Source: an uncultured bacterium
Lineage (GTDB): Bacteria; Pseudomonadota; Alphaproteobacteria; Rs-D84
Length of the DNA: 50,520 nucleotides
NCBI GenBank assembly: GCA_950096895.1
Contig: CATNBF010000006.1
Location: 1-50,520, forward strand
Direction of reading: 5' to 3'
Positions 1-50,520 of this stretch are shown here, one piece after another. A program made the position numbers and the translations under genes. Position 1 is the first letter of the stretch, and the number at the start of each line of letters is the position of its first letter. The notes beneath the pieces were generated by a model that made no database searches, had not been told where the DNA came from, and saw only the letters and a list, made by a program, of their open reading frames with translations.

Positions 1-352
1 ATGTCCATGATACAATATCTGATCCATCGCACATCGCCATATAGTGGGCAATTTCCATCGTCTGGGGATGAATGAAATCATCACTGTCCAGATACATGAT
101 ATATTCACCGGTGGCATGTTTCATCCCCGCATTACGCGCATCAGACAGACCACCATTGGGCTTGTTCACAATAATAAAACGAGAATCACGGGCCGCGTAT
201 TCGGCCAGAATTTTGTCAGAACTGTCCGGACTGCCGTCATTAACACATATCGCCTGCCAGTCTGTAAATGTTTGGTTCAACACGCTATCCAAACAACGAC
301 GCAGGTATTTTTCAACATTATAAACCGGAATGATAATCGAAATCGCAGGCAT
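1..352 (-). CDS. Glycosyltransferase family 2, N-terminal part (runs off the left edge)
   Basis: Reverse-strand translation from ATG at 352: MPAISIIIPVYNVEKYLRRCLDSVLNQTFTDWQAICVNDGSPDSS...NKPNGGLSDARNAGMKHATGEYIMYLDSDDF; classic GT2/GT-A motifs. Not in the ORF track because it is truncated by the window. Confidence 0.93.
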   Translation of the reverse strand, partial: MPAISIIIPVYNVEKYLRRCLDSVLNQTFTDWQAICVNDGSPDSSDKILAEYAARDSRFIIVNKPNGGLSDARNAGMKHATGEYIMYLDSDDFIHPQTMEIAHYMAMCDGSDIVSWT

Positions 353-364
353 CACTAATCCTTA

Positions 365-1273
365 CTAATCCTTGTACATCTTGTGAATCATGACGTCGGC
401 AAAACTGCCCGGGATGATATTTTCAGCTTGACGATAGGTTGTCTTTTGAAAAAACGCCCCCGATGTCACGTGATCAAACGTCTTTTGATCAAATGGCATC
501 CCCGCATACACCCACCACAGGGCATGTGTCGGATCTTGGTCAACATGCGGCATTTTGGCAAAATGCTTTATCGCACGGGGATCATTTTGAACCAACGTTT
601 TGAATAGCAATTGATGCATAAAATAATCAAAATTACTATTTTCATGCATCCAGAAATCCAAAATCATTGCCCGCCATGCATCCAGCAAATAGGCCCCCTT
701 GCGGGCACGAATAAAACAGTTTTGCATAAAGCTATATGGGCTGCCAACATTTTGACCGGCCAAATAAACGAAAAAATCTTGTTCTGTGATCCAATCAGGA
801 ATGGGGGCCGTTGCAAATCCAGTTGAATCCAACCAAAATCCCCCATGTTGATACAGCAATTCTACCCGGCAAATATCTGCAAAATGTGCATTTTTTATTT
901 TCCCTTGGCGACGTTTTTCCATAATAACATCTGGCAAAGAAATATAATCCCACAGGGTCTTTTCATCCAGAACAACCAATTCCTGGGTACAGTTTTTACG
1001 AACACTGCGGAAACAGGCCTTGACCAATTCTGGGGCATTTTCTTCACCCTGAAGCCATATGGTAAAGATTTTCTCCTTGGCATCATTTTTGACCGGTCGG
1101 CGTTCTTTGATTGCCGCCGCCGCCGGCAGATAGCGCATGAAATATTGGGGGATTAACCGCGCCAATATATCACTGCGTACCGCACGACGAACATCGCGTG
1201 GCCGCCAAAACCAATTCAAGACATGTGCCTGCCAGATCAGGTTTGCCATCGCTAAATGTCTGCGAATACTCAT
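365..1273 (-). CDS. Glycosyltransferase, capsular polysaccharide synthesis / DXD sugar-binding type
   Basis: 302 aa; motif LLYQHGGFWLDSTGFATAPIP and ADICRVELLYQHGG typical of DXD-type polysaccharide glycosyltransferases. Confidence 0.75.
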   Translation of the reverse strand: MSIRRHLAMANLIWQAHVLNWFWRPRDVRRAVRSDILARLIPQYFMRYLPAAAAIKERRPVKNDAKEKIFTIWLQGEENAPELVKACFRSVRKNCTQELVVLDEKTLWDYISLPDVIMEKRRQGKIKNAHFADICRVELLYQHGGFWLDSTGFATAPIPDWITEQDFFVYLAGQNVGSPYSFMQNCFIRARKGAYLLDAWRAMILDFWMHENSNFDYFMHQLLFKTLVQNDPRAIKHFAKMPHVDQDPTHALWWVYAGMPFDQKTFDHVTSGAFFQKTTYRQAENIIPGSFADVMIHKMYKD

Positions 1274-1296
1274 CTTTACGTCCTTTGGTTTATCAA

Positions 1297-2382
1297 TTAT
1301 TCCACATCAACCGGTGCGACGTCTTCGACATCGTCATCGGACGGTCCTGTGGTCATATCACTGGCGATCCCATTGGCACGCGCCATGATTTTATCCAACA
1401 GTTCTTTTTGCGCCTCTTCATGATCGCGCAGCCATTGACGCGCGTTTGCTTCTCCTTGGCCCATGCGTTCATTGTTGTATGAATAGAAACTGCCTGCCTT
1501 TTCAATCAGATCATATTTCACACCCATATCTAAAATTTCGCTGATGCGGGATATCCCTTCGCCATACATGATCTTAAAATCAACCGTACGGAACGGTGGG
1601 GCAACTTTGTTTTTTACAACCTTGACCCGGGTTTCATTTCCAACAACATTTTCTTTGTCTTTGATCTGACCAGTGCGACGAATATCCAAACGCACAGACG
1701 CATAGAACTTTAACGCGTTACCGCCGGACGTGGTTTCAGGATTACCGAACATCACCCCAATTTTCATACGAATCTGATTGATAAAGATCAACAACGTATT
1801 ACTGCGTGATACCGATCCCGCCAGCTTTTTTAAGCTCTGAGACATTAAGCGCGCGGTTGTACCAACAAATGAATCACCAATATTACCTTCCAGTTCGGCC
1901 TTGGGCACCAGTGCCGCAACCGAATCAATCACCACCACATCAACCGCGCCGGATTTTACCAATGTATCTGTAATTTCCAGTGCCTGTTCCCCAGAATCAG
2001 GTTGCGAGATGATTAAATTCGAAACATCAACCCCCAATTTCTTGGCGTATGACGGATCCAATGCATTTTCTGCATCGATATAGGCACATGTCCCACCTTT
2101 CTTTTGCGCTTCTGCCACGGCGTGCAGGGCCAATGTCGTTTTTCCACTGGATTCTGGGCCATAAATTTCAATAATGCGCCCACGCGGATATCCCCCAATC
2201 CCCAGCGCAATGTCCAGCCCCAGCGACCCACTCGAAATCGCTTCGATATTCTGCTGGGATCCGTCGCCCATTTTCATGATGGCTTCTTTACCAAATTGCT
2301 TTTGAATTTGGGCCAACGCCGATTCCAACGCAGGATTGCGTGTGGACGCACCTGTTTCTTTGACTGCTTCTTTCTTTGCCAT
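1297..2382 (-). CDS. recA: Recombinase RecA
   Basis: [38 protein letters not shown]...[37 protein letters not shown]. Start re-assigned to ATG 2382 (MAKKEAVKE) rather than the longer ORF. Confidence 0.98.
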
Positions 2383-2471
2383 AAAATTTCCCTTTACTTT
2401 TCTATGCCCACCATACAAAAATTTAGGCGAACAATCAATAAAAATATCGGGAAAAGTTTCCCGATATAATC

Positions 2472-3656
2472 TTACTTTCGCGCCCATAAAACCATCGTTG
2501 ATATCACCCCAACTGCTGCCGTTACCAACCACACAGACGACGTCGATCCAAAAATCGCAATACAAATTGCCGCCAACATCGGTGTCAAAAAGTTCGGCAT
2601 ATTTACACTGGTCCGAAAGACCCCATAAAAACGCGCCTGTTGCGACTTTTTCGCCGTATCAAAGAACAGCAAGTCGTGCACACTTTCCATACAGGCCCCA
2701 GAAATCTGCCACAGGACAAAAATCGCCAACAGCATCCATCCATGCGCCACCGTTGCCCACATTGAAAATATCGCAAACGACATGAACCCCAGCGTCAGCC
2801 AGAACCGCGCCCCAAACCGTTTAACCAAACGGCCCATGGGTTCTGATAAAATCAAATATGGGATAATCCCCAGTGTCAATACCATACCCAATGTATCCTT
2901 GGAAAATCCGTTTTCAATCACCACGATCGGCACATACAAATACCGCATTGCCCGTAATGAATAATACCCAAAATTAACGATATAGGCCCGCAACATCCCC
3001 GGCGTTGTAAAAAACGCGCGTGCCGTTCGCATTAACGCCCGCAACGTTTTGCGCGGATTAACCCGACGGGGATTTTTATCTTCTTGGACAATACGAAAAT
3101 ACTTAAAGAACATCCATCCTGCGGCATAAATAACGGCCGATGCAAAAAACGCCGCCCGGTTTCCAAAATGATTGGCAATACCCACCGCGATCATTGGTGC
3201 AAACAAGGCCCCGATATTTAACCACAAGTGATAACGGGCATTTAACTTTGCCATACCAATATTTTTCGAGAAATCCGCCATAAACAACGGAATTAACACA
3301 CCCACCAACGTAATCGCAACACCGGTGGTATAATCCAAGGCAATAAAGGTAAATGGCTTTATCGAAAAGCTCATCATGGCATAACACAGGGCCAATCCCA
3401 ACATCGCCGCATAAAACAATCGCGCCTTGGAAAAATAACGCAATAATTCTGTCGCAAACAAGGCCACAATCATACAAAACGCAGAATAAAGGGCGACATA
3501 CACCCCGACCACCGCCGACGATCCAAATATCCCCAAAATCACCAGCGAATAAACCGCATTATAAATTCCATCGGCAAACCCGGTAAACAACCCCAGGTTC
3601 GCAAATGAAAAGCCACTAACGCTTTCTTTCACAGAAATATATTTATCTTTGGCCAT
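2472..3656 (-). CDS. MFS family transporter
   Basis: ~12 hydrophobic segments, MFS-type loops ([11 protein letters not shown]); likely start ATG 3656 (MAKDKYISV). Confidence 0.75.
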
Positions 3657-3746
3657 AGTGTTTATATCATACCACAAACACCCAAAAAAATAAATCGGAT
3701 TTATTGCAATTTTTACCGGGAAACGCCGCATAGCGTGGCCAAGCCA

Positions 3747-4079
3747 CTATTTTCGAATAATGATCTTGGCCACCGCGGCATAACCAAAATATTTATCAAT
3801 CCGCTGCTTTATATCCTGGGTCATATAGGAGAGCTGTAATGCAAATGCGGGATTCACCGCACGAATTGCAATATTAAATTGTTTGTTTGGGGTTTTCTTG
3901 ATCGATGTCAATTGGGCCATTCCGGCAATCTCTGGCCCCATAATTTCATTCCAGCGGGCCATTAAATCAGCATCAGATGTACGTGGCCCAAACATCTGCA
4001 TTAACGTGCCAATCGCCCCGGCCAAGGCCTGAGGGCGGGCACGACGCATTAAAAACTTACTTTTTTCTGGGTTCAACAT
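3747..4079 (-). CDS. DciA-like / DUF721 domain protein
   Basis: 110 aa; LMARWNEIMGPEIAGMAQLTSIKK... resembles the DUF721 (DciA) W-x(3)-G pattern; overlaps end of mltA. Confidence 0.65.
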   Translation of the reverse strand: MLNPEKSKFLMRRARPQALAGAIGTLMQMFGPRTSDADLMARWNEIMGPEIAGMAQLTSIKKTPNKQFNIAIRAVNPAFALQLSYMTQDIKQRIDKYFGYAAVAKIIIRK

Positions 4080-5178
4080 AACTGTATTCTTTCGGCATCA
4101 GGATAAACATCTGGCCGTTGGCATGCTGGCCATGGGCGTGCTTATAGGCCTCATCTCCACTGCCAAAGAAAATGTCGGCACGAATCCATCCCCGAATGGC
4201 AGCCCCTGTATCCTGGGCAATCATCAAACGACGGAACCGACGACCATCGGCCAAATTCGTACTGATATAGACCGGCATCCCCAGGGTATAAATACTGTCA
4301 TCGACGGCAATACTGCGGATCTTGGACAGGGGCGTACCCAATTTACCGATCACATCGTGGTTTGACGCTTCGTAAAAATAGACATAGCGGGGATTGCCAT
4401 AAATCACATCACGGGCCAAGTCAGGATTCTTTTTCAAATGCGTCCAAACAGCGTCCGCACTATATCCGCCATCGGGCCGAACGCCACGGGCACGCAATTG
4501 TTCCCCAACAGATTTGAATGGCATATCATTCACCGCGGCAAAATTCAATTTCACCAATGATCCATCATCCAGTTTTAATACCCCACTGCCCTGGATTTGG
4601 ATATTTTGAACATCAACGATATTGGCCCAATACAACACGCGTCCAATCTTGTTATCAACAATTGTCTTTTTATCAACGCCCTTGTATTGACGGCCATCTG
4701 TTGGTACCCCCATTAATGGTTCATTACATTCGGCCGTCTGGGTGCGACATGCCTTGATCACCGGCGAATAATAACCTGTGTATTTTCCATGGGTGTTTCC
4801 ATCATCGTCAAAAACCTGGTACGGTTGAAAATTAGATTCAAACCATGCCCGAACCGTTGGGATATCGGCAGATGCACTGGGCAAATTGCGACATTTTTCG
4901 GCCATTAACGCCTGATCTGGGACAACGCGGCCGGTGTATTGAATCTTGGCACGGCAAGAATTACGAAATGCTTGCAAGGCATAACGCACATCATCATCAT
5001 CCCATCCGGGCAATGCATCATAAGATACCCGACCCAAATTTTCCGGCACCACGGCATTTCCAGACCGACGCGTATTATAAGATGGTGCCGACAAATCACA
5101 AGACGCCAATGACATGGCAACCATTGCGCCAAACGCAACCAACGATAATAAATTTTTCGATCCCAACACTTTTTTCAT
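4057..5178 (-). CDS. mltA: Membrane-bound lytic murein transglycosylase A (MltA / 3D domain)
   Basis: TGYYSPVIKACRT...GSGVLKLDDGSLVKLNFAAVN...YVYFYEAS...MIAQDTGAAIRGWIRADIFFGSGDEAYKHAHGQHANGQMFILMP; lipobox-like N-terminus (LASC). Confidence 0.92.
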   Translation of the reverse strand: MKKVLGSKNLLSLVAFGAMVAMSLASCDLSAPSYNTRRSGNAVVPENLGRVSYDALPGWDDDDVRYALQAFRNSCRAKIQYTGRVVPDQALMAEKCRNLPSASADIPTVRAWFESNFQPYQVFDDDGNTHGKYTGYYSPVIKACRTQTAECNEPLMGVPTDGRQYKGVDKKTIVDNKIGRVLYWANIVDVQNIQIQGSGVLKLDDGSLVKLNFAAVNDMPFKSVGEQLRARGVRPDGGYSADAVWTHLKKNPDLARDVIYGNPRYVYFYEASNHDVIGKLGTPLSKIRSIAVDDSIYTLGMPVYISTNLADGRRFRRLMIAQDTGAAIRGWIRADIFFGSGDEAYKHAHGQHANGQMFILMPKEYSYVEPRKK

Positions 5179-5262
5179 TTTTAATTCCCCCCCGGCCCTT
5201 GTAAAATGATTTCAATAATGCTATATTACCATAAAACGTTGCGGAAAAAAAGGAGCAAACGC

Positions 5263-5700
5263 ATGGCTAAGTTTAACATCATTACACAATTCTTGAAAGA
5301 CATTTCTTTCGAAAGTCCAAATGTTCCAGAATTATTTTTCAAACAAGACAATCCGTCGGCCAAAATGGAATTTAATATTGATATCCAGGTCAAAGGTGCG
5401 GAAAATAACCTGTTTATGGTTGATCTGATCACCAAGGCGCATTCAAAATTGGACGCCGATGACAAAACAATCTTTTTAATTGAATCTACGTTTTCTGGAC
5501 TGGTCCAAATGGAAGAAGAAAAAGACGAAGAAGTAAAAAAACGTACGTTGTTAATTGATGTCCCGACATTGCTGTTCCCGGCGGTCCGTGGACTGATCAC
5601 CCGTTTGACATCAGAATCTGGGTTCCCGACATTTACAATGCAACCCGTTGATTTTGAGCAGCTGTATGAACAAAAGCAAGCCGCCGCGGCCGCAAAATAA
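5263..5700 (+). CDS. secB: Protein-export chaperone SecB
   Basis: MAKFNIITQFLKDISFESPNVPELFF...; start at ATG 5263 preceded by AAAAAAGGAG. Confidence 0.95.
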   Translation: MAKFNIITQFLKDISFESPNVPELFFKQDNPSAKMEFNIDIQVKGAENNLFMVDLITKAHSKLDADDKTIFLIESTFSGLVQMEEEKDEEVKKRTLLIDVPTLLFPAVRGLITRLTSESGFPTFTMQPVDFEQLYEQKQAAAAAK

Positions 5701-5716
5701 TTTGGCCCATGGCGCA

Positions 5717-5752
5717 ATAAAAAAAACCGGGAAATCCCGGTTTTTTATTTTC
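5717..5752. terminator. Bidirectional Rho-independent terminator between secB and mnmE
   Basis: AATAAAAAAAACCGGGAAATCCCGGTTTTTTATTTT hairpin with A/T tracts. Confidence 0.85.
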
Positions 5753-7034
5753 CCAAACACAACTGGGAAAATGTGGCATCCATAACCTCTGTTGGATTAA
5801 TTGTCCCCAAAATCTGGCCCACATCATCGGCCGCGCGCCGCACATGTTCCGCCATAATGTCATAGTTGTCACCCGCCGCCACCGCCGCCCCCAGATTATC
5901 CGCCGCATCCCCCAGTAATGCATGCGTACGGGCATTAATAACCAACGCGTCATCTGTTGCGTCCATCATATCATGCATCCGACGACGCACAGCATCCATT
6001 AACTGATCCATGCCGGCACAAGTCTTGGCCGATGTATAAATGGCATCCCCCCGTCCCCGATCACCGCGCCCCAGATCGGATTTATTAATAATTAAAATTT
6101 CGTTCTGGGATGGCGATGGGGCCATGTCATCTGTCACCACGCGCAAGACCAAATCGGCGGCGGCAATTTCATCGTGCGTCCGATCAATCCCCATTTGTTC
6201 GATCATGTCTGTCGTCTCGCGAATTCCGGCGGTATCGGCCAAGTTAACCAAATACCCATCGATATCCATGGTTACCCCGACAACATCGCGCGTGGTTCCC
6301 GGCACATCCGATACAATGGCCCGATTGGCCCCCAAGATCCGATTAAACAGTGACGATTTCCCAACGTTTGTTTCCCCAACCAAGACAATATTAAATCCGC
6401 CGCGCACCGCGCGCACCGCCGCATATCGGGAAATGGCCCCCATTATTTCATCACGCAAATTTTGTGTCTTGTTGTGAATAACATCACCAATATTTGCCGG
6501 CAGATCGTCATCCGCATAATCCAGTATGGCCGCCGCATAGGCTGCGATTTCGATCATTTCACGTCGCCATGCGTCATATTGGTGGCTATCACCGGTCATG
6601 GCATGAATGGCTTGGCGGCGTTGCCGCTCTGTCTGGGCATCAAGTAATGCGGCCAATCCATCAACATCGGCCAAATCCATTTTATTGTTATAAAAGGCAC
6701 GCCGTGAAAATTCCCCCGGTGTTGCCATGCGCGCCCCATGCGCTTTGAGATAGGTAAACACCCGTTCAATCACAGCCGGTGCGCCATGCGTCTGAATTTC
6801 GATCACGTCGGTCCCGGTAAAAGAATGCGGGGCAGCAAAATAAATCATCACACATTGATCAATTAAATCGTCACCATCGCGAAAATTAACCATGTACGCG
6901 CGACGCGCATCAAACGCGCGTCCCGACATTTCGGAAAAAAGCGGTCCCAAATCATCCCCCGCGATGCGAATGACCGCAACCCCAGATTTACCGCGCCCCG
7001 ACGACAGAGCAAAAATTGTATCGTTATTCATCAC
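5745..7034 (-). CDS. mnmE: tRNA uridine-5-carboxymethylaminomethyl(34) synthesis GTPase MnmE
   Basis: NDTIFALSSGRGKSGVAVIRIAG; GETNVGKSSLFNRILGANRAIVSDVPGTTRDVV; C-terminal FSQLCLGK. Confidence 0.96.
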   Translation of the reverse strand: MMNNDTIFALSSGRGKSGVAVIRIAGDDLGPLFSEMSGRAFDARRAYMVNFRDGDDLIDQCVMIYFAAPHSFTGTDVIEIQTHGAPAVIERVFTYLKAHGARMATPGEFSRRAFYNNKMDLADVDGLAALLDAQTERQRRQAIHAMTGDSHQYDAWRREMIEIAAYAAAILDYADDDLPANIGDVIHNKTQNLRDEIMGAISRYAAVRAVRGGFNIVLVGETNVGKSSLFNRILGANRAIVSDVPGTTRDVVGVTMDIDGYLVNLADTAGIRETTDMIEQMGIDRTHDEIAAADLVLRVVTDDMAPSPSQNEILIINKSDLGRGDRGRGDAIYTSAKTCAGMDQLMDAVRRRMHDMMDATDDALVINARTHALLGDAADNLGAAVAAGDNYDIMAEHVRRAADDVGQILGTINPTEVMDATFSQLCLGK

Positions 7035-7046
7035 TGTTCTTTCCTT

Positions 7047-7283
7047 TTATCTGCACGGTCTATTGTGCCGCCGCATCAGGTTCATTTTTTGATTATACTT
7101 TTTTAATTTTTGGTCGTTAAACCGGTTTTCAATGGCAATTTGTTGCACGTGTGCGATGGCTTGCTTTTCACGATTACGCCGGTCATCATGTTTCACCTGG
7201 GCCATAACTATGGCCATATCCAACCGATCTGCCGGGGCCGTATTTTTAATCGTATCAATGAATTGATCAACTATGGATTTCAT
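7047..7283 (-). CDS. Hypothetical protein, 78 aa
   Basis: ORF between ruvA and mnmE in the same orientation; charged, no recognised domain. Confidence 0.45.
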   Translation of the reverse strand: MKSIVDQFIDTIKNTAPADRLDMAIVMAQVKHDDRRNREKQAIAHVQQIAIENRFNDQKLKKYNQKMNLMRRHNRPCR

Positions 7284-7303
7284 GACAAATCCCTTTGATC
7301 CCT

Positions 7304-7873
7304 TTACTTACTGCTAATGCTTTTTAATGCCATCGGCACCAATTTGGCGACGTCCGCACCTGGATTGTCCGCAACCAATCTTTGCGCCACGTCAACAATA
7401 TCCATCCGCCGGTACCCCAAGGATTCCAGCGCAGCCAACAAATCAGGCAACACGCCCCCATCGGCCGCGCCTATATCAAACGTTGCCCCACCCATGCGTG
7501 ACTTTAATTCGACAATAATCTTCTCGGCCATTTTTTTGCCGACGCCGGGCGCGGTCGCAATGGTCTTGGCATCCCCAGTTGCGATTGCCGTCATCAGTGT
7601 TTGTGCCTTTATCGTGCCCAAGATGGCCATCGCCACCTTGGGCCCAACACCCGAAACCGTTGTTAATTGATTAAATAAATTCTGGGTCGCCATCGATAAA
7701 AACCCAAACAGACGCATCGAATCTTCGCGAACAATCGTTTCAATCCACAACGCGACTGTCGCGCCAAGTGTTACAATTTCTGGCGTATAGACCCGATATC
7801 CAACCCCGCCCACCATAACGATGATAAATCCGTCACCAATATAATCAACAATACCTTGCAATTTGCCAATCAT
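7304..7873 (-). CDS. ruvA: Holliday junction branch migration protein RuvA
   Basis: MIGKLQGIVDYIGDGFIIVMVGGVGYRVYTP...TVSGVGPKVAMAILG...TAPGVGKKMAEKIIVELK. Confidence 0.96.
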   Translation of the reverse strand: MIGKLQGIVDYIGDGFIIVMVGGVGYRVYTPEIVTLGATVALWIETIVREDSMRLFGFLSMATQNLFNQLTTVSGVGPKVAMAILGTIKAQTLMTAIATGDAKTIATAPGVGKKMAEKIIVELKSRMGGATFDIGAADGGVLPDLLAALESLGYRRMDIVDVAQRLVADNPGADVAKLVPMALKSISSK

Positions 7874-7924
7874 TTGTTATCCTTTGTTGGTAATTTTAAC
7901 CGATTTTAATCAAAAGGTCAAATC

Positions 7925-8641
7925 ATGAGCGGACATAGCAAATGGCATAATATTCAGCATAAAAAAGGCGCAGCCGACGCCGCACGCAGTGGGTTGTTTA
8001 CCAAACTGGCCCGTGAAATAACCATGGCGGCCAAATTGGGTGATAAAAATCCGGATAATAACCCCCGTTTGCGCTTGGCAATTTTACAGGCACGTAAAAA
8101 TTCAATGCCCAACGATAATATCAAGCGGGCCATCGACAAGGCATCAGGATCAAGTACAGAAAACTATGTTGCCGTCCGGTACGAAGGCTATGGCCCAGGT
8201 GCAGTTCCCGTTATTGTAGAGGCATTAACAGACAACCCCCGCCGCACTGTCCCCGAAGTACGCAACATCTTTGCCAAAAACGGCGGCAATATGGGCGAAG
8301 AAGGTTCGGTTGCATTCTTGTTCACCCGCGCCGGCCAAATTATGTATCCGGCATCGGTCGGTAAAACCGAAGATGAAATGATGGAAATCGTAATGGATGC
8401 AGGGGCCGACAATCTGGAATCGTCCGCCGAAGGATTTATTATCACAACCAAGCCGGACGACTTTATCACCGTACAAAAGGCGTTAAATGATATCCTGGGG
8501 GAACCAGAACAGGCAGAATTAACATGGTTGCCGAATATGCCGGTTGACATGGATGACGAAGCGTATGCGAAACTGGAAAAACTGGTCGACGCGTTGGATG
8601 ACAATGACGACGTGCAAAAGGTATTTACTGCCGCCGCATAA
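7925..8641 (+). CDS. yebC: YebC/PmpR family transcriptional/translational regulator
   Basis: MSGHSKWHNIQHKKGAADAARSGLFTKLAREI...YEGYGPGAVPVIVEALTDN. Confidence 0.97.
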   Translation: MSGHSKWHNIQHKKGAADAARSGLFTKLAREITMAAKLGDKNPDNNPRLRLAILQARKNSMPNDNIKRAIDKASGSSTENYVAVRYEGYGPGAVPVIVEALTDNPRRTVPEVRNIFAKNGGNMGEEGSVAFLFTRAGQIMYPASVGKTEDEMMEIVMDAGADNLESSAEGFIITTKPDDFITVQKALNDILGEPEQAELTWLPNMPVDMDDEAYAKLEKLVDALDDNDDVQKVFTAAA

Positions 8642-8659
8642 AAAAAAACGCATCTATGC

Positions 8660-8692
8660 ATAAAAACGGGCACATTGCCCGTTTTTATTTTA
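8660..8692 (+). terminator. Rho-independent terminator after yebC
   Basis: AAAAACGGGCACATTGCCCGTTTTTATTTT. Confidence 0.8.
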
Positions 8693-9560
8693 ATTCAAAC
8701 ACACACAGCGATCGCGGTGATACCGTAACATCAATACCAGATACATTGACCGCAATTTCGTTTGCCCATATATTATCATAATCAGGAAATGCGACGGTAT
8801 ATGATTCATACGGAAAGTGCGCCCCATCAACAAAATGATGGAAAATATTATTCCCATTTACACTGCGGTATTCCACACGATGATCAAAGACGGCAATATA
8901 CGCACTGGATTTCCCAGGCCCACCTGACAAAGAATCAGATCCATTGATCAAGTCTGATGAATCCCCCCCGGGATAACGCGTCACAAACAAATATGTTCCC
9001 GGCCCAATCACCCCCGACGCACAGGCATTATTAACATCATTAACTGTTTCCGGCCATCGATAATCAGCATCCATATGTAATGTATAACAACAGGTAATTT
9101 CTTGCCATTGATCAATGTAGGTTGGCGGGATGTATTTTTCAACATCTGCCAATTTCATTCTGGTATTTATCGGGGCCCCATTGGGCAATTTTCCGTCTGT
9201 TTCATGATGCGTCCCCGGACACGCAAGTGCCCCGTATGTGCATGTTTTGCGGTGCATTTCCCCCGTGCAATAGTGTCCCACCCCACAATCGATACATGTC
9301 GCCAATCCATCGGGGGAATACGTACCGGCCGAACAATTTTGCCCAACCCAGCGATCCCCCACATATAGTGTGGTTCCCGGTGCTATCCCCGGATAAAGAA
9401 CGCCCCACCACACCGTATCCGAGAACTTTATCGCCAACCCCGGATTTGTTCGTCGTTCACGATCCAGTCCCAATACCATATCCCCCACATGCAGCGTGGC
9501 CCCATGCGCCCCCACCCCCAGCATCACCAGCATAAAAAAACCGACGTTTAGATTAGGCAT
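8685..9560 (-). CDS. Predicted secreted cysteine-rich protein with a GCC/ephrin-receptor-like Cys motif
   Basis: N-terminal hydrophobic signal (FFMLVMLGVGAHGA); CSAGTYSPDGLATCIDCGVGHYCTG; internal repeat GATLHVGDMVLG / GTTLYVGDRWVG. Confidence 0.6.
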   Translation of the reverse strand: MPNLNVGFFMLVMLGVGAHGATLHVGDMVLGLDRERRTNPGLAIKFSDTVWWGVLYPGIAPGTTLYVGDRWVGQNCSAGTYSPDGLATCIDCGVGHYCTGEMHRKTCTYGALACPGTHHETDGKLPNGAPINTRMKLADVEKYIPPTYIDQWQEITCCYTLHMDADYRWPETVNDVNNACASGVIGPGTYLFVTRYPGGDSSDLINGSDSLSGGPGKSSAYIAVFDHRVEYRSVNGNNIFHHFVDGAHFPYESYTVAFPDYDNIWANEIAVNVSGIDVTVSPRSLCVFELK

Positions 9561-9660
9561 AGTACGGGGGATAAAAAAAGTGCAGAAATCCGGGATTTTT
9601 AAGAATATAAAATACGCTAAAAAAAACGTCCCTTTGGATTAGGCATAGGTAAAATTCCCG

Positions 9661-9700
9661 AAACGCCACGGATTATATACCGTGGCGCATTTTTTTACAA
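9661..9700 (+). terminator. Hairpin plus T-tract in an intergenic region
   Basis: CGCCACGGATTATATACCGTGGCGCATTTTTTT. Confidence 0.6.
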
Positions 9701-9801
9701 GTGATTTTTTATTAATTTCCACCCCACACACATACCGCATTTCTGTACACACCACATACAATCTGGGGGGCAATATGGGGATGGGGCGGCATAAAATATT
9801 C

Positions 9802-9830
9802 TTGGTTCACCATGATTTATATCGTATAAT
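9802..9830 (+). promoter_or_regulatory. Sigma70-like promoter of ruvC placed for a leaderless transcript
   Basis: TTGGTT-17 nt-TATAAT-6 nt-ATG (9837). Confidence 0.65.
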
Positions 9831-9836
9831 ATAACC

Positions 9837-10316
9837 ATGACACGCATATTGGGAATTGATCCAGGATTATTACATACAGGTTGGGCCATCATCGACAGTC
9901 GGGGCAACACACGCACATACGTTGCCTCTGGCGTGATTTTACCACCGGCCAAATTACCCATGGCATCGCGTCTGGCCGAAATCTTTCGCGGTGTGAATCA
10001 ACTGTGTGAACAATTTTCACCACAGGCTTGCAGTATTGAAATCATTTTCATCAATCAAAATGCCAAGACATCGCTGCTGCTGGGCCAGGCCCGCGCCGCG
10101 GCCATCGTGGCGGCGGCCAATCGGGATATCCCGGTATTTGAATACGAACCCAACAAGATTAAAAAGGCAATCACCGCCGCAGGACATGCAGATAAAGACG
10201 CCGTGACAAAGATGGTGCGCATGCTGCTGCCGGGGGCATGCCCAAAAAGCCCAGACGAAGCAGATGCCATGGCCATTGCCTTGGCGCATAGCAATATGAT
10301 GCACATATGTGCATAA
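9837..10316 (+). CDS. ruvC: Crossover junction endodeoxyribonuclease RuvC
   Basis: TRILGIDPGLLHTGWAIID...IEIIFINQNAKTSLLLGQARAAAI...HADKDAVTKMV. Confidence 0.94.
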   Translation: MTRILGIDPGLLHTGWAIIDSRGNTRTYVASGVILPPAKLPMASRLAEIFRGVNQLCEQFSPQACSIEIIFINQNAKTSLLLGQARAAAIVAAANRDIPVFEYEPNKIKKAITAAGHADKDAVTKMVRMLLPGACPKSPDEADAMAIALAHSNMMHICA

Positions 10317-10350
10317 TGAGTGGGTGGAATGGTTCCTATTCATCTGAAAA

Positions 10351-10376
10351 ACATGGGATGATATAATTACCCATGT
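10351..10376 (+). promoter_or_regulatory. Inverted repeat enclosing a -10 hexamer
   Basis: ACATGGG-ATGATATAATTA-CCCATGT directly before ORF 10378. Confidence 0.4.
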
Positions 10377-10377
10377 G

Positions 10378-10665
10378 ATGCCAACAGATAAACAATTTCT
10401 TATTGAATCTGAAAATGACCTGCATGCACGCCAGCGGCTGTTGCTGCATGCATTCTGGGCCAATTCGGCATTGGTTGCCACCGTTGGTGTTATCATGATT
10501 ACATTTGATGTGGGCGATGCTATGGCGTCTTTCTTGGGCGGCACAGGAACCGCCGCCACCCCCTATATGACGCATGGACTGGTGGCATGGGGAATCGGGG
10601 GCGTTGTCATATTCTTGGTGCCGGCGTTGGCCACGTATTGGGCCCGGTGCGGATTAAATAAATAA
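10378..10665 (+). CDS. Hypothetical small membrane protein
   Basis: 96 aa with two hydrophobic segments (ALVATVGVIMITFDVG; GLVAWGIGGVVIFLVPALATYW); GTG 10375 is an alternative start. Confidence 0.55.
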   Translation: MPTDKQFLIESENDLHARQRLLLHAFWANSALVATVGVIMITFDVGDAMASFLGGTGTAATPYMTHGLVAWGIGGVVIFLVPALATYWARCGLNK

Positions 10666-10766
10666 AAAGCCAATCTTTCACAATAAAACATTTTCACATC
10701 ACAAAATTCCTTGATTTATGTAATAATCTGGGTATATGTTAACCATTGTTGGTGTGTGGGGGGAAT

Positions 10767-11369
10767 ATGCTGCTCTATTTCTTTTATTTCTTTTTATACT
10801 TGGCAATGGTGGCGTTGGCAATACTGGATATATGGTTGCTGATTAAGCTAATTGAATATCTTTATTGCGCCTTTGTCTTGCATCAGCCCCCATTTGTCCC
10901 CAGTAACAAGAAACTGCGCCAATTAATTGCCCGTGAAATAAATCTTCACTATCCCAATACCCAAAGAATCTGTGAAATTGGTTCTGGACATGGGGGCCTG
11001 GTACGTTATATCGCCCGGCATACCCGGGCCCGCGTTTATGGCATTGAAAATATGCCATGGGCCATATTGAATGCAAAATTCTTTGGTATGTTTTGCCCAC
11101 GCGCCTATACCATTTGGATGGATGCGTTTGAGTATCTGGGTATGCAAGATCAACCATTTGATGTTGCCATTGCATATCTTTCCCCCGCCTTTACCCAGAA
11201 ATTAACACGCTATGGCAATTGTTTCCGTGTACTGATATCTATTGACTTTGAATGCGCCGGAAAAACACCACGACGCGTTATTGATCTGGGCCGCGGCTAT
11301 ACCCGATATATGGGCAAAAAATATCCGCATCGACTTTATATTTATGAATTTGGCCCGGATCAAAAATAA
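10767..11369 (+). CDS. Membrane-anchored class I SAM-dependent methyltransferase-like protein
   Basis: N-terminal TM helix then RICEIGSGHGGLVRYIARHTRARVYGIENMPWAILNAKFF (motif I). The ORF track starts at 10746 with a TTG. Confidence 0.7.
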   Translation: MLLYFFYFFLYLAMVALAILDIWLLIKLIEYLYCAFVLHQPPFVPSNKKLRQLIAREINLHYPNTQRICEIGSGHGGLVRYIARHTRARVYGIENMPWAILNAKFFGMFCPRAYTIWMDAFEYLGMQDQPFDVAIAYLSPAFTQKLTRYGNCFRVLISIDFECAGKTPRRVIDLGRGYTRYMGKKYPHRLYIYEFGPDQK

Positions 11370-11383
11370 TAATAATCTGTTTT

Positions 11384-11421
11384 CTATTAAAAATGCCGAC
11401 CATAATGGTCGGCATTTTTAA
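11384..11421. terminator. Rho-independent terminator between convergent genes
   Basis: AAAAATGCCGACCATAATGGTCGGCATTTTTAA. Confidence 0.85.
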
Positions 11422-11430
11422 CCCCATGGG

Positions 11431-13077
11431 TTATTCCCCAATCTCTACCGTATCGATATAGGTACGGCGAACAGTTTCCAGGGATGCCGGCTGAAATTCA
11501 GGGGCGGCCATAATGGCGGCATCATTTTCTGTGGCAGAAATCACAACCGGCGTCATGGCATGGGCCGATGGCCCGCTATCATCTTCGATCGTCGCGCCAT
11601 AGGTTTGCGACCGATATTTATCGGCAAAACGTTGCGGAATTTTAATAAAGTCATCTGGATTGATTCCGCGGGTGCGCATCTCTATCTCACGCGCGGGGGT
11701 GATTTTGCGTTGATCAATATTGTACAAAGGCGTCATAAAGTTCTGGGCCGCATCCCGTACCGGCGTTGGCGTCGGCGTGGCATTTAACTGAACAATACGC
11801 AAGGCCCGTTCATTTGCCCCATGCGGCGTCATCCGCACCAAACCATCAATTCCGCGATATCCACTGGGGTCCAGCAAATAGGCCGCATTTGTCTTGTCCG
11901 ATGCGATCATTCCTGTGGCCAGATTGGTGGCATCATATCCAAATGATGCCAAACGGCCGGGGGCCATCCCACTTAATTGGGCATATGTGGTGGAAAATGC
12001 CGCCGACATATCTGGCAATGTTGCAAATTTTGCCCCAGACATTGAAAAGTCATCAATGATATCGGCCCCATCCCACAGGGCAGTTCCATAAAACCGCGCA
12101 TCACGCGTCCCCACCCCGTAATAGCGCAAGAATGATGCCAACGTTTTTGAATCGGCCCCATCGCCCAAGAACAAGACCGCATCAAACGGTGCCCGCCCCA
12201 AGGTTTCTGATTTCGATATTTTTTCCAATTGGCGTGTCAAAGAATCTTTTTCCGCCGCGGTTAATTCTTCGTTGGTTAGAATATCGGCCAATATTTCACG
12301 TGCCCGGGTATTGGCGGCGGTCCGCTGCTCGAACAGGGATGCCCGGTGGGCGGCATTTTTAATACTATCGGAATCTTTTTCCGTGTAATAAAGCATGCCA
12401 GCCACATCCATGCCATAAATTTCTGCGGCAACAATGGCCGTCCCGGCCATAATTTTTCCAGATTGGCTTGCCGGGGCAACGATAAGCATATGCTTGATCT
12501 TGTCGCGGGACATTTCACGGGCGATGGCTTCGATACTCTGGGTTGGCATTAATGCCATTGTCATCACGCCATTGCCAATGGCATCGGTATCCGAACTAAA
12601 CGCCAATACAGGTGTCCCCACCGGCTTGGCCGAACGCAAGGCACGGACATCATCGGCAAAGACCGGTCCAATAATAATGGCCGGATTGGTCGCCAATGCC
12701 GCCGAAATGGTGGCATCCCGATCGCGGGCAATATCATAAAATGTGATTGCCGCCCCGGCCACAGGCCGCTGTAAATACGCGCTTTCGACCGCCATACGAA
12801 TATCGCGCCCAATGTCGGCATATGTCCCAGATAACGGTACCATCACCGCGATATTTTGAACCGGCGCACCGGAATCAATGGACGGGATGCCATATTCAGA
12901 CGCATCAAACCCACCATACATCCGCATATCGTCATAATGGGCACCCGACATAATCTGAACCGGTTCACCGGTTGGGGCATCGCCATATTCACTGAACCAA
13001 TCTGCCTGGGGGGTGCATCCCGCCATCGCCAGCGCAATCATTGATACACAAAATCCAAAAAATCTGTTGTTTCGCAT
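11431..13077 (-). CDS. Penicillin-binding protein activator / LpoA-like periplasmic-binding-fold lipoprotein
   Basis: Lipobox ALAMAGC; NIAVMVPLSGTYADIGRDIRMAVESAYL...IIIGPVFADDVRA; adjacent and divergent to rsmI, a common lpoA-rsmI arrangement. ATG 13089 is an alternative start. Confidence 0.75.
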   Translation of the reverse strand: MRNNRFFGFCVSMIALAMAGCTPQADWFSEYGDAPTGEPVQIMSGAHYDDMRMYGGFDASEYGIPSIDSGAPVQNIAVMVPLSGTYADIGRDIRMAVESAYLQRPVAGAAITFYDIARDRDATISAALATNPAIIIGPVFADDVRALRSAKPVGTPVLAFSSDTDAIGNGVMTMALMPTQSIEAIAREMSRDKIKHMLIVAPASQSGKIMAGTAIVAAEIYGMDVAGMLYYTEKDSDSIKNAAHRASLFEQRTAANTRAREILADILTNEELTAAEKDSLTRQLEKISKSETLGRAPFDAVLFLGDGADSKTLASFLRYYGVGTRDARFYGTALWDGADIIDDFSMSGAKFATLPDMSAAFSTTYAQLSGMAPGRLASFGYDATNLATGMIASDKTNAAYLLDPSGYRGIDGLVRMTPHGANERALRIVQLNATPTPTPVRDAAQNFMTPLYNIDQRKITPAREIEMRTRGINPDDFIKIPQRFADKYRSQTYGATIEDDSGPSAHAMTPVVISATENDAAIMAAPEFQPASLETVRRTYIDTVEIGE

Positions 13078-13125
13078 TGAATTATCCATTTTATTTTGTA
13101 TCATTTTACTACAAAAGGATAACGA

Positions 13126-13929
13126 ATGCAATCAGGGCTTTATATTGTTGGTACACCCATCGGAAATTTATCCGATATGTCACCCCGTGCGGTGGATATT
13201 TTACAACATGTCGATTTAATCGCGGCCGAAGACACACGTGTTTTTGGAAAATTGGCGGCGCATTTTGACATTCAAACCCCACGCGTGTCATGCCATGACC
13301 ATAATGAACGTGATGTGGTTGACGACTTGGTTGCCAAGATTCAATCGGGCATGGCCATTGCCGCCGTATCTGATGCCGGGATGCCCGGGATCAGTGATCC
13401 GGGATTCCGCCTGGTGCGGGCGGCACGGGCCGCTGGCGTGCCGGTATGGGTTGTGCCGGGGCCAACGGCGGCGATTTCGGCATTGGTGCTATCGGGATTT
13501 CCGACCGATCGATTTACATTCTGTGGATTTTTTGATCCGAAAAAAGTACGCGATGATAACCGTATTCGTCACACGATCATTTATTACGAGAGTCCTAATC
13601 GCATCATGGAAACGATTGCAACACTGGCCACCGTTATGCCAGAAAGACGTGTGGCAATTGTTCGCGAAATCACCAAGATTCACGAGCAGGCGATTATCGG
13701 ATACCCGGCCGAATTAATGTCTATGACACCGCCGCGCGGGGAAATTGTGATTGTCATAGACGCCGCGCCTGATAAAAAAATGACAGACGCCGAAATATCG
13801 GACATTGTTAATGATATTGTGGCCACGTCATCGACAAAATCCGCCGCCGCCGCGGTGGCGGCACGGGCCGGCATTTCCAAGAAAGAAGCCTATAGACGCT
13901 TGATCACAAAAGGGGAAGATAATGATTAA
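13126..13929 (+). CDS. rsmI: 16S rRNA (cytidine(1402)-2'-O)-methyltransferase RsmI
   Basis: LYIVGTPIGNLSDMSPRAVDILQHVDLIAAEDTRVFGKL...VSDAGMPGISDPGFRLVRAA. Confidence 0.96.
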   Translation: MQSGLYIVGTPIGNLSDMSPRAVDILQHVDLIAAEDTRVFGKLAAHFDIQTPRVSCHDHNERDVVDDLVAKIQSGMAIAAVSDAGMPGISDPGFRLVRAARAAGVPVWVVPGPTAAISALVLSGFPTDRFTFCGFFDPKKVRDDNRIRHTIIYYESPNRIMETIATLATVMPERRVAIVREITKIHEQAIIGYPAELMSMTPPRGEIVIVIDAAPDKKMTDAEISDIVNDIVATSSTKSAAAAVAARAGISKKEAYRRLITKGEDND

Positions 13930-14476
13930 ATTTGTTGGCAGTTTTGAGCAGGTATCATCCCTGCCCCGGACACAATTTCCCGAATATGCCTTTATCGGGC
14001 GCAGTAATGTGGGCAAATCATCATTAATCAACGCGATTTTGGGTGGCCCATACGCACGAACATCAAATACCCCTGGACGCACACAAAGCATGAATTTATT
14101 TAACATAGATGATCGGATTATGATTGTTGATTTGCCAGGATACGGATATGCCCGCGTATCCAAGGCGGACGCGATGCGTTGGCTGGACCGGCTGGAAGAA
14201 TATTTATCTACGCGATCACAACTACGACGTTTGTTTATTTTAATTGATTCCCGTATTGGGCCCCGCGATGCCGACTTGGATTTAATGGATTTCTGTGATC
14301 GATGCGCCATCGCGTACCAGGTTGTTTATACCAAACGCGACAAACGCGTGCGTGAAAAAGAACAAATTCAAATCGATCCGCACACCCATGGGGCGATGGC
14401 GGATGAAATCGTTGAAACATCGGCGGAAAAGAAATTTGGAATCGATAGAATGCGGGCAATCATTGGCATTAAATAA
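13922..14476 (+). CDS. engB: Ribosome biogenesis GTP-binding protein EngB/YihA
   Basis: EYAFIGRSNVGKSSLINAILG...NTPGRTQSMNLFNID...IVDLPGYGYA. Confidence 0.95.
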   Translation: MIKFVGSFEQVSSLPRTQFPEYAFIGRSNVGKSSLINAILGGPYARTSNTPGRTQSMNLFNIDDRIMIVDLPGYGYARVSKADAMRWLDRLEEYLSTRSQLRRLFILIDSRIGPRDADLDLMDFCDRCAIAYQVVYTKRDKRVREKEQIQIDPHTHGAMADEIVETSAEKKFGIDRMRAIIGIK

Positions 14477-16949
14477 TCATATCTTTTATGCATCAAACCC
14501 GGCACGCATGGCCGACGCCTTGTGGCATGTTATAACGGCCGATGGCGGGGTGGATGCTATGCCAGACATGCTGATCTTTTTGCCCAGCCGCCGCGCCGTT
14601 CGCGTGGTTGAAAAAATGATTGCGGATCGAATGGGGGGGGCGGTCTTGCTGCCGCGGTTGGTGCCATTGGGCGATGGGGATGATGATTGTGATTCAGAAT
14701 TTATTGATGTTGTATCCAATATGCGGCGTGTGGTGGTGTTGGCCCGACTGATTGCCGCCGACGCCCAGATTCGCACGATCGCCGCCGCGTTGCCCATCGC
14801 ACGCGATCTGGTACGCATGACAGATTATCTGGAAAACGAAGGGATATCCATCGCCGATGTCGATTGGGATACGTTGATCGACGATCGCTATGCGGCGCAT
14901 TTCCGGCGAAAATCAGATTTATTAAAAATCGTATCGACCTTTGCGGCGGGCAATGGCGCGGCCACCCAAACACAGAAAAGAAATGCCGACATACGCGCAT
15001 GGATTGGTCAAATGGATCATTATTCACGGGTTATCGTCTGTGCATCCACGGCCAGTGTCCCGGCAACCGCCGACTTAATGGCGCATGTGGCAGAACTGGG
15101 GCATGGGCGGATTATTTTACCGGGAAAAATCACCGGGGCCAACCCCGATGATCTGGCATTGGACACCAACCCGTATCACAGCGAATATAAATTCTTGTCC
15201 CGCATCGGTGTATCCCCAGACGACGTTTTGGCCATTGATGTTGGGCCATCGGCCATTGATTTCTTTAATGCGGCATTTTCCAATACACCATCACCCATGC
15301 GGGCGGCCCCAGACTGTCAATTAATTACCGCCCCGCGCGAAGCAAGCGAGGCCGCCATCGCCGCCGAAATTGCCGCCCGGGCGATTGCCCAAAATCAATC
15401 GGTCTTGATCATCACGCCGGACGCCGCCGGTAACCAGCGGTTGGCCACCGCATTGGGGGCACGTGGGATCATTGCTGATTTTTCTGGGGGGATATCAGGG
15501 GCGGCAACCAACGCCGGGCGGGCGTTATTAAATCTGTTTGATGACTGGATTGAATCCAATGATCAAACATTTGACTCACTTTATGCGGCGGCAAATCACG
15601 ATCTGTTCACAATGATCGCACGATGGGTCGATGGCGGGAATCCTTGCTGTCCCGGGTTTGATCTGGGCGATCCCACCTATGGCGAGATATGGGGGGCGTT
15701 ACATGAACTCTCGCAAATTATTATGGAAAATAATATCACGTTGACGGTTTATGATGCCCGCGCCTTGGTGGCAAATTGTCTGGGGACCATATCTGTGCGC
15801 CCCCCCATCAATGCCGACGCGCCGGTGGTTGTGCTGGGGACAATTGAATCCCGAATGCAGACCGCCGATGTGGTTATTCTGACCGGCTTAAATGACGGGA
15901 TGTTTCCGGCACGTGGATACGAGAATGCATGGTTGCCCCGCCGCGTGGCCGATAAAATCGGGTTACCGTCCCCCGATCGCAAGGTGTCTTTGATGGCCCT
16001 GGATTTCATGAATCTATCTTGTGGCCAGAATGTCTATTGGTTGCGCAGCCGCACCGCCGGCACAACCCAAACGATCGAATCACGGTTTTTATCACGCGTG
16101 CGGGTGGCACGACGCGGCGATATCCCCAGGGCCCCAGATCTGGTTGATACGGTTATGGCCCGGGATAATGTCGCGCCCCATTCACTGGATTACACCCCAC
16201 CCACCCCACCGGCAGATTTTTCCGATGTTTATGTCACAGAACTGGAATTACTGGTTCATAATCCATATGCATTTTATGCCAAACACATCTTGCGATTAAT
16301 TCCCCAAGATGATTATTGGGTGGGCGCAGACATGCGAAAATTTGGAACATTGGTGCATGCTGTCATTGAAAATGCCACAGATTTTTCACCCGAAAAATTG
16401 GTCACCGATCTTGATCGCCATGCCGCCATGGAAATTGGACGCGATAGTGTGCTTTATCACTTTTGGCATCGGCGTTTTATGGAAATGGCCCCGGTTATTC
16501 GGGATGCATTGGCCCATCGCCAAAATGCCCATGCCGAAATCGCGGGATCTGTTCAAATTGGTGCCCGCACCGTTCGGGCCAAGGCCGACCGCATTTGGCC
16601 CGACACCGTTATGGATATAAAAACAGGCGCGGCCCCCACCAAGACCCAATTGCTGGCCGGGACAATGCCGCAATTACCGCTAGAGGCACTGATGCTGATC
16701 CAGGGGGGATTTTCGATTTACCCGCCCACGGCAAAAACCCCTGTGATTCAGTTTTTACAGCTGCGTAATCGGGATTGCTGTCTGATTGAATATCGCGATG
16801 ATGTGGCAGCCGCCATGATCAATGCCGCCCATGACAAGATGGCGCAGCTGTTTGCACAATACGGCCAAGACGGGGCCCCATACCCATACCTGGAAACAGG
16901 AAATGCTAAGTATAATGCGTGGGACGACCTGGGGCGGCCCGACGATTAA
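14463..16949 (+). CDS. addB: Double-strand break repair protein AddB (helicase-like fold plus PD-(D/E)XK nuclease)
   Basis: LIFLPSRRAVRVVEKM; GLNDGMFPA; C-terminal VMDIKTGAAPTKTQLLAGTMPQLPLEALMLIQGGF. Start is probably TTG 14463 overlapping engB, or ATG 14508. Confidence 0.88.
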   Translation: MALNNHIFYASNPARMADALWHVITADGGVDAMPDMLIFLPSRRAVRVVEKMIADRMGGAVLLPRLVPLGDGDDDCDSEFIDVVSNMRRVVVLARLIAADAQIRTIAAALPIARDLVRMTDYLENEGISIADVDWDTLIDDRYAAHFRRKSDLLKIVSTFAAGNGAATQTQKRNADIRAWIGQMDHYSRVIVCASTASVPATADLMAHVAELGHGRIILPGKITGANPDDLALDTNPYHSEYKFLSRIGVSPDDVLAIDVGPSAIDFFNAAFSNTPSPMRAAPDCQLITAPREASEAAIAAEIAARAIAQNQSVLIITPDAAGNQRLATALGARGIIADFSGGISGAATNAGRALLNLFDDWIESNDQTFDSLYAAANHDLFTMIARWVDGGNPCCPGFDLGDPTYGEIWGALHELSQIIMENNITLTVYDARALVANCLGTISVRPPINADAPVVVLGTIESRMQTADVVILTGLNDGMFPARGYENAWLPRRVADKIGLPSPDRKVSLMALDFMNLSCGQNVYWLRSRTAGTTQTIESRFLSRVRVARRGDIPRAPDLVDTVMARDNVAPHSLDYTPPTPPADFSDVYVTELELLVHNPYAFYAKHILRLIPQDDYWVGADMRKFGTLVHAVIENATDFSPEKLVTDLDRHAAMEIGRDSVLYHFWHRRFMEMAPVIRDALAHRQNAHAEIAGSVQIGARTVRAKADRIWPDTVMDIKTGAAPTKTQLLAGTMPQLPLEALMLIQGGFSIYPPTAKTPVIQFLQLRNRDCCLIEYRDDVAAAMINAAHDKMAQLFAQYGQDGAPYPYLETGNAKYNAWDDLGRPDD

Positions 16950-17716
16950 TCCAGTGTTAATGCCAAGCCTGTATGATCGGTCGGCTTGGCGGCCAGACGG
17001 GGGGCCAAATCAATTTCGCACGATGTGACCATATCGTGCGCCGCCCGATTGGTCAGAAAGTAATCCAATCGCAATCCCATCTTTTTACCAACCGTATCCC
17101 CCCCGCGATAGCCATACCATGTGTAATCAACATCATCGGGGTGACGGGTACGCCATTCATCGCACCATCCCGTATCAATCCATGATTGCATAATTTCACG
17201 GGCGGCCGGCGCGGCAATGGCAATCCCGACATAGTTTGCCGGTTTCCACACATCGCGATCTGTTAATGCCACGTTAAAATCACCTGCGATCACAACCGGT
17301 TCCGGCGAATTTAGCAACGGCGTAATATAATTTGTAAACGCACGCATCCATTCCAGTTTATAGGGAAATTTTGGCGAATCCACCGTATCCCCATTGGGCA
17401 TATATGTGTTAATAATCCGCACCCGTCCATCGATAACGCATTCAATAAAACGGGCATTAACATCGCTATATCCCGGCATACCACAGGTGACATCTTCGAT
17501 AGAATATTTAGAAAAGACGGCAACCCCATTCCAACTTTTTTGGCCAAAAACCCTGATATTATATCCATATTCATCAAACAGATTATGGGGGAATAATGCG
17601 GTTTCAACCTTTAACTCCTGAACTAAAATAGTGTCGTACGTCCCGGCACACAAAATATCAATAAAACTTTCGGCGTGGGCCCGTATCGAGTTTATATTCA
17701 GCGTCAGTATTTTCAT
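16946..17716 (-). CDS. xthA: Exodeoxyribonuclease III
   Basis: MKILTLNINSIRAH...DTILVQELKVE...VVIAGDFNVALTDRDVW...DYTWYGYRGGDTVGKKMGLRLDYFL. Confidence 0.93.
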   Translation of the reverse strand: MKILTLNINSIRAHAESFIDILCAGTYDTILVQELKVETALFPHNLFDEYGYNIRVFGQKSWNGVAVFSKYSIEDVTCGMPGYSDVNARFIECVIDGRVRIINTYMPNGDTVDSPKFPYKLEWMRAFTNYITPLLNSPEPVVIAGDFNVALTDRDVWKPANYVGIAIAAPAAREIMQSWIDTGWCDEWRTRHPDDVDYTWYGYRGGDTVGKKMGLRLDYFLTNRAAHDMVTSCEIDLAPRLAAKPTDHTGLALTLD

Positions 17717-17786
17717 AATTGCAATCCTTTTAATCCGTATGTATAATAATTCCTGTCCAATATAAAAACAACAAGGAATTTTTATT

Positions 17787-19367
17787 ATGAATATGTATCA
17801 ATTACTGGAAAAAACAACCGCCCAGTATCCGGATAATTTATTCCTGGTACGCGAAGGGGTGACGTATTCCGGTTTTGTAGATTTGGTTAAAAAACGTGCC
17901 GCAACATTGGATGCCGCCGGGGTTAAACGGGGGGATATCATTGGTATTCTGTCGCATAATATCCCCCAGTTTCCGATTACCCTGTTTGCCATTTGGTATT
18001 TGGGGGGGACGGTATTGCTGCTGGATACGAATTTAACGCCGTTTGAATATGATAATATGATGACGTCAACGGATTGCCACTTGGTTTGTGCCGAAAAATC
18101 ATTCCATTATAAAACGAAAAAGTTCAAGTTCTTTGATATTGAACATAAAGATACCAAGGCCAACCCAGAATTAAAACCGGTCGCCCTGGAATCATTGGAC
18201 GTGGCGACGATGTCGTTTACATCTGGATCAACCGGCACACCAAAAATCGTGCCGTTGACGCACTTTAATTTGATTGAATGCGCCAATTCATTGGACGATA
18301 TGCGCGATTATTTTCATTCAGGCGAAATTATGTATGGCTTTTTGCCAATGTATCACATCTTTGGATTTGCGGTGGAAATCTTGGCATCATTGCACTTTGG
18401 GTCGGGCGTTTTATTACAACCGACGGTTAACCCCAAAGAAATCATGGAAGATTTCAAAAAGTATCGGCCGCACGCCATCCCGGCGGTTCCCCGTTTATTC
18501 GAAGTTATTCGTAACCGCATCATTGAAACGTTAAAGGCGCGTCGGATGTGGTGGTTGGCGTCACTGGTGCTGAAACATGGGGCATTGCTGAATAAAATTG
18601 GGCTGGGCTTTTTGGTGCGCAAGGTCCAAGATCCGGTTCGTGCCATATTTGGGGGACGTGTATCCCTGTTGATTGCCGGCGGTGCCGCCACCAAGCCAGA
18701 GGTGGAAACATTCTACGAACGTCTGGGGATGCGGTTCATCCAGGGATATGGATTAACAGAAACCGTTGGCCCGATTTGTATTTCAAAACATTCAAAAAAA
18801 CGTGTTCCATTTGCCTTTGGGGCACCAACCACAAACAACGAATGTGAAATTCGCGATATGGATGCCGAAGGAATCGGTGTCTTGTGGGTACGCGGCCATC
18901 AGGTGTTTGGGGGATACTTAAATAACCCTGATACCAATTCCGTGGTGTTTGATGAACGTGGTTTCTTTAATACCGGTGATATGGTATCGATGGATAAAAA
19001 CGGCGAATTGCATTTTGCCGGCCGTAAAAAGCAGGTTATTGTTCTGGATTCGGGCAAGAATGTCTATCCGGATGAATTACAGGCCATGTTTATGGATATC
19101 CCTGGCGTTAACAACGTCGCCGTGTTTGAGCATAAGGTAAAAGACAAAACGGTGGCATATGGTGTATTTAGCGTTGATCCCGACATGACACTGGAAAAAT
19201 TGGGGGCGGCGGTTGCCAATGCGAACAAGAAAGTGGCCAGCTATAAATGGGTCACCCATTTCGCCATGACCACAGATGAATTACCCATGACCAGTACGCA
19301 AAAGGTCAAGCATCACGTCGTACGTCAAAACTTGATCGATGGGAAATATCCAATCCGCAAGGAATAA
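17787..19367 (+). CDS. AMP-binding acyl-CoA/acyl-ACP synthetase-like adenylate-forming ligase
   Basis: TMSFTSGSTGTPKIVPLTH; GYGLTETVGPICIS; GFFNTGDMVSMDKNGELHFAGRKKQVIV. Confidence 0.9.
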   Translation: MNMYQLLEKTTAQYPDNLFLVREGVTYSGFVDLVKKRAATLDAAGVKRGDIIGILSHNIPQFPITLFAIWYLGGTVLLLDTNLTPFEYDNMMTSTDCHLVCAEKSFHYKTKKFKFFDIEHKDTKANPELKPVALESLDVATMSFTSGSTGTPKIVPLTHFNLIECANSLDDMRDYFHSGEIMYGFLPMYHIFGFAVEILASLHFGSGVLLQPTVNPKEIMEDFKKYRPHAIPAVPRLFEVIRNRIIETLKARRMWWLASLVLKHGALLNKIGLGFLVRKVQDPVRAIFGGRVSLLIAGGAATKPEVETFYERLGMRFIQGYGLTETVGPICISKHSKKRVPFAFGAPTTNNECEIRDMDAEGIGVLWVRGHQVFGGYLNNPDTNSVVFDERGFFNTGDMVSMDKNGELHFAGRKKQVIVLDSGKNVYPDELQAMFMDIPGVNNVAVFEHKVKDKTVAYGVFSVDPDMTLEKLGAAVANANKKVASYKWVTHFAMTTDELPMTSTQKVKHHVVRQNLIDGKYPIRKE

Positions 19368-19373
19368 GCATTC

Positions 19374-19403
19374 AAACACCCGCCATGGCGGGTGTTTTTT
19401 TAG
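19374..19403 (+). terminator. Rho-independent terminator
   Basis: ACACCCGCCATGGCGGGTGTTTTTTTA. Confidence 0.85.
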
Positions 19404-19463
19404 GGGGTGTCATTTCGGGCAAACGCACCTATCCTATTTTCCCCCGCCGCCCCGGCCCATTTG

Positions 19464-20198
19464 TTATATATGAATATGATAATCGGCCAAGATCTGATGT
19501 TCTTGATCGGATAACACATAATCCGCGCAAGAAATCGGCCCATAAATGGCAAATTTCTTGTTTTGATATGCGGCCCACATCCGATCGCCATAGGACCAAT
19601 GCCACCATTCTGCGGGATAGTTATTAAATCCCGCCGCCGTCATCACATTGATCAGCAGCTGGCGATTTTTACGGGCCATATGACTAATTTGTGGGGTGCG
19701 TGTCCTGCTCTGCTGATTCAATGTCAAGATCGCCGTCCCCATGTCCAATGGCCGGCCCGATGCATCAACAATTGTCACATCTATCGCGCCCCCGGTTTGG
19801 TGCGGGCCATATCCGTGTTTGGGACATGCCACCATGGCCCGTGCCATACGATCCAAGGCATCATGGGATAGATGGGGATATTCTTGCCCCAGTTTTTCCC
19901 GATGCGTTAACCACATTGCCCACTGATGCCCCATCGGGCGCAGCCCATGGACCAAATGCAACCGAAATCCCGCAGGTAATTTTGCCGCCGCCCACCCCAG
20001 CATCTGGGCCACCGTGTCCCGCACCCAAAATCCACCACGCGCCGCCACCGCACGATCAAAAGAAAATCGATCATCATCCAAAAGATTAATTAAACATTCC
20101 CCCGATTCTGTGACCGGTATATGATTAATATAATGGGCCGGTATGGTGCCCCGCATGCCTAATCGATAAAGAATATATTTGATTTTGTTTTTTATCAT
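19464..20198 (-). CDS. D-alanyl-D-alanine dipeptidase-like protein (VanX/DdpX, M15D family)
   Basis: HLVHGLRPMGHQW; GYGPHQTGGAIDVTIVDASGRPLDMGT; NYPAEWWHWSYGDRMWA zinc-peptidase motifs. Confidence 0.85.
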   Translation of the reverse strand: MIKNKIKYILYRLGMRGTIPAHYINHIPVTESGECLINLLDDDRFSFDRAVAARGGFWVRDTVAQMLGWAAAKLPAGFRLHLVHGLRPMGHQWAMWLTHREKLGQEYPHLSHDALDRMARAMVACPKHGYGPHQTGGAIDVTIVDASGRPLDMGTAILTLNQQSRTRTPQISHMARKNRQLLINVMTAAGFNNYPAEWWHWSYGDRMWAAYQNKKFAIYGPISCADYVLSDQEHQILADYHIHI

Positions 20199-20305
20199 TG
20201 GTCATACTTTATCACAATAAATCCATAAAACCAACATGCGATGCGCCCCACCCTGGATAGATAAATTATTCTTTCTATGCCCTGAAATCCGGCATATCTC
20301 CAGAA

Positions 20306-22008
20306 TTAATCCATTTTGCCAAGGCCGTTATTAAACACAATTTTTTTATTTACGTGTTTTAATAATCCCATTTCGTGTGAAATCGCAATGATTGTTTTAT
20401 CGCTATACTCACTAAAAATATAATTCCAAATCTTTTCGGTCGTTACCGGATCCAAATTTGCCGTTATTTCATCCAAGACCAATATATCCCGATCCAGCAA
20501 CAGCCCACGCGCCAAATTAATTCTTTGACGTTCACCCCCCGATACTTTGATCCCCTTTTCCCCAATCGGTTGATTCAAATCCCCTCCCATTCGTTTCACC
20601 AACTCGTCCAGGCAGCAGCCACTGATCACAGCTTTTAACTTTTTTTCAGGGATCTTTTTACCCATGACAATATTGTCATAAAGCGATATATCAAACAATT
20701 CCACATCTTGGGAAATATATGTCATTTTGGAATTAAAAAATTTTTCGGCGATATCATTATACGGGGTACGATCAATGAAAGCAGTGCCTGATTCTGGGAC
20801 AAACTGGCGCGTTAATATATTCAAAAACGTGCTTTTTCCCTGGCCAGATGCGCCTGTAATTGCGACATGATCCCCTTGGTTTATTTCTGCCCAGGGAACA
20901 TTGAGAACAAATTTTGCCCCACGTCTGGAAAATGAAAATCTAATTTGATCAACAATAATTTTATGCCATTTTTTAATATCTTTGAAATCTTGTTGATGGA
21001 TATCGTTTACTAAATCTGTCATATGTTTTGCCAAAATATCCATTTGAATTTTGTTGTTCGACAGCTCGGTCATTAAATGCATAAATTCACGACCCAATGC
21101 TGTAATATTACCTTGGATCGCGATAATCATAACCAATACATCGACCCCGGTTCCTTGATGAATAAACTGGTAAATAAAATAACCGGCAGGAACCAAAAAT
21201 AACATATACAAGTATAATTCCGTAAGTCCCCATTGAATCGCATTATATTTCATCAGACGAATATGGCGATTGAACGCATTTTGTGCCTTGTGATTTAATG
21301 TATTCATCACAAACCCCAACAAGTTCATCTTTTTAACACTGGGACGTTATAAATGAAATCTGTAAAAGATTTATCAAAGCTATTATCTTTGACCGCCGAC
21401 GCGTTTGTATAATCAATGTGCCGTTGATATAGCAAACGAACAAAAACAATAAATATGCATATTCCGGTAAAAAAATATGTAAACAAGAACGGGGACTTTA
21501 TGTATGTATAAATAAAAAAAGCAATGGCCAGTGTAATATTGGAAATATAATCAAATGACATTTTCCAAAGCCATGTTTTCATCAGATTGCATACCCGATT
21601 CAAAACAGTCAGAAAATACCCTGCACTATTTTTTGTATACCATGCATATGATTTATAAAAAATCTTTTCATAATATTTCTCTTTAAGTTTAATAGGTTAA
21701 ATACGCGTTAAATATTCTAAATAATATCTTACCACAAATTTTGACAAGACCGTCACAGCCGCCAGAAAAACCAGCGCATAAAACCAATATAATACATATT
21801 GTCCCCGGTCCGTTATGCTATTAACCATTTCCGATAATACCAACGGAAAGAAAAACAAAAGCAATCCTTGGATCACCCCAAATAAATAATTTAGAATAAA
21901 ATGAATTTTTAATTTTTTTGTATCTGCGGCAATCCAAATCAGCTTATGAACCACACTTATTACTTTTAACATTATAAACACCCTATAAAATCCTAAAATC
22001 CGCCCCAC
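20306..22008 (-). pseudogene. ABC exporter (TMD + NBD in one polypeptide) interrupted by an in-frame TAA and a frameshift
   Basis: ORFs 21697..22008 and 21325..21603 are in the same frame, separated by TAA (21697-21699) with readable coding sequence after it. ORF 20306..21328 continues in another frame with Walker A ITGASGQGKST, signature KVSGGERQRINLARGL, Walker B ILVLDEITANLD. Confidence 0.8.
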
Positions 22009-22219
22009 AAGATATGGTTAATATAAAATGCGATGCTGTTTTTATACACCGATTTTATCAAATTTATTTAGGAAATAATAGATATAACATAAAAACACTG
22101 ACTGGGACAAACAAATCACATTCACAGAATATCAAAATATTTGTTGAAAAAATAACACTGTTACGATACGTTCATTTGTATGATATAGGACTTAAAAAAA
22201 CAATTCCAAAAGGATGAAA

Positions 22220-22885
22220 TTAATGAAAAATAATACTTTGCTGTTTTTAACTGGGCTATCGGGTTCCGGCAAGGGATATTTCAAAGAAAATATTTTACCC
22301 AAAGGATTGTTTTATCCCTTAATCTCAATGACAACACGTAATATTCGAAATGGGGAAACAGATGGGATTCACTATCATTTCAAATCAGAATATGATTTTG
22401 AAAAAACTAATTTTGTTACCTATTTGGATGTAAACCAAGAAATGCGCAAACCCGGTGATCCTAAATGGTTATACGGGGTCAGTGAACAAGAATTTATCGC
22501 CCACAAAAACCAAAATCTGATTTATGATGTTATTCAACCAAAATATATTCGCCAGATGATAGATTGGTGCCATAAAAACAAATTAACATTTGATTATAAA
22601 ATACTTTATTTTATTCAACCTTTATCAGGATTTGAAATCGCATCCCGGCGCGCTGGGATGAAAAACGACCTGGATGTACGTAAACAAAATACAGCCAATA
22701 TAAATGATTTTCATGCTGTGGACCTTTATCCAGATTGGGCCATTATTAATTCTGCCCAGAAAATGGTTTTTGGGGCCGATATGATTGATTATATTAATGC
22801 GTTATCAATCAAGAATGGGAATCACCCTATGTCAATTCCATCCCATACAAAAATTATCAAAGATTCCCAAGAATTAATACGCTAA
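22220..22885 (+). CDS. Guanylate kinase-like P-loop NTPase (divergent)
   Basis: FLTGLSGSGKGYFKENIL; SMTTRNIRNGETDGIHYHF matches guanylate-kinase STTTRxxRxGExDGxxYxF. Start ATG 22223 or 22214 also possible. Confidence 0.7.
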   Translation, partial: LMKNNTLLFLTGLSGSGKGYFKENILPKGLFYPLISMTTRNIRNGETDGIHYHFKSEYDFEKTNFVTYLDVNQEMRKPGDPKWLYGVSEQEFIAHKNQNLIYDVIQPKYIRQMIDWCHKNKLTFDYKILYFIQPLSGFEIASRRAGMKNDLDVRKQNTANINDFHAVDLYPDWAIINSAQKMVFGADMIDYINALSIKNGNHPMSIPSHTKIIKDSQELIR

Positions 22886-23039
22886 TTCCCGATCTAAGCC
22901 CTTGATCATGCCGGATCAATTCGATCCATGCCTATGATTCCCCACCAGGTAATTGTTAGATAGAACATCCATCACCCCAGAATAATTTATTCTTGCATAG
23001 ATTAAAAATTACCAGAAAAACATAATTCCCGGAATTTGT

Positions 23040-23991
23040 CTACGCAAGCTGTGATTCAATAAACGGAATTATTGTACAAGTAAAATATTTACGCATATCA
23101 TCAATGACAATTGTTTCTTTATTGGCCAACAATTCCAAATCAATCCATTTCACATCAAATCTATCACTAGATTGCTCATGACATGCCAATTCGGTATCTT
23201 CGGGTACGATAGAAATAAAATATGTATGCTCTTCATTTTTTGCACGGCGAAATAACACATCATGTACTTTAATTTTATGCGAATGTGGGACAATAATTGC
23301 CTTTTCTGTAATGAACATCGCCGTATCACCCAGTTCTTCATAAACTTCGCGACACATGGCCTGAGCCGGTGTTTCATCACCATCCAAACGCCCACCAATC
23401 AATCCATGCCATCCTGACTGATACACCGCCATTGCAACTTGCACATGCCCATTTATTTTTCGCACAGGCAATATATAGGCCGCATATTTCCATTCTTTAA
23501 TATTATTGTCATGATTGATAATTGGATAACCTTCATCATCTGAAATCTGTTCAAATTGTGGGCGAAATAAATCAAACGTCGCCACATCATTAAACAATGC
23601 ATTTGGTTGACGCTTGTTCCTTTCTATCACAGATTGACGCGCCGTATCCATGTCACACAAAATATTATGAAAAATGACGTTTTCGGTAATTTTCTTGGCA
23701 CGTGCATATGCATCTGCCCGCGATCGCGGTGTCCAAAATCCGTGATCAATAACCTGCACGAATGATATTTTCCGCCAAATCCCAAATTAGATCGTCAATT
23801 CGATTATAATAATCATCACACCTGTTCATCAGTGGATTTTTTTCATATAGCTTTATCATTAAATCATCATTGCTTAAAACAACAGCTGGCAATTCGTGCG
23901 CCAATTCCGCGGCAATTTTAGATTTTCCAAACCCGATAAAACCATGAATTAAGTGTATTGTGGCCGTCATAACCATCTCCCTGGGATACAA
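23040..23991 (-). pseudogene. Frame-disrupted P-loop kinase fused to a NUDIX hydrolase
   Basis: ORF 23746..23991 (IHLIHGFIGFGKSKIAAELAHEL...ENIIRAGY*) continues in another frame as QVIDHGFWTPRSRADAYARAKK...FRPQFEQI, followed by NUDIX box GGRLDGDETPAQAMCREVYEELGD. Confidence 0.75.
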
Positions 23992-24063
23992 ATATATTTT
24001 TATTGTACATAAGCCAAGACCAGAAATCCAGGTTTATTTAGTCTCTCCAAATTTTCCGACCAT

Positions 24064-24092
24064 AAAAAAACCGACCATTCGGTCGGTATTTC
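24064..24092 (-). terminator. Rho-independent terminator after the tRNA pair
   Basis: AAATACCGACCGAATGGTCGGTTTTTTTATG (reverse strand). Confidence 0.8.
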
Positions 24093-24093
24093 T

Positions 24094-24180
24094 TGGTGGG
24101 AGTGGCTGGATTCGAACCAGCTCAGGCTTAAGCCAACAGATTTACAGTCTGCCCCGGCTCTCCAACTCCGGCGCACGCCC
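24094..24180 (-). tRNA. tRNA-Tyr (GTA)
   Basis: Reverse strand GGGCGTGCGCCGG...GCAGACTGTAAATCTGT...GCTGGTTCGAATCCAGCCACTCCCACCA; long variable arm; encoded CCA. Confidence 0.88.
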
Positions 24181-24186
24181 AATCCC

Positions 24187-24261
24187 TGGTGCGGGCAGCG
24201 GGAATCGAACCCGCATTTCAAGCTTGGAAGGCTTGCATACTAGCCTTTGTACTATGCCCGC
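24187..24261 (-). tRNA. tRNA-Gly (TCC)
   Basis: GCGGGCATAGTACAAAGGCTAGTATGCAAGCCTTCCAAGCTTGAAATGCGGGTTCGATTCCCGCTGCCCGCACCA. Confidence 0.95.
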
Positions 24262-24463
24262 AACAAATGTAAGCGTCGTTATTATATACGATTTTTCCCA
24301 GAACGCAAGCGAATATTACACCATCGTCACGGGTAACCGGCGAACCGCGGCCAAAATTTTATTTGATCCAAAATTCTGGCCCAAAATTGATATAAATATA
24401 TCTATACGTTTTTTAGTTGAAAACAACCGCTTTTATCGGCATAATTGACCCGCTTAATTTTTA

Positions 24464-24850
24464 ATGAAGAAAGGATTAGTAATGATTTCGACGAAAACAA
24501 AGCAAATTTTTGGGACTGAAAATTCGCGGGAACTGGCGACTATTTATGCATCAGGTTACGCGTTAAACACGACAACAAAGCCTGCACCTTTATCAAAAAA
24601 AATTATCGAAAAATGGTATACAGATGTTGTTAATGAATTAGAAGCGGCGGATCATGTCGCTATGATGCAACGCGACCAAGAACAAGATCAAATGATTCGC
24701 GACGCTCAGGTAAAATTCATGGACGCCAAACGTGCAGAAATGGCCAAAATGATGCACAAAGTGGATAATCAAACCGCAAAATTTATTCAAGAACAGCATA
24801 CGGCCAATGCCAGATTTATTAAAAAGATCTATGGCGAACGTATCAAATAA
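24464..24850 (+). CDS. Hypothetical protein, coiled-coil-prone
   Basis: 128 aa (start may be ATG 24482); charged helical C-terminal half; followed by a terminator. Confidence 0.6.
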   Translation: MKKGLVMISTKTKQIFGTENSRELATIYASGYALNTTTKPAPLSKKIIEKWYTDVVNELEAADHVAMMQRDQEQDQMIRDAQVKFMDAKRAEMAKMMHKVDNQTAKFIQEQHTANARFIKKIYGERIK

Positions 24851-24886
24851 AAACGCGGCCCACCGGGGCCGCATTTATTTTTTTGC
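24848..24886. terminator. Rho-independent terminator
   Basis: AAAAACGCGGCCCACCGGGGCCGCATTTATTTTTTT. Confidence 0.8.
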
Positions 24887-25231
24887 CGCGATATCATGGC
24901 TGGCTTTTAATAATTTATAAATATCATCATTTTTCATTCGACCATCTAAAATAATACTGATCCAATGGCGTTTATTCATATGCCAGCCTGGAAATATATT
25001 CCGCCCATCAATAATAAAATCCAAGACATCCGGCGCACAACGTAAATTAAGCACGTTAATCAGGGCATCATCTGGGCCAGGAATGATCTTGGAACAAGGA
25101 ACCAAAAGCAGGCATGCAAACCATTTCTGATTATCCCCGCGTCGCCATATGCCGTTATTCGGACTGCGTTGCCAAAGATATTCCAAATGGCATCCATATT
25201 CCCGATGAACATGGGCAATTAACTGATGCAC
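24875..25231 (-). CDS. MmcQ/YjbR family DNA-binding-like protein
   Basis: HLEYLWQRSPNNGIWRRGDNQKWFACLLLV...PGWHMNKRHWISIILDG. GTG 25231 gives the usual ~118 aa size; the longer ORF start (25462) would overlap the upstream gene. Confidence 0.75.
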   Translation of the reverse strand: MHQLIAHVHREYGCHLEYLWQRSPNNGIWRRGDNQKWFACLLLVPCSKIIPGPDDALINVLNLRCAPDVLDFIIDGRNIFPGWHMNKRHWISIILDGRMKNDDIYKLLKASHDIAAKK

Positions 25232-25265
25232 CTGGGGCGGGACATCGATCGGTATGCCCCCGTGT

Positions 25266-25790
25266 CTATGGGCGCGGATCGACACAGTCGCCCCCGTCTT
25301 TGGGACAACACTTAAAGACCAAGCCGCCGGTATCCTTGAAGCGTTCCCCATCACAACATCCATATTTATTGGCCGATGTCCCATCCGGACACAGTCCCGC
25401 CGCAATATTGGCGGCAATACGGGCGGCCAGATCTTCGGGGCTTTCGACTGGTTCGGGTTCAATCTCTGCTATGGATTCTGTGACAACATCGGCCGCATCA
25501 ACGGGGTTGTCAATCAGCCCCAGGCCATCACCCTCATGAATTTGGCCCCGACCAGATGCCTGGCGACCCGATGACGTACGTACCCCGCAATCCGAACGAT
25601 AGACGGCGGTTAATTCGGCAATTCGCGCCGTGGTTTCTGAATCCGGATCAACTGTCTTTGATAGGCGATCCATCTCGGCCCGGACCGATGCGCAATCGGT
25701 TCGTTCGGTAACACCCGGCGTCGCCACATCATCGCCATATACCGGCATCCCCAAGATAAATAATATCGCCCCCATTAACAGTTTTTTCAT
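25266..25790 (-). CDS. Predicted secreted cysteine-containing hypothetical protein
   Basis: MKKLLMGAILFILGMPVYGD signal peptide; C-terminal LCPDGTSANKYGCCDGERFKDTGGLVFKCCPKDGGDC. Confidence 0.65.
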   Translation of the reverse strand: MKKLLMGAILFILGMPVYGDDVATPGVTERTDCASVRAEMDRLSKTVDPDSETTARIAELTAVYRSDCGVRTSSGRQASGRGQIHEGDGLGLIDNPVDAADVVTESIAEIEPEPVESPEDLAARIAANIAAGLCPDGTSANKYGCCDGERFKDTGGLVFKCCPKDGGDCVDPRP

Positions 25791-25800
25791 CGGTGTGCCT

Positions 25801-26331
25801 TTACTGCTCGTTAATAACTTTTTCCATCTGCAAGATGAAATCAATCGCAGGACTGGCCAGATGCTGCACCTTGTCTAAAAAGGCCTGGGCTTCGCGTTCC
25901 ATATCTAACTTTTTGTACGTATCAATAACAATTTTCATGTCTTCTTCATCCATATATTCTTCACTTTTCAATGCATTGGCAATTTCAATTTGACGCAGGG
26001 CCAATGCCTTGAATGTTTCTGTATTTTCCGGGCATCCCTTAACCGCCAATTGTGAATAGACATCTGCGTTTCTTAAATTGTATAAAGGATTCCCAATGTC
26101 TTCTGGTTCGACATAGTTTAACAGAACTTTTTCAATAACAGCGCATACGGGTTGTGTTTCTTCAACGATCTGGTCATTAACGACGACAGAATTTGTTGTT
26201 TTATGGGTTAAAATCCCCACCATATACCCGCATATAAACAAGGCAATTAAGGCCACCAGTCCCAAAACCTTGTGACGCATTGTGCAACAGGCCCCCGATG
26301 CAGCGATAACTTTTGTTGTTTGTTTTTTCAT
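25801..26331 (-). CDS. Hypothetical membrane-anchored protein
   Basis: 176 aa, single TM (VLGLVALIALFICGYMVGIL) followed by a helical extracytoplasmic domain. Confidence 0.55.
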   Translation of the reverse strand: MKKQTTKVIAASGACCTMRHKVLGLVALIALFICGYMVGILTHKTTNSVVVNDQIVEETQPVCAVIEKVLLNYVEPEDIGNPLYNLRNADVYSQLAVKGCPENTETFKALALRQIEIANALKSEEYMDEEDMKIVIDTYKKLDMEREAQAFLDKVQHLASPAIDFILQMEKVINEQ

Positions 26332-26371
26332 GTTTTACTCCCTTCCTTAATGGTTATTTTATCTAAGAAAC

Positions 26372-27082
26372 TTATTTTACAATGCCATTATCAATGGTAA
26401 TTGTTCGGTCGGCCCGCGCCGCCAGATTCATATCATGGGTCACAAACAGCATGGCCATCTTGGCCCGACGGGTTAAATCCAACAACAGATCAAACACAGC
26501 CGATGCATGGGCGGGATCCAAGCTGCCGGTGGGTTCATCGGCCAACAATATTTCTGGCGTATTCGCCAAGGCACGGGCGACGGCGGTACGCTGCTGCTCG
26601 CCCCCGGACATTTCACCCGGCAGATGAGATGCCCGATGCCCTACATCGGCCGCGCGTAATAATTTAATCGCCCGGGCACAGGCGGTGGCTTCATCCATCC
26701 CCCCCGCCAACATGGGCAACATCACATTTTCTGCCGCGGTAAAATCCGATAGCAAGTTGTGCCGTTGATAGACGAAACCAATTTTCTCGCGTCGGATTTT
26801 CGTACGCATGGCTTCATCCATCTTTTGGACCGCAATGGCATCGATTAAAATACTGCCGCTGGTGGGGGTGTCCAGTAACCCTACACATTGCAGCAATGTG
26901 GACTTGCCACTGCCGGACGGGCCGACCAAGGCCACGATTTCCCCGCGGTGTAAATCAAATCCCCCCCCACGCAGGATGTGCAATGGCTGGCCCCCTTCGA
27001 CAAATGTTTTCTTGATATCGCGCACCGACATGACAACGTCACCGCGCGAAACCTTGGACAAAGAATTAAGTATGTTTGCCAT
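26372..27082 (-). CDS. lolD: ABC transporter ATP-binding protein, LolD-like
   Basis: Walker A LVGPSGSGKSTLLQCVGLLDTPTSG; MSGGEQQRTAVARAL; next to a LolC/E-like permease. Confidence 0.9.
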   Translation of the reverse strand: MANILNSLSKVSRGDVVMSVRDIKKTFVEGGQPLHILRGGGFDLHRGEIVALVGPSGSGKSTLLQCVGLLDTPTSGSILIDAIAVQKMDEAMRTKIRREKIGFVYQRHNLLSDFTAAENVMLPMLAGGMDEATACARAIKLLRAADVGHRASHLPGEMSGGEQQRTAVARALANTPEILLADEPTGSLDPAHASAVFDLLLDLTRRAKMAMLFVTHDMNLAARADRTITIDNGIVK

Positions 27083-27110
27083 CTGCGATCATCCATTTAT
27101 TTTATTATTC

Positions 27111-28367
27111 TTATTCATTTCTTAATACATCAACCGGATTGGTTGCCGCCGCCCGCCATGCCGGGTAAAGTGTTGCCAAAAACGCCAGCGCAATCGCAAT
27201 CAACGCAATGCCCATAACATCTGTCCACACCAATTTAGATGGTAATTCGGCCAAATAATACAGTTCTGCCGGAAACAGATCCCGCCCCGTCATCCATTGA
27301 AAGAATTGGCGAATGGGTTCAATATACACGGCAACCAACACGCCCAAGATTGTCCCCAACCCTGCACCGATGATCCCGATACTGGTTCCGGTTAAGATAA
27401 AGATCTTGATCATTGAACGCCGGGAAACGCCAAATGTCCGCAAGACTGCGATATCTTTGGACTTGTCCTTGACCAACATAACCAGGCTGGACACAATATT
27501 AAAGGCCGCCACAATCACAATCAGCATTAATATCAAAAACATCACATTACTTTCCACCTGTAACGCGCCAACAAATCCACGATTCAAATCACGCCAGTCA
27601 CGAACCACAAATCCATCCGGCAACAAGCGATCCAGGCTGGCGGCAACACGGGTGGTGTCATTGGGATCGGTCAAAAAGATATCAATATGGGTTACTGCAT
27701 TACCCAGATTCAAGTACTTTTGCGCCGTTTCCAATGGCATAAAGATATAGCCCGAATCATATTCATACATGCCCATAAAAAATGATGCCATCACCGGATA
27801 AGACATAATACGCGGCATTGTTCCAAACGGCGTGGCGGTGCCCCCGTTGGCTGAAATCAATGATACTTTGTCCCCCATGGTTACCCGCAAATTACGTGTC
27901 AAAGAATTTCCAGCGACCAATTCACCATCTTGAATCTGGGCCAAATCTTTGCCATAAATGCGCGTACCGGTGGCGGTCTTGGATGACAAATCACCCATCC
28001 GTATGCCGCGTACCATGGCCCCTGTATTGTTGCCGTTGGCCGATACCATTACTTGGCCTTCGGCGATGGGAACAATCGAAACCGCAGATGTGGCAACAAC
28101 CTTGTTCTGGCGCATCTTTTCAATCAGATAATCATAATCGGAAATGGCCCCATCTTGGTGATAAACCACCACATGCCCATTCATTCCCACAATCCGGTTC
28201 AGCAATGTATCATGAAACCCACCCATGACCGACATCACCACAATCAATGTCGCCACCCCCAAGGTGATTCCAATCAGCGACACCCACGAAATCACAGATC
28301 CAAATCCCCGCTTTTTCGCCGCCAGATACCGAAACGCAACCTTTTTTTCCAATCTTGAAAATAACAT
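27111..28367 (-). CDS. Lipoprotein-releasing ABC permease, LolC/LolE (FtsX family)
   Basis: FRYLAAKKRGFGSVISWVSLIGITLGVATLIVVMSVMGGFHDTLLNRIVGMNGHVVV. Confidence 0.9.
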   Translation of the reverse strand: MLFSRLEKKVAFRYLAAKKRGFGSVISWVSLIGITLGVATLIVVMSVMGGFHDTLLNRIVGMNGHVVVYHQDGAISDYDYLIEKMRQNKVVATSAVSIVPIAEGQVMVSANGNNTGAMVRGIRMGDLSSKTATGTRIYGKDLAQIQDGELVAGNSLTRNLRVTMGDKVSLISANGGTATPFGTMPRIMSYPVMASFFMGMYEYDSGYIFMPLETAQKYLNLGNAVTHIDIFLTDPNDTTRVAASLDRLLPDGFVVRDWRDLNRGFVGALQVESNVMFLILMLIVIVAAFNIVSSLVMLVKDKSKDIAVLRTFGVSRRSMIKIFILTGTSIGIIGAGLGTILGVLVAVYIEPIRQFFQWMTGRDLFPAELYYLAELPSKLVWTDVMGIALIAIALAFLATLYPAWRAAATNPVDVLRNE

Positions 28368-28388
28368 CTATCTTATCCTATTTTGCTT

Positions 28389-29720
28389 TTATTCGCTTAA
28401 AAACGCACGCAAGGCATCCCCCGCCAATGGCGCGGCATTTTGATCGGCATCAACAATTGAAATCACACGCGGTGACATAAACACCACCAGTTCTGCAAAC
28501 GGCGATATCAGTGTTTCCGGCGTTGTTACAAACGAATGCGTTGGAATACCAATAATGACATAATTGTCACCCACATTCGACGGAATGTTAAAAGATGATA
28601 ATTCCCCGGCCGACGTCCGCAAAACAATTTTCGCATCGATCTTTTTCTGGCCACCGTAATCACCGTACTTTGCCGTCGCCCCGACAATCAAATCTGTTTC
28701 CAGACGGTCTTCCTTGCTGCATTGCCCAATATCAAATCGTGATTGCCAGCCATTGGGAATAACAAACGTTCCCTGGGATATCAAGACAACGTTTGCCTGT
28801 TGATATAAAAATTCTTGCAGTGTTTTGGTGTTGATTTCCGGACTAACCACCAGGGCCCGTCCCACAACCCCCGGGATAGACATCTTGATATTATTTTCCC
28901 CAAACGCCGGCAGCATGTTCATCCACACAATGGGATTATCTGTGCGTGGATAAACGCGGTATACATCAATATCCCATGCCAACATATACTTCTTGGATGA
29001 TACATCCGCGATTAGACGGGCCACCTCTCTCTCGGTTTGATAATTTCCTTCGAATGTAACGGTTTTATCCGACCAATCCACCAACAAATTCCGCAAATCT
29101 GCCCCTCGCATCGCATCCAGCAAGGCCATAATAATACTTTCGTCGCGTGGCATTTTAACCAACCATTTTGCCCGATTATCCAAATGCAATTCGCCAGACG
29201 CGGCATCATAAGAATAATACGTCCGTCCCATCTTGGTCATTAATTCCACCGCATCGGCCAGGGTTCCCGACTGAATCGTGCCTGTAATTTTTTCAATCTG
29301 GGCATCGTCTTCGATAATATCAATGTCGGTACCATCCATTAATTTTTCCAGTGCTTGTTTTACTGTCTTGTTGGAAAATTCGTAATCAGATACCATCAGC
29401 GCGGGTAACGGATCCCCTGCCCCCAGACGCACAATTTCGATCTTTTCTTCGGGAACAACCGATACCACCGATTGATTATTCCAATCCACCCGGCATCGTT
29501 TGGGCAAATCAATTGAAAACCGACGCGCTGTATCGGTTGTTAACGCCGCCTTTTTGGGAAAAATCGGAACAGAATTTTCGTCAATGACAAAATTTTCAAC
29601 CACAGTTACTGTATCATAGGCAGCTTCTTGATTCTTATCGCGCATTTGGGCACACCCAAACATCGGCAGCCAAATGACCGCCCCCAAAATTGCCCCAATA
29701 AATAACTTTATCTTTTTCAT
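28389..29720 (-). CDS. Secretin-like lipoprotein (type IV pilus/T2SS secretin N-domain and C-domain resemblance)
   Basis: Lipobox WLPMFGC; VSDYEFSNKTVKQALEKLMDGTDIDI (STN/N0-like), N1-like repeat, C-terminal ISPFAELVVFMSPRVISIV resembles secretin ELLVxITPRIV. Confidence 0.55.
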   Translation of the reverse strand: MKKIKLFIGAILGAVIWLPMFGCAQMRDKNQEAAYDTVTVVENFVIDENSVPIFPKKAALTTDTARRFSIDLPKRCRVDWNNQSVVSVVPEEKIEIVRLGAGDPLPALMVSDYEFSNKTVKQALEKLMDGTDIDIIEDDAQIEKITGTIQSGTLADAVELMTKMGRTYYSYDAASGELHLDNRAKWLVKMPRDESIIMALLDAMRGADLRNLLVDWSDKTVTFEGNYQTEREVARLIADVSSKKYMLAWDIDVYRVYPRTDNPIVWMNMLPAFGENNIKMSIPGVVGRALVVSPEINTKTLQEFLYQQANVVLISQGTFVIPNGWQSRFDIGQCSKEDRLETDLIVGATAKYGDYGGQKKIDAKIVLRTSAGELSSFNIPSNVGDNYVIIGIPTHSFVTTPETLISPFAELVVFMSPRVISIVDADQNAAPLAGDALRAFLSE

Positions 29721-29739
29721 ATCATCCCCCGATCGTCGG

Positions 29740-30063
29740 TTATATGTTCATTATTTTTTCAAATTCTTCGAGTGTCATTTCATAAATAGGCTTTTGCGTT
29801 GGGGTCGCCAGTGATTTCACCCGTTCAAATTGATCCGCAAAGCGATCCATTAAACGTGTCACATCGGCATCAATTGTTGCCCCGCTCACCCGCAGGCGTC
29901 GCCCATATTCCACAATGTATTCCAACACATCAGCGGCAAAGAACCGGCCAACATAATTTTCCATGGCAATGCCACCTTTTTGAACGCATATCGCCGACAT
30001 GACCGCCATGGTCTGGTTATAGTAATTTGCCAGGCGCATATAATTTTGAACCGTTATTGCCAT
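29740..30063 (-). CDS. Hypothetical protein
   Basis: 107 aa from ATG 30063 (MAITVQNYMRLANYYNQTM); same orientation as the secretin-like gene. Confidence 0.5.
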   Translation of the reverse strand: MAITVQNYMRLANYYNQTMAVMSAICVQKGGIAMENYVGRFFAADVLEYIVEYGRRLRVSGATIDADVTRLMDRFADQFERVKSLATPTQKPIYEMTLEEFEKIMNI

Positions 30064-30104
30064 TAACCCTTTCCCCCGTGTGTTTATCCCTATTATAAAA
30101 ACTA

Positions 30105-30133
30105 TTGCCACCCAAAGGCAATTAAATTATAAT
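30105..30133 (+). promoter_or_regulatory. Sigma70-like promoter placed for a leaderless transcript
   Basis: TTGCCA-17 nt-TATAAT-7 nt-ATG (30141). Confidence 0.6.
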
Positions 30134-30140
30134 GATAGGC

Positions 30141-30521
30141 ATGAGAATAAAATACCTGGGGATATTTTTGGTCTTGGCGGCGTGTTCTTCACCCAATCGC
30201 GGCAGTTTGGATAACGCCACCGTCTTAAATTGGGAGAATGAGGCCGTCACCACCGAACAATTTGTTCGCGATCACAAGGCATGTTTAGGCATTAATCAGC
30301 CGTCATACATGCCCCGATCCCGCATTGCCAAATTATTGGCCCCGAACCAAAGCGGGCTGATGCCGGATTGGGATGGGCTGTGGGTGACATTTCAATCAAA
30401 TGAATATCGTGACGTTGGCCAACGGGCATTAATGTCTGTGCCGCGCACGGCAACATCACGCACGGTGGGATCATACCGGCGGTGCATGTTCCGACGCGGG
30501 TATTTGTTGCGGGCCGTATAA
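30141..30521 (+). CDS. Hypothetical lipoprotein
   Basis: MRIKYLGIFLVLAACSS: signal peptide and lipobox LAAC. Confidence 0.65.
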   Translation: MRIKYLGIFLVLAACSSPNRGSLDNATVLNWENEAVTTEQFVRDHKACLGINQPSYMPRSRIAKLLAPNQSGLMPDWDGLWVTFQSNEYRDVGQRALMSVPRTATSRTVGSYRRCMFRRGYLLRAV

Positions 30522-30539
30522 AATTTTATAGTCACCCCC

Positions 30540-30568
30540 TTGGATCCTGAATAAAATTGTGATATAAT
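30540..30568 (+). promoter_or_regulatory. Sigma70-like promoter of ftsQ placed for a leaderless transcript
   Basis: TTGGAT-17 nt-TATAAT-7 nt-ATG (30576). Confidence 0.65.
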
Positions 30569-30575
30569 AGACCAG

Positions 30576-31259
30576 ATGAAAAAATCTGTCTGGTTTTGGT
30601 TATGCTTTGTAATCGCTATTGTGCTGGCGACCTATTTTGCGACCCGTGTTATTATGGTGACATCGGGCCGGGGTCGATTGGGGCAAATACGTCATATTTC
30701 AATCACCACAGATGGGGAAAACGTGGATTTATCTGCCTTGGCCGCCGCCACCGGGATTGCCCCCGGCACGGCATCTTATCGGACCCGCCTGGGGCCGATC
30801 AATGCCCGAATTGCGGCGGTGCCCGGGGTTCGGGCGTCGGCGGTTCGGCGGTTGGCCAATGGAAATTTGGGGGTCCGCGCCGAAATGTATCAAACAATTG
30901 CCCTGTGGACAGATGATGGGGAAACATTTTTTCCTATATCGGGCAATGGAACCATTATCCGCACGCCACAGAAAAATCGCGCTCCGTCGGACGTCTTGTT
31001 TCGCGGCCCGGTGCCCCGTGACATTGATGAAATTACACGGGTGGCGGCAAACCTGGGGGGGGTGCTGGATTACATGGAATGGATTGAAAACCGCCGATGG
31101 AACATGCATACCACGGGGGGAATTGTTGTTTTATTACCCCAAGATGATCCTGCCGCCGCGGTTAGCAAGTTGTTAATCATGAATAAAAACAACCAAATTC
31201 TGGACAAAAAAATATCAACCATTGACATGCGTGACCATGCGCGTGTGCTTGTTAAATAA
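30576..31259 (+). CDS. ftsQ: Cell division protein FtsQ-like
   Basis: Short cytoplasmic tail, single TM, POTRA-like GQIRHISIT...LGPINARIAAVPGVRASAVRRLANGNLGVRAEMYQTIALWTDDGETFFPIS; immediately upstream of ftsA. Confidence 0.8.
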   Translation: MKKSVWFWLCFVIAIVLATYFATRVIMVTSGRGRLGQIRHISITTDGENVDLSALAAATGIAPGTASYRTRLGPINARIAAVPGVRASAVRRLANGNLGVRAEMYQTIALWTDDGETFFPISGNGTIIRTPQKNRAPSDVLFRGPVPRDIDEITRVAANLGGVLDYMEWIENRRWNMHTTGGIVVLLPQDDPAAAVSKLLIMNKNNQILDKKISTIDMRDHARVLVK

Positions 31260-31261
31260 AC

Positions 31262-33058
31262 GTGATGAATTTATTTGATTCGTCTTTTTTGTGCCTGGAT
31301 GTTGGCACCGCCGTCGTACGTGGGATCGCCCATTGCGTGCGTGGGGCACGTATTGTCCGATCGGCGGTCGCAACCGCCGAATGTGACGATACACCGGTCG
31401 CCGCCATAATGGCGGTTGTTGACAATCTGGAACACCAGATGGCCACCCGGTTTACATCTGCGTTTGTAACAGGAAATTTTGGCGATGTTGTTTTTGATAT
31501 TACCGCCCGTCAAACCAAATGGCACGGCCCACATAAAATTGTGGCCGCAGACGTGCGTGACCATGCAACAAAAATTGGGGCACCCGACGGCTTTCACCCA
31601 ATGCATATTATCCCATTACGCTATGACGGGATAAATATACGCAATATGGCCACCCCCATCGGCCAGGTGGATACCGCACTGATGTCTGTGTTTGGGGTAA
31701 TTTCGTATTCACAATCCCATATGTCACATGTGTTTGCCGCCTTGCGACGTGCCCATATTCAAACAGATGGCATTTTTGATTCGATGTTTTTGCTGGCGAC
31801 AGCTATGCGTCCCAAACGCCAAACAATTATGATTCTGGATATGGGGGCGTCGTATACGACGGCATCCATATGGACACCCCGCGGGCCGGTGGCCATGGTC
31901 AAGATCGCACGGGGGCAATCTGAAATTATCAAAAAGATCTCTGAGACGTTTGATATTGGTATGACCGATGCCGCGCGGGTGCGTGGGGGTATTCCCATTA
32001 ATGTGACAGATATGGACCGATTTACACCGGCCGATGCCTTGTTTGGATTTTCACGCGCCGATGTGGCCGATGTCATCAATCCTGTGATGATGGATATTTT
32101 AGGCGAGATTCGAAACAACATGGCCGCCGCCATGGCAAAATACGCCCCGGCCACCTTGATGATCTGTGGCGGGGGATCAGATATTGACGGTATTAACGAT
32201 CTGGTGGCCCAGATGTTTTCAATGCCGATACAAAACATTGGATCTGATGCCACGTTACGCGCCCTGTCGGATACGGTGTGGGATATGCAAACGCCGCGCA
32301 TTGTCGCCTATAACGCACGACGCGACCGCATCGCCCATATGATGCGCCGCATTACCCGTATCTTTCAACCCGGACGCCGCCCCAATCGCCCCCGGGGACG
32401 GGCCGCGGGCCAAATTCCCATTTTGCCCAGTACGCTGGCCTTTGATATGCGCGACCCCATGACATATACCATGTTTCAGTCGGCCGGAATATCAATGATC
32501 CACGTTGATATTATGGATGGATTTTTTGTTGATCGTGTCACAGGCAGCATTGACGACCTGTGTCATATTCGGGCCAATACACGGGCCCATCTATCGGTGC
32601 ATTTAATGACAGAAAGTCCGGCCCACTGGGCGGCCGATGCGATTGCCGCCGGGGCCGATACCGTGATTGTGTCGGCAGGCGCGGCCGGGGTCCGGGATGC
32701 AATTGGCGAAATTCGACGCCGCGGCCGGCGGTTGGGAATTGCCATTTCACCGGATACATCGTTAACGGTGCTAAAACCCATATTGCGGCAAATTGACGTT
32801 GTCTTGGTTATGTCGGTGCGCCCTGGGGCCGGTGGCCAAGAATTTATCCCCAATACACTGGGGCGGATTGCAACATTGGCGGCAACACGCAAAAAATATG
32901 GATTAAAATTTGAAATATCGGTCGATGGTGGAATTAATAATCATACGGCACCTGGGTGCTGGGGTGCGGGGGCCGATACGTTGGTTTCGGGATCATACCT
33001 GGCCCAGGCGGCCGATTTCCCCTTGGCGGTTCAAAATTTATTAAAACGCCGGCCATAG
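31262..33058 (+). CDS. FtsA-like actin-fold protein fused to a ribulose-phosphate 3-epimerase-like TIM barrel
   Basis: N-terminal ~370 aa: LCLDVGTAVVRGIA..., ISETFDIGMTDAARVRGG, LMICGGGSDIDGINDLVAQMFSMPIQNIG (FtsA). From ~32414: ILPSTLAFD...IHVDIMDGFFVDRVTG...HLSVHLM...VVLVMSVRPGAGGQEFIP...ISVDGGINN...GADTLVSGSYL (RPE). One uninterrupted frame. Confidence 0.85.
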   Translation: MMNLFDSSFLCLDVGTAVVRGIAHCVRGARIVRSAVATAECDDTPVAAIMAVVDNLEHQMATRFTSAFVTGNFGDVVFDITARQTKWHGPHKIVAADVRDHATKIGAPDGFHPMHIIPLRYDGINIRNMATPIGQVDTALMSVFGVISYSQSHMSHVFAALRRAHIQTDGIFDSMFLLATAMRPKRQTIMILDMGASYTTASIWTPRGPVAMVKIARGQSEIIKKISETFDIGMTDAARVRGGIPINVTDMDRFTPADALFGFSRADVADVINPVMMDILGEIRNNMAAAMAKYAPATLMICGGGSDIDGINDLVAQMFSMPIQNIGSDATLRALSDTVWDMQTPRIVAYNARRDRIAHMMRRITRIFQPGRRPNRPRGRAAGQIPILPSTLAFDMRDPMTYTMFQSAGISMIHVDIMDGFFVDRVTGSIDDLCHIRANTRAHLSVHLMTESPAHWAADAIAAGADTVIVSAGAAGVRDAIGEIRRRGRRLGIAISPDTSLTVLKPILRQIDVVLVMSVRPGAGGQEFIPNTLGRIATLAATRKKYGLKFEISVDGGINNHTAPGCWGAGADTLVSGSYLAQAADFPLAVQNLLKRRP

Positions 33059-33135
33059 GGCCCATCCCAAAACAGTCGCGCCAATAGCCAATACATGGGC
33101 AATTTTAATCATTGCCCCCGCCCATCAGCCAATAA

Positions 33136-33534
33136 TCAGGATTCAATCCGAATTTGACGCCCATCACCCGCCACATCAATATAGACATGAATGCACGCCA
33201 TCGGCAGGATATCCCCCGCAATCTCGGGCCATTCGATCAAGGTAATATCATTATCCAATGCGTGGATTAACCCAATTTCTGTCAGTTCAGAGGCATCCGT
33301 CACCCGATACAGATCAAAATGCGAAATCCCATCATAATTTTGAACGATGGTAAATGTCGGACTGGGCACCACGGTATCCCCCCCGCGCAAAGTCTGGATC
33401 ACCGTCCGGGCAATTTCTGACTTTCCCATTCCCAAATCGCCATGCAAGGCCACACACACCGGTGCCACCAGTGTTTTGGCAAATTCTGCCGCCCATTGAC
33501 GTGTTTCATCTAAATTTTTAGTTGTGATAATCAT
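33136..33534 (-). CDS. tsaE: tRNA threonylcarbamoyladenosine biosynthesis ATPase TsaE
   Basis: VALHGDLGMGKSEIARTVIQTL...VPSPTFTIVQNYD...HFDLYRV...EIGL...LIEWPEI. Confidence 0.93.
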   Translation of the reverse strand: MIITTKNLDETRQWAAEFAKTLVAPVCVALHGDLGMGKSEIARTVIQTLRGGDTVVPSPTFTIVQNYDGISHFDLYRVTDASELTEIGLIHALDNDITLIEWPEIAGDILPMACIHVYIDVAGDGRQIRIES

Positions 33535-33639
33535 TGCAAAGCATCATAATATTCCCCCCAATTAATATCAAATGTTTTCTTGCATCTGGCAAAAAAAATG
33601 ATATAAATAATGGACAAAATACAAAAAGGACAACAAGTA

Positions 33640-34059
33640 ATGTTAAAAAGTAATAAAAATTTCATCAAAATTGCCATGGGAATCATGATGGCTGGGGCGA
33701 CCATATCGATGGCGCGCGCCGACCAAGAAACACCGGCATCATCGGCCCCAACCCAGACAGTGACTAACGACACAACATCACGGTCAAACGCGGTCACCGC
33801 GGCATTGGGCGATCATTATGCATCAGTTGAAAAAATGATGAAAACATTATTAAAATTCATGAACAATCCGGAAATCGATCACAAATCGGCGGCATATAAA
33901 GATGCTATCAAATTATTTGATGACATGATGCTGGTCTTGAAAAGTCGCGATCGCGCCATCAAAGCGGCCCAGGGTAAAGCAAATGCCCCCCAAGATTCAA
34001 CCGCCATTGTGTTGCCGGAAACAATCCAAATTCGCAACGCCGCCCAAAAATCGAAGTAA
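33640..34059 (+). CDS. Hypothetical secreted protein
   Basis: MLKSNKNFIKIAMGIMMAGATISMARAD signal peptide; 139 aa. Confidence 0.6.
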   Translation: MLKSNKNFIKIAMGIMMAGATISMARADQETPASSAPTQTVTNDTTSRSNAVTAALGDHYASVEKMMKTLLKFMNNPEIDHKSAAYKDAIKLFDDMMLVLKSRDRAIKAAQGKANAPQDSTAIVLPETIQIRNAAQKSK

Positions 34060-34082
34060 ACGTGACCAAAGGAATATAAAAG

Positions 34083-34379
34083 ATGAAAAAATTAAAATGG
34101 ATGGGCGTGGCATCAATTACATTGGCGGGTGCATATATTGCCATGATGTATCTGGGCTATGTCCCGGATATTCGGGATTATTTGCCCAACAAAAAAATTC
34201 CGGTCGATACATCGGCCCATGATGTCTATTTAGACAAAGGGGAAATCGATGCGTGGTTAAAAAAACTGGATAAACACGACAGTATTCGCAAGGTGCACAC
34301 CGAAGATAACTTGATCCAGTCATTGGATAATTACAAGCGCGTTATCTCGCACCGTCGAATGCGGCAACAAGAAAAATAA
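34083..34379 (+). CDS. Hypothetical membrane-anchored protein
   Basis: 98 aa, N-terminal TM, charged C-terminus. Confidence 0.55.
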   Translation: MKKLKWMGVASITLAGAYIAMMYLGYVPDIRDYLPNKKIPVDTSAHDVYLDKGEIDAWLKKLDKHDSIRKVHTEDNLIQSLDNYKRVISHRRMRQQEK

Positions 34380-34394
34380 ATCAAAGGTCGATCT

Positions 34395-34706
34395 ATGGCA
34401 AAACTACTGCGAAATATTGATGCTGTCTCTGTGTTAAGCGCGGTGTTTATCATTGCCATTGCGGTGCAATTGCCTTTGTTTTTGTTAAAGTATCCTAAAC
34501 ACGACACCAAAGACAAGCAGCCACCATTTGACTTTTTACCCGATAGCGTTGCGATCACGCCACCGAAAAAGTATACCCCATCGGATACCTTGTTCTATTA
34601 TTGGCAAGAATATCAACAAGCGACCAAAATAATGCAGCAAAAGCATAAACAATACTGGGATTATATGAACGCATATAAAAAGAAAAAGATGGGTCGTAAA
34701 AGATAA
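34395..34706 (+). CDS. Hypothetical membrane-anchored protein
   Basis: 103 aa, one TM (VLSAVFIIAIAVQLPLFLL), basic C-terminus, followed by a terminator. Confidence 0.55.
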   Translation: MAKLLRNIDAVSVLSAVFIIAIAVQLPLFLLKYPKHDTKDKQPPFDFLPDSVAITPPKKYTPSDTLFYYWQEYQQATKIMQQKHKQYWDYMNAYKKKKMGRKR

Positions 34707-34738
34707 AAAACGCCGCAAATCGCGGCGATTTTTTTATT
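34704..34738. terminator. Rho-independent terminator between convergent genes
   Basis: TAAAAAACGCCGCAAATCGCGGCGATTTTTTTATT. Confidence 0.85.
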
Positions 34739-36728
34739 CCAGCAATAACAAATCATCTTCTAGTTTATGGATGGCATCGCGATATTCACCGGCCGCTTCA
34801 AATTCCAGGTTTTCCGCCGCATCGCGCATTTTTCGGGTTAAATCTTTGATCTGTTTACGGATCGACGCCGCATCCATAACGCCACCCGATTTATCATAAA
34901 CAAAGCGACGGGCCTTGTCTGTCTTGTCTTCTTTTTCGCCAACCTCTGCAAAAACGGCCTTGGATACTGTTTTTGGGGTAATATTATGTTCACGATTGTA
35001 CGCCATCTGTTTTTCACGACGTCGGGCGGTCTCGCCCAAGGCGGCCTGCATTGAATCTGTTATTTTATCTGCATACAAAATCACACGCCCATTGGCATTA
35101 CGGGCCGCACGCCCAATGGTTTGAATCAATGATCGGGTCGACCGCAGAAAGCCTTCTTTGTCTGCATCCATAATTGCGACCAATTCACATTCGGGAACGT
35201 CCAATCCTTCGCGTAATAGATTGATTCCCACCAAGACATCATATTTGCCCAAACGCAAATCACGTAACAATTCAATACGTTCCAGGGTTTCAATATCACT
35301 ATGCAGATAGCGGGCACGTACACCATTTTCATTTAGATAGTCGGTCAACTGCTCTGCCATTTTCTTGGTCAGCGTTGTAACCAATACGCGCCCAGAAACC
35401 CGTTTCACCTCGTCCAATAGATCATCAACTTGGTGGGCGGTGGGCTTTATATCACAAACCGGATCCAACAGACCGGTGGGACGGATCACCTGTTCTGCGA
35501 CAATGCCACCCGATTGTTCCAGTTCCCATGTCGCCGGTGTTGCCGACACAAATATCGTCTGGGGACGCAACGCATCCCATTCTCCGAATGTCAACGGCCG
35601 GTTATCAATACACGCCGGCAAACGGAATCCATATTGCGCCAATGTTTCTTTACGTGCCCGATCCCCACGCGACATGGCAGAAATCTGGGGAACGGTCACG
35701 TGACTTTCGTCAATAAACAAAACGGCGTCACGCGGTAAATATTCAAATAATGTCGGCGGTGGCATGCCCGGGGCCCGCCCAGATAGGTAACGCGAATAAT
35801 TTTCAATCCCGCGGCATGTTCCCGTACTTTCCATCATTTCGATATCGAAATTTACACGCTCGCGCAGACGTTGCTCTTCGATATACTTCATATTATCATG
35901 AAAGTAATCCAGTCGTTCTTTCAGATCTGTTTTAATTTCCCCAATGGCCTGTAAGATCGATGGCATGGGTGTCGCATAGTGGGTATTGGGATAAACCGCA
36001 ATCCGGTCCAGTTTTTGCAACCGCGCCCCAGTCAAGGTATCAAATTCCCAAATTTCTTCGATTTCATCGCCAAAGAATGATAATTTCCATGCCCGATCCA
36101 ATGCGTGTGATGGAAACACATCCAAGGTGTCGCCCCGTACACGAAAATGTCCCCGTTCAAAGGCCAAATCGTTACGCGTATACTGAATATCCACCAAGGC
36201 CCGCATCACATCCCGCATGCCGATTTTATCACCCGCATTCAGAACCAGTTTCATCCCTGCATACTGTTCTGGTGACCCCATCCCGTATATAGATGACACG
36301 GACGAGACAACAATCACATCCCGTTCTTCTAACATGGCGCGTGTCGCACTATGGCGCATACGATCCAACTGCTCGTTAATAGATGCATCTTTGTCGATAT
36401 AGGTATCGGTGGTGGGCATATAGGCTTCGGGTTGATAATAATCATAATACGAAACGAAATATTCCACATGATTGCGTGGAAAAAACGCCTTCATTTCTGT
36501 ATATAATTGCGCCGCCAAGATTTTATTCGGGGCCATAATCAATGCAGGCCGGCCCAAATTCGCGATCACATTCGCCATGGTAAATGTCTTGCCAGATCCC
36601 GTCACCCCTAATAAAACCTGGGATCGGCGGCCGTCACGCACCCCGTCGGTCAATTCACGAATGGCTGTCGGCTGATCCCCCATGGGGGCATAATTACTTT
36701 CTAATGAAAAGACATTTTTTTTATTCAC
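34734..36728 (-). CDS. uvrB: Excinuclease ABC subunit B
   Basis: [21 protein letters not shown]...[17 protein letters not shown]...[22 protein letters not shown]...[13 protein letters not shown]. Confidence 0.98.
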
Positions 36729-36775
36729 AAGTCTTAATATAATTCATTATAATGAAATTACAAGGACAGAAGAGA

Positions 36776-39247
36776 ATGGCAAATAAACCCAAATTATTTC
36801 GTCGCCTGGTGGGCGGCATAATGATCGCGGTGGGAATAATCCTGGTCGCGGTGGTGGCGGTGCCACCGATGATAACGCTGAATGCATTACGGCCCCGCAT
36901 CGAACAAACCATTGCCCAGCGCATGGGTATAGATGCCAAAATCCGGGGAAATGTGCGGATATCATTAATCGGGGGGGCAACCATATCTGCCCGGGATATC
37001 GTGGTCCCAGATGGGGTTGTCGCCATGACCCAGTTTTCTATTCCCTTGTGGTCGATATTTAATTTGTCGGCGGCCCCGCTATCGGGTGATGTGATTATTT
37101 CGGGGGCCCGGCTGAATGTGACACGATTGGTCCCGGTGTCATTTGATAATCCCATCGATATTCGTGATTCGTGGATCGAATTCTATGGCAAGACATACGA
37201 AATCGTCAACGCCACCATCCGTGGGGGCCAAATGCGCGGCATGGTTCGCACAGATCAGCACAAATATGAAATTGATTATGCCGGGGATGAATTTATTATC
37301 AAAAATCGGGCAAATGATTTGCTGATCACTGGACACTTGTATTCAGATGGTTCGGCCCGTGGGAAAATGCGGTTGGATGCCGCAGATGTTAATGCATGGT
37401 TTGAATTTTCATCACCAAAAATCGACACACCTGTTCGATTATCTATGGATTTTGATTGGGATGGCGGCTATGGCTTTAACTTTACCCATATCCAAGGGGA
37501 TAATTTTACCGGTGATATCCATTTATTGCCCAATGGGGGTCGGGATATCCGGTTAAAGGCATGGGATATGAACCTTGACCTGGGATTCTTGATGCAGCCC
37601 AGTGCCCTGTTCACCAATACCGTATTGGATTTAGATTTTTCGGGCAACTTAACCTTTGCGGGTCATACGTTCCATCACCTGGGGGTGATGATGCGGGGTG
37701 GCCCAGACAGTGTTCATATCGAAAAAATAACCGCCGATGACATTCAAATTTCGGGCGGCACCATCACCGCCGATGGTGCACGTGATGTGTTTGTAAAAAT
37801 CCCCTATGACGGTATGCCGGCAACATGTCTGTTTTCTGGGACACCCAATGCATGGCGGTGCGGAAACTTTACATGGGGAAACATATCTGGATCGATTGAT
37901 GTTGATGGCGACACCTTTAACATCTTTGTTCAATCAACAGACGCGGCCCCCGATGGAATTGATATACGCCAGATGACACAAAAACTGGGGGTTCAAGGCA
38001 AGATCGTTTTTCAATTTTCAGATATCGCAGGAACCATTAACCTGGATAACAATGGGATTAAGTCACAATTAAACTTTGCCCACGACAGAAATATCCGATG
38101 GATCGGATCCCAGATTGCCCCCATTTCAAATGCCATGCGTGATGATATTGGCAACTTTATCTGGATGGGTGACGTTATGGAATTTACCCCCCATTCGGGA
38201 AAATGGCACCTGTGGATGCGGGGACGGGAATTCCAGCTACGCGGGAAAAACATCTTTGACCTGGCCCAGATCCCCCAGCCGGTTTTTCTGCGGGATATGG
38301 ATTACACAATATCAGGGATCTTTAATGAAACAAATATCTCTAATATGCGTGTAACCATTGGCGGCCATGAATTCACCGGTGCCATGGCCGACCAAATGAT
38401 TACGCTGGATACCAACACGCTAAATATCGATGATTTTATCAACCCAGAATTTGTCGATAATTATCCAGAACTGGAATTTATGATCAATTCCCCCATTATG
38501 ACGCCATTTGATTGGGGACTGAATTTGTCACTGGGGGCGGATATTGTCATTTATAATGGAAACGCGTTTCAGAATTTCCTTTATACCCTTAAACCAGACC
38601 GCCAGACGTTTTCTATATCGGACAATGATCGGGGCAACATGATGGCCCAAATAACACGCCAGAAAAAGAATTATAATATATCACTGGTGCTGGACCGGTT
38701 TGTTATATCGGCCCCGCTGTTAAACCCATCCATGCCGTTAAACATCCAAGACACGATGATCACCGCAACCGCAGAAATGACCACATCGGGCCAGATTGCA
38801 TACGATATCCATCATAACCTGCGCGGGAATTTGGATATGACAATGATTGGGGGCCGTTTAGTGGGCCTGGGGCTGGATGACTTTTACGCGGTAGCCGCGA
38901 ATTTGAACACCACCAATGCGGAAATGATCCTGGCACGCGCCTTGGATGGGGGCCAGACACGAATTAAACAAATTCATATCATCGGGCAATATGATGATGG
39001 AAACTTTGAAACAACACGCCCCATGACAATCACATTACCCCATGTGGATGCCCGTGGTCAATTGGCCATCACAGATGGTCTGATGTTGGCGGATATTGAT
39101 TTGGTATTGCGCGGTACGGCCCCCATGCCGGCCCCAATCGCCTTGCAAATCAATGGGGATACGCGAACGTATTCATTATCCCAGATTATGATTCATTTTG
39201 ATTCTGATTATATGCGGGATTTTGTCCGTAGCCACGACAAGTTCTAG
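36776..39247 (+). CDS. AsmA-like inner-membrane protein
   Basis: N-terminal TM then NALRPRIEQTIAQRMGIDAKIRGNVRISLIGGATISARDIVVPDG; large beta-rich periplasmic protein. Confidence 0.75.
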   Translation: MANKPKLFRRLVGGIMIAVGIILVAVVAVPPMITLNALRPRIEQTIAQRMGIDAKIRGNVRISLIGGATISARDIVVPDGVVAMTQFSIPLWSIFNLSAAPLSGDVIISGARLNVTRLVPVSFDNPIDIRDSWIEFYGKTYEIVNATIRGGQMRGMVRTDQHKYEIDYAGDEFIIKNRANDLLITGHLYSDGSARGKMRLDAADVNAWFEFSSPKIDTPVRLSMDFDWDGGYGFNFTHIQGDNFTGDIHLLPNGGRDIRLKAWDMNLDLGFLMQPSALFTNTVLDLDFSGNLTFAGHTFHHLGVMMRGGPDSVHIEKITADDIQISGGTITADGARDVFVKIPYDGMPATCLFSGTPNAWRCGNFTWGNISGSIDVDGDTFNIFVQSTDAAPDGIDIRQMTQKLGVQGKIVFQFSDIAGTINLDNNGIKSQLNFAHDRNIRWIGSQIAPISNAMRDDIGNFIWMGDVMEFTPHSGKWHLWMRGREFQLRGKNIFDLAQIPQPVFLRDMDYTISGIFNETNISNMRVTIGGHEFTGAMADQMITLDTNTLNIDDFINPEFVDNYPELEFMINSPIMTPFDWGLNLSLGADIVIYNGNAFQNFLYTLKPDRQTFSISDNDRGNMMAQITRQKKNYNISLVLDRFVISAPLLNPSMPLNIQDTMITATAEMTTSGQIAYDIHHNLRGNLDMTMIGGRLVGLGLDDFYAVAANLNTTNAEMILARALDGGQTRIKQIHIIGQYDDGNFETTRPMTITLPHVDARGQLAITDGLMLADIDLVLRGTAPMPAPIALQINGDTRTYSLSQIMIHFDSDYMRDFVRSHDKF

Positions 39248-39612
39248 CGACGGCGATTATTACCCGCCCGCCAAAAGTCTTCGCGCCCCATGGCCCGACC
39301 ATCAATATCGATATAGTGACGTGTATTCCCACGACGCACGATATAACGGCCATCGGCAAAAAATTCAATGCCGCGCTGGCCCTGGACCAGGATTTTATCA
39401 GGCCCAATCAAATCTGCCCGCGCCCCCAGCAACAGACGCGCCGCCGCATCCGTCCATCGATTACCGGATGTGACATATGGGACATATAAAATATCGCCAC
39501 GTTTGACCAGGCGGCCCAAATTATACTTGTATGCGTTTTGTTCCAAAATATACGATTGAAACGGCGTCAGACGCATTTGCTGGCATAATGTTAAAACCTT
39601 GGATTGATACAT
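39244..39612 (-). CDS. Hypothetical protein with LysM-like N-terminal segment
   Basis: ILEQNAYKYNLGRLVKRGDILYVPYV looks LysM-like; 122 aa. Confidence 0.45.
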   Translation of the reverse strand: MYQSKVLTLCQQMRLTPFQSYILEQNAYKYNLGRLVKRGDILYVPYVTSGNRWTDAAARLLLGARADLIGPDKILVQGQRGIEFFADGRYIVRRGNTRHYIDIDGRAMGREDFWRAGNNRRR

Positions 39613-39679
39613 TATCCGTTCCCCCCATGGCCAAAAGTATATCCGAAAAAAACGTCATGCCAACAGGACGTAATTCATA

Positions 39680-39712
39680 TAACAAAAAACCCGCCACATG
39701 GCGGGTTTGATG
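39680..39712. terminator. Rho-independent terminator
   Basis: AAAAAACCCGCCACATGGCGGGTTTG. Confidence 0.65.
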
Positions 39713-39726
39713 CATACAGCGCGGTT

Positions 39727-41481
39727 TTAGTTTTTCTTGCGCACGCTGATGTGCACTTCGCGTAATTGGGCTTCGGTCACTTCGCGTGGTGCCCCTAGCA
39801 TTAAATCCTGGCCACGTTGATTGGTCGGGAATAACACAACTTCGCGCAGGTTTTGGGCCCCCAGCATGATTTGCACCAACCGGTCAATACCGAATGCGCA
39901 TCCCCCGTGGGGTGGGGCCCCGTATTGAAATGCCGCATACATGCCACCAAATTTTTCCTTTACATCTTCGGGGCCGTATCCTGCAATTTCAAATGCCTGG
40001 ACCATGGTGTCGGGGTTATAGTTGCGCAGACCCCCACTGCAAATCTCTGCCCCGTTCAAGACCATATCGAACTGATTCGCCTTGATCGCCAGCGGGTCAC
40101 CCGTTAAATCACCCTTGGGCAGACTAAACGGATTATGGCCAAAGTCGATGGCCCCCGTTTCTTCGTTCAATTCATAGAACGGGAAATCTTCGATCCAGCA
40201 CAGACGGAATTCCTGGTCATCAATTAATTCCAAATCACGCCCCAGTTTGTCACGCAACTTGCCCGCCGCACGTGCCGCGGCATCTTTTTGATCGCAAACA
40301 AAGAACAAGGTTGCATTGTCGCCTGCGATTTGGCGCAAGGCATCAATCCGCGCCGCATCCAGTTTCTTGGCGACAGGGCCCTTGGCTTCGTCGCCAAAGA
40401 CAATGTATCCCAATCCCCCCAGGCCCAGTTCGGACACCGCATATTCGCCCAGCTTGTCAAAGAATGACCGCGGTTTGTCGGCGGTATTTGGTGCCGGAAT
40501 CGCACGCACGACGGCCCCATTTTCGATGGCCGTGGCAAAAATACCAAAATCCGATCCACGGAACACATCCGTCACATCTGAAATTTCAATCGGGTTGCGC
40601 AAATCCGGCTTGTCCGATCCGTATTTCAGCATGGCTGTATCATACGCAATATGTGGAATTTCATCGCAAATTTTCGCATTCGGGACAAATTCGCGGATTA
40701 ATTGCGGCATTAATTCATCGCCCACCGCCTGGATATCGCCTAGGTCTACAAACGACATTTCCAAATCCAACTGATAAAATTCAATCAAACGGTCGGCACG
40801 CAAATCTTCGTCACGGAAACACGGCGCAATTTGAAAGTACCGGTCAAAGCCCGCGATTTGAATCAATTGCTTGAACTGTTGCGGGGCCTGGGGCAAGGCA
40901 TAGAACATACCATGATGATTACGCGACGGCACGATATAATCGCGTGCGCCTTCGGGACTGGACACTGTTAAAATCGGTGTCTGGAATTCGGAAAATCCCA
41001 TATCCCACATTTTATCACGCAAAAATTTCATCACCCGGTTGCGGGTTAAAATGTTATGATGCAAAGAATCACGGCGCAGATCGATATAACGATGCTTTAA
41101 CCGCAAATCTTCGGAAACGTTCCCATCATCACCAAATACCTGGAATGGCAAAACCTCTGCATTGGTCAGCACGGTCCAAGATGTCCCTTGAACTTCTATC
41201 TGGCCAGTGGGGATTTTATCATTGACGGCCGCCGTGTCACGCGCAACAACCGTGCCAGTGATTTGAATAACGCTTTCGGGGCGCACCGCCGCCAGCGCAT
41301 CATCGGCACCGTCGAAAACACATTGGGTGATGCCATAATTGTCGCGCAGATCGATAAACATCAATCCCCCGTGGTCACGCTTGCGATGAACCCAACCGGA
41401 CAATGTAACAACGTCGCCCACATTCCCCGCGCGCAGTTCCCCACACGTATGCGTTCTGTATTTTGATTTTAATGGTAACAT
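39727..41481 (-). CDS. aspS: Aspartyl-tRNA synthetase
   Basis: YRTHTCGELRAGNVGDVVTLSGWVHRKRDHGGLMFIDLRDNYGITQCVF...QSPQQFKQ-like QAPQQFKQLIQIAGFDRYFQIAPCFRDEDLRADR. Start ATG 41481 (MLPLKSKYRTHTC). Confidence 0.97.
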   Translation of the reverse strand: MLPLKSKYRTHTCGELRAGNVGDVVTLSGWVHRKRDHGGLMFIDLRDNYGITQCVFDGADDALAAVRPESVIQITGTVVARDTAAVNDKIPTGQIEVQGTSWTVLTNAEVLPFQVFGDDGNVSEDLRLKHRYIDLRRDSLHHNILTRNRVMKFLRDKMWDMGFSEFQTPILTVSSPEGARDYIVPSRNHHGMFYALPQAPQQFKQLIQIAGFDRYFQIAPCFRDEDLRADRLIEFYQLDLEMSFVDLGDIQAVGDELMPQLIREFVPNAKICDEIPHIAYDTAMLKYGSDKPDLRNPIEISDVTDVFRGSDFGIFATAIENGAVVRAIPAPNTADKPRSFFDKLGEYAVSELGLGGLGYIVFGDEAKGPVAKKLDAARIDALRQIAGDNATLFFVCDQKDAAARAAGKLRDKLGRDLELIDDQEFRLCWIEDFPFYELNEETGAIDFGHNPFSLPKGDLTGDPLAIKANQFDMVLNGAEICSGGLRNYNPDTMVQAFEIAGYGPEDVKEKFGGMYAAFQYGAPPHGGCAFGIDRLVQIMLGAQNLREVVLFPTNQRGQDLMLGAPREVTEAQLREVHISVRKKN

Positions 41482-41736
41482 TTTGGTCCCTTTTTTTCTG
41501 TGCGGAACCAATTGATCTGAAATCTTTGGCCCCGTTGTTTTTCGATAATCGGGGGCGCAATTGTTATTGCGCGGTGCCACCCCGGCTTGTCACTTGGTTA
41601 GTTGGGTTTTACCACTCCGCGGTTGTCAGTCGCATCATCGCCGGCGCGCCCGTAAATTTGTGCTTAAAGCATAGTGGACAATTTCCCAAAACGCAAGGGA
41701 AATTATTTATCGCGGCCGCGCCGGCAATTCCTTTTT
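41482..41736 (-). promoter_or_regulatory. aspS leader with T-box riboswitch core motif
   Basis: Reverse strand contains GGGGTGGCACCGCG (41583..41570), matching T-box consensus GGGTGGNACCGCG, ~90 nt upstream of the aspS start and in the same orientation. Confidence 0.6.
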
Positions 41737-42480
41737 CTATCGCGCCTTAGCCATCATTTTGGCAGATATGTATAAATCCGATTTGCCGCGTGTCGCCTTT
41801 TGATATGGATTTGGGGTTTCGGCCAAAGCCTGCTTTAACCGCGTATAGTTATCAATGGCCTTGACGGTAAATCCGGCTGATTGCAGAATTTGCACCATAT
41901 CGACCAAGGGTTCAATGGCACTTTTTTCCGATATCATAAATCCCAAATTGGTCAAATCCACTGTACGAAACGCCACAGCCAGATCCAGTTTTTGCCCTTG
42001 TTTTAAGGGAATGCGTCGCCAGTCTTTGGAAAAATTAAACCGGTCGTCGCTGTAATCGTGTTTATATTGCACATCAAACCCATAATTGGCCCCTGCAACC
42101 AATGCCACCAGGTCTTGCAAGACAATCATGCTATAGTACGTATTAGGCTGGTCCACCAGACGCATAGGATCATCGATATTAATTTCCAATCGTACATAGG
42201 AAATTCTCATCTGTCCCATAGACAAATTCCATGTCACCATTAAGGCATCAAGCAGATTTTGGGGGTTATTAATTGAAATCTTAACATTTTTATAATTCTT
42301 GGCAGAATATCTGATGTCGCCTTGATAGTCCTGAACATTAGCATCTGTGATGTATAACGTGTCCTGTTCCCGGATGATTTCATCCATATCACAGTCAAAA
42401 TTTTCCCGGTCACATCCGGTCAATGCCGCCGCCCCGCCAACCATCGCGGCGGCGATGGTTCCACGTTTTACCCCGCGCAT
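41737..42480 (-). CDS. Predicted lipoprotein, paralogue A of a tandem pair
   Basis: Lipobox AALTGC; C-terminal LTNLGFMISEKSAIEPLVDMVQILQSAGFTVKAIDNYTRLKQAL shared with the next gene. Confidence 0.7.
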   Translation of the reverse strand: MRGVKRGTIAAAMVGGAAALTGCDRENFDCDMDEIIREQDTLYITDANVQDYQGDIRYSAKNYKNVKISINNPQNLLDALMVTWNLSMGQMRISYVRLEINIDDPMRLVDQPNTYYSMIVLQDLVALVAGANYGFDVQYKHDYSDDRFNFSKDWRRIPLKQGQKLDLAVAFRTVDLTNLGFMISEKSAIEPLVDMVQILQSAGFTVKAIDNYTRLKQALAETPNPYQKATRGKSDLYISAKMMAKAR

Positions 42481-42616
42481 TAATTTGGTTTAATATTTCT
42501 TTGAATTTAACCATTTTTTATTCCTTTGTTTTTGATTATATCACATGTGTGACATGTTATAGAAATCATTTCTCGCGATGCATGTGTCAATGCGTTTGAC
42601 CCGGTTGTCCCCCAAC

Positions 42617-43414
42617 CTAACGTGATCGGTTATGAAATGCATCTTTGCCCAAGTACAGTGATTGTGACTGATCAGGCACAATTCCCGATACAAAATACGG
42701 GTTTTTGGCATCTTTTAACGCCACGTTTAACCGTGGAAAATTATCCAGACCAATAATCTTAAATCCCACAGATTGCAATATATGAACAATATCGACAAAG
42801 GGACGCAAAGAACTGGCCTCATTAACAAAAGGGCCAATATTTGATATATCCAGCGTTTGAAACCCAACCCTAAAATTAAAATCGATATTAGGGGCCAGCT
42901 TGCGCGTCTCTATCCGATCTGTAAAGGCAATATTTACAATATCATCGGCAAACATCACTTCGTATACATTTATTTGTTTATAAACTAACGCCGACACCAA
43001 CTGGGCCATATTCACAAGCGCGTCCATCGCAGCAAAGTTATTGATCTTGGGCATATTGGGACAACTTAACGTCACATCTAAATTAACATGATAACGATCT
43101 TGGTTAAACGCATAATTATTCAAGAAATTTCGAACCAAGGCCAACGCCGCCCCGATATTACCGGGATCATGAATAACTATTTTAATTTTATTATATTTAA
43201 CCAGGTCATAATATGTAAAATCATTAATATTTGCGTCATTAATGACCAACGGCGTTTCAAAAACCAGAACCTGGTCTGCGATTAATTGGGCATCGCACCC
43301 AACAACACCTGGGGCGGCCCCCAATGCCGCCACGCCAATCGCGCCACGTCTGAAACCACGGGCCAGATGTGATAACTTGGCCGGGGCCGCCATTAATTGT
43401 TTCTTGATGTCCAT
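42617..43414 (-). CDS. Predicted lipoprotein, paralogue B of a tandem pair
   Basis: Lipobox GVVGC; C-terminal ISNIGPFVNEASSLRPFVDIVHILQSVGFKIIGLDNFPRLNVAL aligns with gene 41737..42480. Confidence 0.7.
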   Translation of the reverse strand: MDIKKQLMAAPAKLSHLARGFRRGAIGVAALGAAPGVVGCDAQLIADQVLVFETPLVINDANINDFTYYDLVKYNKIKIVIHDPGNIGAALALVRNFLNNYAFNQDRYHVNLDVTLSCPNMPKINNFAAMDALVNMAQLVSALVYKQINVYEVMFADDIVNIAFTDRIETRKLAPNIDFNFRVGFQTLDISNIGPFVNEASSLRPFVDIVHILQSVGFKIIGLDNFPRLNVALKDAKNPYFVSGIVPDQSQSLYLGKDAFHNRSR

Positions 43415-43469
43415 TGACCGCTATCCTTTATCTTTATACTATGTTAAATTATAGCAGAGTGATGAAATA

Positions 43470-43499
43470 AAACAAGTCCCCCATGGGGACTTGTCAAAA
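43470..43499. terminator. Hairpin terminator
   Basis: AACAAGTCCCCCATGGGGACTTGTCAAAA. Confidence 0.5.
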
Positions 43500-43536
43500 C
43501 ATTCTGGATGGGTCATTATGGCCCTATGGGGCTAAT

Positions 43537-44019
43537 TTAATCCAGATTAAACCGCTTTTTATATGCATCAAAAGTAAGCAATTTATCACTTGATAATACC
43601 GCATCTCTTAACTTTATATACTTTTTTACAATATTTATATCCATGTCTTGTGCCCCAGCATATGAAAAATCATCATTATAAAATTGTTCAATTCCTTGCT
43701 GTTTGTCGAACAACCAAAAATCATTAGGTTGCCAACCATCTGAAAATATAGTTTTAACAATGTTTTCATAATCACTGCGCATCATAAAAAAATATTCCGC
43801 CCCCAGCGTTATCTGGTCTGGGTAATACACAGCAACCCCCATCTTGTTATAATCAGTCGGCCCGGAATCTGGAATCAATTTCACTCGAATATGTCTTGCA
43901 CCTGCCTTTACTTTGCGCGCAATATTCATATTCCATTCTATATGACTTGGGCCTAATTCAGACATTTTTGGAATGTCACCATCCAAAAAACGTTTTAAGA
44001 TTGGTTGTTCGTTTTCCAT
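43537..44019 (-). CDS. Hypothetical protein, 160 aa
   Basis: ORF with clear start, no recognised domain. Confidence 0.5.
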   Translation of the reverse strand: MENEQPILKRFLDGDIPKMSELGPSHIEWNMNIARKVKAGARHIRVKLIPDSGPTDYNKMGVAVYYPDQITLGAEYFFMMRSDYENIVKTIFSDGWQPNDFWLFDKQQGIEQFYNDDFSYAGAQDMDINIVKKYIKLRDAVLSSDKLLTFDAYKKRFNLD

Positions 44020-44146
44020 ATTATATGCAATACGCGTGTCAATCTTTATTGCTTCGATTTTATAATTATCAAATGATACCTTTAAAATATTTTAACCTTT
44101 CGATATTTAACATACACAAGTATCAGACTGGGCAAAATCAATAATA

Positions 44147-44173
44147 AAAAGCATCCGAAAAGATGCTTCATAT
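44147..44173 (-). terminator. Terminator downstream of tRNA-Thr
   Basis: GAAGCATCTTTTCGGATGCTTTTTATT (reverse strand). Confidence 0.75.
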
Positions 44174-44177
44174 CACA

Positions 44178-44251
44178 TGGTGCCCTAAGCAAGAATCGGA
44201 CTTGCGACTCGTCCTTACCAAGGACGTGTTTTACCACTAGACTATTAGGGC
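44178..44251 (-). tRNA. tRNA-Thr (GGT)
   Basis: GCCCTAATAGTCTAGTGGTAAAACACGTCCTTGGTAAGGACGAGTCGCAAGTCCGATTCTTGCTTAGGGCACCA; anticodon loop TTGGTAA. Confidence 0.9.
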
Positions 44252-44347
44252 GTTTTGATTTCTTGGCTATTATACGGGTCAAGGATAAAAAATCAAGTCT
44301 AAAATTTACCCCGCGTGATGCGGGGTACAACATTCTTGGGGGCCGCA

Positions 44348-44923
44348 TTATTCGATACAACAATTGACCGCCGTTTTAACCCAATTCTTTAATTTTGATA
44401 TCCCGCCTGATGTTGGGATGTCGGTTGGACACACGTCGACCGGGGTAACATTGTCTTTTTTGGACGTCGCCGTCTTTGGGGCAGATGGCATGTACTTTAA
44501 CGTTGTCGCACCGTCATTTAACATACCCATATTCAATCCCCAAAAGATACAATACAGACCGTATGACTGATCAAACAAGTCATAGGCCACATCCCGATCA
44601 CCGGCGGCCAAGGCCTTGGTCCCCACTTCGAACAAACGCATAGATGACGCCAACAAGTGTTTAGAGATGCACCATACTTCCCCTTCGTATGATGGGATAA
44701 CCTTTAACATTAATTTTTTACGTTGTTCCCTGATTTCGTTAATCATATCATAAAACGCATGTTTGCCGGTTTTGGCCCCAGAAAACATCAGATGTTCTTC
44801 GATAGAAATTAAATTCATAATACCAATGGTTAAATCTTGATCCGACGACAGATCTTTGGGATTAACCTTTTTCGCAGCATCCAGTTTTTCAACAAATTCT
44901 TGGACATTTTTGATTTTTTGCAT
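44348..44923 (-). CDS. Hypothetical protein
   Basis: 191 aa from ATG 44923 (MQKIKNVQEF); helical; overlaps none if this start is used. Confidence 0.55.
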   Translation of the reverse strand: MQKIKNVQEFVEKLDAAKKVNPKDLSSDQDLTIGIMNLISIEEHLMFSGAKTGKHAFYDMINEIREQRKKLMLKVIPSYEGEVWCISKHLLASSMRLFEVGTKALAAGDRDVAYDLFDQSYGLYCIFWGLNMGMLNDGATTLKYMPSAPKTATSKKDNVTPVDVCPTDIPTSGGISKLKNWVKTAVNCCIE

Positions 44924-44946
44924 CTTTTCTCCCAATTTTTTATTTT

Positions 44947-45441
44947 TTAGCAAATGGTTAAGATCCAGCTGGCCACCGCCAAAACCACAATCGGCAAGAC
45001 CACTTTTTCAAAGGCAAAATGTGCATGGCCGCCATTTCTTGCCTTCATCCAATCATAAATCTTTTCTGTGACGATAAACAACAATCCCCCCAAAATCGTT
45101 CCAAACAGCAAGGGATCAACCCGCAGAAAACCAAAATAAGTACACGGGCTATACGTCACGTTTCCAATATAGGCAAACCCAATCGATGCCATCATTGCCC
45201 CCAACACCAACGCATTACGCCCCCAGAAACGCCAGCCGCGCCGATCCATAAACTTGATCACCCAATACCCCATCAATACCAAAAACGCCCCAACCCACAG
45301 GCCGGCGACCGCATCCGGCACACCCATGCGCCGCGTAATCGGCAATGCCGCCCCAATGGCAATCGTACACACCGGACAGGCCGGATTTGCCATCGCTGGA
45401 ACCGACAAAAACATCATCAAAAACATCAGTGCTTTCTTCAT
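44947..45441 (-). CDS. Hypothetical integral membrane protein with N-terminal CPVC motif
   Basis: Signal-like MKKALMFLMMFLSVPAMANPACPVCTIAIGAALPITRRMGVPDAVAGLWVGAF, multiple TM segments. Confidence 0.6.
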   Translation of the reverse strand: MKKALMFLMMFLSVPAMANPACPVCTIAIGAALPITRRMGVPDAVAGLWVGAFLVLMGYWVIKFMDRRGWRFWGRNALVLGAMMASIGFAYIGNVTYSPCTYFGFLRVDPLLFGTILGGLLFIVTEKIYDWMKARNGGHAHFAFEKVVLPIVVLAVASWILTIC

Positions 45442-45576
45442 TTCCCTTTCCTTTTATTATATATGATTTTTAATATATATTATTTACAATATATATAAAA
45501 AGTCAAATAAATATTTGCCCCGTCCCCCCAATCATGATATGAATAAGGTAACAGATATCGCAAAGGATACCACGAA

Positions 45577-46245
45577 ATGTCAAATGCCCCATTACCTGAT
45601 GTCAAGATTGCCTGTCAATTGCCGCCAGAAATTATGGCACGTGCCGCCCAAGGGATTGGGTACATCGCGCATCCAACACGGTTACGGATCTTGGAATATC
45701 TGGACGTGGCTGGCCGGTCATCTGTATCGGCGATTGCGCATCATGTCAACATTGCCCCCACCATTGTATCCCAGCATTTGAAGAAAATGCGCGACGCCCA
45801 TCTGGTGCAAACAACACGGCGGGGAATTTTTGTGTATTACGAAATTGGCGGCGAATATCCCGCCAGCATATTTGTCTGTCTGCGCAAATTGTTTGGATTT
45901 ATGACAGATCAATTAAAATTCTTGCGCGATGGCTATCGGGAAATTTTACCCGAAGATTATACAACCATGGCCGCCAGTCGGATTAAACTATTTGCCCATA
46001 CGGATAAAATGCGCATCTTGGAATTTCTGACCTATCGCGGGGAATCATGTGTGGGCCAGATTGTAGATGGGGTCAACCTGCCCCAGGCGGTTGTATCTCA
46101 ATATTTGAAAAAGTTGGCCGATGATGATTTTGTGGCATCGCGGCGTGATGGTCGCTATGTCCGATATACCATCACCCCAGGCGTTCATAAAACCACCATC
46201 GGGTGTATTCATCGACGCTATGAACGGGTGGGTAACAACTTTTAG
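45577..46245 (+). CDS. ArsR-type transcriptional regulator with two tandem winged-helix domains
   Basis: Repeat 1 HPTRLRILEYLDVAGRSSVSAIAHHVNIAPTIVSQHLKKMRDAHLVQTTRRGIFVYY; repeat 2 HTDKMRILEFLTYRGESCVGQIVDGVNLPQAVVSQYLKKLADDDFVASRRDGRYVRY. Confidence 0.82.
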   Translation: MSNAPLPDVKIACQLPPEIMARAAQGIGYIAHPTRLRILEYLDVAGRSSVSAIAHHVNIAPTIVSQHLKKMRDAHLVQTTRRGIFVYYEIGGEYPASIFVCLRKLFGFMTDQLKFLRDGYREILPEDYTTMAASRIKLFAHTDKMRILEFLTYRGESCVGQIVDGVNLPQAVVSQYLKKLADDDFVASRRDGRYVRYTITPGVHKTTIGCIHRRYERVGNNF

Positions 46246-46406
46246 ATGCGCGCATCCCATCATAATGCAACAATTTGAAAATTTATAAAATCACGCGTTG
46301 ATGCATGATTCTGTGACAAATTACTATAAATCCACCCAGATGTGACCGGCATCCTGTCGTTGGTGAATTTGCTTGTTTGAAACCTTGGCGGGTGCCCTTG
46401 AATCAA

Positions 46407-46450
46407 AAAATAAAAAGCCCCATGCGGGGCATTTGAATTTTGGTAGCGGG
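46407..46450 (-). terminator. Terminator module abutting a TGGTAGCGGG tRNA-3'-end-like remnant
   Basis: AAAATAAAAAGCCCCATGCGGGGCATTTGAATTTTGGTAGCGGG, near-duplicate of 46631..46672. Confidence 0.5.
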
Positions 46451-46660
46451 CCGGGAATTCGTCGGCGATGATGTTGTCACATCACCGCGCGACGGAACAG
46501 CGCAAATTCGCATCTGCGACCGGTATGTTCCCACATGCCTATTTGCTTGTTTGACCCCCCTTGTGAACACCCACAAAAATTTTCAATTTTTGCGGGGCCC
46601 GGTTTCGGAGGTTCAAGTCTATCGTTGCCAAAATAAAAACCCCATTCGGGGCGATTTAAT

Positions 46661-46707
46661 TTTGGTAGCGGGAGAGGGACTTGAACCCCCGACACGCGGA
46701 TTATGAT
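46661..46707 (-). repeat. Direct repeat copy 1: partial tRNA-Met 3' end (att-like)
   Basis: TTTGGTAGCGGGAGAGGGACTTGAACCCCCGACACGCGGATTATGAT, 47/47 identical to 47685..47731. Confidence 0.9.
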
Positions 46708-46780
46708 ATTTCTGAGCTGAAAATCAAAAAACGCAGATTTCCGCGCCTTTTAGCCCGTTTTTATTCATCGCTTTTTCGTC

Positions 46781-46800
46781 CATATAGTCTACATATAGTC
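46781..46800 (+). repeat. CATATAGTC iterons, left cluster (2 copies, 11-bp period)
   Basis: CATATAGTCTACATATAGTC. Confidence 0.8.
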
Positions 46801-46926
46801 CCACGGATATAAAAAAATCAACTTTGTTGTATTTTTATCCATAATTATCCCGTGAACCGAATAATCCCCAAACCAAATTGACTGATACGGTTATAATGAG
46901 TAAAGTATATATACAATGGTCATAAA

Positions 46927-47562
46927 ATGAAACTTGTAAAACTATTTTGCTTATATATCACTTTGGCAATATCTCCTGCCATTGCGACGGATAAATATTA
47001 TTTGGTTCAATGGAGTATTGATGCACATTGGATTCGTGTGGCTTATCCGCAATTGGCATTTACAGACGGATTTAAAATAGCGGGAAGCGAACGGGAAAAT
47101 CGGTATATCAGTCCGTATGAATTATCAAAAGAAGATTGTTTGAATAGAGTAGAGAATACATTAAACGGCTATAAAAAAACATATAACCGCGTTATGCAAC
47201 AGAAAGACAGTTTTTATAATTCTGCCAAACGCTCCATTGCAGAAAAATCTTATGTTGTGGATGATTTGTCTGATGAATATTACAGTTATTACTGCATACC
47301 GGTTGATATGTGGAACAATATAAAACCATCGACGGATGCCAAGGATGAAGATTATATTACAGGCGATGAACAAAGATATAAGGATATTGATTCATTTGTA
47401 GAGATATTAAAGCCCTGTGGAATAAGTGAATTGACTGTGAATAATGTCTTGATTCCGGAAACGCCTTTTATATGCGAAAAATATAACGCCGAACAACCGA
47501 TTCCGCACAAGACATATAATGGACTTGTCGGATACCAGAAATTCATCAGTTCAAAGAAATAA
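46927..47562 (+). CDS. Predicted secreted hypothetical protein (cargo of the tRNA-Met element)
   Basis: MKLVKLFCLYITLAISPAIATD signal peptide; 211 aa; no recognised domain. Confidence 0.65.
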   Translation: MKLVKLFCLYITLAISPAIATDKYYLVQWSIDAHWIRVAYPQLAFTDGFKIAGSERENRYISPYELSKEDCLNRVENTLNGYKKTYNRVMQQKDSFYNSAKRSIAEKSYVVDDLSDEYYSYYCIPVDMWNNIKPSTDAKDEDYITGDEQRYKDIDSFVEILKPCGISELTVNNVLIPETPFICEKYNAEQPIPHKTYNGLVGYQKFISSKK

Positions 47563-47577
47563 TGATAATCACCAGGT

Positions 47578-47609
47578 CATATAGTCAACCATATAGTCCA
47601 CATATAGTC
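47578..47609 (+). repeat. CATATAGTC iterons, right cluster (3 copies)
   Basis: CATATAGTCAACCATATAGTCCACATATAGTC. Confidence 0.8.
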
Positions 47610-47684
47610 AAAATACAAAGAATTTGGATTTAGATATAAACTTCGCGAAATTTAGAAATTAAAAAATCCCGGAAATCCGGGGGA

Positions 47685-47731
47685 TTTGGTAGCGGGAGAG
47701 GGACTTGAACCCCCGACACGCGGATTATGAT
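47685..47731 (-). repeat. Direct repeat copy 2 within the intact tRNA-Met (att-like)
   Basis: Same 47 bp as 46661..46707. Confidence 0.9.
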
Positions 47732-47763
47732 TCCGCTGCTCTAACCAACTGAGCTATCCCGCC
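47687..47763 (-). tRNA. tRNA-Met (CAT), probably elongator
   Basis: GGCGGGATAGCTCAGTTGGTTAGAGCAGCGGAATCATAATCCGCGTGTCGGGGGTTCAAGTCCCTCTCCCGCTACCA. Confidence 0.93.
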
Positions 47764-47849
47764 AAACGCATCGCATTATATCAAACTTTTTTTCAAATGC
47801 AAGAAACAAATCCATTTGATTTTTTTCATGGCTCAATTTATTATTCAAA

Positions 47850-48030
47850 GGACATCGGGGGTTCCGATGTTGGGATTCAACACCCATTGTATGCGCGTCT
47901 GTGCGGACGTAAAACGCTCCTGCATATCCATTATGGCAGGAGTGCGACTGCATATAGATAAAAGCATCGCGCTATTACGCATACAATAGTGTTGAAACTC
48001 CTGCCGTCTTTTTATAAAAGGACGGCTTCT
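47850..48030 (+). ncRNA. Candidate structured RNA or 5' leader with terminator-like hairpin
   Basis: Hairpin ACATCGG/CCGATGT; ~19-bp stem 47876-47895 with 47978-47996; internal hairpin CGCTCCTGC/GCAGGAGTGCG; 3' hairpin GCCGTC...GACGGC then TTCTCTTT. Confidence 0.4.
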
Positions 48031-48059
48031 CTTTATTCAACAATAAAAAGGTATGCAAC

Positions 48060-48980
48060 ATGTATAAATATTGGAAAATTCGCGAAATCATCGCCAAAAT
48101 GGCCGCATTGGTTGGCACAAACCGTAACAAACGACGCCAAATTCGTGATAAAATTCGCTTTGCTGGATTGATTCAAAGCACGGGTCATTATGACATTGCC
48201 CAGAAAAAGTACCCAAAGCCAATTGCAATATCATTGTGTTTCAATGGTGATGGATATAAATTAGCTGCTGTATCAATTCGATCCCTGGTTATGGCGGCGT
48301 CTGATCGGTGTGATTACCATATTTATTGCATTGTTGATTCCACAGTTCATAGCGAGCATCGCCGCATCCTGGGGCGCATGGTGGCCGATACCCAATCAAC
48401 AATTACATTTATTGACGCCAATCATGATTTTGACACCGCCAATCGACGCAGATGGCCGGTCGCGGTGTATTATCGCATGATGTTGCCAAAACTATTGGGG
48501 GACATCGACCAGATTATTTATGCAGATATCGATACTATATTTTGTCGTGATTTGATTGATTTGGCCTGTTTAGACATGGGGGATAATTTAGTGGCAGGCG
48601 TTGCCGATTATAATAACGGTTATATCAATTCGGGTTTTTTGGTTATGAATCTGACCCAAATGCGCAAAGAAAACATCTATGACACATGGGTTTGGGCCGC
48701 CCATAAAAAAGATTACAAAAATCCAGACCAAGATTTATTAAACTATACCACACGTGGGCGAAAAATATTTCTGCCGTTGCGGTACAACTTTCAATCTATG
48801 CTGGGGACACGTTTATTCAAGGTACATACCGATCGTGAGTTCTTTGATTTGCGTCACCATCTGGTTGTAATGCATTATTCAAATTGGATGAAACCATGGC
48901 ATCCCCACAACAGACGTCCTTTATATTCCAATTTATGGTGGGATGCGGCGCGGGAAACAGACCTACGATTCGATTTATGA
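48060..48980 (+). CDS. Glycosyltransferase family 8 (LPS glucosyl/galactosyltransferase-like)
   Basis: ISLCFNGDGYKLAAVSIRSLVMAAS; YYRMMLPKLLGDIDQIIYADIDTIFCRDL; YINSGFLVMNL; DQDLLNY; MHYSNWMKPW. Confidence 0.92.
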   Translation: MYKYWKIREIIAKMAALVGTNRNKRRQIRDKIRFAGLIQSTGHYDIAQKKYPKPIAISLCFNGDGYKLAAVSIRSLVMAASDRCDYHIYCIVDSTVHSEHRRILGRMVADTQSTITFIDANHDFDTANRRRWPVAVYYRMMLPKLLGDIDQIIYADIDTIFCRDLIDLACLDMGDNLVAGVADYNNGYINSGFLVMNLTQMRKENIYDTWVWAAHKKDYKNPDQDLLNYTTRGRKIFLPLRYNFQSMLGTRLFKVHTDREFFDLRHHLVVMHYSNWMKPWHPHNRRPLYSNLWWDAARETDLRFDL

Positions 48981-49024
48981 ATTCGTTCACAGATTAAAAT
49001 ATTATAATTTTTAATAAAATAGGG

Positions 49025-49053
49025 TTGAATGCATGTCTGAAATAATGTATATT
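49025..49053 (+). promoter_or_regulatory. Sigma70-like promoter placed for a leaderless transcript
   Basis: TTGAAT-17 nt-TATATT-7 nt-ATG (49061). Confidence 0.6.
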
Positions 49054-49060
49054 GGGCGGT

Positions 49061-49627
49061 ATGAAAAAATACTTGCTCTTTTTAATGGCCCTTGTTGTCC
49101 CGGGATTGGCACACGCGGCAGACGTATGGAATCCCTTTATGGGGTATAATGATCACCAAGTGGCCATTAATTTCGGTCAAGGTGTCGATAGCGGATTTTT
49201 AATTCCGCCACCATCGCGATTTGTGCCGTTTTATATGATGCCCCATATTCAATATTCGCAACCGACAACGTTTTTTAAGCTGCCGGCGCGTCAATCATTG
49301 AACTTTGGCGAAACGGTGGGCATGGGGAAAAAGTATGGTTGGAATTGGAAATCGTTTTCGATCCCAATGCTGTTTGCATCGGGGGATGTGGCATTGCTGT
49401 ATGGGAAAAACTGGTACTATGCCACGGGCGTCGGTGTCGGTTTCCAGGCCCAGCAAAATGATCGTTTGGGGGCGAAATTATTGTTCCAATTCAAGATTTC
49501 CGCCGGATACCGGTTTAACGATTGCTGGGGTGGGGAAATATATGTTCAACATTTTTCCAATGGCAACACGGCCGATGAAAATTATTCTTATGCCTTTTAT
49601 GGACTGGGGATGACATATAGTTTCTAA
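49061..49627 (+). CDS. PagL-like lipid A 3-O-deacylase / acyloxyacyl hydrolase family protein
   Basis: Signal peptide; C-terminal EIYVQHFSNGNTADENYSYAFYGLGMTYSF with PagL-type H-x-SNG motif and terminal F of an outer-membrane beta barrel. Confidence 0.75.
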   Translation: MKKYLLFLMALVVPGLAHAADVWNPFMGYNDHQVAINFGQGVDSGFLIPPPSRFVPFYMMPHIQYSQPTTFFKLPARQSLNFGETVGMGKKYGWNWKSFSIPMLFASGDVALLYGKNWYYATGVGVGFQAQQNDRLGAKLLFQFKISAGYRFNDCWGGEIYVQHFSNGNTADENYSYAFYGLGMTYSF

Positions 49628-49750
49628 ACCATTAAATGGCCCAAAGGTTCAATTATTAGAAATCCCGTTTGAATCCATGGCCCGGGGCAAGCGATCCAAT
49701 CCCCCATAATCCCAAATCCCGCCAGATTATATGACAAAGCAGCGGGATTA

Positions 49751-49781
49751 AAAAAAAGCGGCAGCACCGCTTTTTTTTCCT
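49751..49781. terminator. Rho-independent terminator
   Basis: AAAAAAGCGGCAGCACCGCTTTTTTTTCC. Confidence 0.75.
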
Positions 49782-50442
49782 ACCATTCAATGGGTGTTTT
49801 ACCATGCGCGGCCAAGTATTCATTTGCCTGCGAAAAATGATGATTTCCAAAAAATCCCCGATGCGCCGATAGCGGCGATGGATGAACCGATTTCAAAATC
49901 AGATTACGGTTGGGATCAACAAATTCGGCCTTGCGCTGCGCATAACTGCCCCAGAGCATATAGACCACATTATCCCGTTCGGCAACCGTCCGAATAACCG
50001 CATCCGTAAACGTTTCCCATCCACGTCCCACGTGGGATGCCGCCGCATGGGCACGCACAGTTAATGTCGCATTCAGCAGTAAGACCCCTTGGTCTGCCCA
50101 ATGACTAAGATCACCGTGGGTTACCGATGGCCGGCCCAAATCAGATTCAATTTCTTTGTAAATATTAACCAATGACGGGGGCACCGGGGTGGGCGGCAAT
50201 ACCGAAAAGCATAATCCATGCGCCTGGCCGGGTTCATGATATGGATCTTGGCCGATGATCACCACCTTGACATGATCCAACGGGCATAAATTAAAGGCGT
50301 TGAAAATATTTTTCGGGGCCGGATAAATCGCCTGCCCCGACATATATTCCCCACGGACAAAGTCTGTTAACCGAACAAAATATTCTTGATCGAATTCCGC
50401 CCCCAGGGCCTGTTTCCAAGATTCTTCGATTTTAACGTCCAT
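49780..50442 (-). CDS. ung: Uracil-DNA glycosylase
   Basis: VVIIGQDPYHEPGQAHGLCFSV; GVLLLNATLTVRAHAAASHVGRGWE; SVHPSPLSAHRGFFGNHHFSQAN. Start ATG 50442 (MDVKIEESW). Confidence 0.97.
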   Translation of the reverse strand: MDVKIEESWKQALGAEFDQEYFVRLTDFVRGEYMSGQAIYPAPKNIFNAFNLCPLDHVKVVIIGQDPYHEPGQAHGLCFSVLPPTPVPPSLVNIYKEIESDLGRPSVTHGDLSHWADQGVLLLNATLTVRAHAAASHVGRGWETFTDAVIRTVAERDNVVYMLWGSYAQRKAEFVDPNRNLILKSVHPSPLSAHRGFFGNHHFSQANEYLAAHGKTPIEW

Positions 50443-50461
50443 GTGCCCCCCCAAATTTCGT

Positions 50462-50520
50462 TTACAATGTGTCCACACGCTGGGACGCCATCAATTGATT
50501 AATTTGCATCAAGATATCAT
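50462..50520 (-). CDS. C-terminal tail of a CDS running off the right edge
   Basis: Open frame ...DILMQINQLMASQRVDTL* on the reverse strand; too short to assign. Confidence 0.3.
   Translation of the reverse strand, partial: DILMQINQLMASQRVDTL

Follow-up and report, generated by a model that had tools for sequence, protein, structure and literature searches.

A single-frame fusion of an FtsA-like domain and ribulose-phosphate 3-epimerase in a family of gut Alphaproteobacteria that lacks FtsZ

Introduction

FtsA, whose subdomain 2B is bound by the tail of FtsZ, is understood mainly as the membrane anchor of FtsZ. In vitro, FtsA also assembles into actin-like filaments when FtsZ is absent (PMC4929429, PMC7613929); among the proteins that it recruits are FtsN, FtsK and possibly FtsQ, and it has been proposed to activate FtsW (PMC7613929, PMC10591338, PMC4929429). 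Walled bacteria without FtsZ are already known, and the obligate intracellular ones tabulated in PMC10591338 are also without FtsA: Chlamydia and Wolbachia supergroup J have neither ftsA nor ftsZ (Table 2 of PMC10591338). MreB is kept in both, and Chlamydia additionally keeps FtsQ and FtsK (PMC10591338; PMC7029139; PMC6952346), with MreB implicated in its FtsZ-less division (PMC7029139).

Here we describe a protein in which an FtsA-like domain is joined to a ribulose-phosphate 3-epimerase (RPE). It belongs to Candidatus Enterousia and its kin, gut Alphaproteobacteria with genomes of ~1 Mb. The group has been placed in the GTDB order and family Rs-D84, and its published genome description mentions neither FtsZ nor FtsA (PMC12306168). 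An earlier note on this DNA knew of no described FtsA-RPE fusion; likewise, in the open-licence literature we found no description of such a fusion or of FtsZ loss in the Enterousia group.

Results

We analysed a stretch of 50,520 nucleotides (hereafter the window), in which positions 31262-33058 of the forward strand form a single open reading frame of 598 codons without stops. The frame is as given in the earlier note and recurs in relatives. The motifs which that note quoted are as it described them, and so are the helix, the basic linker and the pair of diverged RPE motifs (Table 1). The frame opens with GTG (31262) followed by ATG (31265). Because relatives begin at the same M(N/K)L (M(N/K)L..SSFLCLD), the ATG is the likelier start and probably the true one, giving a predicted protein of 597 aa; residues are numbered from its Met throughout. 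An ORF similar to ftsQ abuts the start of the fusion in 120 of 124 family loci (median length 227 aa), and the order ftsQ-ftsA is also present in sister families. Near ftsQ, the reverse strand of the window (28389-29720) encodes a secretin-looking protein of 443 aa with no Pfam match, and a 446-aa ORF lies at the equivalent place in genome G060.

Table 1. Positions in the window of the fusion gene, its domains and motifs, and the gene upstream.
Feature	Position	Strand	Evidence or remark
ftsA::rpe fusion gene	31265..33058	+	597 aa plus stop; GTG 31262 alternative start
FtsA-like actin-fold domain, residues 1-342	31265..32290	+	NCBIfam ftsA 5e-13; Foldseek; AF2
LDVGT, residues 11-15, presumed phosphate-1 motif	31295..31309	+	L11, D12 and G14 invariant, 78/78
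Phosphate-2-type motif DMG, residues 192-194	31838..31846	+	D192 invariant; G194 at least 90%
Adenosine-type motif GGG, residues 302-304	32168..32176	+	G302 invariant; G303 and G304 at least 90%
Family-specific 11-aa deletion site, subdomain 1A, between residues 37/38	31373..31378	+	Alignment
Family-specific ~10-aa deletion site, subdomain 2B strand region, between residues 256/257	32030..32035	+	Alignment
Family-specific 14-aa deletion site, subdomain 2A, between residues 328/329	32246..32251	+	Alignment
Basic amphipathic helix (predicted), residues 343-367, includes DRIAHMMRRITRIF	32291..32365	+	AF2, hydrophobic moment
Basic linker, residues 368-384, disordered at 371-380	32366..32416	+	pLDDT <50 at 371-380
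Ribulose-phosphate 3-epimerase domain, residues 385-597	32417..33055	+	PF00834 1.6e-42; Foldseek 2fli
His413 and Asp415 (HVDIMDG), presumed metal/catalytic	32501..32509	+	Invariant, 78/78
His446 (HLM), presumed metal ligand	32600..32602	+	Invariant, 78/78
Asp554 (VDGG), presumed catalytic/metal	32924..32926	+	Invariant, 78/78
ftsQ, 227 aa, directly upstream of the fusion	30576..31259	+	PF03799 4.5e-08

In 33 of 34 congeners the fusion is full length in one stop-free frame (43-61% identity), and a fusion profile spans both halves in 12 of the 13 other genera of the family, the thirteenth being split over two contigs. Fusion loci from metagenome assemblies number 80. RPE is present in 175 of 184 family genomes; among the matches listed, family RPEs lie in frames of ~577-655 aa, the exceptions being a single fragment at a contig edge and a few stand-alone second copies, and sister-family RPEs are ~200-260 aa except for out-of-frame overlaps. 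As genomes that were assembled separately, well over a hundred of them, share this one frame, the chance that an assembly or frameshift artefact has joined two genes is negligible. The fusion proposed in the earlier note is thus real, and separate ftsA and rpe genes, which the note had considered might turn up in close relatives, occur only in sister families. One genome of the genus, G112 (95% complete), yielded neither RPE nor fusion, a possible secondary loss or assembly gap.

The N-terminal part scores 48.9 bits against the NCBIfam ftsA model (TIGR01174), far under the cut-off of 175.85, and by sequence is therefore a strongly diverged FtsA. An AF2 model of the fusion, made with 78 related sequences, has a mean pLDDT of 93.3 and comprises two domains and a disordered linker (371-380), with pLDDT mostly above 90 in the FtsA domain. 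The top PDB matches of this part in Foldseek are FtsA structures (4a2a, 1e4g and 7q6f; TMt 0.73-0.76). The proposed FtsA orthology of the N-terminal half accordingly rests on predicted fold and synteny: of the earlier reading as FtsA, the fold and the motifs stood and the curated score threshold was not reached. PilM was considered as another identity and rejected, since its matches are weaker in both NCBIfam and Foldseek (0.53) and ftsQ lies upstream. The nucleotide-site residues D12, G14, D192 and G302 are invariant in 78 fused sequences, and dN/dS values of 0.05-0.13 for the FtsA part (25 close pairs) point to strong purifying selection on this half.

Aligning 16 FtsAs of FtsZ-bearing organisms with 15 fused ones revealed three deletions specific to the family, one each in subdomains 1A, 2B and 2A. 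The 2B deletion, deduced by aligning the sequences of distant relatives, corresponds approximately to positions 274-285 in E. coli FtsA, immediately ahead of R286. The apparent lack of a strand beside the presumed FtsZ-binding face fits a loss of FtsZ binding. The binding of FtsZ through subdomain 2B that is typical of FtsA is missing here, with no FtsZ in the lineage and ~10 aa of 2B gone; the N-terminal half is not a canonical FtsA, and may act in an FtsA-like manner toward other partners.

The AF2 helix at 343-367 is basic and amphipathic, internal and weakly conserved in sequence, and sits where sister FtsAs have their C-terminal membrane-targeting helix. The hydrophobic moment of DRIAHMMRRITRIF is 0.88, compared with 0.46-0.62 for the tails of sister FtsAs, in keeping with the earlier suggestion that a membrane-helix-like segment has been kept between the domains. 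In the 25 close pairs, dN/dS of helix plus linker is mostly above that of both domains.

The Pfam tubulin model (PF00091) detected FtsZ in none of 35 genomes of the genus, compared with 17 of the 18 other genomes of the order and 6 of 6 class outgroups. A profile built from 15 FtsZs of the order and class found none in 156 Enterousia genomes, 103 of which are ≥90% complete and ≤5% contaminated (one noise match, E 0.6), and none in 28 genomes of other family genera (noise, 0.94). Genome G060 consists of one contig (1,001,484 bases, no Ns); among its ORFs of ≥60 aa the best FtsZ score is 7.3 bits, with no GGGTGSG-like tubulin G-box motif, and held-out FtsZs score 495-682 bits. The whole family is without FtsZ. 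The earlier note had suggested that the enzyme might be tethered to the divisome; this idea has to be recast, because the ordinary FtsZ-based divisome that it assumed is missing from a lineage with no FtsZ.

Much of the remaining division and wall machinery is retained: two SEDS proteins, FtsW and RodA, in most genomes, together with MreB, 4-5 transpeptidases (penicillin-binding proteins) and FtsQ. ZapA is normally a partner of FtsZ, and its loss was expected as a second sign of Z-ring loss; this expectation failed, ZapA being kept in 34 of 35 genus genomes (for example, G000:C11:23292-23552). ZapA may have a new partner, possibly the FtsA-RPE fusion, or an unrecognized FtsZ-like protein may exist. 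Its retention is also what could be cited for an FtsZ that is present and has diverged past recognition, so that division would still be FtsZ-based and only the fusion would be new. We consider this very improbable: held-out FtsZs of the order reach at least 495 bits and the best G060 ORF 7.3 with no G-box, the FtsZ profile fails in 184 family genomes and the Pfam tubulin model in 35, and a 2B strand of FtsA is deleted. The opposite loss was seen in G035 (family f2, 97% complete), which has FtsZ, no true MreB match and one SEDS protein.

Where checked in sister genomes, ftsZ is 14 kb from ftsA-rpe or on another contig, which makes a single deletion an unlikely cause of both FtsZ loss and fusion. 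Elsewhere in the order, FtsZ is missing from just one genome, G038 (family f5, 0.7 Mb, 93% complete), which has no match to FtsA, RPE or transketolase and keeps MreB, RodA, FtsW and ZapA. G038 branches as sister of the fusion family (91/83), with a very long branch; FtsZ may thus have been lost before the fusion arose, as judged from this single long-branched genome.

The C-terminal 213 residues score 145.6 bits against the Pfam RPE model (cut-off 21.1) and 185.9 bits against the NCBIfam RPE subfamily NF004076, above its cut-off of 165; with the equivalog TIGR01163 they score 158.5 bits, under the cut-off of 212.6. Sequence comparison with the PDB gave 2fli at 7e-40, and Foldseek aligned the RPE domain to this structure with a TMt of 0.91, an rmsd of 1.5 and 37% identity. 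The Pfam, NCBIfam subfamily and 2fli matches confirm the essentially complete barrel noted earlier. The metal and catalytic residues that the earlier note had found retained (HxD, HLM and DGG), whose roles we assign from what is known of RPEs, are all invariant in the 78 fused sequences, from which the barrel is predicted to be a working enzyme. Values of dN/dS for this part are 0.02-0.13 (25 close pairs), and the barrel is the best-conserved part of the protein (mean pairwise identity 0.69 versus 0.51 for FtsA).

A second, stand-alone rpe was sought in the window's genome (G000; 1.0 Mb, 93% complete) and not found, the fused RPE being the only one there. Six genomes of the genus (G136, G145, G148, G152, G176 and G178) carry a stand-alone RPE of 223-228 aa in addition to the fused one. 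An internal start yielding free RPE was considered and rejected: the linker has no conserved Met, and at position 387 Met is found in 42 of the 78 sequences, the window having Leu there. Nothing therefore indicates that RPE is translated separately.

A non-oxidative pentose-phosphate route without transaldolase is reported for most genomes of this kind (PMC12306168), and transketolase is present in at least 31 of 35 genus genomes, the window's included, which gives the epimerase a pathway in which to act. This pathway is not universal, since transketolase was not found in G012 (97% complete) or G013 (91%), both with the fusion intact. The family's transketolases (G000:C22:1857-2585 and equivalents) are mostly short (~600 aa) and score far below those of most sister families against Pfam.

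RPEs are commonly oligomers, and the barrel could now be chiefly structural, clustering FtsA on the membrane in place of the avidity supplied by FtsZ, or could sense sugar phosphates, with catalysis secondary. Such a role would suit the shared family-wide distribution of fusion and FtsZ absence, the strong conservation of the barrel relative to FtsA, and its persistence where transketolase was not found. It is nevertheless improbable, as the invariance of every catalytic and metal residue speaks for a working enzyme.

The genes ftsA and rpe are direct neighbours in sister families f2, f3 and f6, with overlaps of 17, 1, 1 and 4 bases at the four loci read; in family f4 they are separated by an ABC transporter gene. 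An apparent FtsZ-RPE or ABC-RPE fusion in G048 (an 891-aa frame) was rejected, since the frame overlaps a separate ABC transporter gene out of frame. Phylogenetically, the fused RPEs form one clade (support 100/99) on a long stem (1.83), indicating that the fusion arose once. As sister ftsA and rpe overlap and the fused RPEs form one clade, a single loss of the stop or overlap explains the fusion, and separate overlapping ftsA-rpe genes are probably the ancestral arrangement.

The same geometry raises the question of whether the linkage has any function. With the ftsA stop of sister families overlapping the rpe start by only 1, 4 or 17 bases, a trivial mutation could have made the fusion, leaving two halves that work independently, FtsA in division and RPE as a bystander. 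The disordered, fast-evolving linker and the intact catalytic residues would be expected of such a passive event. However, the linkage persists in 12 of the family's 13 other genera and no reversion was found, the long RPE stem suggests adaptation, and RPE stays fused even in genomes with an extra stand-alone copy. We therefore regard passive fusion as unlikely, although it is the most serious of the alternatives.

Discussion

The explanation that we favour, and hold to be somewhat probable overall, is a bifunctional, membrane-anchored FtsA-RPE scaffold that operates without FtsZ, carries the cell's epimerase and stems from a single ancestral fusion. Neighbouring, overlapping ftsA and rpe were joined once into one frame in the family ancestor, and the fusion is fixed in a lineage that also lost FtsZ. 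The data show the fusion itself, its one origin, the missing FtsZ and the conserved state of both halves. From the features described we infer a role in division, filament formation, membrane binding and enzyme activity for this protein. The C-terminal barrel would be the cell's ribulose-phosphate 3-epimerase, serving a residual non-oxidative pentose-phosphate route. The N-terminal part would be a slimmed FtsA with the fold of an actin homologue and intact nucleotide-site motifs, anchored to the membrane through the amphipathic helix that now lies between the two domains. There, in the absence of FtsZ, it would organize the septal machinery of FtsQ, FtsW and penicillin-binding proteins, probably by itself assembling into membrane filaments or clusters, and possibly with MreB.

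That the family keeps a selected FtsA without FtsZ implies that FtsA has work of its own, and makes an undescribed, FtsZ-free division route probable. Against the favoured explanation are the retention of ZapA, the two genomes in which transketolase was not found, the second RPEs of a few congeners, the weak sequence conservation of the inter-domain helix and the dependence of the 2B deletion on an alignment between distant relatives; the FtsA half could also serve something other than division. We propose more tentatively, as a real possibility short of an even chance, that the family divides by an FtsZ-free cytoskeleton of FtsA-derived subunits that carry, and are perhaps clustered or regulated by, a pentose-phosphate enzyme. 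If true, this would be a mode of cytokinesis beside FtsZ rings, MreB-led division and budding.

Some 180 genomes in which FtsA is kept under purifying selection without FtsZ constitute a natural experiment on the work of FtsA alone and on how little a walled bacterium needs for division. The fusion physically joins central metabolism to the division machinery, and offers a single protein in which this can be tested.

Compared with described FtsAs (PDB 4a2a, 7q6f and 1e4g), the N-terminal half shares the fold, the nucleotide-site motifs and the upstream ftsQ, and a predicted, weakly conserved amphipathic helix follows the domain. It differs in its FtsZ-less lineage, in three family-specific deletions that include the 2B strand, in having the helix internal and an enzyme at the C terminus, and in scoring far under the NCBI ftsA cut-off. 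The C-terminal half resembles known RPEs (PF00834; PDB 2fli and 1rpx) in its complete barrel with all metal and catalytic residues, whereas it is a fused domain rather than a free protein, has altered VPN, HxE and NPGFGG-type motifs and sits on a long stem branch. The ftsA-rpe loci of sister families (L054, L055, L060 and L061) have the same neighbours in the same order, but there the two genes encode two proteins and FtsZ is found elsewhere in the genome. Finally, loss of FtsZ is shared with the peptidoglycan-containing Chlamydia and Planctomycetes and with Wolbachia supergroup J (PMC10591338; PMC7029139; PMC6952346); unlike Chlamydia and Wolbachia J, the Enterousia family keeps ftsA, fused to an enzyme, together with ZapA.
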